From the NCBI GenBank assembly GCA_030539285.1, contig JAUNSH010000010.1:1-62449 (forward strand): a stretch of 62,449 nucleotides of DNA. The letters run 5' to 3'. The stretch comes from Eubacteriales bacterium. Its GTDB lineage: Bacteria > Bacillota > Clostridia > Oscillospirales > Oscillospiraceae. Of this stretch, positions 1 through 62,449 are shown piece by piece. Made by a program: the position numbers and the translations under genes. The notes below the pieces were generated by a model. That model worked only from the letters and a program-made list of their open reading frames with translations, was not told where the DNA came from and did not search any database. The first letter of the stretch is position 1. Every line of letters starts with the position of its first letter.

Positions 1-78
<78 letters not shown>

Positions 79-85
79 CAAACAT

Positions 86-161
86 TCCCCCTTAGCTCAG
101 TCGGTAGAGCGACGGACTGTTAATCCGCAGGTCGTTGGTTCGAGTCCAACAGGGGGAGCCA
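86..161 (+). tRNA. tRNA-Asn (GTT)
   Basis: Cloverleaf tRNA of 76 nt with encoded CCA. The acceptor stem TCCCCCT pairs with AGGGGGA (151-157), followed by discriminator G and CCA (159-161). The D arm is TAGCTCAG...AGAGC. The anticodon loop CTGTTAA carries GTT at 119-121, and the T arm contains GGTTCGAGTCC. The first anticodon-stem pair is an A-C mismatch. It reads asparagine codons and lies just downstream of 5S rRNA, probably in the same transcript. Confidence 0.96.
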
Positions 162-170
162 TAAAAGAAA

Positions 171-210
171 CCTCTTAAGTCTACCAAGACTTGAGAGGCC
201 TTTTATTTTA
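171..210 (+). terminator. intrinsic terminator of the rRNA/tRNA transcript
   Basis: The arms CCTCTTAAGTC and GACTTGAGAGG form a stem with a short loop, followed by a T-rich run (CCTTTTATTTTA). It ends the 5S-tRNA-Asn transcript. Confidence 0.85.
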
Positions 211-449
211 TATTGTTCTAAAAATACCCTGTTTTCAGGGTAACACGAAACTCAGCAGGAGCTGGAGCAGCCGATCAGGCCGCACCGGCTCCTGCTTTTG
301 TGTTTTTAGGGTTAAAATTGTATGTTACTTTTTAGAGTTCATTGCAGAGCAGTGAACTCGGAAAAAGTGACCCTCTGTTGGACTCGAACCCTTAAATCGA
401 CACTTGTCCGTAAAAAGTGACAGGTCGTTCTTGTGTTTTGTGAAGGATA
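211..449. other. intergenic junction with two hairpins and an inverted copy of the tRNA-Asn T arm
   Basis: There is no gene here. TACCCT...AGGGTA (225-242) and AGCAGGAGC...GCTCCTGCT (254-296) form hairpins; the second is followed by TTTTG and may be a terminator. At 371-391 the minus strand reads GGTTCGAGTCCAACAGAGGG, nearly identical to the T arm and acceptor end of the tRNA-Asn at 139-157 but in the opposite orientation. AAAAAGTGAC occurs twice (362 and 411 areas). The mix suggests the edge of an integrated island. Confidence 0.6.
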
Positions 450-506
450 GTGCTACAATATTATAAGAGAAATTATAATTATTTCACGTTGCAGGAGGTA
501 TGGAGT

Positions 507-1487
507 ATGGCACAGGATAATTGCCAGAAAATTAAACTTCTGAAATTGTTAGAATTATTGCGGCAGGAGACCGATGAACAGCATCCGCTGCCCACCAACA
601 CGCTTTGTGCCAAGCTTGGTGCTATGGGTATCACCTGCGATCGCCGTACACTGGCCAAAGATATTGCTTTGCTGAATGCTCAGGGTTACGAAGTCATGTG
701 GATTTGGGTTGGTAAGGAAAAGGGCTACTATATTGAAGACCGTAGCTTCTCTGTGCCAGAGCTGAAGATACTGATCGATGCAGTACAGGCAGCAAGTTTT
801 ATTACCGATAAAAAAACTGTAGAGCTGATTGATAAGATTGCAGATCTGGGTGGCAGCCACCGCGCCGATATTATGAAAAGTAATATGGTTTGTTTCAATA
901 CCCGGAAACATAGTAATGAGGCCATTTATTATAACGTGGGATTTCTGGAGGATGCTATCCGCCAGCAGCGGAAGGTTATTTTCTATTATTATGATTTGAA
1001 TGAAAATGGCGAAAAGATTTACCGGCGGCAGGGGCATCATTATGTGGTGGAACCGGTTGCACTTGTTTTCAATGAAGATAATTATTATCTGATGGTCTAC
1101 AGTGCAAAACATGATAACACGGCAAACTACCGCGTTGATAGGATGGAGAAGGTCGAGATCATCGAAGATTCCATCTGTGAGAAGGCATTAGCTCTGCGGG
1201 ACAGCATCGGTGGTTACACTGAGCAGGCATTCAAAATGTATGGCGGTCAGATGCAGGAGATCACAATTCAGTTTGAGAGCTGTCTTATTGGCGCAGTGTA
1301 TGATAAATTCGGTGAGAATACCAAGATGCGTCGGATCAGCGATACCGCCTGTGAGGCCACTGTAGCGGTTCAGATTAGCCCAACATTCTGGGGCTGGATA
1401 TTTCAGTTTGGAAAACTTATGTGGATTACTGCGCCGGATAATATGATTGATGAATATAAAAATAAAGCAGCGATGCTTATGAATTGA
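507..1487 (+). CDS. WYL-domain transcriptional regulator
   Basis: A 326-aa regulator with an N-terminal winged helix (roughly residues 8-65) and a C-terminal WYL ligand-sensing domain around residues 145-215, where NYYLMVYS replaces the usual WYL core and YRVDRM is the conserved arginine strand. The start at 507 is preferred because AGGAGG lies 8 bases upstream; an upstream in-frame ATG at 450 has no ribosome site. WYL regulators often control defence islands. This one is followed after 10 bases by the ADP-ribosylglycohydrolase-methylase gene and probably regulates that operon. The specific ligand is unknown. Confidence 0.88.
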   Translation: MAQDNCQKIKLLKLLELLRQETDEQHPLPTNTLCAKLGAMGITCDRRTLAKDIALLNAQGYEVMWIWVGKEKGYYIEDRSFSVPELKILIDAVQAASFITDKKTVELIDKIADLGGSHRADIMKSNMVCFNTRKHSNEAIYYNVGFLEDAIRQQRKVIFYYYDLNENGEKIYRRQGHHYVVEPVALVFNEDNYYLMVYSAKHDNTANYRVDRMEKVEIIEDSICEKALALRDSIGGYTEQAFKMYGGQMQEITIQFESCLIGAVYDKFGENTKMRRISDTACEATVAVQISPTFWGWIFQFGKLMWITAPDNMIDEYKNKAAMLMN

Positions 1488-1497
1488 GGATTATTCT

Positions 1498-3918
1498 ATG
1501 TTAGGTGCGATTATTGGCGATATTGCGGGTTCGAGATTTGAATGGCATAATATCAAGTCTAAAACTTTTGATCTATTTACATACAAATGCATAGTAACAG
1601 ATGATAGTATTATGTCGTTAGCTATCGCCAAGGCTATTATTGCCTGTGGAAAAAACTATGATCAACTTGGCGAAATGGCCATTAAACATATGCAGGATGT
1701 CGGAAGGCATTATCCTGACTGCGGCTATGGCGGTCATTTTCATAAATGGATTTTTTCTCGAAATCCTCAACCCTACAATAGCTGGGGTAATGGTGCAGCT
1801 ATGCGTGTAAGTGCATGTGGATTTGCTGGAGACAGCCTTGAAGAAGTAATTATGCTTTCCCGTTCGGTAACTGAAGTAAGCCATAACCATCCTGAGGGAA
1901 TAAAGGGTGCTGAAGCTACTGCGGTTGCAATTTATTTGGCACGTACCGGCAGCAGCATAGTTGAAATTCGCGACTACATTGACAAGCATTATTATCCTAT
2001 GAATTTTACACTGGATGGAATCCGCGAGGCTTATCACTTTGATGTGTCTTGCCAGGGCTCTGTTCCTCAGGCAATTATGGCATTCCTGGAATCCACCAGC
2101 TTTGAAGATGCGATCAGAAATGCAATTTCCATCGGTGGCGATAGTGACACAATTGCCGCTATATGCGGCGGTATCGCTGAAGCGTATTATGGAATTCCTA
2201 CTGAAATTAGAAAGCACGCTTTGACATTCCTAGATCAGCGGCTTATCGATATACTGAATGAATTTGAGGCAATCTATGGTATGACTGCCGAGAAGGTAAT
2301 CAAAAAGGATATCAACCGTGCAGTGCAGTATGTACCGGTAGCGATTGATAAAACGTCATCCCGTGAAGATGCTATCCTGACGGCTGTTGAGACTGCCGAT
2401 GCAGCAGAACACAGTGTTGATATTATTGACACCGAAACGACTGCCAATCAGCTGTATAGCCATCTGTTTGAGGCTTGCAATATTCTGCGTGGCCCCATCG
2501 ACCAGGATGACTACAAATCCTATGTTATTCCTATCTTGTTCTTCAAACGTCTCTCCGATGTATATGATGAGGAAACTGCTGAAAACGAGCAGAAATACGG
2601 TGATGATATTGAGTTTTATCCTGAGGATGAGCTTCATGCTTTTGTTATTCCACAGGGCTGTCATTGGCGCGATGTGCGTCAGACCAGTGAGGATGTAGGT
2701 AAAGCTATTGTCGATGCTATGATGGGGATTGAACACGCTAATCCTGATACCCTGGCAGGTCTGTTCTCGTCCTTTGACGATGCAAACTGGACAGATAAAA
2801 CGAAGCTCAGTGATGAACGCCTCAGGAACCTGGTGGAGCATATGTCCGAACTGCCTGTCGGCAATCGAAATTACTCTGCTGATGTTATGGGCGACGCTTA
2901 CGAATACCTGATCAAAAAATTCGCCGATATGAGCAAAAAGAATGCGGGTGAGTTTTATACGCCTCGCGCGGTGGTCAAGCTCATGGTACAGCTCCTGCTA
3001 CCCAAGTCCGGCGAATCTGTGTATGATCCCGCCGCAGGTACAGGTGGTATGTTAATTGAGGCGATCCGGAATATGGATGACGAAAAAGCCTCCTATGGTA
3101 AAATCTACGGCCAGGAAAAGAATCTGTCCACATCTGCAATTGCACGAATGAATCTGTTCCTCCATGGAGCAAAGGAGTTCAAGATTCTCCGGGAGGATAC
3201 GCTCCGCAGTCCTCAGTTCATTTATCATGGCCAGCTCCAGCAGTTTGACTGCGTCCTTGCGAACCCGCCCTTCGGCCTGAGCAAGTGGGGCGCTGAGATC
3301 TTTGAAAATGACCAGTGGGGTCGTAATATTTGGGGCAGCCCCACTGATTCCAATGCGGACTATGCCTGGCTGCAGCATATGGTGAAATCTATGAACCCCC
3401 GGACGGGCAGGTGCGCCGTGGTTATGCCCTAGGGTGTTTTGTTCCATGGTGGCCGTGAAGGTGCAATCCGTCAGAAGATGATTGAGTCTGATATCGTGGA
3501 GTGTGTAATTACGCTGGTCGGAAATCTGTTCTATGGTGCCGGTGTTTCTGCGTGTATTCTGTTTTTGAACAATAACAAGCCCGCCGCGCATCGGGGCAAG
3601 ATCTGCCTGATTGATGGATCCACTATGTATACCCCCCAGCGTGCCAAGAACATCATGACCGAGTTCGATGTACAGAAGGTATATGATTTGTGGCTGGGCT
3701 ACAAGGATGTAATAGACAAGTGTGCCATTGCGGACATGGATCGCCTCAGAGAAAACAAGTTTACACTTGCGGTCAACAGCTATATCGATAAATCACCCGC
3801 GCCGCCCATTGACCCCCAGAAGGTATGCGAGGACTTTATGTCTGCGCTTCAGCGGGTAAAGGATTGCGAATCCAGACTGATGCAGCTTTTGCAGGAAGGA
3901 GGATATATTGATGGCTAA
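1498..3918 (+). pseudogene. ADP-ribosylglycohydrolase fused to a type I HsdM methylase, interrupted by an in-frame TAG
   Basis: Residues 1-260 are an ADP-ribosylglycohydrolase (DraG) domain with its metal-site motifs: TDDS near residue 34, GNGAAMRV, and GGDSDT near residue 213. After a linker, residues 310-644 are a type I N6-adenine methylase with SAM motif DPAAGTGGM (about 510) and catalytic NPPF (about 589). The frame stops at TAG 3430-3432, exactly where HsdM proteins have the Gln of VMPQG. It then continues unbroken (GVLFHGGREG...) to 3918, so a CAG-to-TAG change splits one gene. The 3' end overlaps the next start (3911). The fused hydrolase is unusual and no hsdR is nearby. The gene may be dead or rely on readthrough. 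Confidence 0.85.
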
Positions 3919-6576
3919 TCGTATGACAATCGACGAATTAAAGTCTTATCTGTGGGAATCCGCAGTACTTCTGCGGACGAACATTGATGCAGGTGCCTAC
4001 AAGCAGTATATCTTCCCGCTGCTGTTCTTTAAGCGTATTGTGATGTATACGACGAAGAAACCAAAGCCGCTGAGCAGGAATACGGTGACGATATCGGTAT
4101 GTACCCCGAGGAAGAATTGCACACCTTTCTGGTACCCAAGGGGCACCATTGGAGCGATGTCCGTCAGGTAACTGAGGATGTAGGTGCCTCTATTGTGAAA
4201 GCATTCCGGGAAATCGAAAGGGTCAATGGCGACCGTATGACCGGTATTTTCGGTGACGGTGCCTGGACCAACAAAAATCGTCTGCCTGACCGCTTGTTGA
4301 GAGACCTCATTGAGCATTTTTCTTCCAAGGTGCTGTCTCTGGAAAATTGCCCGGAGGATGAGTTGGGCCAGGGCTATGAATATCTGATCAAACAGTTTGC
4401 TGATGACAGCGGACATACCGCCCAAGAATTTTATACCAACCGTACCGTGGTACATCTGATGACGGAAATGCTCCAGCCCCAGAGTGGTGAATCCGTATAC
4501 GATCCCACCTGCGGCAGCGCCGGTATGCTTATTTCCTGTATTGCCCATCTGAAAAATCAGGGCAAGGAATGGCGCAACTTGAAAATCTATGGCCAGGAAA
4601 TCAACCAGCTTACCAGTGCTATTGGCAGAATGAATCTGTTCCTCCATGGCATCGAGGACTTTAATATTGCTAATGATGATACTCTTAAAGCACCTACTTT
4701 TATTGAGGCTGGACGTCTGAAGCAATTTGATTTGATTCTGGCAAACCCTCCGTATTCCATTAGCCAATGGGATCGTGGCGCATTTGAAAACGACAAATAT
4801 GGTCGGAATATATATGGCACGCCTCCACAGGCAAGAGCGGATTATGCTTTTATCCAGCATATTCTTGCATCGCTGAAACCTGAATCTGGCCGAGCAGCTA
4901 TTCTATTGCCCCACGGTGTTTTGAACCGCAATGAAGAAAAAGAAATCAGAAAGGCTATTGTTAAGAGTGATTGTGTTGACGCGGTAATTGGTTTAGGGCG
5001 ACATCTTTTCTATAATAGTGGACTGGAATCCTGCATTGTAATCTTGCGTACCAATAAACCACTGAAGCATAGAAATACTGTTTTATTTATTGAGGCGGAA
5101 AAATGTACACACAAGGTACAGTCACAAAGTTACCTCTTCGAAGACGATATTACAAAAATAGTGTCTGCTTACTTTAGCGACGAAGATGTTGCAGACTTTT
5201 CTAGAAGAGTGTCCATTGATGAAATCCTTGAAAACGATGGAAATCTGAATATTAAACTTTATGTAAATAGCGATGAAGATACGGATGACGGTGATTTTGC
5301 GGATAACCTGGATGCTTTTCTTTCCTCTTCTATTGCAACGCATGAACAGTATTCTGCACTGGCAGAGGGCCATAAGGAAAGCTCGTTCAAGGGTTTCTCT
5401 GTCATGTTCGATGAATTTGATCGGTCGACGTGGAAACGGGTAAAACTTTCTGACGTTGCAACGGAATACTCTGAGAGAATTGATGATCCTTCAACCTCTG
5501 ATTATGAATGGTATATCGGATCGGATTGCATTGATGGATTTGCATTTACTATTTCCAGAAAGCAACCTGCAAGTAAGATTCATTCTGCACAAAAGTTGTT
5601 TAAAAAGGGCGATTATTTGCTGGTTCGCCGTAGCTTGTACGGTAGTGATTTCCGTGAACGTGCTCCGCGAGCAGATTTTGATGGAATTTGCTCTGCAGAC
5701 ATTCTGACGATTCGTGAAAAACCAGACGCAATTGTTGATGGGTATCTAATTGCGGTACTCTATAGCAAACAATTGTGGAAGTTCATTGTATCCAATTCCA
5801 CAGGCTCTTTAACGCGCCGAATTAAATGGAATCAGTTGAAAGATTTTGAATTTGATCTTCCCCCTGTTGAGTTGCAGCAGAAACTGGTTGAGCTACTGTG
5901 GGCAATGGAGGATACGAAAGCTGCTTATAAAGAGTTGATTGCAAAGAGCGATGATTTTGTGAAATCGCAATTTATCGAGCTGTTTGGTGATGCGAAGAAT
6001 CCTAAATGCCCTATTGTTAGGTTAAAAGAGCTTACAGATGTATGTAGTGGCGGAACGCCTGATCGCAAAACGGCAGAATATTGGGAATCAGGAAATATAC
6101 CATGGGTTAAAACTACAGAGCTTCAAAACAATGTTCTAACAACAACCGAAGAATTCATTACTGAAAGCGGCTTGCTTAATTCCTCTGCTAAGATTGTACC
6201 ATCGAATACCATACTGATTGCCATGTATGGCCAGGGAAAAACGCGGGGAATGACGGCTTTTCTCGGTGTTGAAGCTTGTACTAACCAGGCATGTGCCTGC
6301 ATTTTGCCTACAGATAAAATTGACATGCTGTTTCTCTGGCAGTACTTCATCTTATCGTACAACGAGTTAAGAAATCTGGCAAAAGGCAGTAACCAGGCAA
6401 ATTTGAATGCTGGACAGATAAAGAATTTTCTCGTTCCGTTGCCCCCTTTGGAGGCTCAAATGGAGTTCCGAGTATTTGTTGAACAGCTCGATAAATCAAA
6501 ATTTGAAGCCAAACAAGCGTTGGAATATATCACAGCAGCACAGAAAACATTGATGCGCCAGCATCTGGGCAACTAA
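3911..6576 (+). pseudogene. HsdM-HsdS fusion (methylase plus specificity subunit), one-base frameshift near the 5' end
   Basis: A second type I methylase in the same operon, starting at ATG 3911 behind AGGAGG. Residues 1-44 (through LFFKRI) are in one frame. The reading then continues in the next frame as DVYDEET from 4042, so one base is missing at about 4040 compared with LFFKRLSDVYDEET in the upstream paralogue. The methylase carries DPTCGSAGM (about residue 197) and NPPY (about 278). From about residue 500 it runs into a full HsdS region with two target-recognition domains (5410-5900 and 5985-6480) separated by helical spacers. A methylase-specificity fusion paired with a second methylase but no HsdR is atypical. 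A downstream in-frame ATG at 4099 could give an N-truncated product. Confidence 0.83.
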
Positions 6577-6615
6577 AATAAGTGGAGTAGCGATGACGGT
6601 ACAAAGGAGATTACT

Positions 6616-7134
6616 ATGTACCATCAGATTATCGCTGCGGTGGAAATCGCCATGGCTCCCCATTTGAGTAATGAACAACTGGATATTCTTCATGACACCC
6701 TTGTACAGGCAATGCAGGAATTACCGAGCACCACTACGGTGGAGGAAACTGCCCCGGATCTGGTGCAGATATTCCTATCGGCCAAGCGTGTCGAAGGATG
6801 TTCCGATAAAACGGTTCTTTATTATGATTCCACGATTCGCAATGTGCTCAATGCCGTAGGAAAAGATGTCCGGGATGTCACTACCGATGACCTGCGGATC
6901 TACCTGGATCGTTATCAAAGCACCAATGGAGTCAGCAAGGTTACCATAGACAATATCCGCAGAATTCTTTCCAGCTATTTTGCGTGGCTGGAGGATGAGG
7001 ACTATATCACGAAAAGTCCGGTCCGCCGGATTCATAAGGTTAAGACCTGCAAAACGGTGAAGGAAACCTATTCCGATGAAGCCCTGGAGCTGATGCGTGC
7101 GTACGCCGCTCCGAAACGACAGCTGGACCGCTGA
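6616..7134 (+). pseudogene. tyrosine recombinase, N-terminal part only
   Basis: Residues 45-150 match the SAM-like core-binding domain of XerC/D-type integrases (KTVLYYDSTIRNVL, FAWLEDEDYI, SPVRRI). The catalytic domain with the RHRY residues is absent. The sequence breaks at APKR, where the IS21-like element begins (7117), and the last codons to the stop at 7132-7134 come from the IS end. AAGGAGATTACT precedes the ATG. A recombinase directly behind hsdS commonly inverts hsdS target domains; this copy can no longer do so. No inverted hsdS fragment is visible downstream. Confidence 0.82.
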
Positions 7135-7239
7135 AGCCCGACACCCTGACCGCTGAAAACAGACACCCCTTCCGCTGGTCCGACAGTTGGAGAAATTGGC
7201 GTGGGGGCCGGCATGCTGTCAGTCCCCACGCCGTTTGTT

Positions 7240-7980
7240 TTATTCCATAATGCCCTTGCGCTTTCTCATGGTGTCACCTTCAATCCGGATAATATAGGAG
7301 TCATAGATAATCCGGCCACAGATGGCGTCAGCCAGAGTCGGGTCATACAGGTTCTCATGCCAGCCCGGAACATCGAACTGAGAGCAGAAAATGGTCGAGG
7401 CTGTTTTGGCTCTGGCCTCTACCAGCTCCAGCACATCCCTTGCTTCGCTCTCCTTCAGCGGATACAGGAGCCATTCATCCAAGATCAGCAGCTTCGTTTT
7501 CTTCAGCTTCTTCATGTACTCCCGGTAGGTTCCGTCACCCCGAGCCATGGCAATCTCCACCAACAAATCTGGCAGGCGGATGTACTTCGTGCTGTAGAAG
7601 TTCCGGTTTGCCGCCATGCCCAGTGCACATGCCAGATAGGTCTTTCCCGCACCAGTTGCGCCCAGCAGGATCACATTATGTGCTTCCTGAATGTAGGCAC
7701 AGGATGCCAGCCGCAGAATCTGGGACTTGTCCAGCTTCCTGTCCGGCAGATATTCAATATCTTCCACACTGGCCCCGGGAATGGCATAACCAGCATTCTT
7801 TATGAGGCTCTTTAAGTGGTTACTCTTTCTGGTGGACCATTCCGCATCTACCAGAATACTGAATCTGTCCTCAAAGGACATGGATGCAAACTGGGGATCA
7901 TCCAGTTGTTCCTTGAACTGTCTGGCCATAACGCCCAGACGCATATCCTGCAGTTTGGAAATGGTTTCATTGGTCAGCAT
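7240..7980 (-). CDS. istB: IS21-family helper ATPase IstB
   Basis: A 246-aa DnaA/DnaC-like AAA+ ATPase with Walker A GATGAGKT (about residues 107-114) and Walker B LLILDEW (about 166-172). It loads and activates the IstA transposase on target DNA. The start ATG overlaps the istA stop (TAATG), as usual in this family. Length and motifs look intact, so it could act in trans on other IS21 copies, although its partner here is broken. Confidence 0.93.
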   Translation of the reverse strand: MLTNETISKLQDMRLGVMARQFKEQLDDPQFASMSFEDRFSILVDAEWSTRKSNHLKSLIKNAGYAIPGASVEDIEYLPDRKLDKSQILRLASCAYIQEAHNVILLGATGAGKTYLACALGMAANRNFYSTKYIRLPDLLVEIAMARGDGTYREYMKKLKKTKLLILDEWLLYPLKESEARDVLELVEARAKTASTIFCSQFDVPGWHENLYDPTLADAICGRIIYDSYIIRIEGDTMRKRKGIME

Positions 7981-8791
7981 TATTTATCCCTCCTGTAATA
8001 TCCGGCACCGCGGGTAAAGCTGTATTGAGAAGCTTTTGTCGTGACTGGCGTGTCCTCTTCATCCGGCAGCTTGTCCTGACCGGATTTCAGAATGGACTGG
8101 ATACTTTTCAGACTTGGAGCTGGTGTGAATGCCAGTGCCTTTTTGCAGGCCGCTTCCAATCTGGCGGAGGAGTATTTGTCTGCGGACTTCAACAGGGCCA
8201 TGCAGGATTTGTATCCCTGCTGCTCCACCTTATATGCGGACAGAAATAATTTCACAACGGCGGCGGTATTGGGGCCAATCTGCTTCCCCCAGCGGAGGAA
8301 CCGCTCTGCGTTCCATTGCAAATATTCCTGGTGTTCCGGCGGCATATGGCTCTCATTTGTGCTATACTGGTTAGGGCGGCCGAGCAGCCGGGGATGGGAT
8401 GCGATCCGGGTTCCTCCAAAGAATACTTCTACAGTGCAGCGTAGTACTTGTTGAACTGGGTGGACTGATACGGCAGCTCACCGCTTAAACGGCACTGCTC
8501 ACAGTATTCGACCCACAGCAAGCTCAGGGTGACACCGCTCTTCTGCATCTCCTGATGGATGTATTCATAGTCCGGCATCTTGTACTGCCGTCCCACAGAT
8601 GTGGCAGGATACAGCTTTCTGGCCACCTCTGCTTCACCCAGGGAACGAATATCCTCCCAGGTGATTCCTTTCTCTTGCGCTCGCTGTACCGTTGAGATAA
8701 CAGTGCTCCGGGCACAGCCGCAGCTCTCCGCAATGCGGGTGTTGTTGATCCCAAGACTGTGCAGCCGCAGGATCTCTTTGTAATTGGTCAT
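7980..8791 (-). pseudogene. istA: IS21-family transposase IstA with deleted catalytic core
   Basis: Only the two ends of IstA remain. The 5' part (8429-8791, 120 aa) carries the helix-turn-helix (NTRIAESCGCARSTVIS) and ends after QFNKYYAA. The 3' part resumes in another frame with CTVEVFFGGTRI and continues through NQYSTNESHMPPEHQEYLQW to the stop at 7980. About 250-300 residues containing the DDE catalytic domain are missing and the two pieces are out of frame. Intact IstA proteins of this group are near 500 aa, so this copy cannot transpose by itself. Confidence 0.88.
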
Positions 8792-8918
8792 GTACAGACC
8801 TCCTATAATAGATTCGCATCTTACGATGCAACCCCATTATACAGAAGGTGTCGGACAGGCGGAAAGGGTGTAGGATTTGTGCGGAACGGGTGTCGGACTT
8901 GCGCGGTCATACTGTCGG

Positions 8919-9041
8919 TTCCAGCCCGGCGTATTCACCAGAAGGAGATTTGGGACGAAGAATGCATCGAGTGTCGTGCAGAATGGTTGTTCGAACAGGC
9001 GCGTTCCTTGTGGGACATGATATAAGACTTCTACAATAAAC
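8919..9041 (+). other. short coding-like tail of unknown origin
   Basis: Just outside the IS right end, the frame ending at TAA 9023-9025 reads an acidic, Trp-rich stretch (IHQKEIWDEECIECRAEW...). It looks like the C-terminus of a real protein whose 5' part was removed with the IS rearrangement. I do not recognise the family, and it does not resemble the missing integrase catalytic domain. Confidence 0.3.
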
Positions 9042-9081
9042 GGAAGCTCCGGCGGCCAAAGCAGCTGTCGGAGCTTTTATC
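9042..9081 (+). terminator. terminator-like hairpin
   Basis: AAGCTCCG and CGGAGCTT flank a GC-rich loop and are followed by TTATC. It probably ended the gene whose tail lies at 8919-9025. Confidence 0.55.
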
Positions 9082-9204
9082 ATAGAACAAATTCAGTTTG
9101 AACACCCTTCCGGGCAGCAAAATCGACGTATTTGTGGTGCTGGCATACAAATTTAATATGAAAAGGGCAAATGAGAAAATTATGATTATCATACATACTA
9201 GTGA

Positions 9205-9238
9205 GATCTCCGGCAGCGAATCATACTGCCGGAGTTTT
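9205..9238 (+). terminator. intrinsic terminator facing the retron
   Basis: CTCCGGCAG and CTGCCGGAG form a stem with loop CGAATCATA, followed by TTTTTTATT. The U-run is on the plus strand, so it insulates the minus-strand retron from plus-strand read-through. Confidence 0.75.
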
Positions 9239-10231
9239 TTATTGTTCGGATTGTGTCTTTTTGTGAGTTTGATATGCAAACGCGTAGATCCCGGAGAAAG
9301 CATTCGGATGAACTTGCCGAGCAGCGCTGAGAAGGCCACGTAGCTGCTTCATGCCGAGCTCATCTTCGGGGTGATCGCGTAAATATTCATATTTTTTTAT
9401 GATTTTCAGGCGCAGGGAATTCTTAACAGCAGGCTGACCATCGGAATCAATGATGACACCGGTAACTAACTTGGGGTGAGTTTTGATGTACAGTTTGACT
9501 TTTTTGGCAGAAACCTGATAACCGTACCTCCGAATGATCGCAAAGATCTTACTTCTGAATTGGTAGGAAATCCGATTCTCACTGGAAAAGGCAACATCGT
9601 CAACATAAATAGTCATGGTAGCGCCATATGCGTCGGCAGCAGCCTGCATTTCATCAAACATTTGGTGGTTGACCAGGTAGCACATGATTTGGCTGCTGGG
9701 AGAGCCAGAGATAAGGTGGTTTCTACAGGTGACATTTTTCTTTTCCAGAAAACGGTTCACAGAACTCATATCTTTGACAGTAGCTTTGTCTAGGTCTACG
9801 GTAGTGATATTTGTAAGGATTTCAGCCACATCGCAGGAACACTTCAGATCATCAACAAAGAAACGAAACACGGTTTCCCGGCTGATCGAAGGGAAGAACG
9901 CTGTAAGGTCGATTTTGAAAAGATTTCTGCGGGTATCACCAACATGCTTTTTTGCATTACCGGCATAGGAACGATTTTTTATCCCAGAAAACACGTTGTC
10001 ATCGACATCGATCTTCGAAAGATGATTTTTGATCCGGCTCTGGAGAACCTTCAGTTTATCATGTGGTGACTCAATCAGTCGATCCTTGGGATCGGTGACG
10101 ATATGAGGATACACCAGCGATGCACAATAATCTTGTTTTAGGAATTTACTGTCCTGAATTCTAAGCAAACGCTTCAGCACTTTTTTCGATTGAAGCCCAT
10201 AAAATGGGCATTCTGTATATAGCAAAGGCAA
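9239..10231 (-). CDS. retron-type reverse transcriptase
   Basis: About 330 aa. It shows the reverse transcriptase fingers/palm motifs: FKIDLTAFFPSI (about 105-116), GSPSSQ (176-181) and the catalytic YVDD (209-212, instead of the commoner YADD). It also has both retron hallmarks: NAxxH (NAKKH, just before FKIDL) and VTG (KLVTGVIID, about 256). It would copy the msr-msd RNA encoded upstream into branched msDNA. The frame is open to ATG 10318, but that start overlaps the membrane-protein gene and lacks a ribosome site; TTG at 10231 or 10225 behind AGAGGTG is more plausible. It is the last gene of the minus-strand unit promoter, ncRNA, membrane protein, RT. Confidence 0.9.
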   Translation of the reverse strand: MPLLYTECPFYGLQSKKVLKRLLRIQDSKFLKQDYCASLVYPHIVTDPKDRLIESPHDKLKVLQSRIKNHLSKIDVDDNVFSGIKNRSYAGNAKKHVGDTRRNLFKIDLTAFFPSISRETVFRFFVDDLKCSCDVAEILTNITTVDLDKATVKDMSSVNRFLEKKNVTCRNHLISGSPSSQIMCYLVNHQMFDEMQAAADAYGATMTIYVDDVAFSSENRISYQFRSKIFAIIRRYGYQVSAKKVKLYIKTHPKLVTGVIIDSDGQPAVKNSLRLKIIKKYEYLRDHPEDELGMKQLRGLLSAARQVHPNAFSGIYAFAYQTHKKTQSEQ

Positions 10232-10262
10232 AACACCTCTATTTGAAAATGGTGTGCTGGCG

Positions 10263-10490
10263 TTAGCCGCCGATATGCTTGCTGACATAAGACAGGACAG
10301 CGTCAACAATCTTAGCAAACATATCAGGACAGTAATGTGCTACAGCCAGTACGATGATTGCCATGAGCGCCGCAAGGGCGATCACGACAGATGCGGGGAT
10401 AGGGGATGTACCATTGTTAAAAGTAACGTTAATGGTGACATCGCCGGTGTTGTCGCGGACCACGACAACGGGTTTGTCCGCCTTTTTCAT
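10263..10490 (-). CDS. small single-span membrane protein, candidate retron effector
   Basis: A 75-aa protein behind a strong AGGAGGTGAACTC ribosome site. The N-terminal 30 residues are polar with beta-like repeats (VVVVRDNTGDVTINV). Residues 33-53 are a transmembrane helix (PASVVIALAALMAIIVLAVAH), followed by a short amphipathic tail (MFAKIVDAVLSYVSKHIGG). It sits between the candidate msr-msd RNA and the reverse transcriptase, where retron effectors are often encoded. Its size and shape resemble membrane-acting toxins or holins. I know of no named family for it. The effector role is inferred from position and topology only. Confidence 0.75.
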   Translation of the reverse strand: MKKADKPVVVVRDNTGDVTINVTFNNGTSPIPASVVIALAALMAIIVLAVAHYCPDMFAKIVDAVLSYVSKHIGG

Positions 10491-10588
10491 GAGTTCACCT
10501 CCTTGTTATTATTGGCCCCTCGAGAATGAAGGGTCTTCCCATTCCGCAAATAACATAGGAGATATGCAGCTGTGTAGCACTAAAATAA
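10491..10588 (-). other. leader between the retron RNA and the membrane-protein gene
   Basis: About 100 bases between the a2 repeat and the start codon at 10490. It contains the ribosome site but no recognised gene and no clear U-tailed terminator, so the ncRNA and coding part could share one transcript. Confidence 0.5.
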
Positions 10589-10840
10589 CACCAGCACGAT
10601 TTCTTCCCATTTGATTGGGAACCTTTTTACAACACATAAGACAATCAGAATATATCCCATACAGACACACAGGTACAAATAGATTCACAGAAGGAATATT
10701 CCTGTCCGTGTGTGTGGAGTATGACATATAAGCCGGGGAGAACCCTGTGCCGCAAAAATTTGCATCCATGTCCAAGACACGATGCCGCCCGTGTTTCCAC
10801 GAACCACAGTGGAAGATAATCTAGACTGCTCGTACTGACA
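10589..10840 (-). ncRNA. candidate retron msr-msd RNA
   Basis: About 250 nt transcribed from the promoter at 10847-10875. The 5' ten bases TGTCAGTACG (10840-10831) can pair with CGTGCTGGTG (10598-10589; 10 pairs, 4 of them G-U), like the a1/a2 repeats of retrons, and a1 is directly followed by AGC, the usual site of the branching guanosine. Next come a hairpin with a GAAA tetraloop (10788-10803), a 10-bp hairpin GCATC-GTGTC/GACAT-GATGC with one bulge (10762-10785), a long imperfect stem with a 27-nt loop (10701-10729 with 10651-10673) as candidate msd, and a TTCCCA/TGGGAA hairpin (10604-10621). The folds are by eye. Confidence 0.7.
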
Positions 10841-10846
10841 AAACGA

Positions 10847-10875
10847 ATTATACCATATATCGCAATTACTGGCAA
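10847..10875 (-). promoter_or_regulatory. sigma-70 promoter of the retron
   Basis: On the minus strand TTGCCA (10875-10870), a 17-bp spacer and TATAAT (10852-10847) form a near-consensus promoter. The expected transcription start near 10840 coincides with the first base of the a1 repeat. Confidence 0.85.
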
Positions 10876-10934
10876 CAGAAAATAGGTAAAGAAAATGAAA
10901 TAATAGTAAATTTATAATTTTATGAACAATAAAT

Positions 10935-10967
10935 GAACTGCTGAGAAACGCGATTCTCAGCAGTTAT
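10935..10967 (-). terminator. hairpin terminator after the SLOG gene
   Basis: AACTGCTGAGAA and TTCTCAGCAGTT form a 12-bp stem with a 6-nt loop. On the minus strand it is followed by CATTTATTG, a weak U-tract. It separates the SLOG gene from the retron promoter. Confidence 0.6.
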
Positions 10968-10974
10968 CCATATA

Positions 10975-11409
10975 TCATAAGCTCGTACAGGAAAGGGCTA
11001 TTATCTGCTTCTTTTTCCGCTCTGCATATTTCAGCGTAGCGGCGGCACCACCCCAGTTGTGCTGGATGTAGGCAACAACCACATCACTGTTGGAAACCAT
11101 CCATTCATTGCGCTTCGATATAGCAAAGCGCCGGGGGACGGTTTCCAGTGGCGGGTACATGGAATTATCGTAGAGCGCCGGTTCATAGTCCCGATCGATG
11201 TAGGGGATTACCAGTGTGGAATGGATGCCGGAATGGTTCTTTTTAGCATTGCGGACAGCGATGGCCGCCATTGTATCAAATTCACCATAGCCGCCCAGCA
11301 GGAATTTGTCGGCACCTTCATCAATCAGTTTTTCTATAATATCTGCAAGAGCAGCGGCGACAGCATTGGCATTGGCCACTTGACTGTGGCCGCAGAAAGT
11401 GACGGTCAT
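10975..11409 (-). CDS. SLOG-superfamily (DUF1273-like) nucleotide-binding protein
   Basis: A 144-aa Rossmann-like protein. MTVTFCGHS at the N-terminus, the GGYGEFDTMAA loop (about residues 39-49), the VIPYIDRDY segment and the C-terminal NWGGAAATLKYA are the pattern of SLOG/YpsA-like proteins, which bind nucleotide ligands. Substrate and role are unknown. SLOG domains occur in some nucleotide-signalling defence systems, and here the gene lies directly upstream of the retron on the same strand, but a hairpin and a separate promoter lie between them, so co-function is only a guess. A good ribosome site (GAGGAAT) precedes the start. Confidence 0.75.
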   Translation of the reverse strand: MTVTFCGHSQVANANAVAAALADIIEKLIDEGADKFLLGGYGEFDTMAAIAVRNAKKNHSGIHSTLVIPYIDRDYEPALYDNSMYPPLETVPRRFAISKRNEWMVSNSDVVVAYIQHNWGGAAATLKYAERKKKQIIALSCTSL

Positions 11410-11481
11410 GGGTATTCCTCCTCTGATACAGGGAATATCACCAAAACTTACGTTATTGCTTCCACTTCTCTGCTATACCAG

Positions 11482-11494
11482 TATCACCATTTAT
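11482..11494. promoter_or_regulatory. operator-like 13-mer upstream of the XRE gene
   Basis: TATCACCATTTAT lies just upstream of a TATAAT box (about 11500) for the XRE regulator gene. Its exact reverse complement lies at 11884-11896 beyond that gene. A related ATATCACCA occurs near 11437. Probable binding sites of the XRE protein. Confidence 0.5.
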
Positions 11495-11529
11495 GGGGAT
11501 ATAATATAGCTTAGAAATGAGGTGGATAC

Positions 11530-11832
11530 ATGGATATTACGAAAAGGCTCGTAGAGCTGCAGCAGCGGTATGGCTGGTCTGATTACAGAATCGCCAAGGA
11601 AGCGGGTCTGTCGCCCAACACCGTATCCAATATTTATCGTAGAGGTAACACTCCCAGCATGGTGACACTGGAAGCGCTTTGCAAGGCTTTCGGTATTACG
11701 ATGGCGCAGTTCTTCGCAGAAGATGAACTGGTAGAACTGACCCCGGAGTTACGGAAGCTATTTGATAAGTGGACTGCGCTCAACGATGAGCAGAAAGCAG
11801 CATTGTGGCAGATCATTAAGACCTACGAATAA
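11530..11832 (+). CDS. XRE-family helix-turn-helix regulator
   Basis: A 100-aa protein whose first 60 residues are a Cro/CI-type helix-turn-helix (SDYRIAKEAGLSPNTVSNIY, then TLEALCKAFGITMAQFF). The C-terminal 35 residues are helical (ELRKLFDKWTALNDEQKAALW), as in small phage-type repressors. It is preceded by GAGGTGG and followed by a terminator, so it is monocistronic, and it is divergent from the SLOG gene. The identical inverted 13-mers on both sides suggest autoregulation. Its targets are unknown. Confidence 0.92.
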   Translation: MDITKRLVELQQRYGWSDYRIAKEAGLSPNTVSNIYRRGNTPSMVTLEALCKAFGITMAQFFAEDELVELTPELRKLFDKWTALNDEQKAALWQIIKTYE

Positions 11833-11841
11833 CTGAATTTC

Positions 11842-11869
11842 AATAAGGGCTTCGGCCCTTATTTTTTTG
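11842..11869 (+). terminator. intrinsic terminator of the XRE gene
   Basis: AATAAGGGC-TTC-GGCCCTTATT stem-loop followed by a run of seven T. Confidence 0.9.
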
Positions 11870-11883
11870 CCCTGGATAGCGCA

Positions 11884-11896
11884 ATAAATGGTGATA
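11884..11896. promoter_or_regulatory. inverted copy of the XRE operator-like 13-mer
   Basis: ATAAATGGTGATA is the exact reverse complement of the 13-mer at 11482-11494. It lies downstream of the XRE terminator. Confidence 0.45.
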
Positions 11897-12008
11897 TAAA
11901 CACACCAAATTATAACACAATCCGATATTTAAAAACAAGCACCGTCTCCACATTTCTCCAGAAAAAGGCTGCTGGAAAAAATTCTGCTGTCGTGAAAAAA
12001 CGACAACA

Positions 12009-12060
12009 GGAACAAATGTTCTAATTTGCTATTGACTGCCGAATTGTGGCGGGTTATAAT
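12009..12060 (+). promoter_or_regulatory. LexA-type SOS box and sigma-70 promoter
   Basis: GGAACAAATGTTCT (12009-12022) matches the Gram-positive LexA/DinR box (GAAC-N4-GTTC). Ten bases further, TTGACT (12032-12037), a 17-bp spacer and TATAAT (12055-12060) form a promoter. A second palindromic AAAACATTTGTTTT lies at about 12073. It drives the LexA-like stub at 12113. Confidence 0.72.
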
Positions 12061-12112
12061 ATCGAGGCAATTAAAACATTTGTTTTGATTAGCTTGAAAG
12101 GAGGCTGGACGC

Positions 12113-12169
12113 ATGCGTAGTAAGAACGCAGAGTGGTTCCCTATGATTGAGAGCTTCATAAACAACTAG
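12113..12169 (+). pseudogene. LexA-like repressor stub (18 codons)
   Basis: Behind AAAGGAGG, 18 codons (MRSKNAEWFPMIESFINN) resemble the start of LexA-type repressors (RSKNxE...I..FI..Y). The rest of the protein is missing and a TAG follows. Taken with the SOS box, this looks like the 5' end of a lexA-like regulator left behind by a deletion, or now a leader peptide for the next gene, which starts one base after its stop. Confidence 0.5.
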
Positions 12170-12170
12170 G

Positions 12171-12425
12171 ATGACTAATTTTGAAAAAGAACGGAATGAA
12201 GTACTATTTTCTCTCGACCGGCAGAGAATCGAGGCATATCTCAGAAAGCGCGGAAAGGCTGTGCCGGAAAATGACACCGTATTCTGGGCATCTGTGTACA
12301 AGTGCATTTGCCACATTGCAGAAGCTCCGGCAGAACTGAAGGAGCATGCAGACATGTGGCTGCGCTGCCATGGCATGTCCAGCAGGATTAGAGTGCCGCG
12401 CCCCTATATCCACGTTTACAAGTAA
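12171..12425 (+). CDS. hypothetical protein (84 aa)
   Basis: It starts one base after the stop of the LexA-like stub, so it would be translated by coupling under the SOS promoter. The protein is charged at the N-terminus (NFEKERNEV) with a Cys/His/Trp-containing middle (YKCICHIAEAP, MWLRCHG) and a basic tail. There is no signal peptide or membrane segment. I do not recognise the family; small proteins like this are common in Firmicute phages and integrative elements. Confidence 0.55.
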   Translation: MTNFEKERNEVLFSLDRQRIEAYLRKRGKAVPENDTVFWASVYKCICHIAEAPAELKEHADMWLRCHGMSSRIRVPRPYIHVYK

Positions 12426-12530
12426 ATACGATATGCCGACGGACAGGCTGAGATGAAACAGGCTGCGTAAGTCCATGTTCAGGTCACATATTTTGATATA
12501 ACCGGTAGGTTCATCCAGACATTACATGAG

Positions 12531-12588
12531 AGGCCCCCGGCGATCCAGATACCCGCAATGGGTGTTTGGGTCGCTGGGGGCCTTTTTT
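12531..12588 (+). terminator. strong GC-rich intrinsic terminator
   Basis: AGGCCCCCGGCGA and TCGCTGGGGGCCT form a long stem followed by TTTTTT. An ATG at 12558 lies in its loop and is therefore an unlikely start for the following frame. Confidence 0.85.
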
Positions 12589-12878
12589 CGTTTCATCACA
12601 AAAAACTTTTTCAAATAGGCAAAGAACTTGCCTCTTGGGAAGGCCCGCTTCCCGCAATCCTGATTTTGTTTGTGCTTCCTCGTGATGAGAATGAGTGGGT
12701 AGACTTTTCTACGGAAAGCACAACAATCCGAAAATGCGCGTGGTGGTGTTCCTTGGCGGGACAGCCTACAACAGACAATGAGAATTCAAAGAGAATTCGA
12801 ATTCCTATAGATCAAGTGTTTTCTCCGGATGCACTTCGGGATATGATGGGAAAGGTAAGGAGGGGTGAAAGTCTATGA
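12588..12878 (+). pseudogene. C-terminal fragment of an unrecognised protein, possibly DUF4365-like
   Basis: About 96 codons beginning right at the U-tract of the preceding terminator, so the 5' part of the gene was replaced. The remaining sequence (LPAILILFVLPRDENEWVDF...RIRIPIDQVFSPDALRDMM) is like the end of DUF4365-type domains found near defence genes, but this is a weak resemblance. It overlaps the next gene by four bases (ATGA), implying that the two were translated together. Confidence 0.4.
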
Positions 12879-14014
12879 ATTCTATCGTTAAGAAGAATCT
12901 TATGGGTATTACTGCCGCCTCCGTTGAGAAGTATCTTTCGATTACTGGATGGGAGAGAGTTCGTGATTTTGCAAATCAAAGGCTCTGTGTGTTTTCTTAC
13001 AGGGATGACCCGGAGTTTCGATTGGCAATTCCCAGCAATGAGGAAAGCAATTCCTATTATGTAAAACTCTATGATATTATTGACACATTAGCTGCTTTTC
13101 AAGAAAAAACGCATGAAGAAATAATTGAAGCGATGAAAAGTGCATATGTAGACCGAATTCAATTCCGCATTGTGAGTGAACACACTAGAAATGGAAAAAT
13201 ACCCCTCTCTTATGCTACACAATGCGTTGAAGGCTTAAAGGAATTGGTCTTGTATGCTGCTTGTGCAGAAGAGAGCGCAGCTCCGATCTGTATGAGAGCA
13301 TTTAATCAAGCAAAAGAAAATTTGGATAAATTTCAGTTTGCACAGACAGGCTATGGTAGTTTCGTCTTCAATATTGATGTGTGTATAGTTGACGAAAACA
13401 ATGAGCAGACATATCTCCAAGAAGTTATTGAACAGCTACCAGATTCTGAGGAGCATAAAATTGTAAAGAGGATCAAAACCGCAATTGAACAAATTGATGG
13501 CGCAGTCGCACGATCAACCACAATTAGTGATATAGTCGCATCTGGTTATCACGATGGTGTGACTGCAAACATATGTGATGCACTAGCTAAACTGAGACCG
13601 GAAGGAACGGAAGATATCGAAGTTGAAACGACCTTCCGATTTGCAGAAGTTATTTCTCACAATGTTGATACCCCAGCTAGAACAACGCTTGGAAATGTAC
13701 ACTTTATGGTTGCTGACGAAATTTCCAAAAGGTTTAAAGACCGAAATTTGATTGAAGATGTTTCGCTGACAGGTACCATAAGGACGCTGACAAGGGAAAC
13801 GAATCCTGACAGTAATGAAAATGAAAACACTGTCAAACTGGTAACCAAAATCGACGGCCATTATAGGACAATAAGTGTTCATCTTTCTGCGGCAGATCAT
13901 ATTGCAGCATGTGATGCATACCGCGACGATCGTGAGGTTGAGATTTCTGGAACAATCGATAAAAGTCAGTCCAGATGGTTCTTTACTGAAGTAACAGCAT
14001 TTAACGTTCTGTAA
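12875..14014 (+). CDS. hypothetical protein (379 aa)
   Basis: It starts in an ATGA overlap with the preceding fragment, behind AAGGAGGGGTG. The protein is soluble, without signal or membrane segments. The N-terminal 160 residues are mostly helical, the middle is mixed, and the last 90 residues (from GTIRTLTRETNPD to FFTEVTAFNVL) look like a small beta-barrel in which VEISGTID and SVHLSAADHI recur as strands. I do not recognise the family. AT-rich codon use and position beside phage remnants suggest transferred cargo. The length and clean frame argue that it is still functional. Confidence 0.7.
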   Translation: MNSIVKKNLMGITAASVEKYLSITGWERVRDFANQRLCVFSYRDDPEFRLAIPSNEESNSYYVKLYDIIDTLAAFQEKTHEEIIEAMKSAYVDRIQFRIVSEHTRNGKIPLSYATQCVEGLKELVLYAACAEESAAPICMRAFNQAKENLDKFQFAQTGYGSFVFNIDVCIVDENNEQTYLQEVIEQLPDSEEHKIVKRIKTAIEQIDGAVARSTTISDIVASGYHDGVTANICDALAKLRPEGTEDIEVETTFRFAEVISHNVDTPARTTLGNVHFMVADEISKRFKDRNLIEDVSLTGTIRTLTRETNPDSNENENTVKLVTKIDGHYRTISVHLSAADHIAACDAYRDDREVEISGTIDKSQSRWFFTEVTAFNVL

Positions 14015-14024
14015 ACAAAAATGA

Positions 14025-14756
14025 GCAGCAACACGATTCAAGCTGCCATGGCAGGAGACTATCATCCGGGATGTGTTCGGTACCGTTAAGGAAAATGGCT
14101 ACCGGCAGTATAACACCGCGTACATTGAAATACCGAAGAAACAGGGTAAGAGCGAACTCGCTGCGGCGGTCGCTCTTTATTTATTGGCAGGCGACGGCGA
14201 ATGGGGCGCAGAGGTCTACGGCTGTGCCGCAGATCGGCAGCAGGCATCCATCGTATTTGATGTTGCCTGCCAGATGGTAGAGCAGTGTCCCGCTCTGAAA
14301 AAACGAATTAAGCCGATTCTATCCCAGAAGCGGCTGGTGTACACTCCGCTGAACAGCTTCTATCAGGTGCTGTCAGCAGAAAGCTACACCAAACACGGTC
14401 TGAACGTTCATGGCGTTGTGTTTGATGAGTTGCATGCCCAGCCAAACAGACTTCTGTACGATGTTATGACTCACGGTTCCGGCGATGCCCGTAAGCAGCC
14501 CCTTTTCTTTTTGATCACCACAGCAGGCACCGATCGCAATAGTATCTGCTGGGAGGTACATCAGAAGGCAAAGGATATTATGGCAGGCAGGAAGCACGAC
14601 CCAACCTTTTATCCCGTGATTTACGGCATCGAAGATGATGATGACTGGTCGGATGAAAAGGTATCCGCTATAATAAAAAATCATACAAAGAAGGGTGATG
14701 TTCATGGATCAGCCAGCAAAGAAGGGGAGAATCTACACTTTTTCGGCACCGGCTAA
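14025..14756 (+). pseudogene. phage terminase large subunit, N-terminal ATPase fragment
   Basis: The frame reads FKLPWQETIIRDVFG from 14037, then the ATPase region with the Walker-A-like KKQGKSEL, AADRQQA and the Walker B VVFDELHAQ with a following ITTAG coupling motif. This is the packaging ATPase of tailed phages. The first ~50 residues and the whole nuclease half are missing. Homology ends near residue 215 (SAIIKNHTKKGDV), where the next gene's ribosome site lies. A remnant of a lost prophage. Confidence 0.85.
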
Positions 14757-15411
14757 CACAGAAGAACTGACCAAAAAGAAGCGTACAGCATATGAGCGGC
14801 TGGTTCGTCTGAATGCACCTTATTATTTAGTCCTGCGCAGAGAGGATGAACAGTCCGTGCTGTGTGTGCCATTAACAGAAAAGAAGATCAAACACGGAGT
14901 TGAAATCGTTATTGATGGCAATAAGTACTATGCAGGGTATCTGGAATTCGTTATGGTAATGGATGCGTGGTTGAAATTATACCATGCAACCGGAATCCGG
15001 GTTTCCGGCTATATTTCCGGCAGTGCGGAATTGCTTGTGACGAACGGCTGCGAGCATGAAAACTGCATCGTCTGTAAATATCTGGAAAAACTGCCCGCGT
15101 CTATCGTACTTTCCCGTTATCACATCGCCCTGACCGGCGGCTATTACGGTTTGCTTTATGTCCAGATCCCCGTAGATCAAGCATTCGAAGGGCAGATCGT
15201 GACAATTGTGTACTGTGATGACGGCAAGCTGGTGACGATTCAGGTTGAGGTCAAGGATGGCTATGCCAGCTTCTTCGTGGATCGGCTCCATACCTTTGTG
15301 ATTCTGGATGGGCAGTACCATGCGGTCACGGAAGGCGGTCATCAGATGCTCGCATCGGATGAAACCGGGGAGACTGTATATGTGGACGGACTTTTCAACA
15401 CCGTAGCATAA
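14704..15411 (+). CDS. hypothetical protein (235 aa)
   Basis: Start chosen at ATG 14704 behind GAAGGGTGATG. It is soluble, with a basic N-terminus (KKGRIYTFSAP, LTKKKRTAYERLVRL) and a beta-rich remainder containing a Cys-bearing loop (NGCEHENCIVCKYLEK). The last third repeats strand-like IVTIVYCDDGKLVTIQ and ASFFVDRLHTFVI. No family recognised. It follows the terminase fragment directly, so it may be element cargo placed at the deletion junction. Confidence 0.55.
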   Translation: MDQPAKKGRIYTFSAPANTEELTKKKRTAYERLVRLNAPYYLVLRREDEQSVLCVPLTEKKIKHGVEIVIDGNKYYAGYLEFVMVMDAWLKLYHATGIRVSGYISGSAELLVTNGCEHENCIVCKYLEKLPASIVLSRYHIALTGGYYGLLYVQIPVDQAFEGQIVTIVYCDDGKLVTIQVEVKDGYASFFVDRLHTFVILDGQYHAVTEGGHQMLASDETGETVYVDGLFNTVA

Positions 15412-15419
15412 AAACGCAG

Positions 15420-15449
15420 CCATGCTGCTGGGCTTTCCAGCAGCATGGT
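15420..15449 (+). terminator. hairpin after the 235-aa gene
   Basis: CCATGCTGCTGG and CCAGCAGCATGG form a perfect 12-bp stem with a short loop. There is no U-tract, but its place directly after the stop fits a terminator or mRNA 3'-end structure. Confidence 0.55.
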
Positions 15450-15525
15450 TCAGAAAATGGATGAAATAGCGTTGCTCCCCGATACTGTTGAAAGGCTGAA
15501 TGAAACACCTTCGCTTTTCCTGAAA

Positions 15526-15569
15526 AAGAGGCCCCAGAGCTTCATCTATCGGATGAGGCCCTGGGGCGT
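15526..15569 (-). terminator. terminator of the nitroreductase gene
   Basis: On the minus strand GCCCCAGGGCCTCATC and GATGAAGCTCTGGGGC pair and are followed by CTCTTTTTC. Confidence 0.6.
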
Positions 15570-15616
15570 TCTATCTGTTTGGACGGGAAATCGTACCATT
15601 CTATGGAGAAACAGGA

Positions 15617-15945
15617 TCAGATTAGGTCCACTGATGCCAGCACGGCTTCCTGCAGCATGGCCTGGAATCCCTCTGGAAAGGCGCTCTGGGTTCCCCCTCG
15701 GGCCAGCCTAGCGCAATCAGCAGCTCCAGCCGCAGCCAATCAGGAAGACGCAGCAGCTTCCGGACGGAACCCTCATGATAGCTTTTGATGGCGCAGGTGC
15801 CAAGGCCAAGCTCCGTGGCCTTCGGCATCAGATTTTCCGCCGCCATGGCGGCATCCATGATACAGCCGTATTCCAAACTGTGATTGCTGGCTGTGGGTGC
15901 CAGAACGGCAGCCTTGATCAACGTCTGTATCAGCGCAGGATCTAC
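15617..15945 (-). pseudogene. nitroreductase-family protein, truncated and frameshifted
   Basis: The readable part (PALIQTLIKAAVLAPTASNH, AAMAAENLMPKATELGLGTC, LLIALGWPEGEPRAPFQRD) is typical of flavin-dependent nitroreductases. The N-terminal third (FMN-binding arginine region) is missing at a junction near 15945. Near the 3' end the frame shifts: the expected FQAMLQEAVLASVDLI is encoded in another frame and stops at 15617. Both defects mark it as dead. Confidence 0.8.
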
Positions 15946-15953
15946 AGGCTCCT

Positions 15954-16064
15954 GCCAGCACCTCCGACCGGGGCGTGTGGATGTACGGCCTGGCTGGCAT
16001 CCTGCTCATGGCTACTTCCGCCGCCTGCATTGTGCTTTCTGTTCGGAGAAAAACGAAAAAGTAA
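15954..16064 (+). pseudogene. C-terminal membrane anchor of a lost surface protein
   Basis: The frame reads ASTSDRGVWMYGLAG, a hydrophobic helix, and a basic tail VRRKTKK before TAA. This is the end of an LPXTG/SpaA-type cell-surface protein. The body is gone: the upstream neighbour is the truncated nitroreductase on the other strand. Confidence 0.6.
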
Positions 16065-16174
16065 ACAAAAAACTCTGCTGATGTTTGGTAAGATAATACG
16101 GATGGTATTGCGGCATTCCATATTCCGTATGCGAAGGATTTGTGATATAATTCGCTAAAAAGGAGAGTGATCGA

Positions 16175-16927
16175 ATGGAATGCTGTCAGGAAACCACCGT
16201 TCGACCTGAAGAACATTTCACGGGGTGTCTGATCTGCGGCGGGGAGCTGGTATACAGCGAAGACAGCCGTATGCGCACCTGTGCGGTTTGCGGGAAAAAG
16301 AGCCTTGGAAACGCGGTGTGCGAGCATGGCCACTATGTCTGCGATGCCTGCCATGAATACGGTGCCTTTGCCGGATTGATCCCTGTCCTGAGGGACAGCA
16401 CGGAAAAGGACCCGCTGCGCCTGTTTGACACCGTGACCGCCCTGCCGGGTGTGCATATGCACGGCCCGGAGCACCATGTTATTGTGCCGCTGGTGCTGCT
16501 CACCGCTTACCGCAACTGCGGCGGAAAATTCAATTATGACAGCGCCATGCGGGAGGCTCAGTGCCGGGCAAAGCAGGTTCCCGGCGGCACCTGCGGCTAC
16601 TGGGGGGTCTGCGGCGCCGCGGCGGGAGCGGGCATTTACGCCTCCGTGCTTCTCGGCTCCAATCCCATGCACCGGGAGGCGTGGCCCCTGCCGCAAAAGC
16701 TGGTTGCGGACATTCTGACAGAACTGGCAGAGGTAGGAGGCCCCCGGTGCTGCAAGCGTACAGGGCGGATCGCCATGGAAAAGGCGGCGGAATTTACGGG
16801 CTGCCTTTCTTCCGTGAAGATGCCTGTCGGTGAAATACAGTGCAAATACGTTAGCGAAAACAAGGAGTGCATTCGGGTGCGCTGCCCCTACTATCCGGGA
16901 AACAGGAGGAATACCAATGGAATTTAA
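16175..16927 (+). CDS. DUF5714-type cysteine-rich protein
   Basis: A 250-aa soluble protein with many Cys/His pairs: CLICGGEL and CAVCGKKS (about residues 18-41) form a zinc-ribbon-like pair, then CEHGHYVCDACHE, MHGPEHHVIVP and GTCGYWGVCGAAAGAG. The pattern matches DUF5714 proteins, which are encoded next to a radical SAM gene in Clostridia. Function unknown; a metal-centre or partner role for the radical SAM enzyme is plausible. The start is behind AAAGGAGAG with a TATAAT box about 25 bases upstream. It overlaps the radical SAM start by 11 bases, so the two are coupled, but the partner is now broken. Confidence 0.75.
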   Translation: MECCQETTVRPEEHFTGCLICGGELVYSEDSRMRTCAVCGKKSLGNAVCEHGHYVCDACHEYGAFAGLIPVLRDSTEKDPLRLFDTVTALPGVHMHGPEHHVIVPLVLLTAYRNCGGKFNYDSAMREAQCRAKQVPGGTCGYWGVCGAAAGAGIYASVLLGSNPMHREAWPLPQKLVADILTELAEVGGPRCCKRTGRIAMEKAAEFTGCLSSVKMPVGEIQCKYVSENKECIRVRCPYYPGNRRNTNGI

Positions 16928-18130
16928 GCTGGGAACAGAAACGGTGGATTCCGTTGAACTGAAATGCATGGTCGTCAGCCGGGGGCTAAAAATCGATCCT
17001 GCTGTCTATCAGAAAAAAGGCGGACAGTACCGTATTTATGAAAACGCCCTGACCTGCAACAGCTTCCAGCTGCCGGACAACACCATCGTCATGGCCACGG
17101 ACCTGGGCTTTCATCTGAGCACCCTTTCCTCCATGTTTTCCTGGGACAACCTGAAGCTGTTCAAGTACATGAACGATATGCGCACGGACTTCCGCCTGTC
17201 CCTGCGGGGTGACACACCGGTACTGACCTACAAGGGCGAGGAAGTAACGGAAGTCAAGCTGATGCCGGGAACGGATTTTTTCAAGCAGAAAACCAGCTCC
17301 GGGATGCCCTTCATGGGCAACGCCGTATTGCAGGGTAAGGACTGGGTGGCGTTCCAGTGCCTGTGGCCCTGCGAGTACGCCTGCGCCGGAAAGCCCTTCC
17401 AGTATTGCTTTTCCGGCGGGCAGTTTGAAGCCCTTTCCCGGCGGCATAAGCCTATGCCCTTCTTCCCTCGCCGAAGGATGTTGCCGAGGTGGTGAATTAC
17501 GCCATTCGCCATGACGGCGTCAACAGCATCCAGATCACCGGCGGCTCCACCTTCGATGACCGGGTGGAAGAAAAACACATCACCGCTTATCTGGAACCCC
17601 TGAACAGCGATGTGGGCAGAAAGAACATCAAAGGCGAGATCCTGCTCTACATCACACCCCCGAAGAATACCGATGTGATCGACCGCTATTTTGAACTGGG
17701 AGCGGACAGGATCGCCTGCTCTCTGGAGGTCTGGGATGATCGGCTGGCGGCGGTCATTACCCCGGGGAAGCGGGAATTCACCACCAAGCAGCGGCATCTG
17801 GACGCGCTGACCTACATTTCGGAAACCTATGGCCCCAACAAAGCCTTCTCTAACTTCATCATCGGTCTGGAGCCCTTCGAGACGCTGAAAGAAGGAGCGA
17901 CGTATCTTGCCGAGCGGGGCATCATTCCCAGCGCTTCCGTATGGATGCCCTTTGGAAAGCCGGTGATGGGTTCCATGAAGCCGGCAGAATTAGACTATTT
18001 CCGCCGGGTCAAGGAGCTGTTCGCGGAGCTGTATCTCAAGTACCAGCTGGAACCCGCCGGCTGATGCGGCCTGAACGTGTGCGTGGAAAAGGACATCTGG
18101 CGCTGGGCAACCGGCGCTCCCTGCTGTTAA
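16917..18130 (+). pseudogene. radical SAM protein, broken by a frameshift and a TGA
   Basis: The N-terminal part (to about residue 180) contains CLWPCEYACAGKPFQYCFSG, whose cysteines would bind the 4Fe-4S cluster with unusual spacing. Near 17470 one C is missing from a C-run, and the protein continues in the next frame as SPKDVAEVVNYAIRHDGVNS with the TGGS SAM-binding strand. At 18062-18064 a TGA replaces what was probably GGA, since the frame continues as CGLNVCVEKDIWRW to a TAA at 18128. Start at 16917 behind AGGAGG. Partner of the DUF5714 gene; exact reaction unknown. Confidence 0.78.
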
Positions 18131-18163
18131 CAAAATACGGACAAGGTATGCATGACATTCCCC

Positions 18164-18202
18164 AAAAGTCTGAGAGCTGTTATTCAGTTCTCAGACTTTT
18201 TT
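18164..18202 (+). terminator. intrinsic terminator of the DUF5714/radical SAM operon
   Basis: AAAAGTCTGAGAG and TTCTCAGACTTTT form the stem, with TTTTTT at the end. Confidence 0.88.
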
Positions 18203-18399
18203 GCAGGGATCTGGATTGGATCACTATCGACGATGGCGATGGCAGGGACAATACCGCTGACCTTCTGTTGGTACGCGACTGTACTATGGAAGATGGCAGC
18301 GCTCTTTGCCATGGGACCCACCTGGAATCTGCATATCGTGGATATTGTTTATTCTGATTTGGATAGTGATACCAGTAGTATCCTAAAAGATACCCTTCC
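18203..18399. other. intergenic, small hairpins only
   Basis: No gene is supported. GATAC-CAGTA-GTATC near 18368 and neighbouring GATACC repeats form small hairpins that may end the minus-strand ROK gene. Confidence 0.4.
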
Positions 18400-19160
18400 C
18401 TATACCATTTCAATAAAATCCTGGATGTAGTGAAGGGCCGCGCCGATGGCGGGGGTATACTGTCCATGGATTCCCAGCAGGATCTGGTTTTTCTCCAGGG
18501 GAAAGGGGGTCGCGGAATTGATTTTTTCCATCAGGTAATCCGTGTCCGATTCCGTAAAGTAAGGCGCCAGATAGCCGCTGAGGATGACCGGCGCATCCAT
18601 CACCATGTTGACATTTTTCATTGCGAATGCCAGATGATTCAGATAGTCTTCCCAGATCCCGATAAGCTGGGGGGACTTTTTTTCTCTTAAAAGCGTGAAA
18701 AATTCCTTAACAGGCAGTCCTGCAGCCTGTTCCAGAGCATTCGCTGAGCAGTAGGCTTCCAGACAGCCGCGGTTTTCGCAGTAGCAAAGCGGCCCGTCGG
18801 GGTTGATGCACATATGCTCGATGGTGCCGCTGTGCATGGAGGTGCCGTGATGGATGCTGTGGTTCGTGATGATACCACCGCCGAAATTCCGGTTCAGAAG
18901 CAGAACCACCGCGCTGTCAAGCTCCGGGTGGTTCCACAATTCCAGAAACGCGGCGGCTTTGGAGTCATGCTCCAGACGGCAGGGATAGGGCAGGTGTTTT
19001 GAAAAAGACTCGATATTCATGTCGGTGTTGCCCATGATGGTTCCGTAGGTCACTGCGGTGCCGTCCGGCGAAATGATACCCTGCGCGGCGATGGAGACCC
19101 CCAGGATCTGCTGTTCCCGAAACTGATTTTTAGCTATGAATTCCCGGATACTGCCCAGTG
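18400..19160 (-). pseudogene. ROK-family protein, N-terminus missing
   Basis: Readable from about FIAKNQFREQQILGVSIAAQ to the stop at 18400. It shows the ROK pattern: GVSIAAQGII, EHDSKAAAFLELW, the NFGGGII nucleotide/sugar region, GTIEHMCIN, and the zinc signature CYCENRGCLEAY. ROK proteins are sugar kinases or sugar-responsive repressors. The 5' third (helix-turn-helix and first lobe) is lost at a junction near 19150, where the divergent mannitol-dehydrogenase-type gene is also cut. Given the neighbours (polyol dehydrogenase, GntP, PfkB) it probably was the regulator of this sugar-acid cluster. Confidence 0.78.
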
Positions 19161-20412
19161 GAACCGGCTGAAAGAGATCTTCTCCAGCCCCTCGTTGCAG
19201 ATGGTCTCTTTTACCATCACGGAAAAGGGCTATGCGCTGCATCGGGCGGACGGCACCTATCTTCCCTATGTGCAGGCGGATATTCAAAACGGCCCTGACA
19301 AGGCTGTCGGCGCTATGGGGGTCCTGGTGGCCATGCTCTATCAGCGGTATCAGGCGGGCAAGTATCCTCTGGCTCTGGTATCCATGGATAACTGCTCTCA
19401 AAACGGCGCGAAGCTCCGGGAATCTGTGCTGACCATGACGGAGGAATGGAGAAAGGCCGGATTCGTGGACGATGGCTTTGCCGCGTATGTCAGTGATGAA
19501 AATACCGTTGCCTTCCCCTGGACAATGATCGACAAGATCACGCCCCGTCCCAGCGAGCAGATCGCCGCGGATCTGGAAAATCTGGGGGTGGAAAATATGC
19601 AGCCGGTCATTACCGGCAAGAAAACCTACATCGCTCCCTTCGTGAACGCGGAGAAGCCCCAGTACCTTGTGATCGAAGACCACTTCCCCAATGGACGTCC
19701 CGCGCTGGAAAAGGGCTTTGGCGTCTATATGGCGGACCGTGAAACGGTCAACCTGTCCGAACGCATGAAGGTGACGGTGTGCCTGAACCCGGTACACTCC
19801 GCTACCGGGCCGCTGGGGGTGGTGCTGGGCTATGAGCTGTTTGCCCAGATGCTGAACACCAACGAGGATATGATGAAAATGGCACGGATGGTGGCCTACG
19901 ATGAGGGTCTGCCCGTTGTGCCGGACCCCAGTATTCTGTCCCCGCAGGCATTCGTGGATGAGCTGTTCCATGACCGGTTCCCCAATGAGTATCTGGGAGA
20001 TACCAATATGCGCCTTGCGGTGGATGTGTCCCAGATGGTGGGCATCCGCTTTGGAGAGACTGTGAAGGCGTATACGGCACGGTTTGGGGATGCCTCCCGG
20101 CTGACCGCCATTCCCCTTGGAATTGCGGGTTGGCTGCGGTATATGCTGGCCGTAGACGATGAAGGCAGGAAGTATGAGCTTGCTCCCGATCCCATGAATG
20201 AGGAGCTTCAGGAGCAGCTCAAGGATATTGTTGTGGGTCAGCCGGAGACCTTCCGGGATCAGCTGAAGCCCATCCTTTCCAACGAACGCCTTTTCTATAC
20301 CGATCTTTATAAGGCTGGTCTTGGCGAAAAGATCGAAACCATGTTCCGCGAAATGATCATGGGAACCGGCGCTGTCAGAAAAACCGTACATAAGTATGTC
20401 AGCTGCCAATAG
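19141..20412 (+). pseudogene. mannitol dehydrogenase/fructuronate reductase family protein, N-terminus missing
   Basis: The frame reads FPDTAQWNRLKEIF then LQMVSFTITEKGYALH and continues 405 aa to YVSCQ. These are hallmarks of the long-chain polyol dehydrogenases that interconvert fructuronate and mannonate or mannitol and fructose (NAD-dependent). Normal members are about 530 aa; here the first ~120 residues with the NAD-binding glycine loop are absent. Translation could begin at ATG 19195, but the product would lack the cofactor site. It is followed after 18 bases by gntP in the same orientation. Confidence 0.75.
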
Positions 20413-20430
20413 TAGAGGGAGGAAACACAG

Positions 20431-21789
20431 ATGATGGAAGCGGCATTCACGGCAGAACCTTTGCGTCTGGTGATCGCGGCGGCGGCAGGAATTGTCCTGC
20501 TGTTGCTGCTGATCATCAAGTTCAAACTGCATCCAGTCATATCCCTGCTGATTTCCGCGCTGTTTATCGGCCTTGGCGCGGGGATGCCCGTACCGACGCT
20601 GGTGGAGACCGTGGAGAAGGGCGCGGGCGAAACGCTGCAGGGGATCGTCCTGCTGATTGGCCTAGGCTCGTTATTCGGCGGGATCCTGGAAGTATCCGGC
20701 GGCGCCCAATGTGTTGCCCACACGCTGATCGATAAATTCGGCGATGAAAAGGCGGGCATTGCGCTGGGCATCACAGGCCTGGTGGTAGGAACCGCCGTAT
20801 TCTTTGAGGCGGGCGTTGTGATCCTGATCCCCCTTGCCTTTGGGCTGGCGAAGAAAACGAAAAAATCCACCCTGTACTATGTCATTCCGATCCTGGCAGG
20901 CCTGGCTACGGGCTTTGCCTATATCCCGCCCTCTGCCGGGTCTGTTCTGGTGGCAAACCTACTGAACGTTGACCTTGGCGTTATGATCGCGGTGGGTGTG
21001 CCGGTGGGCATTTTGTCCATGCTGCTGGCGGGCATTGCCTGGTCAAAGTTTATCGGTAAGCGGATCCACACGGGCCTACCCTCCAATCTGCAGGAGACCC
21101 AGGAGGCTGACAAGGGAAATCTGCCTCCCTTCTCCACGGTGCTGCTGATCATCCTTGTGCCGCTGGTGCTGATTTTGTGCAGCACCCTTTCCGGGTACAT
21201 TCCCGGCATCGACGGCATCCGCCCTGTTTTGCAGTTCCTTGGCACCCCCTTTGTGGCCCTGACCATCGCTGTCCTTCTGGCAATGTATTTTCTGGGCAAA
21301 AAGCAGGGCTATACCGGGGAACAGCTGAAGAAAATTCTCGACCGCTCCCTGCGGCCCACAGGGCAGATCCTTTTGGTCATCACCGGCGGAGGGATCATCC
21401 GGTGGGTTCTGCAGGACTGCGGCATGGGCAATATTATCGGCCCCGCTCTGGAAAAAAGCGGCCTGCCTCTGGTGATCGTGGCGTTTTTGATCGCCGCGCT
21501 GATTCGTGCCTCCGTTGGCGCGGCGGTGGTATCCATGACCATGACCGCAGGGATCATGGCGGCCATGCCGGGGGTCGCTCAGCTGTCCCCGCTGTATTTG
21601 GCGGCTATGGTCTGCGCCATCAACGGCGGAGCCACCGCCTTCAGCCATGTCAATGACTCCGGCTTCTGGCTTGTGGGGTCTCTGCTGGAAATCGACGAGA
21701 AGACCACACTGAAATCCTGGACGGTAATGGAAACGATCATCGGTTTCACTGGCCTGCTTTGCGCGGTCATCATCAGTCTGTTTGCCTAG
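20431..21789 (+). CDS. gntP: GntP-family gluconate/sugar-acid permease
   Basis: A 452-aa membrane protein with about 12 hydrophobic segments spread over its length. The family patterns LHPVISLLISALFIGLGAG near the N-terminus, AVFFEAGVVILIPLAF, IPPSAGSVLVA and the C-terminal NGGATAFSHVNDSGFW are clear. It imports gluconate or a related sugar acid with protons. GGGAGG lies 8 bases before ATG. It is co-directional with the truncated polyol dehydrogenase and the PfkB kinase, forming a uronate/aldonate utilisation operon of which the first gene is dead. Confidence 0.92.
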   Translation: MMEAAFTAEPLRLVIAAAAGIVLLLLLIIKFKLHPVISLLISALFIGLGAGMPVPTLVETVEKGAGETLQGIVLLIGLGSLFGGILEVSGGAQCVAHTLIDKFGDEKAGIALGITGLVVGTAVFFEAGVVILIPLAFGLAKKTKKSTLYYVIPILAGLATGFAYIPPSAGSVLVANLLNVDLGVMIAVGVPVGILSMLLAGIAWSKFIGKRIHTGLPSNLQETQEADKGNLPPFSTVLLIILVPLVLILCSTLSGYIPGIDGIRPVLQFLGTPFVALTIAVLLAMYFLGKKQGYTGEQLKKILDRSLRPTGQILLVITGGGIIRWVLQDCGMGNIIGPALEKSGLPLVIVAFLIAALIRASVGAAVVSMTMTAGIMAAMPGVAQLSPLYLAAMVCAINGGATAFSHVNDSGFWLVGSLLEIDEKTTLKSWTVMETIIGFTGLLCAVIISLFA

Positions 21790-21800
21790 GAGGATTCCGT

Positions 21801-23030
21801 ATGATCGTAAAAGTTGTTTTGGGAACCATGCAGAAGGCCAGAAAACTGGTCAGCATCGCGGAATCCATTCCTTATGACGTGGAGCTATGTGATGGGCATT
21901 ATGTGGTCGACGCAAAATCCATGCTCGGCGTCTTGGGGCTTCCGGCATTTGACCGGGGGGAGCTTCGCATCCATACGGATAATGAAGCGGTGTGTGAGCG
22001 CATCTTGTGGACGCTTTCGGAAGAAGACCTTTTGGCAGATACAGACGACACTGTCAGCCTGTCCATCTACGACATTACCACATTTGGAGAGATCATCATT
22101 GACTTTACTTCACAGGGGCTTAACGAGGATGGTCAGATGCTGTACGCCAGAAATCCCGGCGGAGCGCCCGCGAATGTTGCTGTTGCCGCAAAACGGCTGG
22201 GGGCGCATACCGCGTTCCTCGGCAAGGCCGGAAAGGATATGCACGGAGAGTACCTTCGTGATGTGCTGGATCGGGAAAAAGTCGACACAAAGGGCCTGAT
22301 CCTGGACGAAAAGCATTTTACCACCCTGGTCTTTGTGGAGATCAGCGATTCCGTAGAACGTTCCTTTTCCTTTGCGAGAAAGCCCGGGGCGGACACACAG
22401 ATGGAGAAGGAAGAGGTGGATATCGATGTGGTGGATCATACCCACATTTTCCACGTCGGCTCCCTGTCTTTGACTGACCAGCCCGCCCGGGATACCACAT
22501 TTTATGCCGTAAAACGGGCAAAAGCCAAGGGAAGCATCATTTCCTATGACCCCAATTACCGGGCCTCTCTGTGGTCAGATGAAGAAACCGCCAGAGAGCA
22601 TATGCGAAGCCTCATTCCTTATGTGGATATGATGAAAATTTCGGACGAGGAAACAGAACTCTTGACAGGTTTCGCGTCCGCCCCGGAGGCCGCGGCGGCA
22701 TTGTTTCAGCAAGGTGTCAAAGTTGCTGCGGTCACCCTTGGCGCAGACGGAGCCTATATCTATTGTAAGGACGGAGGTCTCATCGTCCCTGGGTCTGCGC
22801 CCAGCCAGGTCCAGGATACGAATGGCGCGGGAGACTCCTTCTGGGCTGGATTTTTGTACAAGGTCTGTACCTGCGGGAAACGGCCGGAGGATTTGGGGAT
22901 AGAAGATTTGGCAGACTTTGCTCGTTTCGGAAATGCCGTTGCAAGTCTCTGCATCGAGAAGAAGGGGGCGATCCCTGCTATGCCGGATCTGCAGCAGGTG
23001 GAAGCCAGACTTCATACTGATATTCAATAG
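21801..23030 (+). CDS. HPr-like domain fused to a PfkB sugar kinase
   Basis: The start ATG 21801 follows AGGAGG. Residues 1-80 resemble an HPr fold (YVVDAKSMLGVLGLPAFDRGELRIHTDN), but the GLHARPA phospho-histidine loop is replaced by GTMQKARKLV, so His15 is missing. Residues 95-405 are a ribokinase/fructokinase (PfkB) with NPGGAPANVAVAAKRLG and the ATP/catalytic motif DTNGAGDSFWAGF. It likely phosphorylates the sugar made in this operon; the HPr-like part could sense or dock to PTS components. The last codons (from the final His-Thr-Asp) and the TAG lie inside a repeat element, so the C-terminus was altered by its insertion. Confidence 0.85.
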   Translation: MIVKVVLGTMQKARKLVSIAESIPYDVELCDGHYVVDAKSMLGVLGLPAFDRGELRIHTDNEAVCERILWTLSEEDLLADTDDTVSLSIYDITTFGEIIIDFTSQGLNEDGQMLYARNPGGAPANVAVAAKRLGAHTAFLGKAGKDMHGEYLRDVLDREKVDTKGLILDEKHFTTLVFVEISDSVERSFSFARKPGADTQMEKEEVDIDVVDHTHIFHVGSLSLTDQPARDTTFYAVKRAKAKGSIISYDPNYRASLWSDEETAREHMRSLIPYVDMMKISDEETELLTGFASAPEAAAALFQQGVKVAAVTLGADGAYIYCKDGGLIVPGSAPSQVQDTNGAGDSFWAGFLYKVCTCGKRPEDLGIEDLADFARFGNAVASLCIEKKGAIPAMPDLQQVEARLHTDIQ

Positions 23031-23182
23031 AAAACTTTAATTTGGAACAAATTGAAGTATTCTATATGAAGATCATAATGAGACGGGTATTCATGATTTT
23101 CTATTTCGAAAATCATGAATACGACAACGCCAAAGGCGGTGTCTACCTGATAAAGCCAAATGGTTTTATCAGGTATTAGTAT
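23014..23182. repeat. 169-bp stem-loop repeat, copy 1
   Basis: Bounded by ATACTGATATTCAATAG and, inverted, ATACTAATACCTGATAAA. It contains hairpins (TAGAAAACTTTAAT/TTGAAGTATTCTA, TTCATGATTTTC/GAAAATCATGAA, CGCC/GGCG, CTGATAAAGCC/GGTTTTATCAG). It is nearly identical to the 169-bp copy at 61729-61897, which lies in the opposite orientation. It forms the 3' end of the PfkB gene. Confidence 0.9.
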
Positions 23183-23214
23183 CACAAGAATTAAGATATC
23201 GTTAAAAGGTTAGA

Positions 23215-23257
23215 AATATCGGGAGAATCCGCTGTAAAAACGGGTTCTCCCGATATT
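23215..23257 (+). terminator. hairpin terminator of the gntP-pfkB operon
   Basis: AATATCGGGAGAA and TTCTCCCGATATT form a 13-bp stem closing a GC-rich loop, followed by ATTCTGG. The U-tract is weak. Confidence 0.65.
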
Positions 23258-23732
23258 ATTCTGGCCAGTATTTTGGAAAAACTATCAAAGCACAGGATGC
23301 CAAACAAGCGTCAGCTGTTATTACGGTTCGGAACAAGGGACTGTGAAGCCCGGCAATACCAGATGAGAATTCTTGACAATCTGCCGGATACTGTGTACTA
23401 TGTGAAAAGAAGTCCTGGTGGAATGCTGAGTTTAACGTTGTACTTCCTGCGAAAGTACAAGAATAATCATTGGAAAAGGACGGATGAAAATGGATAGTTC
23501 ACAGATAAAGGAGTTCGTCTATACGCAGGCAGCGAATCCGCTGCCTGCGCTGTTATTTTCTCGATACCGTTCCGCAGAGTTCGCTATCAAAAGATAACGG
23601 ATTTTGCAGAACGGTGTCGTTTTTGGGGGAGAAATCGCTGGATTCTTACATAGAAAACGCTATTTCTGGTTGTTTCTCAATGAAATGGCATGCCTGCCGT
23701 GTCAACTCGATGGAAACCGGAGGGGCTGCGTA
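23258..23732. other. intergenic with two further inverted repeats
   Basis: GCAGGCAGCG-AATC-CGCTGCCTGC (23525-23548) followed by GTTATTTTC, and CGATACCGTTC...GAACGGTGTCG (23561-23618), which may terminate the minus-strand Na/Pi transporter gene. A 74-codon frame at 23273-23497 has no ribosome site or recognisable protein, so I do not call it. Confidence 0.5.
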
Positions 23733-25361
23733 TCAGAACATCTTCTCGTTTTGTTGGGCGGTGGCGGCTTCGGCGATGTTCATGGAGTGACCGCCGATCC
23801 GGTTCAGACTGTTGAGGACCTCGCCGAACATGATGCCGGCTTCCGCGGAGCACTCCCCGGTGCGCAGACGGTCCATGTGGTTCTGCTGGTCCTGCTTGGC
23901 CTTCTTGCGGGTCTCACGATCCAGACGGGCCAGATGCGCCAGTTCGGCAATGCCGATGTCCTGGCTGTGGAAGCGGGCTGTGGCGCAGGAATAAAGCTCT
24001 TTCACATTATCGAAAAGCTCCTGCAATTCCTCTCTTGCCACATCGGAATAGGCCAGCTTCTTCTCGGCGCAGCGTTCATTGACGTGGAGCAGATGCTCGG
24101 CATAGTCGCCGATCCGCTCCATGTCGCTGAGAGTCTGGAAGACACGGTTGACATAGACAGCTTCCTGGGCAGACAGCTCCTGGACGTTGAACTTTACCAG
24201 GTAATCACTGATGGCATCGGTGAGGTAGTCGATCACGGCTTCATTCTCGGTGATGGTCTGGGCATTGCGGACCTCGTTATTCAGCACGCCGTCCATGGCC
24301 AGATCGACGCTTTCGGCCACCAGCTTGCTCATGCGGTCCACTTCACTGCGGATCTGCAGCAGGGAGACGCTGGGATTTCCCACCAGATTCACGTCGATAT
24401 ATTCCAGACGGGCGGCATCCTCGTGCTTCTGCTTGGGGATGATCTTGTAGGTCAGCTTGACCACCAGATTGGTGCAGGGCAGCAGGATGGCGGCGGAAAC
24501 CACCTTGAAGAGGATGTGGACCATGGAAACCTGGAACATGGGGTCCGGGATCAGCCGTTCGATGAGCTGGGTATAGGGCAGCAGCATGGTGACCAGCGTC
24601 ATCAGGATACCGCCCACCAGGTTGTAGATCAGATAGATCATGGCGGCCCGCTTGGCGTTGTTCCGGGCGCTCATGGAGGCAAGAATGGTGGGCATGGCGG
24701 AACCGATGTTGATACCACAGATCAGGTAGGAGGCGAAGTGCAGCGGCATCAGCCCCTGCAGCGCCAGCGCCTGCAAAATGCCCACGGCGGCGGAGGAGGA
24801 CTGGATCACGGCGCAGAGCAGAGCGCCCACCAGCAGACCCAGGATGGGACTCTTGGCGTTCGCGATGAAGTTCTGGAACCAGGCGACCTGACCCAGGGGC
24901 TTCATGGCGCCGCTCATGGTGTGCAGGCCTTGGAACAGCAGGCCAAAGCCAAGGATGACCTGTCCGATGTGCTTTACCTTTGCTTTTTTGGAATAGAGCA
25001 TCATAAACGCACCCACGCAGATGCAGAAGGGGGCGATGCCGGATACATCCAAAGCGATCAGAACACTGGTGATGGTGGTACCGATGTTGGCACCGAAGAT
25101 GACGCCGGTGGCCTGCGCCAGGTCCATGATGCCGGCATTGATAAAGCCCATGACCATCACGGTGGTGGCGGAGGAGGACTGAATGACCACGGTGACAAAT
25201 ACGCCCAGCAGGAAGCCGAGGATCCGGTTTCGGGTCAGCTTTTCCAGAAGATCCTTCATCTTGGATCCCGCTGCCAGCTCCAGCCCGTCGCCCATGTACT
25301 TCATACCGAACAGGAACGCGCCCAGGCCGCCCAGCAGCTCAATGATATTGGTGAGTGTCAC
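23733..25361 (-). CDS. Na/Pi cotransporter family protein with PhoU-like domain
   Basis: About 542 aa. The N-terminal half has the paired QSSSATTVMVMGF and QSSSAAVGI repeats and GANIGTT of NptA/YjbB-type sodium-phosphate cotransporters, with 8-9 hydrophobic segments. The C-terminal ~200 residues are a PhoU-like helical regulatory domain (LSDMERIGDYAEHL, LNSLNRIGGHSMNIAEAA). It imports phosphate using the sodium gradient. GTG at 25361 is taken as the start because GGAGGG lies 6 bases upstream, although the frame is open to 25448. Monocistronic. Confidence 0.92.
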   Translation of the reverse strand: MTLTNIIELLGGLGAFLFGMKYMGDGLELAAGSKMKDLLEKLTRNRILGFLLGVFVTVVIQSSSATTVMVMGFINAGIMDLAQATGVIFGANIGTTITSVLIALDVSGIAPFCICVGAFMMLYSKKAKVKHIGQVILGFGLLFQGLHTMSGAMKPLGQVAWFQNFIANAKSPILGLLVGALLCAVIQSSSAAVGILQALALQGLMPLHFASYLICGINIGSAMPTILASMSARNNAKRAAMIYLIYNLVGGILMTLVTMLLPYTQLIERLIPDPMFQVSMVHILFKVVSAAILLPCTNLVVKLTYKIIPKQKHEDAARLEYIDVNLVGNPSVSLLQIRSEVDRMSKLVAESVDLAMDGVLNNEVRNAQTITENEAVIDYLTDAISDYLVKFNVQELSAQEAVYVNRVFQTLSDMERIGDYAEHLLHVNERCAEKKLAYSDVAREELQELFDNVKELYSCATARFHSQDIGIAELAHLARLDRETRKKAKQDQQNHMDRLRTGECSAEAGIMFGEVLNSLNRIGGHSMNIAEAATAQQNEKMF

Positions 25362-25544
25362 AGTGATCCCTCCAAAGTGGTACATTTTGACTATCGGTGT
25401 TCTTGCCTGCAATAGTTTAAGTATACCAAGACAACGTCCGCATTGCAATTCTTTTTTTATTTTCGGTGTTTTTTGTATTTCAGGCAGAAACAGGGAGAAG
25501 GGGGCAGACAGCCGGGACGTACAGAAAGGCCGCTGTGGGATCTG

Positions 25545-25702
25545 ATACTAAAACCTGATTAAAAACTTTAAATCTTTCCGGTCTGAATTGCGTCAGAACG
25601 CGTTATCTTCCTTGATGGGCGTCAGCCCATCTGCGTCATCTGCCTTTTTTGACACAATTCATCCTCGGAAATCTTTTAAAGCTTTCAATCAGGTTTTAGT
25701 AT
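25545..25702. repeat. 158-bp repeat with long terminal inverted repeats, copy 2
   Basis: ATACTAAAACCTGATTAAAA at the left and its near-perfect inverse ending in AATCAGGTTTTAGTAT at the right. The inside holds GATGGGCGTCAGCCCATC. The symmetry continues outside: AAAGGCCGCTGTGG (25526-25539) and CCACAGCGGCCTTT (about 25712-25725) also pair. The ends are related to copies 1, 3 and 4. Confidence 0.8.
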
Positions 25703-25829
25703 GAAGGGAAACCACAGCGGCCTTTCCTATGGGGTTGTCATGGTCCGCATTCTGGAAATGCTGCGGATCGTCTCATAAAAACGCCTGCGTGCATACGATT
25801 CACAGAAGGAAAAAAGCGGGATTTGGAAA

Positions 25830-26141
25830 TTAGTCCCACATATGCTTCAAAAGGTAGGATTCCAGGTCGTAATCATATTTGAAGCGAACCCCGGTGATGG
25901 ACTCGCCATTGAGGATCGCGGTGTAAGCCTTTTGGTGGATCTCGTTCTGCTCCCGGTCACCGACAAACAGGTTGTCGGAGATCATCAGGGCGAAGGCGGC
26001 GTCGGGATATTTGGCTTCCAGCTCGGAAATCCTTTCCGGCGCGGCGTGGCGCAGGGCGCTGATGCCGGGAATGCGGCTGAAAGCGGCCTCCTGCTGCCGG
26101 AAAAGCTCCTGTTGGGTGTGGTAAACGGCGGTTGTGCTCAT
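25830..26141 (-). CDS. hypothetical protein (103 aa)
   Basis: Start at 26141 behind AAAGGAGAG; the frame is open further upstream but without a ribosome site. The protein is soluble and mostly helical, with STTAVYHTQQELFRQQEAAF at the start, a central AALMISDN-like helix (FALMISDNLFVGDREQNEI) and an acidic/aromatic end (YDYDLESYLLKHMWD). I do not recognise a family. It is monocistronic between a repeat element and the TetR gene. Confidence 0.7.
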   Translation of the reverse strand: MSTTAVYHTQQELFRQQEAAFSRIPGISALRHAAPERISELEAKYPDAAFALMISDNLFVGDREQNEIHQKAYTAILNGESITGVRFKYDYDLESYLLKHMWD

Positions 26142-26290
26142 GTTGAATCTCTCCTTTTCTGAACGCACTGGGGGAAATGATATCACGAAAGAAAGGGAAG
26201 AACAAGACTTGACTTTTTTGAAAAGCCTGTTCCACGGAGAAAAGTCTAGCATGGGAACCGTCCAATAAACCGGGGAGAATATGGCAGGTA

Positions 26291-26358
26291 AAGAAAAGAA
26301 AGCTGACAGCTGAAAGCTTTGGCGCGGAAAACACCACGGCTTTCAACTGTCAGCTTGA
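26291..26358 (-). terminator. terminator of the TetR gene
   Basis: AAGCTGACAGTTGAAAGC and GCTTTCAGCTGTCAGCTT (minus strand) form an 18-bp stem followed by TCTTTTCTTT. Confidence 0.8.
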
Positions 26359-26371
26359 TACGTTCAACCGA

Positions 26372-26944
26372 TCAGAGCGGGATGCTGCTGGCGTAGTCGC
26401 TGACGATTTCCAGAAACATATCCTCACTGAAGGCAGGCTCCTTCCGGGTGCAGGACAGGAAGGCGCTGAGCAGGCCTCCCGCGTAAAAGGCGGCAATGCC
26501 CGCCAGTTTTTCCGGCTTTTCGGCCAAACCGGGGCAGGAACGCCTCAGCACCAGCTGAATATCCTCCGTCACCTGCTCCAACAGAAGGTTGATCAGGATC
26601 GGAAACATACTGCTTCGCTCAATGTTGCGCACCAGCTTTTCGTGCATATGCCCGAAGCGCAGCAGCTCAAGGCCCATCTGGCGGAAGTAATCCGGGGCCT
26701 GTCCATCCATGACATCCGGGGGAAGCTGGTCCCGGAAGGAAGCCACCATTTCCCGGATGAAGAAGGAAAAATACTCATATTTGTCTGCGAAATGCTTATA
26801 AAAGGTGGTACGCCGGATCATGGCCCGGTCACACAGCTCGCCCACGGTCAGTTCTTCAAAGGGCTTTTCCTCCAGCAGTTCCACAAAGGCGGTTTGCAGC
26901 GCCAGATAGGTTTTTTGAATCCGAAGGTCCAGTTTCTTTTCCAT
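26372..26944 (-). CDS. TetR/AcrR-family transcriptional regulator
   Basis: 190 aa. The N-terminal helix-turn-helix reads LTVGELCDRAMIRRTTFYKHFADKYEYF, typical of TetR repressors. The C-terminal 120 residues are the helical ligand and dimer domain (TetR_C-like, YYAGGLLS-type end). It is divergent from the MMPL exporter, which it most probably represses until a substrate binds. The start follows AGGAGGCTGCC. A MITE-like repeat lies in the shared upstream region and separates its promoter from that of the exporter. Confidence 0.92.
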   Translation of the reverse strand: MEKKLDLRIQKTYLALQTAFVELLEEKPFEELTVGELCDRAMIRRTTFYKHFADKYEYFSFFIREMVASFRDQLPPDVMDGQAPDYFRQMGLELLRFGHMHEKLVRNIERSSMFPILINLLLEQVTEDIQLVLRRSCPGLAEKPEKLAGIAAFYAGGLLSAFLSCTRKEPAFSEDMFLEIVSDYASSIPL

Positions 26945-26958
26945 GGCAGCCTCCTAAC

Positions 26959-27119
26959 GGAAACTCTGAATAAATCGTCTGCGGCTGGTCGGCGAATCTT
27001 TTGCCCCATCCGTACAGTTTTGAAAGTGGGAAATACATACAGTATTCCTCCACTTTCAGAACTTTCGGCCGAGCCAAAATCTTCTGCCGCCAGCTCTTGT
27101 CGATTTAATCAGAGTTTCC
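26959..27119. repeat. 161-bp MITE-like element
   Basis: Terminal inverted repeats GGAAACTCTGAATAAATCG (26959-26977) and CGATTTAATCAGAGTTTCC (27101-27119) differ by one base. The centre holds a second palindrome, TGAAAGTGG...CCACTTTCA. There is no coding capacity. It lies between the divergent TetR and MMPL genes and so could carry or alter their promoters. Confidence 0.8.
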
Positions 27120-27254
27120 TAATACGGAAACACTTTTTGAACTTTTGTTAGTTAATGTACAGATATCCACAATTGTCTCTTGCTTTTTCTCTGAAAAGAG
27201 CATATCATCTTTGCTCACAAAAGTCAATGCAGGATGATTTGGGAGGATATCACG

Positions 27255-29705
27255 ATGACGCAGGAAACAAAAAAAGCCAATGATCCCAATGCCATGATGA
27301 AACTGGCGGCATTCATCGTGGACAAACGCAATTTATTTTTTCTGCTGCTGGTTATCGGTGTCATCTTTTCCATGTTCTCCCGGAACTGGGTGCAGGTGGA
27401 GAACGATCTGAAAGCCTACCTGCCGGAGGACTGCGAGACTCGCCGGGGACTGGACATCATGGATGACCAGTTTATTACCTACGGCACGGCCCAGGTCATG
27501 GTGGAGAATGTGTCCCGGACCCGGGCACAGGCGCTGTACGAGCAGCTCAAGGACATGGAAGGCGTGCAGAGCGTGGACTACGACGAGACCGAGGACTATC
27601 GCAATGTCTCCGCTCTGTACAGCATCACCTTTGACTACAGCGAAACAGACGATGGCTGTCTGGAAGCACTGGAAACGGTGAAGCAGGCCCTCAGCGAGGA
27701 AGACTTCTACGTCTCCACCGCCTTGGGTAACTCCGCCGCGGAGATCATTGATCAGGAAGTCAGCGTCATTATGGTCTTGGTGGCCATCATTGTGGTGGCG
27801 GTGCTGCTGCTGACCTCCCAGACCTACGCGGAGGTGCCGGTGCTGCTAATGACCTTCGTCTCCGCCATGATCCTCAATCAGGGCAGTCAGTTCCTGATGG
27901 GGAAGATCTCCTTCGTGTCCAATTCCGTCACCAGCATTTTGCAGCTGGCACTGTCGCTGGACTACGCGGTGATTTTGTGCAACCGCTATAAAGAGGAGCG
28001 GGAGAGCCTGCCCATCCGGGAGGCGGTCATTGCCGCCCTGAGCAAGGGCATCCCGGAGATCGGTTCCAGCAGCTTGACCACCATTGGCGGTTTGGTTGCT
28101 ATGATGTTCATGCAGTTCAGGATCGGCCCGGATATGGCCATCAACCTCATTAAGGCAGTGCTGTTTGCCCTTTTGGCGGTGTTCGTGTTCATGCCGGGGT
28201 TTCTCATGCTGTTTGGCCCCCTGATGGACAAGACGAAACACAAAAACTTCGTGCCGAAAATTCCCTTTGTGGGAAAAATGGCCTACAAGACACGGCACCT
28301 CATTCCGCCTGTTTTCGTGGCGCTGATCCTGCTGGGCTACCATTTTTCCAGCCAGTGTCCCTACGTCTATGGCTACGGGGAGATCGAGACGCCAAAGCTC
28401 AACTACGTCCAGATCGCGGAAAACAAGATCAGTGACAACTTCGGCGCTGACAATTTTGTGGCATTGGTTTACCCTAAAACCGATTACACCGTGGAAAAGG
28501 AGCTGCTGGCGGAGCTGGATACCTATGACGAGGTGGACTACTCCATGGGCCTTTCCAACGTGGAAGCCATGGACGGCTATATGCTGGCGGATAAGCTGAC
28601 GCCGCGGCAGTTCGCAGAGCTGGCGGATCTGGACTACGAGCTGGCGGAGGCCGTATATGCCGCCTATGCCGCCGAGCAGGAGGAATACGGGCAGATCATC
28701 GGGGGCTTAAGCACCTATAAGGTGCCGCTGATCGACATGATGCTGTTCGTCTGCGACAAGATCGACGCGGGTATCGTCACGCTGGATGACGAGCAGATGG
28801 ATGCTTTGAAGGACGCCCAGACCCAGATGGAGTCGGCGAAAAAGCAGCTGCAGGGCGAGGACTTTAACCGGGTGCTCATCTATCTGAACCTGCCCGAGGG
28901 CGGCGACGAGACTTACGCCTTTCTGGACACCCTCCGGGAGATTGCCCGGAGCTATTACCCGGAGGGACAGGTGTACGTGGTGGGCGATTCTTCTGTGGAG
29001 CAGGATTTTAAGCTTTCCTTCTCCACGGACAATCTGGTGATCACCATTGTGTCCATTCTCATCGTGCTGTTGGTGCTGCTGTTCACCTTCCAGTCGGCGG
29101 GGATGCCGCTGCTCCTGATTCTGGTGATCCAGGGTGCCATCTGGCTCAACTTCTCCATCCCCACCTTTACCGGCTCGCCCCTGTTCTTCATGAGCTATCT
29201 GGTGGTCAGCTCCATCCAGATGGGTGCGAATATCGACTATGCCATCGTCATTTCCAGCCGGTATCAGGATCTGAAAACAAAAATGTCCCACAAGGAAGCC
29301 ATCATTGAGACCATGAACTTTGCCTTCCCCACCATCCTGACTTCCGGCAGCATTCTGGCCTGCGCCGGGACTCTCATCGGCATGATGACCTCCGAGGCAG
29401 CTATCGTGGGCATCGGCCAGAGCCTGGGCCGGGGCACCATCATTTCCATAGCGCTGGTCATGTTCGTGCTGCCCCAGATTTTGCTCATCGGCGGCGAGCT
29501 GGTGGATAAGACCTCCTTCTCCATGCCCCGGACGAACCTGCCGAATATCTCCAGCAGCGGGCACATCCGGGTGGACGGTCTGGTGCGGGGCGAGATCCAC
29601 GGCTATGTCAACGGCATCATCCGGGCGGATATCAACGGAGATGTGGAGCTGAATCTGCTCTCCGGCAAAACCGCGGAGGAAGGAGGAAATTCTAATGAAA
29701 CGTAA
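27255..29705 (+). CDS. MMPL/RND-superfamily exporter
   Basis: About 816 aa, starting at ATG 27255 behind GGGAGG. Two similar halves each have one N-terminal helix, a large external domain and five more helices (first TM at about residues 24-40; second set from about residue 590). The conserved RND loop LALSLDYAVILCNRY occurs in half 1 and MGANIDYAIVISSRYQ in half 2. It likely exports lipids or amphiphilic compounds. The last 45 residues (IRVDGLVRGEIHGYVNGI...) look like bactofilin-type beta-helix rungs, an unusual tail. Its stop overlaps the next gene by 11 bases; control by the divergent TetR is likely. Confidence 0.9.
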   Translation: MTQETKKANDPNAMMKLAAFIVDKRNLFFLLLVIGVIFSMFSRNWVQVENDLKAYLPEDCETRRGLDIMDDQFITYGTAQVMVENVSRTRAQALYEQLKDMEGVQSVDYDETEDYRNVSALYSITFDYSETDDGCLEALETVKQALSEEDFYVSTALGNSAAEIIDQEVSVIMVLVAIIVVAVLLLTSQTYAEVPVLLMTFVSAMILNQGSQFLMGKISFVSNSVTSILQLALSLDYAVILCNRYKEERESLPIREAVIAALSKGIPEIGSSSLTTIGGLVAMMFMQFRIGPDMAINLIKAVLFALLAVFVFMPGFLMLFGPLMDKTKHKNFVPKIPFVGKMAYKTRHLIPPVFVALILLGYHFSSQCPYVYGYGEIETPKLNYVQIAENKISDNFGADNFVALVYPKTDYTVEKELLAELDTYDEVDYSMGLSNVEAMDGYMLADKLTPRQFAELADLDYELAEAVYAAYAAEQEEYGQIIGGLSTYKVPLIDMMLFVCDKIDAGIVTLDDEQMDALKDAQTQMESAKKQLQGEDFNRVLIYLNLPEGGDETYAFLDTLREIARSYYPEGQVYVVGDSSVEQDFKLSFSTDNLVITIVSILIVLLVLLFTFQSAGMPLLLILVIQGAIWLNFSIPTFTGSPLFFMSYLVVSSIQMGANIDYAIVISSRYQDLKTKMSHKEAIIETMNFAFPTILTSGSILACAGTLIGMMTSEAAIVGIGQSLGRGTIISIALVMFVLPQILLIGGELVDKTSFSMPRTNLPNISSSGHIRVDGLVRGEIHGYVNGIIRADINGDVELNLLSGKTAEEGGNSNET

Positions 29706-32700
29706 ACTGATCGCGGCAGCTTTGGCGCTGCTCCTGCTGGCGGGGTTGTGCCCCACCGTATCCGCGGAGGAAGAAGAGGAAAACACGGTTATCCGCATTG
29801 GCTCTGCCGAGGATTTTCTGGCCTTCGCGAACAATTGTACATTGGACAGCTGGTCGCTGGGGGTCCAGGTGGAGCTTTTGACCGACATTTCTCTGGAAGG
29901 GACGGATTTTGCCCCGGTCCCCACCTTCGGCGGCAGCTTTGACGGCGGCGGACATACCATCAGCGGCCTGTCCATTACCCAGAGCGTCAGCCCCGCCGGC
30001 CTGTTTGGGATCCTTCAGCCCACGGCGGTGGTGAAAAATCTGAAGGTCAGCGGCCTAGTGGCCCCGGACGGCGACGGCATGAACGTGGGCGGCATCGTGG
30101 GAGAAAACTATGGCACCTTGGCAAACTGCGGCTTTACGGGGGAAGTCACCGGCAAGACCAATGTGGGCGGTATCGCGGGGGCGAATTACGGCATTCTGCG
30201 CCTGTGCACCGCCAGCGGCAGCGTCACCGGCAGCAGCCGCACCGGCGGTATCGCGGGTTACCACGACGGCGGAATGGCTTCCTGCCGCAGCGAGATGGCG
30301 GTGAATACCGAAAGCGTGGACCCCACCATCGACCCGTCGGACATCCATCTGAATTTCAATCTGGATTTCTCGCAGACTGCCAATCTGGATGTCTCCGACG
30401 CCGCTTCCGATACCGGCGGCATTGCGGGCTATTCCAGCGGCAGTATTACGGAGTGTGTGAACCTCGGGGATGTGGGCTACCCGCATATCGGCTACAATCT
30501 GGGCGGCATTGTGGGCAGAAGCTGCGGCTTCGTGGAAAAATGCGAAAATAAGGGGAATATTACGGGGCGAAAGGACGTGGGTGGCATCGTGGGCCAGATC
30601 GAGCCGCATATCCAGACGATCCTGTCCCCGGACTATCTGGAAACCTTGAGCCAGCAGTTTGAGAATCTGGGGGGATTGGTCAGCCGTACGGGCAGCCACG
30701 GCGCGGAAATGGGCGGCGACGTTCAGAACAGCATCGCGGCCATCAACGGCTATCAGAGCAGCGCCCGGTCCGCGGTGGAGGCGATGGCCTCTGGCGCGGT
30801 CAGCGGCGAGGTTGACAAAGGGGCCTTATCCGACCTGAGCACCGCCATACATGGTATGGTGAGCGCTTCCGGCAGTCTGAAAAACGCCATCGGCGAGGGC
30901 GTGGACTCCCTGAGCAGCGACATCAGCGCCATTTCCGGGCAGATCAGCGCCATTTCCCGTACCTTCGCCCTGGCCACGGAGGATGCTAAGCAGGAAACGG
31001 TGACGGACATTTCGGACGTGGATCTGGATGCCATCACGGAGGGTAAGGCCCTGTCCTGCACCAACCGGGGCAGGATCGAGGCGGACTTGAATGTGGGCGG
31101 CATCACGGGTATCATGGGGCTGGAATCCACAGCCGACCCGGAGGATGACACCTCCGGCGGCAGCCTGACCCAGCGTCGGCGCTATGAGCTGAAGGATATC
31201 GTGCAGGACTGCGAGAATCTGGGAACAGTCACGGGAAAGCGCAGCTATGTAGGCGGCATCTGCGGCAGGATGGAGCTGGGCCTGATCAGCAGCTGCCGGA
31301 GCTACGGCACTGTCAGCAGTGAAAGCGGCGATTACGTGGGCGGCATCGCGGGCCTGGCTGGGGGAACCATCCGCGCCTGCTTTGCCAAATGCACCCTGTC
31401 CGGCGGAAGCTATATCGGCGGCATTGTAGGCAGCGGCATTGACGAGGACTACAGCGGTGATTCCAGCACCGTCACCGGCTGCTATTCCATGGTGGAGATT
31501 TCGGAGTATGAAGCCTACATCGGTGCTATCGCGGGGGTCAACACCGGGGTGTTTACCCAGAATTATTTCGTGTCGGATACCTTGGCGGGCATCAACCGGG
31601 TCAGCTATGCGTCTTTGGCGGAGCCGGTCAGCTATGATGCGCTCCACGGTCAGGAGGGCCTGCCTGACCCGCTGAAGACCTTTACCCTGTCTTTCCTGGC
31701 GGACGGGGAAATCGTGAAAAGCCTGTCCTTCCACTATGGGGATTCCTTTGACAGCGACATCTTCCCGGAGATCCCCCAGAAGGAGGGCTGCTACGCCCAG
31801 TGGAGCCGGGAGGAACTGCAGGATCTGCGGTTCGACACCGTGGTGGAAGCAAACTATTATCCCTACATCACGTCGCTGGAATCGGATACGGAGCGTTCGG
31901 ATGGAAAGCCGGTTCTCTTTGTGCAGGGGCAATTCAAGGCAGGAGACACCCTTCGGGCAGAACCGGGGGACGCAGCTTTCCCGGAGGAATTGGGGCAGGT
32001 TTTGGAACAGTGGCATCTGGATATCCCGGCGGACGGCCTGCAGACCCATAATATTCGCTACCTGCCATCTCAGGAGAGGGTGACCCTGTATCTGCTGAAA
32101 AACGGCGTCTGGGAACAGGCGGACACGGAGGAAATGGGCAGCTATCTGCGCTTTGACGCGGAGGGAGCGGAGGTGGAATTTGCCGCCGTGGCCCAGTCGT
32201 CTTCCCGGAGCCGCTGGGTGCCGCCGGCGGCGGTCCTTGCCGGGCTGGCGGTGCTGGTGGGGCTGATCCTGCTGGGGAGGAAGCTGAAAAAACGGTGGTG
32301 GATCCTGGCGGTTGTGCTGCTCTTTTGCGCCGCTGCCGCTGCCGGGTACATCCTGCTGCCAAGGACGCAGGTGGGGCAGGGGATTGAGGCTTACAGTCTT
32401 GTGAGGGCCAGCATGGAACAGAATCCTGCCCGGATGCGTCTGACGGTGAAGGCCCAAATGGAAGATACTGACGCCGGATTTACCGCGGAAATCGACAGGA
32501 CCACTGTGGGCGATGTCCCGGTCAGCGTGATCTCCGAGGGAGAGCGAAAGCTATACTATGCCGGTGGTGCGGTGTTTCTGGAAAACGGCACGGCCTACCG
32601 GCTGAACGCCGCCGCGCCGGACTATTGGGAACTGATGGAAACCGTGCTGGAGCTTTGCCGGCAGACCCAAATCGAGGTGCAGGAGGGCGGATGCACCGTC

Positions 32701-33585
32701 ACGGCGGAAGCTGACCAGGCTACGACGCTTCTGAAGCTGCTGATGCCCTCCGCGGCAAACCAGCTGCCCCAGGACAGCCGCCTGACGGTGGAGCTGAAAG
32801 AGGAAAACGGCCAGCTTGCGCAAATGCGGTTTGTGGGCGCAGGCAATCTGGAGGATTCCGTCAAAACCCCCTATTCCCTGACGGCGGAGGTGGAGGTGCT
32901 CCCTGCTGAGGAGGTGCAGATCCCCAAGGCGGTGTCGCAGGCCCTTTCCTCCGGAGACTATCAGGCGAAGGAAGTGTATTCCGATGATCTGGTGGAGCTG
33001 ATGGAGGCCTGGATGGCTCTGCGCGGTACCGATCCCGTCTGCGCGGACATGGTGCTGGAAGCCAGCTGCGGCGAGTTAACGCTCAGTGATGCGTTCCTGT
33101 TCTACCAGTGGAAGGTCTCCGGTGACCGGGTCCGGGCGGTGGAGAAGGATGGAAAGATGTGCTATTTTACAGACGACGGTGCCTGCGACGAAACCGGCAG
33201 AAAAATAACCGCCCCGGCGACACAAAGTCTGGACGCGGGGAAGCTGCTGGATATCGCGCTGGACAATCTGGAAAACACCACCTTCCGCTGCCGCCAGGAG
33301 GAGGGCATCCGGGAATATACCTTCACCCTGAATCAAACGGGCATGGCGCAGATGGCCTGTGCCCTGTTCCCGGCGGCGGAGAAGATGGATACGTCCTTTG
33401 AACGTGGTACCATCCAGCTGATCGTGGAGGACGGCAGGCTGCAAAGCGCGGCGGTGACCTGCACTGGCAGCGGAACGCTGCTGACAGTTCGGAAGGAGAT
33501 CAGGCTTCAACTGGATATCCGGCTGCTCAGCGACAGTCCCGGGCCGGAGCTGCCCGACGCGGTGCGGGAAGTGCTGCTGCAATAA
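29695..33585 (+). CDS. large membrane-anchored protein with GLUG-type repeats
   Basis: 1296 aa. A signal peptide (MKRKLIAAALALLLLAGLCPTVSAEE) is followed by about 650 residues rich in GGI(V/A)G motifs separated by 20-40 residues, the pattern of GLUG repeats that form a beta-helix. Residues 330-440 instead look helical. Two adjacent hydrophobic helices lie near residues 842-885 and a further ~410-residue domain follows, so the protein spans the membrane rather than ending in an LPXTG anchor. It is coupled to the MMPL exporter by overlap, hence may work with it at the envelope. Its stop codon touches repeat copy 3. Confidence 0.85.
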   Translation: MKRKLIAAALALLLLAGLCPTVSAEEEEENTVIRIGSAEDFLAFANNCTLDSWSLGVQVELLTDISLEGTDFAPVPTFGGSFDGGGHTISGLSITQSVSPAGLFGILQPTAVVKNLKVSGLVAPDGDGMNVGGIVGENYGTLANCGFTGEVTGKTNVGGIAGANYGILRLCTASGSVTGSSRTGGIAGYHDGGMASCRSEMAVNTESVDPTIDPSDIHLNFNLDFSQTANLDVSDAASDTGGIAGYSSGSITECVNLGDVGYPHIGYNLGGIVGRSCGFVEKCENKGNITGRKDVGGIVGQIEPHIQTILSPDYLETLSQQFENLGGLVSRTGSHGAEMGGDVQNSIAAINGYQSSARSAVEAMASGAVSGEVDKGALSDLSTAIHGMVSASGSLKNAIGEGVDSLSSDISAISGQISAISRTFALATEDAKQETVTDISDVDLDAITEGKALSCTNRGRIEADLNVGGITGIMGLESTADPEDDTSGGSLTQRRRYELKDIVQDCENLGTVTGKRSYVGGICGRMELGLISSCRSYGTVSSESGDYVGGIAGLAGGTIRACFAKCTLSGGSYIGGIVGSGIDEDYSGDSSTVTGCYSMVEISEYEAYIGAIAGVNTGVFTQNYFVSDTLAGINRVSYASLAEPVSYDALHGQEGLPDPLKTFTLSFLADGEIVKSLSFHYGDSFDSDIFPEIPQKEGCYAQWSREELQDLRFDTVVEANYYPYITSLESDTERSDGKPVLFVQGQFKAGDTLRAEPGDAAFPEELGQVLEQWHLDIPADGLQTHNIRYLPSQERVTLYLLKNGVWEQADTEEMGSYLRFDAEGAEVEFAAVAQSSSRSRWVPPAAVLAGLAVLVGLILLGRKLKKRWWILAVVLLFCAAAAAGYILLPRTQVGQGIEAYSLVRASMEQNPARMRLTVKAQMEDTDAGFTAEIDRTTVGDVPVSVISEGERKLYYAGGAVFLENGTAYRLNAAAPDYWELMETVLELCRQTQIEVQEGGCTVTAEADQATTLLKLLMPSAANQLPQDSRLTVELKEENGQLAQMRFVGAGNLEDSVKTPYSLTAEVEVLPAEEVQIPKAVSQALSSGDYQAKEVYSDDLVELMEAWMALRGTDPVCADMVLEASCGELTLSDAFLFYQWKVSGDRVRAVEKDGKMCYFTDDGACDETGRKITAPATQSLDAGKLLDIALDNLENTTFRCRQEEGIREYTFTLNQTGMAQMACALFPAAEKMDTSFERGTIQLIVEDGRLQSAAVTCTGSGTLLTVRKEIRLQLDIRLLSDSPGPELPDAVREVLLQ

Positions 33586-33934
33586 TACTATTTCTCGATA
33601 AATGGGTAACACCATTTTATCCTGCGAATTCTTCGCAGGCCGCCGATGGCGGCGAGGAATGTATGGACTACGTTTTTTGCGGCTATGCCGCTGGCCGCTT
33701 AACCAGCGGCCTAATAAAACGGTTTTTAACCGTTTTCAGACTGTCGAAAAACCTACGTTTTCATCACCGTAGGGGCCGCTGCCCACATCGGCCCGCAGTG
33801 AAAGTGCACGATTATTTCAAATCTTCGGCGAATTCGGAACATTTACGAAAGGGGCGATGTGGGCATCGCCCCCTACGGGGTGCTTTTTTGACACGCTGAA
33901 AACGGTTTTTAACCGTTTTATTAAAAACTAGTAT
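33585..33934. repeat. 350-bp stem-loop repeat, copy 3, with nested GTAGGGGC palindrome
   Basis: Starts at the last base of the upstream stop codon with ATACTATTTCTCGATAAA and ends with the inverse of ATACTAGTTTTTAATAAAA. It holds a chain of hairpins: CTGCGAA/TTCGCAG, GCCGCC/GGCGGC, GCTGGCCGC/GCGGC, and AAAACGG/CCGTTTT twice. At 33765-33885 GTAGGGGCCGCTGCCCACATCG and CGATGTGGGCATCGCCCC form a nested long palindrome of a type common in Ruminococcaceae genomes. Confidence 0.8.
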
Positions 33935-33940
33935 AAAATC

Positions 33941-33969
33941 AAGCGGAACGTCGGTGGACGTCCCGCTTT
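33941..33969 (-). terminator. terminator of metY
   Basis: Minus strand AAGCGGGACGTCCACCGACGTTCCGCTT, followed by GATTTTAT. Confidence 0.8.
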
Positions 33970-33974
33970 GCTGT

Positions 33975-35258
33975 TTATTTGGCTGCCGCGAAGCCCTTTT
34001 GGAGGTCTGCAATGATGTCGTCAATGTGCTCCGTGCCGATGGACAGGCGGATGGTGCTGGGAGTGATGCCCTGATCGGCCAGCTCTGCTTCATTCAGCTG
34101 GCTGTGGGTGGTGGTTGCGGGGTGAATGACCAGAGACTTTACGTCGGCTACATTGGCAAGCAGGGAGAAAATCTCCAGATTGTCAATAAACTTCCAAGCC
34201 GCTTCCTGACCGCCCTTGATCTCGAAGGTGAAGATGGAGCCGCCGCCGTTGGGGAAGTACTTCTGGTACAGCGCGTGGTCGGGATGGCCGGGCAGGCTGG
34301 GGTGGTTGACCTTTTCCACCTGGGGGTGATTAGCCAGGAACTCCACGACCTTCTTGGTGTTCTCCGCGTGGCGGTCAAGCCGCAGGGACAACGTCTCCAC
34401 GCCCTGCAGCAGCAGGAAGGCATTGAAGGGGGAGATGGTAGCGCCGGTGTCCCGCAGGAGGATGGCCCGGATGTAGGTGACGAAAGCGGCGGGGCCGGCG
34501 GCATCCACGAAGGACACGCCGTGGTAGCTGGGGTTTGGCTCGGCGATGGGGGCATACTTGCCGCTGGCCTTCCAGTCGAACTTGCCGGAGTCCACGATGA
34601 TGCCGCCCAGAGTGGTGCCGTGACCGCCGATGAACTTGGTGGCGGAGTGAACGACAATATCCGCACCGTGCTCAATGGGACGGATCAGGTAGGGAGTGCC
34701 GAAGGTATTGTCGATGACCAGCGGCAGGCCGTGCTTGTGGGCGATGGCGGCAATGGCGTCGATGTCGGGAATGTCGGAGTTGGGGTTGCCCAGGGTTTCC
34801 AGATAGACGGCCTTGGTGTTGGGCTGGATGGCGGCCTCCACCTCGGCAAGGTCGTGGGCGTTGACAAAGGTGGCGGTGATGCCGTACTGGGGCAGGGTGT
34901 GGGCCAGCAGGTTGTAGCTGCCGCCGTAGATGGTCTTCTGGGCCACAATGTGGTCGCCCGCCTGGGCCAGGGCCTGGAAGGTGTAAGTAATGGCGGCAGC
35001 GCCGGAAGCGGTGGCAAGCGCGGCGACACCGCCCTCCAAAGCCGCGATGCGCTTTTCCAGCACGTCCTGGGTGGAATTGGTGAGCCGTCCGTAGATGTTG
35101 CCGGCATCCGCCAGACCGAACCGGGCGGCGGCATGGGCGGAGTTCTTAAAGACGTAGGAAGTGGTCTGGTAGATGGGGACAGCACGGGCATCGGTGGCGG
35201 GATCGGCCTGCTCCTGACCGACGTGCAGCTGCAAAGTTTCAAATTTATAGTTAGACAT
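33975..35258 (-). CDS. metY: O-acetylhomoserine sulfhydrylase (aminocarboxypropyltransferase)
   Basis: 427-aa PLP enzyme of the Cys/Met metabolism family. LETLGNPNSDIPDI, VIDNTFGTPYLIRPIEHGADIV and the lysine motif VVHSATKFIGGHGTT (Schiff-base Lys) are clear, as is the C-terminal SIGTEHIDDIIADL. It makes homocysteine (or methionine) from O-acetylhomoserine and sulfide (or methanethiol). Start at ATG 35258 behind GAAAGAGG. Upstream on the same strand are a promoter, a 36-codon leader peptide and an intrinsic terminator, suggesting transcription attenuation. No S-box or T-box sequence is visible. Confidence 0.95.
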   Translation of the reverse strand: MSNYKFETLQLHVGQEQADPATDARAVPIYQTTSYVFKNSAHAAARFGLADAGNIYGRLTNSTQDVLEKRIAALEGGVAALATASGAAAITYTFQALAQAGDHIVAQKTIYGGSYNLLAHTLPQYGITATFVNAHDLAEVEAAIQPNTKAVYLETLGNPNSDIPDIDAIAAIAHKHGLPLVIDNTFGTPYLIRPIEHGADIVVHSATKFIGGHGTTLGGIIVDSGKFDWKASGKYAPIAEPNPSYHGVSFVDAAGPAAFVTYIRAILLRDTGATISPFNAFLLLQGVETLSLRLDRHAENTKKVVEFLANHPQVEKVNHPSLPGHPDHALYQKYFPNGGGSIFTFEIKGGQEAAWKFIDNLEIFSLLANVADVKSLVIHPATTTHSQLNEAELADQGITPSTIRLSIGTEHIDDIIADLQKGFAAAK

Positions 35259-35302
35259 AATCGTTACCTCTTTCAATTTATTTATATTTTCGTGCTGAAA
35301 AC

Positions 35303-35336
35303 AAAAACATCCGGGAAGACAGTAAACTCCCGGACG
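35303..35336 (-). terminator. attenuator-type terminator upstream of metY
   Basis: Minus strand GTCCGGGAG and CTTCCCGGAT pair around a 10-nt loop and are followed by GTTTTTGTTTT. It lies between the leader peptide and metY. CTCCCGG within the leader coding sequence (35403-35409) could pair with CCGGGAG of the terminator's first arm as an antiterminator. Confidence 0.75.
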
Positions 35337-35357
35337 CAATATGGCAAAGAGGCTCCC

Positions 35358-35468
35358 TCAGAAACCCATGGGCGCAGCACAACACCCAGCCATCATCACA
35401 GCCCGGGAGCGGCGCATTCGTCCAAAACGGAAATTCTGCCGCAGCAGTTCCAGAAACGGGTTTCTCAT
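35358..35468 (-). CDS. metY leader peptide with Met-Met and Cys-Cys codons
   Basis: A 36-codon open frame with AAAAGGAGG placed 8 bases before ATG 35468 (another ATG at 35474 is too close). The peptide ends RSRAVMMAGCCAAPMGF. It lies between a consensus promoter and a terminator in front of metY. Back-to-back Met and Cys codons fit translation-coupled sensing of methionine or cysteine, the end products of the pathway. The peptide itself need have no function. Inferred from arrangement only; no family match is claimed. Confidence 0.6.
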   Translation of the reverse strand: MRNPFLELLRQNFRFGRMRRSRAVMMAGCCAAPMGF

Positions 35469-35515
35469 TTCCATGTCCTCCTTTTAATTCCTATCAAGCA
35501 ACTCGCTTTGTCGGT

Positions 35516-35544
35516 ATAATACAGCATCCGGAGGGATTTGTCAA
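35516..35544 (-). promoter_or_regulatory. promoter of the leader peptide-metY transcript
   Basis: Minus strand TTGACA (35544-35539), a 17-bp spacer and TATTAT (35521-35516). Confidence 0.85.
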
Positions 35545-35656
35545 TAGGGAAATGAAAATAATTCCAGTGGAATAGTAGGAATAAAAAACGGTGGTTGTGC
35601 GCAATCCCCGAATGTGCTATGATATAGAAAAATCAAACGAAAAGGGGTGGATACCC

Positions 35657-36004
35657 GTGGCGGAGATCGATGTGATCTTTCAGCAGTTTCGTTCCGCCTC
35701 TCGGGAGCAGGTGAGACTGCCGCTGGCGGTACGGATCTTTTTCAGCGGGGAAGCCGCGCCGGAGCAGGCCCGGGAGCTGGAAAGCTATTTAAAACGCAGA
35801 GTCCGCTCAGTCATGGAACTGCTTTTGCAGGAGGACGAGCTGCCAAAGTTGGAACAGCTTGCCGGGGCGGGCTGGCTGACCCCGGGTCTGGTGGAGGACG
35901 GGCTGGACATGGCGGTGTGTCTGAAAAAGACGGAGGGCTTTGTCTGGCTGATGAAGTGGAAAGCGGAGAATTACGGCTTTGCCGACCGGGACTTTACTCT
36001 ATGA
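35657..36004 (+). CDS. hypothetical protein, first gene of a MoxR/VWA cassette
   Basis: About 115 aa from GTG 35657 behind AAAGGGGTGG; the frame is open further upstream but lacks a ribosome site. Soluble and mostly helical (REQVRLPLAVRIFF, ELESYLKRRVRSVMELLLQ), ending in the next gene's start (ATGA overlap at 36001). No family recognised. Coupling to the VWA and AAA+ genes suggests an accessory part of that chaperone-like system. Confidence 0.7.
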   Translation: MAEIDVIFQQFRSASREQVRLPLAVRIFFSGEAAPEQARELESYLKRRVRSVMELLLQEDELPKLEQLAGAGWLTPGLVEDGLDMAVCLKKTEGFVWLMKWKAENYGFADRDFTL

Positions 36005-37218
36005 GCGTGGAGCAGAAGGAAAGAGCCGCCCTGTGCAGCGAGATCATCCGGGCCTGCCGGACGGAGCTGTGCGACCTGTTTCCCTATCTGGAAGCTGCTT
36101 TTGCCAGACTGAATTGGAAAGCAAGTAAGCAGCGGGGCTTCCATGTGGATGGGGACACGATCTGGTTCTTTCCCGATGACCTGCTGCGACTGTATGCCCA
36201 GTCTCCCGGTGCTGTTCGGCGGGGATATCTGCACATGCTGCTGCACTGCCTGTTTCTACACTTGTATGCGAGCCATGCCAATGACAGGCTGTGGGATCTG
36301 GCCTGTGACATCGCGGTGGAGAGCCTGATAGAGGAACAGGAAATCACCAGACTCTCTGACGGAAAAAAACGGGAGTTTAGCAGGAAGGGCCAGTCGGCGG
36401 AACAAATCTATGAATTTTTAAAAGAAAACCATTTTGACGCTTCTCTGGAAGGACTGGAAGCGGATTACCGCTTTGACGACCACAGTTGGCAGGCTCCGGG
36501 GCCGGGAACCAAAGAGAAGTGGGAACAGCTGCTTCTTTTCGCGGCTGGCCAGAAGACCGGGCTGGGTCAGCGGGGCAGAACGTCCGGAGCGGGGGAGGAG
36601 GTCCCTCCCGACGGGGCGGCTGGGGAATTCGACTACCGGGCCTATTTGCGCCGCTTCACCTTCCTCCGGGAGGAAGTTCAGCTGGATTTGGACAGTTTTG
36701 ACTACGCCTTTTATCAGCTGGGTATGGAGCGTTACGGCTCTATGCCGCTGATCGAACCGCTGGAATATCAGGAGGTGCGCCGATTGGAAGAACTGGTCAT
36801 CGCCATCGACACCTCCGGTTCCTGTTCGGCGGAAATTGTGGGAAAATTTCTGGCGGAAACCTACAAGATCCTTGCTTCTCAGGAGAATTTCTTCCGAAAA
36901 ATGAAGGTGTATTTGATCCAGTGCGACTGTATTGTTCAGGACGTGACCTTGGTCCAGTCCCGGGAGGACTGGATGGACTACGCGAAAAAGATACGGATCC
37001 AGGGCCGGGGCGGCACGGATTTTACGCCTGTCTTTGACTATGTGCGGAAGCTGAGAGAGCAGCGGGAGTTGAAGGACCTGAAAGCTCTGCTGTATTTTAC
37101 CGACGGCGACGGGTTTTACCCCTCGGCACCGCCGGACTATGAGACGGCCTTTGTACTGCTGAACGATACCGGGCACCCGGAGCTGGTGCCGAAGTGGGCA
37201 AAATGTCTTCTGATTTAG
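36001..37218 (+). CDS. VWA-like protein with DUF2201-type N-terminal domain
   Basis: 405 aa. The N-terminal half resembles the metallopeptidase-like domain of DUF2201 proteins (HMLLHCLFLHLYAS, a degenerate HExxH-like helix, then DLACDIAVESLI). The C-terminal half is a von Willebrand A fold with its metal site (MIDAS) partly kept: IDTSGSCS (DxSxS, about residues 264-271), GGTDF and YFTDGDG. VWA proteins of this kind work with MoxR-type ATPases in protein activation or assembly. Translationally coupled to the preceding gene and 9 bases before the AAA+ gene. Confidence 0.85.
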   Translation: MSVEQKERAALCSEIIRACRTELCDLFPYLEAAFARLNWKASKQRGFHVDGDTIWFFPDDLLRLYAQSPGAVRRGYLHMLLHCLFLHLYASHANDRLWDLACDIAVESLIEEQEITRLSDGKKREFSRKGQSAEQIYEFLKENHFDASLEGLEADYRFDDHSWQAPGPGTKEKWEQLLLFAAGQKTGLGQRGRTSGAGEEVPPDGAAGEFDYRAYLRRFTFLREEVQLDLDSFDYAFYQLGMERYGSMPLIEPLEYQEVRRLEELVIAIDTSGSCSAEIVGKFLAETYKILASQENFFRKMKVYLIQCDCIVQDVTLVQSREDWMDYAKKIRIQGRGGTDFTPVFDYVRKLREQRELKDLKALLYFTDGDGFYPSAPPDYETAFVLLNDTGHPELVPKWAKCLLI

Positions 37219-37227
37219 GAGAGAATC

Positions 37228-38724
37228 ATGAATATTCAGGAAGCCAAAGAGGAAATTGTCCATACCTTGCAGGCCTATCTGCAAAAGGATGAGGACGGGG
37301 AATATACGTTCCCGGTGGTGCACCAGCGGCCTATTCTGCTGATCGGCCCACCGGGGGTGGGCAAGACTGCCATCATGGAGCAGGTGGCGCGGGAGGGCGG
37401 CGTGGGGCTGGTGGCCTACACCATGACCCACCACACCCGGCAGAGCGCCATCGGCCTGCCGAAAATCGTGGAAAAAACCTACGGCGGCGTACCCACGACC
37501 GTGACGGAGTACACCATGAGCGAGATCATCGCTTCGGTATATGAAACCATGGAAAAATCGGGGAACCGGGAGGGTATCCTGTTTCTGGACGAGATCAACT
37601 GCGTGTCGGAGACTCTGGCCCCCACCATGCTGCAATTTTTGCAGAACAAGACCTTCGGCTCCCACCGGCTGCCGGCAGGCTGGGTGGTGGTGGCAGCGGG
37701 CAACCCGCCGGAGTTTAACAAGTCCGTCCGGGAATTTGACGTGGTGACCCTGGACCGGGTGCGGCAGATCAACGTGGAGGCCGATTTGGATGTCTGGCTG
37801 GACTACGCACGGGAAAAGCAGCTTCACGGAGCGGTCGTCTCCTATCTGACCGTCAAGCCCGACCGGTTCTATTGCGTGGAGCGAAAGGACGGGGCGCTGG
37901 CCTTTGTGACGGCCCGTGGCTGGGAGGACCTGTCCCGGGTCCTGCAAAGCTACGAAAATCTGAACGCGCCCATTACGGAAGCGCTGGTGTCCCAGTATTT
38001 GCGGAAAGAGGAAACCGCGAGAGATTTTGCCGCCTACTACCGCCTGTACCGTAAATACGGCACGGATTATGGCATCGGGGAGCTATTGGATGGCACGCTG
38101 ACGGAGGAAACCTATCGGGAAAAGGTCAGCATGGCTGCCGGCGGCAGCTTTGACGAGCGGTTCAGCGTGGTGAATCTGATTTTGGAGAGCTTGCAGGCCC
38201 GGTTGCGGGAATATTGTGAGCTGGACGCGAAAGTGGTGCAATTGCACAGCGTTCTGAGCCGCTTCCGGGGCCTGCCCCAGACGCTGCCGGAATTTATCGC
38301 CGCCAATGAGAACGCGCTGGACGTGAAGCGGAAAAACGATCTGATTTCCCGTGTGGAAGCCCGCCGGGAAGCCTGGGTGCTGGGGCGCTTGGAGCAGATG
38401 GAGGTTGTGGTTCGGGAGCGGCACATTCGGGAGAAGGACAGGACGTTCGCGTGCATGAAGGAGCAGTTTGGGGAGGATCTGGCCCGGCGGGAAGCGTCCA
38501 TCAATGCGGTACAAAAAGCATTGGAAAACGCTTTCCGGTTTGTGCTGGACAGCTTTGGGCAGGGGCAGGAGCTGACATTGCTTGTGACCTGCCTGAGCAA
38601 AATGCCCGACGCGCAAAAATATTTCCGGCTCCATGGCTGTGAAGCGTATCTGCAATACACGGATGTCCTTCTGTACCGCGCAAGGGAAGAAGCGCTTCAG
38701 AAGGCGTGCAGAGCGGTGCTGTAG
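37228..38724 (+). CDS. MoxR-type AAA+ ATPase
   Basis: 498 aa with Walker A GPPGVGKT (about residues 40-47), Walker B ILFLDEINCV (about 113-122), sensor-1-like VVAAGNPPEFN and a D(R)VRQI arginine-finger region. The first 300 residues are the AAA_5 ATPase core; the last 200 are helical and specific to this subgroup. With the VWA gene upstream it forms a MoxR/VWA pair thought to act as a chaperone for complex assembly or metal insertion. The client is unknown. Start behind GGAGAGAATC. Confidence 0.9.
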   Translation: MNIQEAKEEIVHTLQAYLQKDEDGEYTFPVVHQRPILLIGPPGVGKTAIMEQVAREGGVGLVAYTMTHHTRQSAIGLPKIVEKTYGGVPTTVTEYTMSEIIASVYETMEKSGNREGILFLDEINCVSETLAPTMLQFLQNKTFGSHRLPAGWVVVAAGNPPEFNKSVREFDVVTLDRVRQINVEADLDVWLDYAREKQLHGAVVSYLTVKPDRFYCVERKDGALAFVTARGWEDLSRVLQSYENLNAPITEALVSQYLRKEETARDFAAYYRLYRKYGTDYGIGELLDGTLTEETYREKVSMAAGGSFDERFSVVNLILESLQARLREYCELDAKVVQLHSVLSRFRGLPQTLPEFIAANENALDVKRKNDLISRVEARREAWVLGRLEQMEVVVRERHIREKDRTFACMKEQFGEDLARREASINAVQKALENAFRFVLDSFGQGQELTLLVTCLSKMPDAQKYFRLHGCEAYLQYTDVLLYRAREEALQKACRAVL

Positions 38725-38782
38725 GACGCTTGCATAAATTGTGCTATTATTTCACTATCTATACTGGAAAGGATGAATAATC

Positions 38783-39550
38783 ATGCAGGATATCGGAATG
38801 CAGTTTCACATTCACTGTAAGACGGGAGACGTGGGGCGCTATGTGTTTCTGCCCGGCGATCCGGGCCGCTGTGAATCCATCGCGTCTTATTTTGACGACC
38901 CGGTACACATCGGCATGAACCGGGAGTACAATGTCTACTCGGGCTATCTGCTGGGAGAAAAGGTGACGGTCTGCTCCACGGGCATCGGCGGCCCCTCGGC
39001 TTCCATCGCCATGGAGGAGCTGTATAACATCGGCGCGGATACTTTCATCCGGGTGGGCACCTGCGGCGGCATCGATATGGAGGTGCTCCCCGGGGACGTG
39101 GTGGTTGCCACCGGCGCCATCCGTTTTGAGCACACCTCTTTGGAATACGCCCCCATCGAGTTCCCAGCGGTGCCGGACTTCGGTGTCACCGCTGCCCTGA
39201 AAGCCGCCAGCGAAGACCTGGGCTACCGCACCCACACCGGCGTGGTGCAGTGCAAGGATTCCTTCTACGGCCAACACAGCCCGGAAAAGTCCCCGGTTTC
39301 CTATGAACTGCTGCAAAAGTGGGAGAGCTGGAAGCGCCTTGGGGTCAAGGCCAGCGAGATGGAGTCCGCGGCTCTGTTCGTGGTGGCGGCGGCCCTGGGT
39401 GTCCGCTGCGGCAGCTGCTTCCACGCGGTGTGGAATCAGGAGCGGGAGAAGGCGGGCCTTGCCATGCCCATGACCGAGGACACCACCGGCGCGGTGAAGG
39501 TGGGCATCGAGGCCATGAAGCGTATCATCGCCGCCGATCAGGCAAAATAA
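38783..39550 (+). CDS. udp: uridine phosphorylase (nucleoside phosphorylase)
   Basis: 255 aa of the PNP/UDP phosphorylase-1 family. [13 protein letters not shown] is the phosphate-binding loop, [13 protein letters not shown] and [16 protein letters not shown] follow, [10 protein letters not shown] contains the ribose/phosphate Arg, and [11 protein letters not shown] (EMES) is the nucleoside-binding motif. It splits uridine, or a related nucleoside, with phosphate to base and ribose-1-phosphate. The exact base preference cannot be read from the sequence alone. GGAAAGGATG precedes ATG. Confidence 0.88.
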
Positions 39551-39593
39551 CGGCGTCGTTGAAACGGCCGCCGAAGAAAGAGAGTGGAGAACC

Positions 39594-40214
39594 ATGGATA
39601 TGCCCAGAAGAACGATGGGGGAGTGGGTGCAGCTCCTCTGCGATCTGGCGCTGCTGAACCTGTTGTGGCTGATCTGCTGCCTGCCCGTGGTCACCATTGG
39701 CGCGGCCACGGCGGCACTGCACAGTGTGGTGCGAAAAATGGCGGCCTGTGAGTATTACACCGTGTGGCGGGGCTTCTGGAAGGGCTTCCGGGAGAACTGG
39801 AAGCAGGGGACGGCGGTAATGCTGATCCTGGGCGCGGTGCTGCTCATCAGCCTGGGAGATATTGCCATCGGCCTGCACAGGCCCGGCATGACGGGCATCG
39901 CCTGCCAGTTTGTTGGTGTGCTGGGTATGATCGCGGCGGTGCTGACCCTGTCGATGGCCTTCCCGGTGCTGACCCGCTACCGTCTGGGGCTGGGGGCTGT
40001 GCTGAAAAACGCGCTGCTTTTGAGCTTTGCCAATCTCCATATTGTTGCGGCGGGATTGGCTGCCGCGGCGCTGTTTCCCGTGCTGGGCTGGCTGAGCGTC
40101 AATCTGATGATCATTGCCGTTCCCGGCTGGGTAATGCTTGGGGTCAGTCTGCCGGTATTGGTACAGCAGCTTCTGATGCGGAAGGTTTATGCCCGTCTGG
40201 AGTCCGGACAGTAG
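39594..40214 (+). CDS. DUF624 (YesL-like) membrane protein
   Basis: 206 aa with five to six hydrophobic helices. LLNLLWLICCLPVVTIGAATAALHSV at the N-terminus and the CEYYTVWRGFWKGFRENWKQG loop are the DUF624 signature. Members often lie with sugar ABC transporters, but here there is none. Function unknown. It follows udp by 43 bases, probably on the same transcript, and is closed by a strong bidirectional terminator. Confidence 0.88.
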   Translation: MDMPRRTMGEWVQLLCDLALLNLLWLICCLPVVTIGAATAALHSVVRKMAACEYYTVWRGFWKGFRENWKQGTAVMLILGAVLLISLGDIAIGLHRPGMTGIACQFVGVLGMIAAVLTLSMAFPVLTRYRLGLGAVLKNALLLSFANLHIVAAGLAAAALFPVLGWLSVNLMIIAVPGWVMLGVSLPVLVQQLLMRKVYARLESGQ

Positions 40215-40225
40215 ATAAAATAAAA

Positions 40226-40263
40226 GACCGGCTTTCCCATCCTTTGCGGTGGGAAAGCCGGTT
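40226..40263. terminator. bidirectional intrinsic terminator
   Basis: GACCGGCTTTCCCA and TGGGAAAGCCGGTT pair around TCCTTTGCGG. T-rich sequence on either strand outside the stem lets it serve the DUF624 gene and the opposing 40268-40588 gene. Confidence 0.85.
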
Positions 40264-40267
40264 TGCT

Positions 40268-40588
40268 TTACTGTTCCAGATACTGGACAAAATCCAGCGT
40301 CATATAATCCAGGATCACGTGCTTGTCCGGGGTCTTGCCCATGGTGACCCGGTGGCAGTGGACCTCCCAGACCTTCTGCCCGGCAAGCTCGGACTTTTTG
40401 ATCTCGAACACATGGTTCCAGCTCCGGCCCTCCATGTATTCCTCATCCCGGACGAAGCGGATCAGCTCCAGCTTGCGGAAATGGAAGGTGGGGAAGGCAC
40501 TTTTGATGCAGGCTTCAAACAGGGTCTCCGCGTCCCGGACGCTGCCCATTTCGAAGGTGCTGCGGATCATGGCTCCATAGTCTTGCAT
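40268..40588 (-). CDS. hypothetical protein (106 aa)
   Basis: Start ATG 40588 with GGAGGG 7 bases upstream; the frame is open upstream but only across the ribosome site. A small soluble alpha/beta protein (MQDYGAMIRSTFEMG, then FHFRKLELIRFVRDEEYMEG and a Trp/His-containing middle). No family recognised. It directly follows the thioesterase gene on the same strand with about 14 bases between, so it is co-transcribed with it. Confidence 0.7.
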   Translation of the reverse strand: MQDYGAMIRSTFEMGSVRDAETLFEACIKSAFPTFHFRKLELIRFVRDEEYMEGRSWNHVFEIKKSELAGQKVWEVHCHRVTMGKTPDKHVILDYMTLDFVQYLEQ

Positions 40589-40602
40589 GAATGAACCCTC
40601 CT

Positions 40603-40989
40603 TCAAAGCTTTTGATATGCCTTGTCAAGAAATTTCTGGCTGTTTACGATGACGCGCTTGTGGGTGCCCTTGCCGATCTCCCCGGCTTCATCAAAGGCCC
40701 GCAGGGCGAAGGTAATGACCTTCCCGTTGACCTCTGTGACCTCGGCCTCGGCCCGGACTTCCAGCCCCACCGGGGTGGCGGACAGATGCTCGATATTCAG
40801 GGCGGTGCCGACGCTGGTGGTGCCTTCCGCCAGGGCGGGGGCAATGGCTTCACAGGCGGCGCCTTCCATGAGCGCGGCCATGCAGGGGGTGGCGTAGACC
40901 AGCAGGTCACCGGAGCCGACCATGGCGGCGGTGTCCTCCCGTTCAACCAGCGTAGAAACCTCGCCCTTCATGCCAATTGTGATCTCCAT
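40603..40989 (-). CDS. hotdog-fold thioesterase (FlK-like)
   Basis: 128 aa. The pattern VYATPCMAALMEGAACEAI followed by GTTSVGTALNIEHLSATPVG matches the fluoroacetyl-CoA thioesterase-like hotdog family, where Thr, Glu and His (here within TPCMAALME and IEHLSATP) form the active site. It probably hydrolyses a small acyl-CoA; the substrate is unknown. ATG 40989 is chosen over GTG 40998, which lies too close to AAAGGGG. Confidence 0.85.
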   Translation of the reverse strand: MEITIGMKGEVSTLVEREDTAAMVGSGDLLVYATPCMAALMEGAACEAIAPALAEGTTSVGTALNIEHLSATPVGLEVRAEAEVTEVNGKVITFALRAFDEAGEIGKGTHKRVIVNSQKFLDKAYQKL

Positions 40990-41008
40990 GGGTATCACGA
41001 CCCCTTTC

Positions 41009-41047
41009 GTGTTAAGTGTGGAGTGAGGAGTGTTAAGTGTGGAGTGA
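41009..41047. repeat. tandem 18-bp repeat
   Basis: GTGTTAAGTGTGGAGTGA occurs at 41009-41026 and 41030-41047. A degenerate inverse copy (CACTTCTCACTCCTAACTTC) follows at about 41055. It lies between the divergent thioesterase and pncB genes. Confidence 0.75.
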
Positions 41048-41132
41048 AGCGATCACTTCTCACTCCTAACTTCAAACTCCAAACTGTACTTAAAATATAT
41101 CTCAAAACGGGGCAGCTGTCAATGAAAAAGGC

Positions 41133-41161
41133 TTGCCTTTTCCGGGTAGAGTCATTATAAT
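41133..41161 (+). promoter_or_regulatory. promoter of pncB
   Basis: TTGCCT (41133-41138), a 17-bp spacer and TATAAT (41156-41161), 32 bases before the start codon. Confidence 0.8.
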
Positions 41162-41193
41162 GGAGCCATTCATCAGAAAGAGGTGACCAATCT

Positions 41194-42648
41194 ATGGTTA
41201 TCAACGACAAATTGAATCTCACTATGCTTTGTGACTACTACGAGCTGACCATGAGCCAGGGCTATTTCGCCACCGGCTACTGTGACCGGATCGCCTATTT
41301 TGACCTGTTCTTCCGGCAGTGCCCCGACGGCGGCGGCTTTGCCATTGCGGCTGGATTGGAGCAGATCATCCAGTATGTGCAGGAGCTGCACTTCGGCCCG
41401 GAGGATATCGAGTATCTGCGCGGCCGCAATATGTTCAGCGAGGAATTTTTGCAGTATCTGGCGGATTTTCAGTTCACCGGCGACATTTGGGCCGTGCCGG
41501 AGGGCACGCCCATTTTCCCCAATGAGCCGATCATCACCGTTCGTGCCCCTGCCATTCAGGCCCAGCTCATTGAGACCTATATGCTGCTGTGCATCAACCA
41601 CCAGAGCCTCATCGCCACCAAGGCCAACCGTATCGTCCGTGCCGCTGAGGGGCGGACGGTGCTGGAATTCGGCTCCCGCCGGGCGCAGGGCGCGGACGCC
41701 GCCATTCTGGGCGCAAGAGCAGCCTACATCGGCGGCTGTCACGGCACTGCCTGCACCATCTCCGACCAGCTGTTTGGCGTAAAGGCCGGCGGCACTATGG
41801 CCCACGCCTGGGTGCAGATGTTCGACAGCGAGTACGAGGCTTTCAAGGCCTATGTCCAGATGTACCCCCACAATGCGACCCTGCTGGTGGACACCTACAA
41901 CACCCTGAAATCCGGTGTACCCAACGCCATCCGGGTCTTCAATGAGGTGTTAAAGCCCATGGGCATCACCAAATGCGGCATCCGCCTGGACTCCGGCGAC
42001 ATGGCATACCTGACCCAGCAGGCCAGGAAAATGCTGGATGAGGCGGGCTGGACGGAGTGCGCCATTTCCGTGTCCAACTCTCTGGACGAGTACATCATCC
42101 GGGACATTCTGCGGCAGGGGGCCAAGATCGACCTGTTCGGCGTGGGCGAGCGGCTGATCACTGCCCGCAGCGAACCTGTCTTCGGCGGCGTGTACAAGCT
42201 GGCCGCTGTGGAGGAATCGGACGGCACCATCGTGCCCAAGATCAAGATCTCCGAGAACGTGGTGAAGATCACCAACCCCCACTACAAGAAGCTGTACCGT
42301 TTCTACGCCAAGGACACCGGCAAGGCCATTGCCGACTACCTGACGGTCCACGACGAGGTGGTGGACGATACCAAGGATTTGGAGATCTTCGACCCCGAGG
42401 CAACCTGGAAGACCAAGCAGGTCTATAATTTCACCGCCAAGGAGCTTCAGGTGCCTATTTTCAAGGGCGGCGAGCTGGTTTATGAGCTGCCCACTCTGGA
42501 GGAGATCCGCACCTACTGCGCCCAGCAGGTGGACACCCTCTGGGATGAAATCAAGCGCTTTGACAATCCCCAGACCTACTATGTGGACCTGTCCCAGAAG
42601 CTGTGGGACGTGAAGTACGGTCTGCTCAAGCACAATGGCAAACGGTAA
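41194..42648 (+). CDS. pncB: nicotinate phosphoribosyltransferase
   Basis: 484 aa. LTMLCDYYELTMSQGYF at the N-terminus, EFGSRRAQGADAAILGARAAYIGG (PRPP and nicotinate binding) and the central SGDMAYLTQQARKMLDEAG are characteristic. It makes nicotinate mononucleotide from nicotinate, PRPP and ATP in the NAD salvage pathway. GAGGTGACC precedes ATG. The last 14 bases overlap the start of the following membrane protein, so the two are coupled. Confidence 0.93.
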   Translation: MVINDKLNLTMLCDYYELTMSQGYFATGYCDRIAYFDLFFRQCPDGGGFAIAAGLEQIIQYVQELHFGPEDIEYLRGRNMFSEEFLQYLADFQFTGDIWAVPEGTPIFPNEPIITVRAPAIQAQLIETYMLLCINHQSLIATKANRIVRAAEGRTVLEFGSRRAQGADAAILGARAAYIGGCHGTACTISDQLFGVKAGGTMAHAWVQMFDSEYEAFKAYVQMYPHNATLLVDTYNTLKSGVPNAIRVFNEVLKPMGITKCGIRLDSGDMAYLTQQARKMLDEAGWTECAISVSNSLDEYIIRDILRQGAKIDLFGVGERLITARSEPVFGGVYKLAAVEESDGTIVPKIKISENVVKITNPHYKKLYRFYAKDTGKAIADYLTVHDEVVDDTKDLEIFDPEATWKTKQVYNFTAKELQVPIFKGGELVYELPTLEEIRTYCAQQVDTLWDEIKRFDNPQTYYVDLSQKLWDVKYGLLKHNGKR

Positions 42649-43135
42649 AAAAACGCCGGCCGCCAGCATGGCCCTTGGGGGAGTGCTGGCGGCGCTGGCG
42701 GTGGTGGTCATGAGTCTTGGCACCATTATCCCCGTGGCCACCTACGTCTGCCCCATGATCTGCATGATCCTGGCCCAGGCGGTGCTGAAAACCTGCGGCA
42801 CGCGGGTGGCGTGGGCGTGGTATGGGGCGGTTGCCCTGCTGTCGCTGATGCTTGCCCCCGACAAGGAAGCGGCGGCGGTCTTCGCGGCCTTGGGCTATTA
42901 CCCCATCGTGAAGCCCCGTTTGGAAAAGATGAAATGGCCCTGGCTGTGGAAGGGGCTGCTGTTCAACGCCGTGATTTTGGCACTGTACTGGCTGCTCATC
43001 CATCTGTTCGGACTGGACGCTCTGGCGGAGGAATTTGCCGAGGCGGGAGTGGTCATGACGATTGTCATGCTCCTGCTGGGGAATGTGATCTTTTTCCTGC
43101 TGGACAAGGTGCTGAGCAAGCGATTTCGAAGATGA
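42635..43135 (+). CDS. hypothetical membrane protein (166 aa)
   Basis: About five transmembrane helices (residues 10-30, 35-55, 60-75, 105-125, 138-158) and a basic C-terminus (KVLSKRFRR). It starts within the end of pncB. The N-terminal ALGGVLAALAVVVMSLGTIIP resembles small S-component-like membrane proteins, and the gene link to pncB would suit a nicotinate or precursor transporter, but no signature proves it. Function unassigned. Confidence 0.75.
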   Translation: MANGKKTPAASMALGGVLAALAVVVMSLGTIIPVATYVCPMICMILAQAVLKTCGTRVAWAWYGAVALLSLMLAPDKEAAAVFAALGYYPIVKPRLEKMKWPWLWKGLLFNAVILALYWLLIHLFGLDALAEEFAEAGVVMTIVMLLLGNVIFFLLDKVLSKRFRR

Positions 43136-43140
43136 TTCGC

Positions 43141-43286
43141 AGGGCTTAGGTCTGACCCCGCCGACCACGTACGGTATTTGATATGTTGCCGTTCAACGGT
43201 AATAGGTGGGTAATCATCCAACAAATCCTTTTCATCATAAGTTCCTGACAATCGAAACCGGGTCGGCGGAGTCATGACTTAAGCCC
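43141..43286. repeat. 146-bp inverted-repeat element
   Basis: AGGGCTTAGGTCTGACCCC at the left end pairs imperfectly with GGAGTCATGACTTAAGCCCT at the right end, extended by CCGCCGACC/GGTCGGCGG. The centre has a CCGTTCAACGG hairpin. There is no coding capacity. It is either a MITE-like element or a structured RNA; the window has no second copy. Confidence 0.6.
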
Positions 43287-43307
43287 TACGGTGAAGGATG
43301 AAATTAT

Positions 43308-43565
43308 ATGTGGTATTTATATATTCTCCGCTGCGGGGACGGCACACTTTATACGGGCATCACTACAGATATCCAGCGGCGGCTGGAAGCGCACCGGCAG
43401 GGCAGGGGAGCCAAATACACCCGGGGCCGGGGGCCGCTGGAACTTGCGTATCAGGAAGAATGCGGCACCCATTCCGAGGCCCTGAAACGGGAGCTGGCGG
43501 TGAAGGCTTTGCCCCGGGCGGAAAAAGAGACATTGATTTCTGAATTTCCCGGGGAAAGGGCTTGA
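43308..43565 (+). CDS. GIY-YIG endonuclease-domain protein
   Basis: 85 aa, the size of stand-alone UPF0213-type proteins. YLYILRCGDGTLYTGIT holds the GIY-YIG strand pair in the usual degenerate form, with Arg in DIQRRLEAHRQGRGAKYTRGRGP and a catalytic Glu in CGTHSEALKRELAVK. The fold cleaves DNA in other members; the cellular role of the short proteins is unknown. AAGGATG precedes ATG. Confidence 0.92.
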   Translation: MWYLYILRCGDGTLYTGITTDIQRRLEAHRQGRGAKYTRGRGPLELAYQEECGTHSEALKRELAVKALPRAEKETLISEFPGERA

Positions 43566-43616
43566 CAAATTCTGTAAGATAGGGTATTCTAACTGTGAAA
43601 GTTAGCCAAAGCTAAT
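43562..43616 (+). promoter_or_regulatory. feoA promoter with iron-box-like operator
   Basis: TTGACA (43562-43567; overlapping the end of the GIY-YIG gene), 17-bp spacer, TATTCT (43585-43590). GTTAGCCAAAGCTAAT (43601-43616) at the start of the transcript is a GTTAG-N6-CTAAC palindrome with one mismatch, shared with feoB and the siderophore operon. Probable site of a DtxR/IdeR-like iron repressor. Confidence 0.75.
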
Positions 43617-43632
43617 AAAAGGGGGCTAAGGT

Positions 43633-43854
43633 ATGCGAACATTGAAGGACGCGAAAATCGGAGAATCTGTGGTGGTTCTGAAGCTTCACGGGGAGGGCGC
43701 TGTGCGCCGCCGGATCATGGACATGGGCATTACGAAAAATGTGGAGGTTTTCATCCGCAAGGTGGCCCCGCTGGGGGACCCCATCGAGGTCAACGTCCGG
43801 GGCTACGAGCTGAGCCTGCGCAAGGCCGACGCGGAAATGATCGAGATTTATTGA
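43633..43854 (+). CDS. feoA: ferrous iron transport protein A
   Basis: 73-aa SH3-like protein. LKDAKIGESVVVLKLHGEGAVRRRIMDMGITKN and the VEVFIRKVAPLGDPIEVNVRGYELSLRKADAEMI end are typical of FeoA. It assists the FeoB Fe(II) transporter. GGGGGCTAAGGT precedes ATG. It lies 64 bases before feoB, with an iron-box-like palindrome between. Confidence 0.95.
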   Translation: MRTLKDAKIGESVVVLKLHGEGAVRRRIMDMGITKNVEVFIRKVAPLGDPIEVNVRGYELSLRKADAEMIEIY

Positions 43855-43882
43855 AAAAACCGCTTTCTTTTTTTGAAGAGAG

Positions 43883-43898
43883 GTTAGTTTAGACTAAC
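43883..43898 (+). promoter_or_regulatory. iron-box-like operator upstream of feoB
   Basis: GTTAGTTTAGACTAAC is a perfect GTTAG(T)-N4-(A)CTAAC palindrome, 5 bases before the feoB ribosome site AGGAGG. Confidence 0.7.
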
Positions 43899-43918
43899 AA
43901 CAGGAGGATGGTAAGACC

Positions 43919-46090
43919 ATGGAAATCAAAATCGCTCTGGCGGGCAATCCCAACTGCGGAAAAACCACGCTGTTCAATATTTTGACCGGCTCCAACCAGT
44001 ACGTGGGCAACTGGCCCGGCGTCACGGTGGAGAAGAAGGAGGGCACCCTGAAGGGCCACCCGGATGTGGTGATCCAGGACCTGCCCGGCATCTACTCCCT
44101 GTCGCCCTACTCCCCGGAGGAGCTGGTGACCCGGACCTATCTGGTGGAGGACCACCCCGACGCCATTTTGAACATTGTAGATGGCACCAACATTGAGCGG
44201 AATCTCTACCTGAGCACCCAGCTCATGGACCTGGGCCATCCGGTGGTGCTGGCGGTGAATATGATCGATCTGGTGCGCCGCAACGGTGACATCATCGACT
44301 TACAGCGGCTGGGCAAGGCTCTGGGCTGCCCCTGCATCGAGATCAGCGCCCTGAAAGGAGAGGGGTGTCTGGAAGCGGCGGAAAAGGCGGTGGAGCTGGC
44401 GAAAAACCACACCCACGGCGACCGGCCCCATGTGTTCGGCGGCAGCGTGGAGCACGCACTGGCCCACATCGAGGAATCCATAGAGGGCCGTGTGAAGCCC
44501 AACTACCTGCGCTGGTACGCCATCAAGCTCTTCGAGCGGGACGAGATGGTGCGTAAGGAACTGTCTCTGCCGGAGGACGTGATGGCCCATCTGGAAAAGC
44601 ACATCACCGACTGCGAGCGGGAGCTGGAGGACGACGCGGAATCCATCATCGCCGACCAGCGCTATACCTACATCGAGTCCGTCATCCGTAAGGCCGTGCA
44701 GAAGAAGGCTCCCAAGCACGCCCTGTCCCTGTCCGACAAAATCGACCGCATTGTGACCGACCGTGTGCTGGCTCTGCCCATTTTCGCACTGGTCATGTTT
44801 ACCATGTACGCCATTGCCATGGGCAGCTTCCCCTTCTCTATCGGCACCATCGGCACGGATTGGGCCAATGACGTGCTGTTCGGGGAATGGATTCCCAATC
44901 TGCTGGATTCCGTTCTGACTGCTCTGGGCGTCAGCGGCTGGCTTTACGGACTGGTGATGGACGGCATTTTGGCAGGCGTGGGCGCGGTGCTGGGCTTTGT
45001 GCCCCAGATTTTGGTGCTTTCCCTGCTCCTGTCCATTTTGGAGGACGTGGGCTATATGTCCCGGGTGGCCTTCATTATGGACCGGCTCCTGCGCAAATTT
45101 GGCCTGTCCGGCAAATCCATCATCCCCATGCTGGTAGCCACGGGCTGCGGCGTGCCGGGCATTCTGGCCTCCCGCACCATCGAGCAGGAAAATGACCGGA
45201 AGATCACCGTCATGACCACGGGCTTCATCCCCTGCGGCGCGAAAATGCCCATCATCGGCCTGTTCGCCGGGGCGGTCTTCGGCAACTCCCCGCTGGTGGC
45301 GGTGTCCGCCTTCTTTATTGGCATTGCCGCTGTGACCATTTCCGGTGTCATTCTGAAAAAATTCAAGACCTTCGCGGGCAAGCCCGCCCCCTTCGTCATG
45401 GAGCTGCCCGCCTACCATCTGCCCTCCGCCCGGAACGTCCTGCGCTCCACCTGGGACCGGGGAATGGACTTCGTAAAGCGGGCTACCACCATCGTCCTGC
45501 TCAGCTCCATCGTGCTGTGGTTCCTCAAAGGCTACGGTTTTGTGGACGGCAGCTTCGGGGCGGTGGAGGACAGTAACCTCTCCCTGCTTGCTGACATCGG
45601 CAGATTGTTTGCCTGGATCTTCTATCCTCTGGGCTGGTCGGGAGACATGGCCTGGAAGGCTACCGTCGCCACGGCCACGGGTCTTATCGCCAAGGAGCAG
45701 GTGGTCATGACCTTCGGCACATTGTACCACTTTGCCGGGGACCTGAGCGAGAGCGGCAGAGAGATCTGGCAGCTCATCGCGGCGGACTTTGGCCCCGTCC
45801 GGGCTTACAGCTTCATGATCTTTAATCTGCTGTGCGCCCCCTGCTTTGCCGCCATCGGCGCCATCCGCCGGGAGATGGGAAACCGCAAATGGACCCTGAT
45901 CACCGTTGGCTATATGTGCGGCTTTGCCTATGTGATCTCCCTGATCGTCTACCAGATCGTGGGACTGCTGACGGGAGAAGCCAGCTTCGGTATCCTGACC
46001 ATTGGGGCGCTGGCGGCGCTGGCGGGCCTCATCTACCTCGTCGCTCGAAAGAACAAATACGCGGATACCAATGTCCGCATTGGTGTATAA
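43919..46090 (+). CDS. feoB: ferrous iron transporter FeoB
   Basis: 723 aa. The N-terminal GTPase domain has G1 GNPNCGKTT (9-17), G3 DLPG and G4 NMID; it is followed by a helical linker (about 165-270) and a membrane domain with two Gate repeats (CGVPGILASRT, GAKMPIIGLFAGA). It imports Fe(II). A Cys-rich helper gene follows 10 bases later. Regulation by the palindromes upstream of feoA and feoB is likely. Confidence 0.97.
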   Translation: MEIKIALAGNPNCGKTTLFNILTGSNQYVGNWPGVTVEKKEGTLKGHPDVVIQDLPGIYSLSPYSPEELVTRTYLVEDHPDAILNIVDGTNIERNLYLSTQLMDLGHPVVLAVNMIDLVRRNGDIIDLQRLGKALGCPCIEISALKGEGCLEAAEKAVELAKNHTHGDRPHVFGGSVEHALAHIEESIEGRVKPNYLRWYAIKLFERDEMVRKELSLPEDVMAHLEKHITDCERELEDDAESIIADQRYTYIESVIRKAVQKKAPKHALSLSDKIDRIVTDRVLALPIFALVMFTMYAIAMGSFPFSIGTIGTDWANDVLFGEWIPNLLDSVLTALGVSGWLYGLVMDGILAGVGAVLGFVPQILVLSLLLSILEDVGYMSRVAFIMDRLLRKFGLSGKSIIPMLVATGCGVPGILASRTIEQENDRKITVMTTGFIPCGAKMPIIGLFAGAVFGNSPLVAVSAFFIGIAAVTISGVILKKFKTFAGKPAPFVMELPAYHLPSARNVLRSTWDRGMDFVKRATTIVLLSSIVLWFLKGYGFVDGSFGAVEDSNLSLLADIGRLFAWIFYPLGWSGDMAWKATVATATGLIAKEQVVMTFGTLYHFAGDLSESGREIWQLIAADFGPVRAYSFMIFNLLCAPCFAAIGAIRREMGNRKWTLITVGYMCGFAYVISLIVYQIVGLLTGEASFGILTIGALAALAGLIYLVARKNKYADTNVRIGV

Positions 46091-46099
46091 GGAGACAAT

Positions 46100-46237
46100 A
46101 TGGGAGATATCATCGTATTGGCAGTCCTGGCGGCTGTGGTCATTTTGGCTGTCGCCAAGCTGCGAAAGGATAAACAAAAAGGCGGCTGCTGCGGCAATTG
46201 CAGCGGCTGCTCCGGGTGCTGCGGCTCAAAGCCGTAA
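46100..46237 (+). CDS. FeoB-associated Cys-rich membrane protein
   Basis: 45 aa: one membrane helix (IIVLAVLAAVVILAVAK), a lysine-rich turn and a tail with seven cysteines (GGCCGNCSGCSGCCG). This is the standard small partner encoded after feoB in Firmicutes. The cysteines could bind Fe(II) or handle it near the FeoB pore. AAGGAGAC precedes ATG. Confidence 0.93.
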   Translation: MGDIIVLAVLAAVVILAVAKLRKDKQKGGCCGNCSGCSGCCGSKP

Positions 46238-46251
46238 AACCAAGAAAGAAG

Positions 46252-46300
46252 AGCTGTCATCGTGAACAAGCCTGTGCTGGTTCGTGATGACAGCTTTTTT
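46252..46300. terminator. bidirectional terminator after the feo operon
   Basis: AGCTGTCATC and GATGACAGCT flank a 27-nt loop, followed by TTTTTT on the plus strand and CTTCTTTC on the minus. Confidence 0.85.
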
Positions 46301-46366
46301 GGATGCTGGCAGACCAGGCTGACCGCCCGCGTGATGTACAGGGGGCCATTTGCCCCCGTGGCTTGC

Positions 46367-46549
46367 TCAGCCCAGATCGTCCAGCTTGCTGGAAATGGTG
46401 TCCGACATCTTCCAGGCCACGTCCTCCATCTTGTTGGCAGCCTTCGCCGCGAGACGGCGGGTGGGATTGGTCCTGGGCATCATCAGTACCGCCACGGCGC
46501 CTGCCGCCGCGCCGATCCCGGCGGTTATCGCCCATCCTTTTACGGTCAT
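46367..46549 (-). CDS. small YtxH-like protein (60 aa)
   Basis: Start ATG 46549 behind GGAGGG. One short glycine/alanine-rich hydrophobic stretch (AITAGIGAAAGAVAVLMM) is followed by a charged amphipathic helix (RRLAAKAANKMEDVAWKMSDTISSKL), the layout of YtxH/general-stress envelope proteins. Function unknown. Monocistronic, convergent with the feo operon. Confidence 0.75.
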   Translation of the reverse strand: MTVKGWAITAGIGAAAGAVAVLMMPRTNPTRRLAAKAANKMEDVAWKMSDTISSKLDDLG

Positions 46550-46668
46550 AGTGATCCCTCCTTCCGGGTTTAGTATGCCCAGAAAAGCAATATTTCTCTT
46601 CCGGGTGTATTTTTCCTTTCCATCCAGAATTTTTTGTGATACAATAGAAAAAAGTCCCGGGAGGCGGT

Positions 46669-47550
46669 ATGATGTCCATTGACACATTGCAGGAAAAAAT
46701 CCGTAAGACCAAGTGCCCTGTCATGCTGGAACTGGCGGCTTCAGTTTCCGAGCTGCCCCCGCATATTCTGTCGGAAACGCCGTCGCCGGCGGAGGGGTAC
46801 GCCCGTGTCTGCCGGGAGCTGCTGGATACTCTGAAAGGAAGCGTTCCGGCTGTCCGGGTCAGCTTCTCCAGCTTCGCCCTGCTTGGCCCGGAGGGAGTGG
46901 CACAGCTCAGCGCCATTCTCAGGTACGCGAAAAAGCTGGGGTATTACGTCACTCTGGACGCGCCGGAGATCCTGGGCGTCCGCGCCGCCGAACGAACGGC
47001 CGCGGCGATTTTCGCGGATGACTCCGCCTTTCCCTGTGACAGCCTGATCCTTTTGAGTTATCTGGGGACTGACTGCGTGAGACCCTTCCTGAATGCGTGC
47101 AAGTCCGCCAATAAGGACATTTTCACAGCGATCCGCACCGCCAACCGCTCGGCGCCGGAATTGCAGGACCTGCTGGCAGGTGGGCGGCTGGTACACATCG
47201 CCGCCGCGGATCTTGTCAGCCGCTGTGCCGATGGGATGAGCGGGAAATATGGCTACTCTCCTGTGGGCATCATGAGTGCCGCCAATGCCCCGGACAGCCT
47301 GCGTTCTCTGCGGGCGAAATATCCCCGGCTGTTCCTGCTGGTGGATGGCTACAGTGCGGTGGGCGCCAACGCCAAAAACTGTTCTTATGCCTTTGATAAA
47401 TTCGGCCACGGGGCCATCGTCTGCGGCGGCGGTTCCATTCTGCGCTCCTGGCAGCAGGCCCAGTCCGACGGAAGCGACTATCTGAAGCAGGCGGAGGCTT
47501 CTGTGGAGCGGATGAAGCGCAATTTGCTGCGCTATCTTACCATATTGTGA
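46669..47550 (+). CDS. orotidine 5'-phosphate decarboxylase-like protein lacking catalytic residues
   Basis: 293 aa (a second ATG at 46672 is better spaced from GGGAGG). The fold is that of long-type PyrF: VRVSFSSFALLGPEGVAQL, the beta-strand YYVTLDAP, and the phosphate-loop end SPVGIMSAAN...GYSAVGAN. In the active enzyme the strand reads DAKRGDI; here D97-A-P-E-I-L-G has neither the catalytic Lys nor the second Asp. No other pyrimidine genes are nearby. It may be a non-enzymatic paralogue with retained ligand binding. It overlaps nothing and precedes a Nim-like gene by 9 bases. Confidence 0.78.
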   Translation: MMSIDTLQEKIRKTKCPVMLELAASVSELPPHILSETPSPAEGYARVCRELLDTLKGSVPAVRVSFSSFALLGPEGVAQLSAILRYAKKLGYYVTLDAPEILGVRAAERTAAAIFADDSAFPCDSLILLSYLGTDCVRPFLNACKSANKDIFTAIRTANRSAPELQDLLAGGRLVHIAAADLVSRCADGMSGKYGYSPVGIMSAANAPDSLRSLRAKYPRLFLLVDGYSAVGANAKNCSYAFDKFGHGAIVCGGGSILRSWQQAQSDGSDYLKQAEASVERMKRNLLRYLTIL

Positions 47551-47559
47551 GGAAATTTT

Positions 47560-48048
47560 ATGAGAAGAAGTGACCGGGCCGTTACCGACCCAGCGGAAAT
47601 CATCGAGATCATGTCCCGGTGCGAGGTGCTGCACCTGGCCATCGCCGCCCAGCCTGCCCCCTACCTGCTGCCTGTCAACTTTGGCATGGAGCCGGACGGC
47701 AGAAGGCTGTACATCCACGGCGCTATGGAGGGAACAAAATACGGCCTGCTGGCACAAAACGATCAGGTGGGCTTCGAAATGGAGTGCACCAATGGCCTTG
47801 TTCTGGATGAAGCGGGCCACAGCTGCACCATGAACTATGAAAGCGTTATGGGATGGGGCCGGGTCAGCGAAGTGACGGCTCCCGACGAAAAGCTCCACGC
47901 TCTGGACTGCATTATGAAACAGTACCATTCAGAGGACTTTTATTTTGATCCGGCTGTCGCGGAGCGGACACGGATCCTGTGCCTGAACATTCAGGAGCGT
48001 ACCGGGAAACGCCGCGCAAAAATTTTAGGAGGAAACAAACATGCTTAA
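47560..48048 (+). CDS. pyridoxamine 5'-phosphate oxidase-family (Nim-like) flavoprotein
   Basis: 162 aa split-barrel protein. MRRSDRAVTDPAEIIEIMSRCEVLHLAI, PYLLPVNFGMEPDGRRLYIHGA and YESVMGWGRVSEV match the 5-nitroimidazole-reductase-like family that binds FMN. Many clostridial members have unknown substrates, so a resistance role should not be assumed. Its end overlaps the glutaredoxin-like gene by 8 bases. Confidence 0.9.
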   Translation: MRRSDRAVTDPAEIIEIMSRCEVLHLAIAAQPAPYLLPVNFGMEPDGRRLYIHGAMEGTKYGLLAQNDQVGFEMECTNGLVLDEAGHSCTMNYESVMGWGRVSEVTAPDEKLHALDCIMKQYHSEDFYFDPAVAERTRILCLNIQERTGKRRAKILGGNKHA

Positions 48049-48286
48049 GGTATACGGAATGAATATCTGCCCGGATACAGTGGAATGCTGCCAGGCCCTG
48101 ACAAAGGCCGGGGTGGAATATGAGTATCTGGATTTTGCCGAAAAAACCGCCAATTTGAAGGCATTTCTGAAGCTGCGGGACGGCAATCCCCTGTTCGACA
48201 CCGCACGGCAGGAGGGAAACATCGGTATTCCCTGCATCCAGCGGGAAGACGGCAGTCTCACCTTTGAATGGGATGAATTTCTATAA
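48041..48286 (+). CDS. glutaredoxin-like protein
   Basis: 81 aa thioredoxin-fold protein. MLKVYGMNICPDTVECCQAL has the N-terminal Cys of a CPDT active site with an extra CC pair, and GIPCIQREDG holds the cis-Pro. Related proteins are annotated as glutaredoxin-related. It likely handles disulfides or glutathione-like thiols. Coupled to the Nim-like gene; ribosome site AGGAGG. Confidence 0.88.
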   Translation: MLKVYGMNICPDTVECCQALTKAGVEYEYLDFAEKTANLKAFLKLRDGNPLFDTARQEGNIGIPCIQREDGSLTFEWDEFL

Positions 48287-48300
48287 GTAGGAACAGGCAA

Positions 48301-48327
48301 GGCTCCCCTTGAGGGGGAGCCTTTTTT
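48301..48327 (+). terminator. intrinsic terminator
   Basis: GGCTCCCC-TTGA-GGGGGAGCC followed by TTTTTT. It ends the PyrF-like/Nim/glutaredoxin operon. Confidence 0.92.
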
Positions 48328-48629
48328 CACTTGATGGGCATATTCCGGGAACGGTTCTGTGCCGTTGTTTCCGTCGTGTTTTCCGCGGCACCATTGGTTT
48401 CGTCTACCAGCGGGCCGTTGCCATGGTTGATGGTCTCGTCAGTTTCCTGGGTCGTGGACGGCTCGGTGTTTGCGTGGGTGGGCGCGGTGGTCGCAGCCGT
48501 GGTCATCTCCGTAGTGGGCAGCATGGTGGTCGGTGTGGTCATTCCGCCGTTGCGATTGGTGCAGCCGCAGCCGGTCAGCATCGCGGCGGTAAGGACAAAG
48601 CTTGTAAATAAGGATGCCAGTGTTTTCAT
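48327..48629 (-). CDS. small Thr-rich lipoprotein
   Basis: 100 aa. The signal peptide ends in lipobox LTGC (MKTLASLFTSFVLTAAMLTGC). The mature part is an almost unstructured Thr/Glu/Asn-rich linker (TTPTTMLPTTEMTTAATTAPT), without a folded domain. It would be tethered to the outer face of the membrane. Function unknown. GGAGGGAAAG precedes ATG. Confidence 0.75.
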   Translation of the reverse strand: MKTLASLFTSFVLTAAMLTGCGCTNRNGGMTTPTTMLPTTEMTTAATTAPTHANTEPSTTQETDETINHGNGPLVDETNGAAENTTETTAQNRSRNMPIK

Positions 48630-48824
48630 TTCTTTCCCTCCAAAGTTTTGGTTTCATCGATAGTATTTCCAGACCGCCTGCCTTTAGACTGGTAATTCTC
48701 TCCATATCCGAGTGCCTTTTTTTGGCAGCGAATCGATACAAAAATATAAATTTCCCATTGCATTTTCCGTCGCCGCACAGTATAATAAATATTGTCAAAA
48801 ACTAGGATAAAGGAGAATCCTTTT

Positions 48825-49205
48825 ATGAAGAAGCTGGCTGTTAAAAAAGGCGCGGAGTGCATGGCCTGTCTGCAGTGCGTGACCGCCTGCTCTGAGGCAT
48901 TCTACAAGCAGGCTGACGTGACTCTGTCCTGCATCCAGATCGTCGCGAAGGGCACCGGCGCGAAGCCCAATACCTGCATCCAGTGCGGCAAGTGCGCCCG
49001 CACCTGTGAGCACGAGGCCATCACCCAAAATCCCAAGACCGGCGTGTACATGATCAACAAGAAGAAGTGCGTCGGCTGCGGCAAGTGCGTCGAGGCCTGT
49101 CCCATGAAGGTCATGGTCATCAAGGACACCGCTTCCAAGTGCATCGCCTGCGGCATCTGCGCCAAGGCCTGTCCCATGGAAGTGCTGGAAATCGTGGAAA
49201 AGTAA
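48825..49205 (+). CDS. 4Fe-4S ferredoxin-type protein
   Basis: 126 aa with CMACLQCVTACSEAF, CIQCGKCARTC, CVGCGKCVEACP and CIACGICAKACP, i.e. up to four cysteine clusters, of which the last two are a classic 2[4Fe-4S] pair and the first has a modified fourth ligand. It carries electrons in the cytoplasm; the partner is unknown. Start ATG 48825 behind AAAGGAG; TATAAT-like TATAATAAA lies about 45 bases upstream. Confidence 0.9.
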   Translation: MKKLAVKKGAECMACLQCVTACSEAFYKQADVTLSCIQIVAKGTGAKPNTCIQCGKCARTCEHEAITQNPKTGVYMINKKKCVGCGKCVEACPMKVMVIKDTASKCIACGICAKACPMEVLEIVEK

Positions 49206-49218
49206 GCTTCTCCCCTTC

Positions 49219-49245
49219 AACGGGCAGCGACTGCTGCCCGTTTTT
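49219..49245 (+). terminator. intrinsic terminator of the ferredoxin gene
   Basis: AACGGGCAGC-GACT-GCTGCCCGTT followed by TTTCC. Confidence 0.88.
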
Positions 49246-49275
49246 CCTGCCCATATTTTTTAGGAGGGGATCATC

Positions 49276-50358
49276 ATGAATCCCGAAAAAAATCGGAAGA
49301 AAATATTGTGGATCGTCGTCGGAATTTTGCTGGCGCTGGTGCTGGCCGGAGCCGTCGCTGCCGGTATCTACTGGAATTATATGGTGAGCCTGCTGGGCAA
49401 CGCGTCGGAGCACACTGTGCCAACCCTGTCTCAGGAAGAGCTGGATGCCATTCTGGGAACGGAGGAAACCGTGCCGTCCACCACTGTCCCGGAGGACACC
49501 TGGCCCCAGGTCGTCTCTGACCAGAATATCACCAACATTATGCTGGTGGGCCAGAACTATCGGGAGGACGAGCAGAACAAGCTGTCGGACACCATGCTCC
49601 TGTGCTCCATCAACCGGGAGACACATACGCTCACCATGGTCTCCTTCCTGCGGGATTTGTACGTACCCCTGCCCGCCTATGCCGGACACAGCGGCGGCAG
49701 AAACCGGATCAACGTCTGCTACGCTTTGGGCAGCACCTGGAAACGCTCCTCGGAGGGCGGCATGGAGATGCTGGCAAAGTGCATCGAGCAGAACTTCGGC
49801 GTCCATGTTGACCATACCATTGAGGTCAGCTTCGACACCTTCGCCGCCATCATCAACGCCATGGACGGGGTCGATGTGGTGCTCACCCAGGAAGAGGCGG
49901 AATACCTGACCGATCATGTGGGCTATGTCGGTTCCTTCCAGGAAGGTGAGAATGCGCTGATGGGCTATGATGCCCTGGCCTATGCCAGGATTCGGAAAAT
50001 CGATGGTGACCGGCAGCGGGTGATCCGTCAGCGCACCGTTGTGGCCTCTCTGATCGACAAATGTCGGAACATGGGCCTGCTGGAGCTGCATGACCTGGCA
50101 ACCCAGATCCTGCCCCTGATCATTACCGACATGACCAGTGACGAGATCACGGACTACCTGTGGGAGCTGATCCCTATGGTGCGGGATATCAAGCTGGAAT
50201 CTCTGACCATCCCGGTGGACAACGAAACCCTGCCCAACAGCGTGTGGAGCAAGACCATTGACCTGTACGGCTATCCTTCCAGTGTTCTGGAGTGCAACCT
50301 GACGCTGAACGCGCAGTATCTGCAAAACGCGCTGGGCATGGAGCCGGCGGAGAAATGA
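49276..50358 (+). CDS. LytR-CpsA-Psr (LCP) family cell-wall ligase
   Basis: 360 aa. A short basic N-terminus, one membrane helix (about 9-30) and an extracellular LCP domain from about residue 85: NIMLVGQN, LSDTMLLCSINRETHTLTMVSFLRDLYVPL, RINVCYALG, GVDVVL, GYDALAYARIRKIDGDRQR. These carry the conserved Asp/Arg set that holds polyprenyl-phosphate. The enzymes attach anionic polymers or polysaccharides to peptidoglycan. AGGAGGGG precedes ATG. Monocistronic. Confidence 0.93.
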   Translation: MNPEKNRKKILWIVVGILLALVLAGAVAAGIYWNYMVSLLGNASEHTVPTLSQEELDAILGTEETVPSTTVPEDTWPQVVSDQNITNIMLVGQNYREDEQNKLSDTMLLCSINRETHTLTMVSFLRDLYVPLPAYAGHSGGRNRINVCYALGSTWKRSSEGGMEMLAKCIEQNFGVHVDHTIEVSFDTFAAIINAMDGVDVVLTQEEAEYLTDHVGYVGSFQEGENALMGYDALAYARIRKIDGDRQRVIRQRTVVASLIDKCRNMGLLELHDLATQILPLIITDMTSDEITDYLWELIPMVRDIKLESLTIPVDNETLPNSVWSKTIDLYGYPSSVLECNLTLNAQYLQNALGMEPAEK

Positions 50359-50694
50359 CACGGCAGGAGAGAAAAATGGAAATGCGTTTGACTTTTTTCG
50401 GTCAAATTGATCCTGAATCTCTTGCTCAGTATTCCATCAAAGGAAAATACACAGAAAAAATCCCGGAAAACGATGTTTTCCGGGATTCAGATTGTCGAAA
50501 AAAGCCCAGCCCAATGCTGGACTTTTTCGAACCCCCAAATCTGTTATACCAAATTTTTGTGCGAAAAGCCCTGCGGTTGGTGTTTTTTCTGGCTTTTGGT
50601 ATAACGGATTTTTGGTATAACCCAGGACGGCATCTACCGCCGCTCTCTCCAGGGCAGGGAACAGGCTGTCAGCTGGAAGCTGTAATAGAGTATC
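50359..50694. repeat. stem-loop-rich intergenic region
   Basis: AATCCCGGAAAAC-GATG-TTTTCCGGGATT (50459-50487), TCGAAAAAAGCCCAGC/GCTGGACTTTTTCGA (50495-50530) and a long imperfect stem with GTTATACCAAA/TTTGGTATAAC (50542-50615). The first may end the LCP transcript. There is no gene here. Confidence 0.7.
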
Positions 50695-50730
50695 ACTGGC
50701 AGCGGGAGCGATCCCGCTACCAGTTTTTTC
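50695..50730 (+). terminator. intrinsic terminator before the siderophore operon
   Basis: ACTGGCAGCGGGA-GCGA-TCCCGCTACCAGT followed by TTTTTCC. Confidence 0.85.
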
Positions 50731-50754
50731 CTTGTATTTCGTCGAATAAAAGGC

Positions 50755-50806
50755 TTGACATGGAAACAAAATCGTGATATTATACCGGCAGTTAGCAAAC
50801 ACTAAC
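50755..50806 (+). promoter_or_regulatory. promoter and iron-box-like operator of the siderophore transporter operon
   Basis: TTGACA (50755-50760), 17-bp spacer, TATTAT (50778-50783), then the palindrome GTTAGCAAACACTAAC at 50791-50806 over the expected transcription start. Confidence 0.82.
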
Positions 50807-50906
50807 CGATTGCATACTACTTCGAATGCGCATTGCATTAGCATCTAAGGCCGATTCGACGCGATCGACCCATTGTGCTTTTCAATGCGCTGTTTTTATG
50901 TCAAAG

Positions 50907-50922
50907 GTTAGCTAATGCTAAC
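50907..50922 (+). promoter_or_regulatory. second iron-box-like operator
   Basis: GTTAGCTAATGCTAAC is a perfect palindrome 11 bases before the yclN-like ribosome site. Confidence 0.72.
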
Positions 50923-50947
50923 TATAGCAATGTAGGAGGTGTCCAGA

Positions 50948-51964
50948 CTGAAAAAATACATATCGACCATCGCTTTGTCTGGGATTTTACTGGTGCTGTC
51001 AGCCTGCTCGCTGTTTGTTGGCGTGTTGGACATTAACCTGACCAGCCTGCTGCGGGGAGACGGATTCCAGTGGGAGATTTTTCTCATTTCCAGACTGCCG
51101 AGACTTTTGGCGATCCTGTGTACCGGCGTGGGAATGAGCGTGGCGGGGTTGATCATGCAGCAGCTTTGCATGAACAAATTTGTTTCGCCAACCACCGGCG
51201 CGACCATTTCCTCGGCGCAGCTGGGGATCCTGCTGGCGCTGGTATTCATGCCCGCGTCCACCATTTGGAGCCGTGCCATTTTTTCCGCGGTATGCGCCAT
51301 TGTGGGAACCTGGATCTTTGTGTGGTTCATTCAGCGGATCCCCTTCAAAGACCCCGTCATGGTTCCGTTGGTAGGAATCATGTTCGGAAATGTCATCGGC
51401 GGTATCACCAATTACATTGCCTACAAATACGACATGACACAGGCGATCTCCAGCTGGCTGACCGGCAGCTTTTCGACCATCATTCGGGGAAGATACGAAA
51501 TTGTCTGGCTGACACTGCCGCTGGTCATCCTGGCGTTTGTTTTTGCCAATCATTTCAACATCGTAGGCATGGGTAAGGATTTCTCCAAAAACCTGGGGGT
51601 CAATTACGATCTGGTTCTGTTTCTGGGACTGACCATCGCGGCTATGATTACAGCCAGCGTGGTGGTCGTGGTGGGCAGCATCTCTTACATCGGCCTGATC
51701 GTACCGAACCTTGTCGCCATGTTCAAGGGAGACAAGATAAGAGGAACGCTGATCGATACGGCGCTGTTCGGCGCGGTGTTTGTGCTGGCCTGTGATATCA
51801 TCGGGCGGGTGGTCATTGCCCCTTATGAATTGCCAATCGAGCTGATCGTGGGTATTCTGGGCAGCTTGATTTTTGTCATTATGCTGATTTACCGGCTGAA
51901 CCATGGACGCAAGGCGGTTCGGTTCTGCCTTCCCACAAGGAAGCGGGAAGGAGGCGCTGTATGA
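50948..51964 (+). CDS. iron-siderophore ABC transporter permease (YclN-like)
   Basis: About 338 aa, FecCD family with 8-10 membrane helices; SRLPRLLAILCTGVGMSVAGLIMQQL and GSISYIGLIVPNLVAMF are the family patterns. The likely start is CTG 50948 (CTGAAAAAATAC) because it is 8 bases from AGGAGG; GTG 50939 abuts the ribosome site and is unlikely. First gene of a permease-permease-ATPase-binding protein operon with the order of the B. subtilis ycl petrobactin system. Its stop overlaps the next start (ATGA). Confidence 0.9.
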   Translation: MKKYISTIALSGILLVLSACSLFVGVLDINLTSLLRGDGFQWEIFLISRLPRLLAILCTGVGMSVAGLIMQQLCMNKFVSPTTGATISSAQLGILLALVFMPASTIWSRAIFSAVCAIVGTWIFVWFIQRIPFKDPVMVPLVGIMFGNVIGGITNYIAYKYDMTQAISSWLTGSFSTIIRGRYEIVWLTLPLVILAFVFANHFNIVGMGKDFSKNLGVNYDLVLFLGLTIAAMITASVVVVVGSISYIGLIVPNLVAMFKGDKIRGTLIDTALFGAVFVLACDIIGRVVIAPYELPIELIVGILGSLIFVIMLIYRLNHGRKAVRFCLPTRKREGGAV

Positions 51965-52950
51965 AGAAAAGTACCTCTGCCATTCGGGCAAAAAGCCGGA
52001 GAAAATTCGCCGTGCTGGTTCTGCTTTCTCTGATTTTTATTGCGTTGTACATGACGGTCAACGTGCGGTTTGACCATCCGAAGCTGTTCGCTTACGCCAT
52101 GAACCAGCGCTCTACAAAAGTGATGGTCATGATCGTTGTGGCTTTTGCCATTGGCGCCGCCTCCATGGTATTTCAGTCCATTATCAACAACACCATTGTG
52201 ACCCCCTGCCTGCTGGGTATGAATTCCCTGTACAGTCTCGTTCATACGGCGGTGGTCTTTTTCCTTGGTTCCGGCAGCGTGCTGGCCAGAAACAGCAACC
52301 TGTCCTTTTTGGTGGATCTGGCGATCATGGGTGTGGTGGCAACGCTGACCTACAGCTGTATTTTCAAAAAGACAAAGTACAACGTCCTGTATGTGCTGCT
52401 GATCGGTACGGTATTGACCTCCTTCTTTTCCAGCATCCAGACGACCCTGGTCCGTGCCATGGATCCCAACGAATACGAAACGCTGCTTAGCTCCCTGGTC
52501 GCCAGCTTCAGTAACATCAATGACAGTATTCTATTGCTGGCTGTGATCCTGATGGTATGCGTTGTGGTTGCGCTCCGCAAAGAGATCGCGGTGCTGGATG
52601 TGATCACCCTCGGAAAAGAGCAGGCCATCAATCTGGGCGTAGACTACGACCGCACCATCCGGAAGCTGCTTTTGGGGGTCGTGCTTCTGATCTCCGTAGC
52701 GACAGCGTTGGTTGGCCCGATCTCGTTCTTTGGCCTGATCGTTGCGAACCTGGCAAGACAGCTGTTCAAAACCTACCGGCACACAGAGCTGATTTTAGGC
52801 TCCGTACTGATTGGTGTTGTCCTGTTGACAGCGGGGCAGCTGATCGTTGAGCAGGTATACTCTTATGGGATCCCCATCAGTGTGTTTATTACGGTCGGCG
52901 GCGGACTGTACTTTCTGTATCTGCTGCTGGCCCAGAGAAGGAGGAAATAA
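51961..52950 (+). CDS. iron-siderophore ABC transporter permease (YclO-like)
   Basis: 329 aa, the second FecCD permease (GAASMVFQSIINNTIVTPCLLGMNSLY; GPISFFGLIVANLARQLF). It pairs with the YclN-like protein as the membrane channel. It is translationally coupled to it and ends directly at the ATPase gene start (TAAATG). Confidence 0.92.
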   Translation: MKKSTSAIRAKSRRKFAVLVLLSLIFIALYMTVNVRFDHPKLFAYAMNQRSTKVMVMIVVAFAIGAASMVFQSIINNTIVTPCLLGMNSLYSLVHTAVVFFLGSGSVLARNSNLSFLVDLAIMGVVATLTYSCIFKKTKYNVLYVLLIGTVLTSFFSSIQTTLVRAMDPNEYETLLSSLVASFSNINDSILLLAVILMVCVVVALRKEIAVLDVITLGKEQAINLGVDYDRTIRKLLLGVVLLISVATALVGPISFFGLIVANLARQLFKTYRHTELILGSVLIGVVLLTAGQLIVEQVYSYGIPISVFITVGGGLYFLYLLLAQRRRK

Positions 52951-53703
52951 ATGCGGGTAAAAGACTTACGGAAATCCTACGACGGAAAAATCGTTGTGGA
53001 TGGTGTGAACTTTGAAATTCCGAAAGGGAAGGTACTCTCTCTGATCGGCCCCAATGGCGCGGGAAAATCCACCGTCATGGGCATGATCTCCCGGCTGATC
53101 GCCAGCGATTCCGGCATCGTGGATTTTGAGGGAAAAGAGCTTCAAAAATGGAAGGGCCGGGAGCTTGCCAAGCGGCTGGCGATTTTGACCCAAAGCAACA
53201 ATGTGCAGATGAAGCTGACGGTGCGGGAGCTTGTCAATTTTGGCCGGTTTCCCTACTCGGGAAGTCACCTGACCCGGGAGGACGAGGAGATCGTCTCTCA
53301 GGCAATCTCGTATATGGAGCTGACACCCATGCAGGATCAGTTCATTGATGAGCTTTCGGGAGGACAGCGTCAGCGGGCGTACATTGCCATGGTGATCGCC
53401 CAGGATACGGAATATGTCCTTCTGGATGAACCCACCAACAATCTGGATATCTACCACGCCACAAACATGATGAAAATTGTTCGCCGGCTTTGCGATGAAT
53501 TGGGGAAAACGGTGATCCTTGTACTTCACGAGATCAATTACGCTGCCTTTTATTCGGATTACATTTGCGCGTTCGTAGATGGCAAAATCGCCAAATTCGG
53601 AACGGTGGACGAAGTGATCACCAAGGAAAACCTGTCGGGAATCTACAATGTGGATTTTGAAATCATGAAGATTGAGGGAAAACCTCTTTCCATTTATTAT
53701 TAA
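52951..53703 (+). CDS. iron-siderophore ABC transporter ATPase (YclP-like)
   Basis: 250 aa. Walker A GPNGAGKS (about 33-40), Q-loop LTQSNN, signature LSGGQRQRAYIA (about 133-144), Walker B YVLLDEPTNNLD and switch His in LVLHEINYA. It powers the two FecCD permeases. AGGAGG lies before ATG; 20 bases to the binding-protein gene. Confidence 0.95.
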   Translation: MRVKDLRKSYDGKIVVDGVNFEIPKGKVLSLIGPNGAGKSTVMGMISRLIASDSGIVDFEGKELQKWKGRELAKRLAILTQSNNVQMKLTVRELVNFGRFPYSGSHLTREDEEIVSQAISYMELTPMQDQFIDELSGGQRQRAYIAMVIAQDTEYVLLDEPTNNLDIYHATNMMKIVRRLCDELGKTVILVLHEINYAAFYSDYICAFVDGKIAKFGTVDEVITKENLSGIYNVDFEIMKIEGKPLSIYY

Positions 53704-53722
53704 CACAAAAGGAGACAAAACA

Positions 53723-54757
53723 ATGCGTAAGATTCTTTCTATCCTGCTAACCTTCGTCATGCTGCTCTCTCTGGCTGCCTGCGGAAGTGCGGCAAATGAC
53801 AAAACCACAACTGCTTCTGAGGCAACGGCTTCTTCCGCGGCAGTAAATGAGCCTGAGACAACCAGTACCCCGGAGGTTCCTTCCACCGTTACCGTGACCA
53901 CCCGAAATGGGGCTGGGGAAACCGTGGAGGTAGAATTCCCTTACGATCCCCAGCGTTTGGCGGTCATGGATCTGGCAGCTCTGGACATTCTGGACAACAT
54001 CGGCTACGGAGACCGGATCGTCGGCGTCTCCAAGGGCTCTTCCATTGATTATTTACAGGACTACCTGACGGATGACAGCCTGTTTAATCTGGGCAATGTG
54101 AAAGAGGCGGATATGGAAGCGGTCATGGAAAGCGAACCGGAAATCATTTTCATTGGCGGCCGTATGTCCGCAATGTACGATGAGCTGGTAAAGATCGCTC
54201 CTGTCTACATGGTTTATACCGATACGGCAAAGGGAGTGGTGGAAAGCACCGCGATGAACGCAAGGAATATTGCCGCGCTCTTTGGCGCAGAGGATCAGGT
54301 TGACGCCCTTGTGAGTGAGTACAACAGCCGGATCCAGGCGCTGCAGGCTGCGGCGGAGGGAAAGACCGCTATCGTTGGCATGGTGAATGCCGGCGGCTTT
54401 GGCCTGCTGGGCAACGATGGCAGATGCTCCATCATTGGCACGGAGATCGGCTTTGAGAATGTAGGCGTGGATGCTGACGTGGACACCTCCGCCCACGGCA
54501 ATGAAGCCTCCTTTGAATTCGTCCTTTCCAAGAATCCCGACTACATTTTTGCCATGGACCGTGATGCTGCCATCGGCACTCAGGGGGCCCAGCTGGCTGC
54601 TGAGGTGCTGGATAATGAACTGATCAACAAGACGGATGCGGCCCAAAACGGAAATGTGGTCGTGCTGGAGCATTCCAATGTCTGGTATACTGCGGAAGGC
54701 GGTATCACCGCGCTGGGGGTCATGCTTTCCGATTTGGAAAGCGCTCTGCTGAAGTAA
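53723..54757 (+). CDS. iron-siderophore-binding lipoprotein (YclQ-like)
   Basis: 344 aa. Signal peptide with lipobox SLAAC (Cys at about 20), a Thr/Ser/Glu linker, then a two-lobe class III binding protein (RLAVMDLAALDILDNIGYGDRIVGVSK, EPEIIFIGGRM, GLLGNDGRCSIIGTEIGFENVG, ENPDYIFAMDRD-like). It captures the ferric siderophore outside the cell for the permease pair. Start ATG 53723 behind AAGGAG. Confidence 0.93.
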   Translation: MRKILSILLTFVMLLSLAACGSAANDKTTTASEATASSAAVNEPETTSTPEVPSTVTVTTRNGAGETVEVEFPYDPQRLAVMDLAALDILDNIGYGDRIVGVSKGSSIDYLQDYLTDDSLFNLGNVKEADMEAVMESEPEIIFIGGRMSAMYDELVKIAPVYMVYTDTAKGVVESTAMNARNIAALFGAEDQVDALVSEYNSRIQALQAAAEGKTAIVGMVNAGGFGLLGNDGRCSIIGTEIGFENVGVDADVDTSAHGNEASFEFVLSKNPDYIFAMDRDAAIGTQGAQLAAEVLDNELINKTDAAQNGNVVVLEHSNVWYTAEGGITALGVMLSDLESALLK

Positions 54758-54799
54758 GGAAAAAATATAAAATCCAACAGCAAGAATTGAACTGGTGAA

Positions 54800-54944
54800 G
54801 CTGATTTCCATTTGCGGTCAGGTCGCCGAGCACAAAAGTGAAAAAATGCGGGAAAACGGGAAAGACGAATCCACGATTCTGTCCGCATTGTCCGACAGTG
54901 AGCAGTCAGCTAACGGTGAAGGAATTATGAACAGCATATATACT
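54800..54944 (+). promoter_or_regulatory. candidate riboswitch or structured leader, possibly cobalamin-like
   Basis: Between the siderophore operon and the first methyltransferase is ~145 nt without a gene, ending in an intrinsic terminator. TGCGGG and CCGCA enclose a region with GGAAA, GAATCC and TTCTGT, and downstream ACAGTGAGCAGTCAGC, loosely like the core of B12-sensing RNAs (GGTG-AATCC-GCTG...CCCGCxACTG). The match is weak and made by eye. The terminator makes some transcriptional control likely. Confidence 0.35.
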
Positions 54945-54979
54945 GGTGCCGCGGGAACAAAACCTGCGGCACCTTTTAT
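54945..54979 (+). terminator. intrinsic terminator of the leader
   Basis: GGTGCCGC...GCGGCACC stem with a 15-nt loop, followed by TTTTATG. Confidence 0.82.
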
Positions 54980-54992
54980 GCAGAATTTCATC

Positions 54993-55033
54993 CCCCCGGG
55001 GGGCTTCAATCAGAAGCGGCTATCTGATAATAT
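54993..55033 (+). promoter_or_regulatory. promoter with CCCCCCGGGGGG box, methyltransferase 1
   Basis: CCCCCCGGGGGG is joined to CTTCAA (-35, 55005-55010), 17-bp spacer, TAATAT (-10, 55028-55033). The same arrangement recurs at 55826-55866, so a shared regulator is likely. Confidence 0.65.
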
Positions 55034-55066
55034 AGTGCGGTGAATTGACAGAGGAAGGACAGAAAC

Positions 55067-55798
55067 ATGGATGTGAAAATGGAAGAACGGGTGAAGCACT
55101 ACTGGACACAGCGGTCCCATGATTTTGGAACCGTGCGAAAGAACGAACTGGAAAACGAGATGGGGCAGAGATGGCTTCGGGAGATCGGGCGATTCCTGCC
55201 GGAGGGGAGAAATCTGAACATTCTGGATGTGGGTACCGGCACGGGGTTCTTCGCGGTGCTTCTGGCGCAGCAGGGGCACCGTGTAGAGGGCATCGACCTG
55301 ACCCCTGCCATGCTGGTGGAAGCCCGGATTCTGGCGGAGCAGCGGAATCTCGATATCTCATTCCGGGAAATGGACGCCCAGAATCTGGATTATCCCAATG
55401 CTTCTTTTGATGTAGTCATCAGCCGGAATCTTACGTGGACGCTGCCAGACCCGGAGAGAGCCTACGCTTCGTGGTTCCGGGTGCTGAAGCCCGGCGGGGT
55501 ACTTCTGAATTTTGATGCGGACTATGCCTGCCATGTGCGCAGCCACAGCACTCAGAACCGTAAGGTCGCCCCCGACAGCCCCTATGGTCATGTGGGCATG
55601 ACGGATGCCTTACAACAGGAAAATGATGATATTACCCTTTCCATGGACATTGGGCAATCCCGCCCGGAGTGGGACAGGCAGGTGTTGACAAGGATCGGGT
55701 TTGCCGGATGCCGGATCGATACCCATGTTGGTCAGCGGCTGCTGGGAGAACTGGACTTGGCCACAGCCCCCATGTTTGGTATCTGCGCAAATAAATAA
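55067..55798 (+). CDS. class I SAM-dependent methyltransferase 1
   Basis: 243 aa. Motif I ILDVGTGTGFFAVLL (about 47-61), motif II region GIDLTPAML, post-motif NASFDVVISRNLTWTLPDPERAY and KPGGVLLNFDADY. The N-terminus (VKHYWTQRSHDFGTVRKNEL) matches methyltransferases next to nickel/peptide-type ABC transporters in Clostridia. It is a paralogue of the gene at 55971. The substrate is unknown; a small molecule handled by the transporter, for instance a metal chelator, is a guess. Confidence 0.88.
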   Translation: MDVKMEERVKHYWTQRSHDFGTVRKNELENEMGQRWLREIGRFLPEGRNLNILDVGTGTGFFAVLLAQQGHRVEGIDLTPAMLVEARILAEQRNLDISFREMDAQNLDYPNASFDVVISRNLTWTLPDPERAYASWFRVLKPGGVLLNFDADYACHVRSHSTQNRKVAPDSPYGHVGMTDALQQENDDITLSMDIGQSRPEWDRQVLTRIGFAGCRIDTHVGQRLLGELDLATAPMFGICANK

Positions 55799-55825
55799 TT
55801 TTTTAGCGATTGGGTAAAAAAACAA

Positions 55826-55866
55826 CCCCCCAGGGGGCTTCAAAAGGAAAATCGGATGTGTTATCA
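55826..55866 (+). promoter_or_regulatory. promoter with CCCCCCAGGGGG box, methyltransferase 2
   Basis: CCCCCCAGGGGG joined to CTTCAA (55838-55843), 17-bp spacer, TTATCA (55861-55866). Same layout as at 54993-55033. Confidence 0.65.
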
Positions 55867-55916
55867 TGACTGCATGGTGATACATAAATTCCTGATTTCC
55901 TTCCTAATCTAATGGA

Positions 55917-55951
55917 AATGCCGCACTTTTAGGAAGAAGTGCGGCATTTTC
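55917..55951 (+). terminator. intrinsic terminator in the leader of methyltransferase 2
   Basis: AATGCCGCACTT and AAGTGCGGCATT pair around a short loop and are followed by TTCC. It lies between the promoter and the start codon, so it may attenuate the downstream operon. Confidence 0.75.
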
Positions 55952-55970
55952 CTTCCTTGAGGTGTTTTTT

Positions 55971-56768
55971 ATGAGACTGTTCCAAACCTACGAAGAAGAA
56001 AACATCCACTACTGGACGAACCGGGCTTCCGGCTACTCCGGGGTCAATCAGGAGGAGCTGTCCTCCGACCAGAAAGCGGTCTGGCGGGGCGTTATTTCCC
56101 GCCGCATTGCCGCGCGGTTTCCGGGTAGAAGTCCGGCGCAGATCCGGGTGCTGGATGTGGGCACCGGCCCGGGCTTTTTTGCCATCATTCTGGCGGAGCT
56201 GGGCTATCAGGTAAAAGCGGTGGACTATACCGCGTCCATGCTGGAGGAAGCAAAACGCAACGCGGGAGCGCTGGCGGAGAAGATCGACTTCCGGCAGATG
56301 AATGCCGAGGAGCTGTCCTTCCCGGCGGCTTCCTTTGATGTGCTGGTGACCCGAAATGTCACATGGAATCTACCTAACCCGGAGAAGGCCTACGCCCAGT
56401 GGATGCGGGTGCTGAAACCCGGCGGGCTGCTCCTGAACTTCGATGCCAACTGGTACCGCTATCTCTGGGACGAGGACGCACAGGAAGGCCACGCCCGGGA
56501 CAGGGAGAATCTTCAGGCATCGGATGTCCGGGACGAAACTGCCGGAACGGATGTGGATGCCATGGAAGCCATCGCCCGGCAGACCCCGCTTTCCAGGTGT
56601 CACCGACCCGCGTGGGATTTGGACGTGCTGCGGGGGCTGGGAATGCAGGCGGCGGCTGACACCCAGATCTGGAAACAGGTCTGGACGAAAGAAGAGCGGA
56701 TCAATAACGCATCTACCCCCATGTTTTTAGTAGAAGGGTGGAAGCAAAAGCCCTGTGAGATTGCCTGA
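55971..56768 (+). CDS. class I SAM-dependent methyltransferase 2
   Basis: 265 aa, start ATG 55971 behind TGAGGTG. VLDVGTGPGFFAIILAELG is motif I; ASFDVLVTRNVTWNLPNPEKAYAQW and KPGGLLLNFDANWYRYLW parallel methyltransferase 1, so the two are tandem paralogues. This copy has an additional ~20-residue charged insert (EDAQEGHARDREN). It is the first gene of the operon that continues into the ABC transporter (14 bases to the next start). Confidence 0.88.
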   Translation: MRLFQTYEEENIHYWTNRASGYSGVNQEELSSDQKAVWRGVISRRIAARFPGRSPAQIRVLDVGTGPGFFAIILAELGYQVKAVDYTASMLEEAKRNAGALAEKIDFRQMNAEELSFPAASFDVLVTRNVTWNLPNPEKAYAQWMRVLKPGGLLLNFDANWYRYLWDEDAQEGHARDRENLQASDVRDETAGTDVDAMEAIARQTPLSRCHRPAWDLDVLRGLGMQAAADTQIWKQVWTKEERINNASTPMFLVEGWKQKPCEIA

Positions 56769-56782
56769 TTTAGGAGAGCAAT

Positions 56783-57724
56783 GTGAAAAAATACATAGTT
56801 AAGAGGTTATTACAGCTGATTCCCGTCCTCATTGGCATCACCTTTCTGTCCTTTGCCATGATGCGCGTAGCCGGCAGCGATGCTATCACAGAGCTTTACG
56901 GCGATAAGGGCGCGGTGTCGCAGGAGATCATCGACGCGAAACGGGCGGAGCTGGGGCTGGACAAGCCCTTTCTTACCCAGTATCTATCTTGGGTGGGCGG
57001 CATGATGCGGGGCGATATGGGCGTAAGCTATGTTTCCGGGAAGGACGTGTTTCAGACCTTCATTTCCAAGCTCCCGGCGACGCTGCTCCTTACCACCCTG
57101 TCCATTGGAATGACGGTGCTGATCTCCATTCCGCTGGGGGTTCTGGCGGCAGTGCGGCACGATAAATTTACGGATTACTTTCTGCGGTTTTTCAGCTTCG
57201 TGGGAAACTCCCTGCCCAACTTCTTTGTGGCACTGCTGCTCATGCAGATTTTCTCCATCAAGCTGAAAATCCTTCCCGTGATTTCCAAGGGATTGAGCAT
57301 CCAGAGCGCCATGCTGCCCACCCTGACCCTTGCCATTGCCATGTCCGCCAAGTATATGCGGCAGGTGCGGGCCACGGTGCTGGAGGAACTGAACAAGGAT
57401 TACGTCATCGGCGCGAAGGCCAGAGGTGTCCGGGGTTCCGTTGTCCTCTGGAAAAGCGTGCTGAAATCCTCCATGCTCACCATCATCACGCTGCTGGCCC
57501 TGTCCATCGGGAATCTCTTGGGCGGTACGGCGATCATTGAGAGCATTTTCATGTGGGACGGCGTGGGCAAGCTGGCGGTGGATGTCATCACCATGCGGGA
57601 TTACCCCATGATCCAGGCCTATGTGGTCTGGATGGCCATTATCTATGTGCTGGTCAATCTGGTCACGGACCTATTGTACCATGCCCTCGACCCGAGGATC
57701 CGACTGGGGGTGAGCGCGGAATGA
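56783..57724 (+). CDS. nickel/peptide-type ABC transporter permease (NikB/DppB-like)
   Basis: 313 aa from GTG behind TTAGGAGAGC. VKRLLQLIPVLIGITFLSFAMMR is the signature N-terminal helix of OppB/DppB/NikB. The binding-protein-dependent permease EAA region YVIGAKARGVRGSVVLWKSVLK is intact; six membrane helices. The start TGA/ATGA overlap couples it to the next permease. Confidence 0.92.
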   Translation: MKKYIVKRLLQLIPVLIGITFLSFAMMRVAGSDAITELYGDKGAVSQEIIDAKRAELGLDKPFLTQYLSWVGGMMRGDMGVSYVSGKDVFQTFISKLPATLLLTTLSIGMTVLISIPLGVLAAVRHDKFTDYFLRFFSFVGNSLPNFFVALLLMQIFSIKLKILPVISKGLSIQSAMLPTLTLAIAMSAKYMRQVRATVLEELNKDYVIGAKARGVRGSVVLWKSVLKSSMLTIITLLALSIGNLLGGTAIIESIFMWDGVGKLAVDVITMRDYPMIQAYVVWMAIIYVLVNLVTDLLYHALDPRIRLGVSAE

Positions 57725-58566
57725 ACGAAGTCACCATTCGGAAGCAGAAAATCAAAAAAGACAGCGTAAAAGTACGTCTTATCATTTTCGGCACCCTCGC
57801 CGCGCTGTTGATCATTTGCTCTATTTTCTCGGAATATCTGACCCCCTACGACCCCTATTTGCAGGATCTGAGCATTGCCAAGCAGCCGCCCAGTGCGGAG
57901 CATTTGCTGGGCACCGACCGCTACGGACGGGATATGCTGTCCCGTGTCATCGTGGGCAGCCGAACCAGTATTTTTTCCACCCTTTTGCTGGTTGCCATCA
58001 TCACCGCTCTGGGAACCGCTGTGGGCGTGTTCTGCGGCTGGAACGGCAAATGGATTGATACGGTGCTCATGCGTATTTCCGATATGTTCCTCGCCTTCCC
58101 CGGACTGGTGTTCGCGCTGGCGGTAGCCGGTGTGCTGGGCGGGGGACTGCAAAACGCCATTATCGCACTGGCGGCGATCTCCTGGCCTAAGTATGCCCGA
58201 ATTGCCCGGAGCCAGACCCTTGCCCAGAAGGAAACAGCATGGATGAAGGCGGCGAAGCTCTCCGGCAGCAGCGACCTGAAAATCATCTTGAAACACATTC
58301 TGCCCAACATCATCGGCCCGATTTTGGTGACATCCATGCTGGACATCGGCACCATGATGATGGAGCTGGCGGCGCTGAGCTTTCTTGGCCTTGGCGCGAA
58401 GCCGCCCATCGCGGAGTGGGGCAGCATGATGAGCGACACCCGAAGCCTGATGACCACCTCTCCATGGATCACCTTCTCTCCCGGCATCGCCATCTTTATT
58501 TCCGTCATGATCTTCAACCTGCTGGGCGACACCATCCGGGACTACGCAGACCCGAAGGGGAGGTAA
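57721..58566 (+). CDS. nickel/peptide-type ABC transporter permease (NikC/DppC-like)
   Basis: 281 aa. HLLGTDRYGRDMLSRVIVGSRTSI is the family hallmark and MKAAKLSGSSDLKIILKHILPNIIGPI the EAA loop. It pairs with the preceding permease. Coupled by ATGA; 4 bases to the ATPase gene. Confidence 0.93.
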   Translation: MNEVTIRKQKIKKDSVKVRLIIFGTLAALLIICSIFSEYLTPYDPYLQDLSIAKQPPSAEHLLGTDRYGRDMLSRVIVGSRTSIFSTLLLVAIITALGTAVGVFCGWNGKWIDTVLMRISDMFLAFPGLVFALAVAGVLGGGLQNAIIALAAISWPKYARIARSQTLAQKETAWMKAAKLSGSSDLKIILKHILPNIIGPILVTSMLDIGTMMMELAALSFLGLGAKPPIAEWGSMMSDTRSLMTTSPWITFSPGIAIFISVMIFNLLGDTIRDYADPKGR

Positions 58567-58570
58567 CGGT

Positions 58571-59353
58571 ATGGAAGCATTATTGCGATACGACCATGTG
58601 GATATCTCCTACAACGGCTTTCTCGCCGTGAAGGACGTGAGCTTCACTCTGAAGCCCGGTGAGATCCTCGGCATCGTAGGAGAAAGCGGCTGCGGAAAGT
58701 CCACCCTGATCAAAGCCGCCATGGGCCTGCTGGGCAGTGCCGGAACGGTGACCCGGGGCGACATCTGGTACAAGGGAAAGAATCTTCCCGACCTGTCAGC
58801 GAAAGAGCTTCGCAAGCTCAACGGCCCGGAACTGGGCATGATCTTCCAGAGCGCGGGCAGCTCCTTCTGTCCCATCCGCACCATCGGGGCGCAGCTCTAT
58901 GAGACCATGACCGAGCACGGAAAGATTTCAAAATCAGAATTTCACCGGCGTGCCATGGAGCTGCTGGGCAAACTGGGTTTTGAGGACGGAAACAGGATAC
59001 TGAACAGCTACCCCTTTGAGCTGTCTGGCGGAATGCAGCAGCGGGTGGGCATCGCGGCTGCCATGCTTTTGAATCCCAGTGTGCTGTTTGCGGACGAACC
59101 CACCTCCGCACTGGATGTGTCTGTCCAGAAGCAGATTGTGGAGGAAATGCTGCTGGTGCGCGAGACCTTCGGTACTGCCATTCTCTTGGTGGCTCACAAC
59201 ATCGGTGTCATCGGAGCCATGGCGGACAAGGTGCTGGTGCTGAAGGACGGGGAAACCGTGGAGTATGGGGAAACTCAACAAGTTCTTTCTAACCCACAAG
59301 CAGAGTATACCCGGCAGCTTCTTTCCGCGGTGCCGAGACTACGGAGGGCATGA
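58571..59353 (+). CDS. nickel/peptide-type ABC transporter ATPase 1 (NikD/DppD-like)
   Basis: 260 aa. Walker A GESGCGKS (about 37-44), signature LSGGMQQRVGIA (about 152-163), Walker B VLFADEPTSALDV and switch LLVAHNIGV. The first of two ATPases that form a heterodimer, as in Nik/Dpp systems. Stop and the next start are separated by one base (TGAGATG). Confidence 0.93.
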   Translation: MEALLRYDHVDISYNGFLAVKDVSFTLKPGEILGIVGESGCGKSTLIKAAMGLLGSAGTVTRGDIWYKGKNLPDLSAKELRKLNGPELGMIFQSAGSSFCPIRTIGAQLYETMTEHGKISKSEFHRRAMELLGKLGFEDGNRILNSYPFELSGGMQQRVGIAAAMLLNPSVLFADEPTSALDVSVQKQIVEEMLLVRETFGTAILLVAHNIGVIGAMADKVLVLKDGETVEYGETQQVLSNPQAEYTRQLLSAVPRLRRA

Positions 59354-59354
59354 G

Positions 59355-60119
59355 ATGGAACCGATTTTGAAAGTGGAAAATCTGACAAAGGTCTTTTCTC
59401 GAAGCGGTCAGGCGGATTTCACCGCCGTGAATGGCATATGCTTTGACCTGATGCCCGGCGAGTGCCTGGGCATCATCGGCGAAAGCGGAAGCGGCAAGAC
59501 CACAGCTGTGAATATGGTGACCCGCCTTGCGGATGCCACATCAGGGAATATCATTCTGGATGGCGAGGACATTGCCCACCTGAAAGGCCGGGAGCTTCGC
59601 AAGGTCTACCAGAAAATGCAGATGGTCTTTCAGACCCCCACGGATTCCTTTGACCCTCGTCGAACCTTGGGTGACGGCATTGGGGAGAGTCTGCGAAATA
59701 TCGGGATGTCCCGCAAAGATACCCGTGGGGAAGTGGAGCGGCTGCTTGAAAAGTGCGGCCTTCCTGCCGAATTTGCGGACCGCTATCCCCATCAGGTCAG
59801 CGGCGGACAGTGCCAGCGGGCGGCCATCGCCCGTGCCCTTGCGGTGAAGCCGAAGCTCCTGATCTGCGATGAAGCGACCTCAGCACTGGATGTGACCATC
59901 CAGAAGGAAATTCTGGAACTTCTCAATGAACTCCGCTCCCAGCAGGGAGACAACCTTTCCATCCTGTTCATCTGCCATGATATTTCTCTGGTGCAGCAGT
60001 TTTGTGACCGGGTACTGGTGATGTATCATGGGGACATTGTGGAGGAGGGGATTCCCGATGATGTGATCGGGAATCCCCAGAACGAATATACGCAACGCCT
60101 GATTGACAGCGTTCTATAG
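59355..60119 (+). CDS. nickel/peptide-type ABC transporter ATPase 2 (NikE/DppF-like)
   Basis: 254 aa from ATG 59355. Walker A GESGSGKT, Q-loop MVFQTPTDSFDPR, signature VSGGQCQRAAIARAL, Walker B LLICDEATSALDV, switch FICHDISLV. The PTDSFDPRRTLG stretch is typical of the second ATPase of dipeptide/nickel systems. Confidence 0.93.
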   Translation: MEPILKVENLTKVFSRSGQADFTAVNGICFDLMPGECLGIIGESGSGKTTAVNMVTRLADATSGNIILDGEDIAHLKGRELRKVYQKMQMVFQTPTDSFDPRRTLGDGIGESLRNIGMSRKDTRGEVERLLEKCGLPAEFADRYPHQVSGGQCQRAAIARALAVKPKLLICDEATSALDVTIQKEILELLNELRSQQGDNLSILFICHDISLVQQFCDRVLVMYHGDIVEEGIPDDVIGNPQNEYTQRLIDSVL

Positions 60120-60139
60120 AAAAGAAAGGATCGATGACA

Positions 60140-61729
60140 ATGAAAAAAGCACTTTCCCTCATTCTGGTTCTGTGCCTTGCGGTTTTTGCGCTGGCAGGCT
60201 GCGGCAGCAGCAACACCCCGGCAGCGACGCAGGCTCCCGGCAGCGCTGCACAGAGTGAAACGCCTGCCGCCAAGAAGGTCATGACCATTGGTGACACCAC
60301 CTTCAACTCCGAAAACTGGGAGGAAACCGTTGACCCCCACACCACCTACAACGGCTGGGCCTGCATCCGTTACGGTGTTGGTGAGACGCTGGTTCACTAC
60401 ACCGACACCATGGAGCTGGAGCCGTGGCTGGCAAAGGAATGGAGCAACGACGGCGACTGCACCTGGACGATCACCTTGCAGGACAACGTCACCTTCCACA
60501 GCGGCCGGAAAATGGACGGCGAAGCGGTCAAGCAGTGCCTGGATCACCTGATTCAAGTCCACGACCGTGCTCCCAGTGATACCAAGATCGTAGATATCAA
60601 GGCGGACGGTCAGGTGCTGACCATCACCACCAGCGAGCCCAACCCTGCCCTCATGAACTACTTGGGCGACCCCTACGGCTGCATCATCGACGTGGATGCC
60701 AGCGACTTTGAAACCGGCATCGTTTCCGGCACCGGCCCCTATGTTGTGGTGGACATGGTCACCGACGACCACCTGACCCTGACCAAGAACGAAAACTACT
60801 GGGACGGCACTCCCAAGATCGACGAGCTGACCATTCGCACCCTGTCCAACGGCGATACCCTGTCCGCCGCTTTACAGGCAGGCAACATTGACGCCGCCTA
60901 CGGTATGGCATACGAGGCTTACCCCAACTTTGAAAACGGCGATTATCAGTTCTCCTCCATCCAGACCTCCCGGGCCTTCTTCGGCTCCATGAACATGACC
61001 AGCCCCATCATTCAGGACGGAGCCGTTCGGAAGGCCATCGCCATGGGCATCAACAAGGAGGGCTTTGTTGCCACTCTGCTGGATGGTCACGGCGTACCCG
61101 CCAACGGCGCGTTCCCCAATGGCTTCTCCACCTTCGGCGGGGAAAGGGTCACCACGGAAACCTACGATCCCGAGGGAGCCAAAGCGGTTCTGGAAGCTGC
61201 CGGCTGGGCGGACACCGACGGCGACGGCATCCGGGAGAAGGACGGCGTGAAGCTGACCATTCGCTGGCTGACCTATCCCAGCCGTCAGGAGCTGCCCCTG
61301 CTGGCGGAATCCGTACAGGCAAGCCTGAAGGAGATCGGCATGGATGTGGACATCAACTGTACCGCCAACCGCCGGGAGTTCCTTGCCGACATGACCAGTT
61401 GGGACATTTACGCCTCCGCTCTGGTCACTGCCCCCTCCGGCGATCCCCAGTATTTCTTCACCACCAGCTGCCTGCCCGGTATGAGCTACAATTTTGGCGC
61501 TTATGAAAACGAGGAAGTCAGCGCTTTGATCGAGGAGCTGTCCACCGAGTTCGACACCGCAAAGCGCGGCGAGCTGGCTGTCAAGCTCCAGCAGGCAATT
61601 CTGGATGACAACGCCTACGTTTTCTGCTCTTTCTTACAGATGAACATGATTTCCAAGACCAATGTGACGGGCTACACCGCTCACGCCTGTGACTACTATC
61701 AGGTCACTGCTGATTTGGATATCAACTAA
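60140..61729 (+). CDS. nickel/peptide-type ABC substrate-binding lipoprotein (NikA/DppA-like)
   Basis: About 529 aa; ATG 60140 is 9 bases from AAAGGA (60134 is closer). Signal peptide with lipobox FALAGC, a short linker, then a family 5 solute-binding protein (ITLQDNVTFHSGRKMDGEAVKQCLDHL, ENYWDGTPKIDELTIR, RKAIAMGINKEGFVATLLDGHG). It captures nickel, a metal-chelator complex, or a peptide for import; the ligand cannot be read from sequence. The paired methyltransferases suggest a small-molecule chelate. The TAA stop shares its last base with repeat copy 4. Confidence 0.9.
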   Translation: MKKALSLILVLCLAVFALAGCGSSNTPAATQAPGSAAQSETPAAKKVMTIGDTTFNSENWEETVDPHTTYNGWACIRYGVGETLVHYTDTMELEPWLAKEWSNDGDCTWTITLQDNVTFHSGRKMDGEAVKQCLDHLIQVHDRAPSDTKIVDIKADGQVLTITTSEPNPALMNYLGDPYGCIIDVDASDFETGIVSGTGPYVVVDMVTDDHLTLTKNENYWDGTPKIDELTIRTLSNGDTLSAALQAGNIDAAYGMAYEAYPNFENGDYQFSSIQTSRAFFGSMNMTSPIIQDGAVRKAIAMGINKEGFVATLLDGHGVPANGAFPNGFSTFGGERVTTETYDPEGAKAVLEAAGWADTDGDGIREKDGVKLTIRWLTYPSRQELPLLAESVQASLKEIGMDVDINCTANRREFLADMTSWDIYASALVTAPSGDPQYFFTTSCLPGMSYNFGAYENEEVSALIEELSTEFDTAKRGELAVKLQQAILDDNAYVFCSFLQMNMISKTNVTGYTAHACDYYQVTADLDIN

Positions 61730-61897
61730 TACTATTACCTGATAAAACCGTTTGGTTTTATCAGGTAGACACCGCCTTTGGCGTTGTCGTATTCATGATT
61801 TTCGAAATAGAAAATCATGGATACCCGTCTCATTATGATCTTCATATAGAAAACTTCAATTTGTTCCATATTAAAGTTTTCTATTGAATATCAGTAT
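61729..61897. repeat. 169-bp stem-loop repeat, copy 4
   Basis: Reverse-complement partner of the repeat at 23014-23182, the same length and nearly identical in sequence. It begins ATACTATTACCTGATAAAACC at the last base of the NikA-like stop codon and ends with the inverse of ATACTGATATTCAATAG. Its right end supplies the stop codon of the minus-strand fragment at 61891. Confidence 0.92.
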
Positions 61898-62172
61898 AAA
61901 ATGTGCCATCCCTCCACAGATTCGCCGGTGTTGGTCTTTTTGTAAAACCAAACCAGTCCCTGCTCTCGGTTCATCCAGGTATCCACGGTGGATTGTCCTG
62001 CCGAAACCGTCACATCATGGAATCCCGGCTCTGTGATCCAGTAATTGTCCTCGGTAGGCAGCTCCACAACGAGATACTTCCCAGGTTCCAGATTTTCTGT
62101 GCAGGAATAGCCGTTTTCACCGGTAGTGAAGTCTCCGATGGTGTTCCCGTCGGTGTCCTTCACTCGGAAAGT
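61891..62172 (-). pseudogene. fragment of a SpaA/Cna-B-type surface protein
   Basis: About 90 codons. FRVKDTDGNTIGDFTTGENG, CTENLEPGKYLVVELPTEDN and VTVSAGQSTVDTWMNREQG form one prealbumin-like (SpaA) domain with the usual pattern of collagen adhesins and pilins. There is no start (a TGA precedes TFRVKD) and the end runs into the repeat's TGA after HILY, so both flanks are lost. It may be related to the surface-protein anchor remnant at 15954-16064. Confidence 0.72.
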
Positions 62173-62294
62173 TCAGCCGCCAAGTTGATTGGCTTTGTTG
62201 CTGGTTTTACGGAACTCAATTCGCCCGTAAAGTTAGCCCATACAAATTGCAATAAACCAGACCAAATTGCGTCAAACTATACCAAACAGAAACC

Positions 62295-62323
62295 CCCCCG
62301 AAATCCAGAGATTTCGGGGGTTT
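62295..62323. terminator. intrinsic terminator between rpsI end and the surface-protein fragment
   Basis: CCCCCGAAATC-CAGA-GATTTCGGGGG with TTTCG on the plus strand and GGTTTCTGTTT on the minus. Mainly the rpsI terminator. Confidence 0.8.
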
Positions 62324-62352
62324 CGTATCTTTTGAGAAGTAAAAGCTCCAGT

Positions 62353-62400
<48 letters not shown>

Positions 62401-62449
62401 CTACACATATCTATGTGCTCAAACCCCTTGATATATCGGGCTTTTTTGA
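62401..62449. other. unassigned sequence joined to the rpsI end
   Basis: 49 bases unrelated to S9. One minus-strand frame is open to the window edge (KKARYIKGFEHIDMCSTA then TGA), but it is too short to identify. It may be the edge of an integrated element. Confidence 0.35.

Follow-up and report, generated by a model that had tools for sequence, protein, structure and literature searches.

How the reverse transcriptase (RT) and the msDNA restrain the effector is open for most retrons, and the locus described here raises this question in a minimal case, a clade of units of ~1.6 kb with a proposed effector of 54-75 aa. It was found in a stretch of 62,449 nucleotides from an Eubacteriales bacterium; this whole stretch is referred to as the window. 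The initial annotation of this DNA had proposed a minimal toxin-type retron. This proposal stood in part: the RT is retron-like, the RNA shows an a1/a2-type fold, and the small membrane gene is the conserved partner. The locus is no singular case, however; its clade comprises no fewer than 16 distinct loci, and its RT is of the type VI lineage. The unit is best read as a type VI-lineage retron variant that lacks the HTH gene. Its features, at positions in the window, are as follows.

10875-9239, minus strand: retron unit (promoter, structured RNA, 75-aa membrane-protein gene, RT)
10847..10875, minus strand: promoter TTGCCA-17-TATAAT with TG before the -10 element, 11/12 consensus positions
10587..10839, minus strand: msr-msd-like RNA from a1 to a2, assigned by folding and conserved helices
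10830..10839, minus strand: a1, the RNA 5' end, pairing with a2
10828..10830, minus strand: AGC with a candidate priming G at 10829, assigned by its position after a1
10811..10816, minus strand: P, complementary to box1 and box2
10602..10611, minus strand: box1, directly ahead of a2, 10 letters identical to box2
10587..10599, minus strand: a2, pairing with a1 or with c
10495..10563, minus strand: hairpin with the Shine-Dalgarno (SD) sequence of the small gene, conserved and covarying
10534..10543, minus strand: box2, within the SD hairpin, 10 letters identical to box1
10263..10490, minus strand: gene for a 75-aa single-span membrane protein with one hydrophobic stretch
10254..10264, minus strand: c, overlapping and following the stop of the small gene, complementary to a2
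9239..10231, minus strand: retron-type RT, TTG start, 330 codons
9958-9944, minus strand: RT motif NAKKH, directly before FKIDL
9607-9596, minus strand: RT catalytic motif YVDD, read from the sequence
9466-9458, minus strand: RT motif VTG, read from the sequence
9208..9234, minus strand: inverted repeat past the RT stop, read from the sequence and not listed by the terminator scan

The coordinates 9239..10875 given in the initial annotation fit this compact minus-strand unit, and the parts named there were located again, including the consensus promoter and both of the RT motifs NAxxH and VTG, which are marks of retron RTs. The promoter was the top-scoring of seven promoter-like sites within 2.8 kb. 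Since this number of sites did not exceed that in shuffled sequences (mean 5.3, sd 2.7), the assignment rests on the score of the site itself and on a TATAAT-like hexamer, judged by eye, ahead of the RNA start in relatives.

Profile searches with the RT, which the initial annotation had suggested, indicated a retron-type enzyme whose top PADLOC family was RT_VI (2.2e-70, 235 bits), followed by a runner-up at 2.6e-35 (120 bits). A placement with group II introns, DGR, or Abi systems, raised in the annotation as the counterargument to a retron, fails, as such models were absent among the listed matches of the window RT and the best 25 of 37 PADLOC families were all retron RTs. In Pfam, the RT matched RVT_1 only. 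All 12 distinct PDB sequences found with the RT profile at E<=1e-5 were RTs; 10-11 of them were named retron, with 9kjx and 9n69 listed as RNA-directed DNA polymerase. RT_VI was also the top family for each of the ten type VI-like RTs scanned against PADLOC (the window and nine others, seven without an HTH neighbor and two canonical), with a lead of 82-199 bits over the next family. Phylogenetic analysis of 30 RTs placed the window inside a 12-row clade (support 98/95), which was nested in a 24-row RT_VI group (100/99) set against six other RTs; the HTH-bearing rows grouped together (72/89). The RT of the Enterococcus faecalis plasmid pKUB3007-4 (L033) likewise has RT_VI as its top family and no HTH gene, as in the window clade, and was placed on a long branch outside the 12-row clade. 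The 93-aa hydrophobic protein encoded there (2215-2496) overlaps the RT start and looks unrelated to the small protein of the window.

The order RNA, small membrane gene, RT was observed in all 16 distinct loci examined (the window, L001-L003, L005-L008, L020, L023, L037, L038, L040, and L081-L083), which are interrelated and represent about five or six lineages. This search for homologous loci, also suggested in the initial annotation, thus showed that the small gene is kept between the RNA and the RT. Copies (L018, a copy of L002, and L019, L021, L039, L080, L084, L104, and L105) were dropped, and weak RT matches (L009-L017 and L093-L103) were left out of the analysis. The small gene and the RT are separated by ~30-50 nt in the clade (33-37 nt in the eight loci measured), which leaves no space for an HTH gene between them, and no intervening gene was seen in the remaining clade loci read. 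No conserved gene other than the small gene and the RT was detected; the genes after the RT varied among the three loci compared (L001, L002, and L020). These post-RT genes encode a ScaI-type restriction endonuclease in L002, an FRG-domain protein in L020, and a protein unmatched in Pfam followed by a weakly PLD-like one in L001.

The distribution of the clade is patchy. Relatives of the RT were found in 13/400 genomes of the family, five of them near full length and close (own genome included), in 4/394 genomes of the order and 6/391 of the class, and in 1/67, 1/51, and 1/6 genomes of smaller sets, the center genome being counted where present. None of nine genomes of the same genus, besides its own, carried a clade RT. 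Across the phylum, RT_VI was detected in 9/398 genomes, with L022 and L023 at ~250 bits and the others at 160-194 bits. Three clade loci come from Clostridia or Ruminococcus metagenome-assembled genomes. A first RT scan of viral contigs returned no relative; a profile scan with the RT gave 42 loci there, 25 of which were read for gene content.

According to PMC8541194, type VI retrons combine genes for an RT, a DNA-binding protein, and a small auxiliary protein, and the HTH gene as the defining feature of the type rests on that source together with the PADLOC names. In canonical loci, we found the order RNA, gene for a basic 47-56-aa peptide, HTH gene, RT. Among 21 viral-contig loci outside the clade, the HTH gene was present in 20 and a small open reading frame (ORF) after the RNA in 17; in another set, five canonical loci had both. 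The window clade shares with type VI retrons the RT family, the upstream RNA, and a small ORF that immediately follows this RNA, canonical examples of the latter being a Staphylococcus plasmid (L032) and the phages P2_2H1 (L031) and MuM16-1 (L036). In contrast, type VI retrons carry the HTH gene between the small ORF and the RT, where the window clade has none. As the HTH feature was searched for and not found, the unit was filed as an HTH-less variant rather than a canonical type VI retron. The small proteins also differ: those of the window clade have one true span (hydropathy 2.0-3.2), whereas the canonical ones are mostly basic, amphipathic peptides of 47-56 aa (mostly 0.7-2.0). The small ORF is therefore a partner common to both kinds by position, and we claim no sequence likeness between them. 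This suggests that the part common to all type VI-like loci, where it is readable, is the small ORF that follows the RNA and not the HTH gene.

An arrangement of RNA, membrane accessory protein, and RT, as in the window, is also described for Eco6 (Ec48) in PMC8989520, where the accessory protein has two spans and seemed non-toxic alone. The Eco6/Ec48 RT belonged to another family in our scan, its accessory protein has two spans instead of one, and the window protein is much shorter. As judged by hydropathy only, a single stretch rather than the two spans of a type IV/Ec48 effector was found in 14/14 clade proteins.

The RNA elements, which the initial annotation did not mention beyond the claim of a structured RNA, are the more novel part of the locus. 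That claim was substantiated: the folding energy of the RNA over 10839-10488 was -116.3 kcal/mol (z -3.95; 0/100 shuffles as low), the helices are kept across 12 loci, and no known Rfam family was found at the RNA. The priming G of retrons sits in AGC, consistent with the candidate at 10829. Over the 12 loci, 96.3% of the a1:a2 cells were paired, with one-sided changes and no double change. Pairing of P with box1 was found in 95% of cells, with double changes at 4/5 pairs, and pairing of the SD hairpin in 98.1%, with double changes at two pairs. The SD sequence of the small gene (GGAG) was paired at 0.91-1.00 in 14/14 loci (the near copies L002 and L040 being omitted from this set and from the hydropathy set), a level of >=0.9 being reached by 30% of 250 background GGAG sites; the SD sequence of the RT itself (GGAG) ranged from 0.03 to 0.97 across clade loci. 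A pattern search for the SD hairpin in viral contigs found nothing.

The strand a2 has a second potential partner in c, on the far side of the small gene. Complementarity of 8-12 bp between a2 and c was present in 16/16 loci (shuffle p <=0.0045), and a2 matched the c of its own family better than the c of other families. Helices as good as a2:c were found in 0 windows elsewhere in the locus in 11/13 loci, and in 2/912 and 1/579 windows in the other two. Compensatory changes in a2:c occur in three lineages: two adjacent double changes were seen in L008, and the helix was wholly rewritten in L023 (AGUGUGG/CCACACU) and in L083 (GAGUUGAC/GUCAACUC), two loci whose a2 anchors were placed by hand after sequence reading. 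Six of the ten a2:c pairs were invariant, and further pair types were no more frequent than in shuffles (412/500 as high). The two boxes shared 6-10 letters in 16/16 loci, beyond shuffles at 0.05 in 15/16; in L083 this identity did not exceed chance (p 0.49), and L038 was a borderline case (0.049). The match of P to both boxes reached 6 nt in 15/16 loci, the exception being L038. The shuffle controls for these elements ignore phylogeny. At the level of the sequence, the gene order, RT family, conservation of and selection on the small gene, SD hairpin, a2:c complementarity, and repeated box are evident in the clade. Among canonical type VI loci, an a2:c-like helix reached p <0.05 in only 2/15 (L032 and L070), the repeated box was found in only 1/15 (L076), and SD masking of >=0.9 was found in 5/14 (L064 being omitted from this set), with a mean near background. 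As these elements are weak in canonical loci, the switch is claimed for the clade of the window only. The canonical leaders of L067, L070, and L046 mask the SD sequence of the small ORF at 0.97-0.98.

Folding ensembles, which are purely thermodynamic and ignore ribosomes and the RT, indicated two competing states of the leader. When the RNA ended at the small start codon, a1:a2 was formed at 0.69-0.92 in 7/10 loci and was low in L037 (0.40), L038 (0.43), and L008 (0.01). When the transcript was extended to the RT, a2:c reached 0.65-0.98 in 9/10 loci, with a1:a2 at <=0.19 in these; L003 was reversed (a1:a2, 0.58 vs a2:c, 0.12). The SD sequence was paired in the short and extended transcripts alike in the 10 loci. 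Because a2:c dominates once the transcript is extended, the full transcript is predicted to bury a2 around the small gene, and a shorter or otherwise freed RNA is predicted to take the retron fold. The model predicts a bistable leader that links the reverse-transcribable fold to the expression of the membrane effector. This is a sequence-level hint that effector control may run partly through RNA, the leader being able to take two conserved folds around the gene of the effector that exclude each other. Neither such a leader switch nor a single-span retron effector came up in the open-access literature searched.

We consider it reasonably probable that the unit is a retron whose RT belongs to the type VI lineage and whose HTH gene was lost or never acquired, with the one-span membrane protein, the proposed effector, as its only partner and with a leader switch. 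In the proposed mechanism, the RT would convert the a1:a2-closed fold into msDNA, and the RT-msDNA complex would silence the small protein, a putative membrane effector. Phage disturbance of this complex might then free the effector, leading to membrane damage and abortive infection. The SD hairpin would meanwhile hold down translation of the small protein. The leader may exist in two exclusive states, the a1:a2 retron fold and the long-range a2:c helix around the small gene, and this a2 switch would couple the supply of msDNA precursor and effector in cis.

The strongest competitor, which we regard as possible and clearly less probable, takes a2:c and the hairpin as ordinary expression control, such as attenuation or RNA processing, with no coupling to reverse transcription. 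The T-rich stretch after c (3-7 T per 12 nt as a raw count in 14 loci) is in keeping with it, as is the capacity of a strong helix closing 300 nt to protect or terminate the transcript. Against it, the strand engaged in a2:c is precisely the one on which the retron fold depends, and the hairpin contains repeats of, or matches to, the neighboring junction elements box1 and P.

The small protein of the window has a mean hydropathy of 2.92 over its 19-residue stretch, in agreement with the single-span protein of the initial annotation, and a single stretch at 2.0-3.2 was found in 14/14 clade proteins by hydropathy only. Twelve of these proteins aligned with a mean column identity of 53% and share a layout in which a polar start with KK is followed by a strand-like stretch, often GDNNKV, the span, and usually an ending like CCPELLADFVRW. 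Its gene is the sole conserved partner across the 16 loci, in the manner of a retron accessory gene, and occurs in one copy only in the genome of the window. In 13/13 pairs tried, dN was lower than dS (ratios about 0.29-0.77). Synonymous change in the same pairs (L001-L008) was lower in the small gene than in the RT (window/L001, 0.44 vs 0.93), which, from sequence comparison, points to RNA-level constraint or exchange. The protein probably acts at the membrane, and a toxin role is what we infer for it. Type I toxin-antitoxin systems encode a short hydrophobic protein whose SD sequence is masked by mRNA structure; both traits recur in the window unit, which differs by its RT.

It is also conceivable, at rather low odds, that the small protein is no toxin but anchors the RT-msDNA complex at the membrane, or acts as its sensor or regulator, with any killing function lying elsewhere. 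Searches of Pfam, PHROGs, and PADLOC with the 12 small proteins gave no significant match, toxin and holin families included, nor did a search of the PDB with their profile. Known membrane toxins include short hydrophobic proteins under translational silencing, and the resemblance of the small protein to these speaks against a mere anchor, as do the lack of any other conserved gene and the difference in post-RT genes between loci. On the side of the anchor, the two-span protein of Eco6 (Ec48) and the accessory protein of Eco1 seemed non-toxic alone in PMC8989520.

A bolder version of the control by RNA, which we find doubtful, has the RT-DNA itself regulate the effector mRNA in antisense. With a cDNA start next to a2, the 5' end of the DNA would be complementary to box1; as box2 has the same 6-10 letters in 16/16 loci, the DNA, being single-stranded, could also pair with the leader of the mRNA for its own effector. 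Together with the switching of a2 between a1 and c, this would make the retron a toxin-antitoxin system in which reverse-transcribed DNA controls the translation of a membrane toxin.

The defense and phage debris described around the unit in the initial annotation was also recovered, namely, a type I restriction-modification (R-M) gene, an IS21 IstB gene, a TerL ATPase fragment, an N-terminal integrase fragment, and a PDC-M02B candidate. Decay of the unit, or a failure to make msDNA, is very improbable: its RNA is the most divergent among near relatives, and IS21 and gene fragments adjoin it, yet the RT is open with catalytic YVDD, the small gene and the promoter are intact, and so is every RNA element. 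Still a shade less credible is a canonical type VI retron with its HTH partner elsewhere, such as the XRE protein at 11530-11832, which matches PADLOC HTH_VI at 3.6e-7 and was rejected as the partner, as this model is unspecific (matches in 13/14 control genomes; eight other places in the genome of the window passing 1e-6, the best at 7.4e-11), a true partner, that of the Staphylococcus plasmid (L032), scores 1.5e-29, and the XRE gene, which is divergent, lies at a distance of two genes. The variant without an HTH gene remains our preferred reading.

Several neighbors are of interest in their own right. The type I R-M gene joins N6_Mtase and Methylase_S domains in a single 825-aa frame (4099-6576, plus strand). 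The integrase fragment, 172 aa within 6616-8791, is followed by the IS21-type IstB gene at 7240-7980. Just upstream of the retron, a 144-aa gene (10975-11409, minus strand) shows a weak YpsA/SLOG likeness (23.9 bits vs a Pfam cut-off of 27.7). The PADLOC candidate PDC-M02B is a 379-aa protein (12875-14014, plus strand) with no Pfam family above the cut-off and a match at E 2.7e-144.
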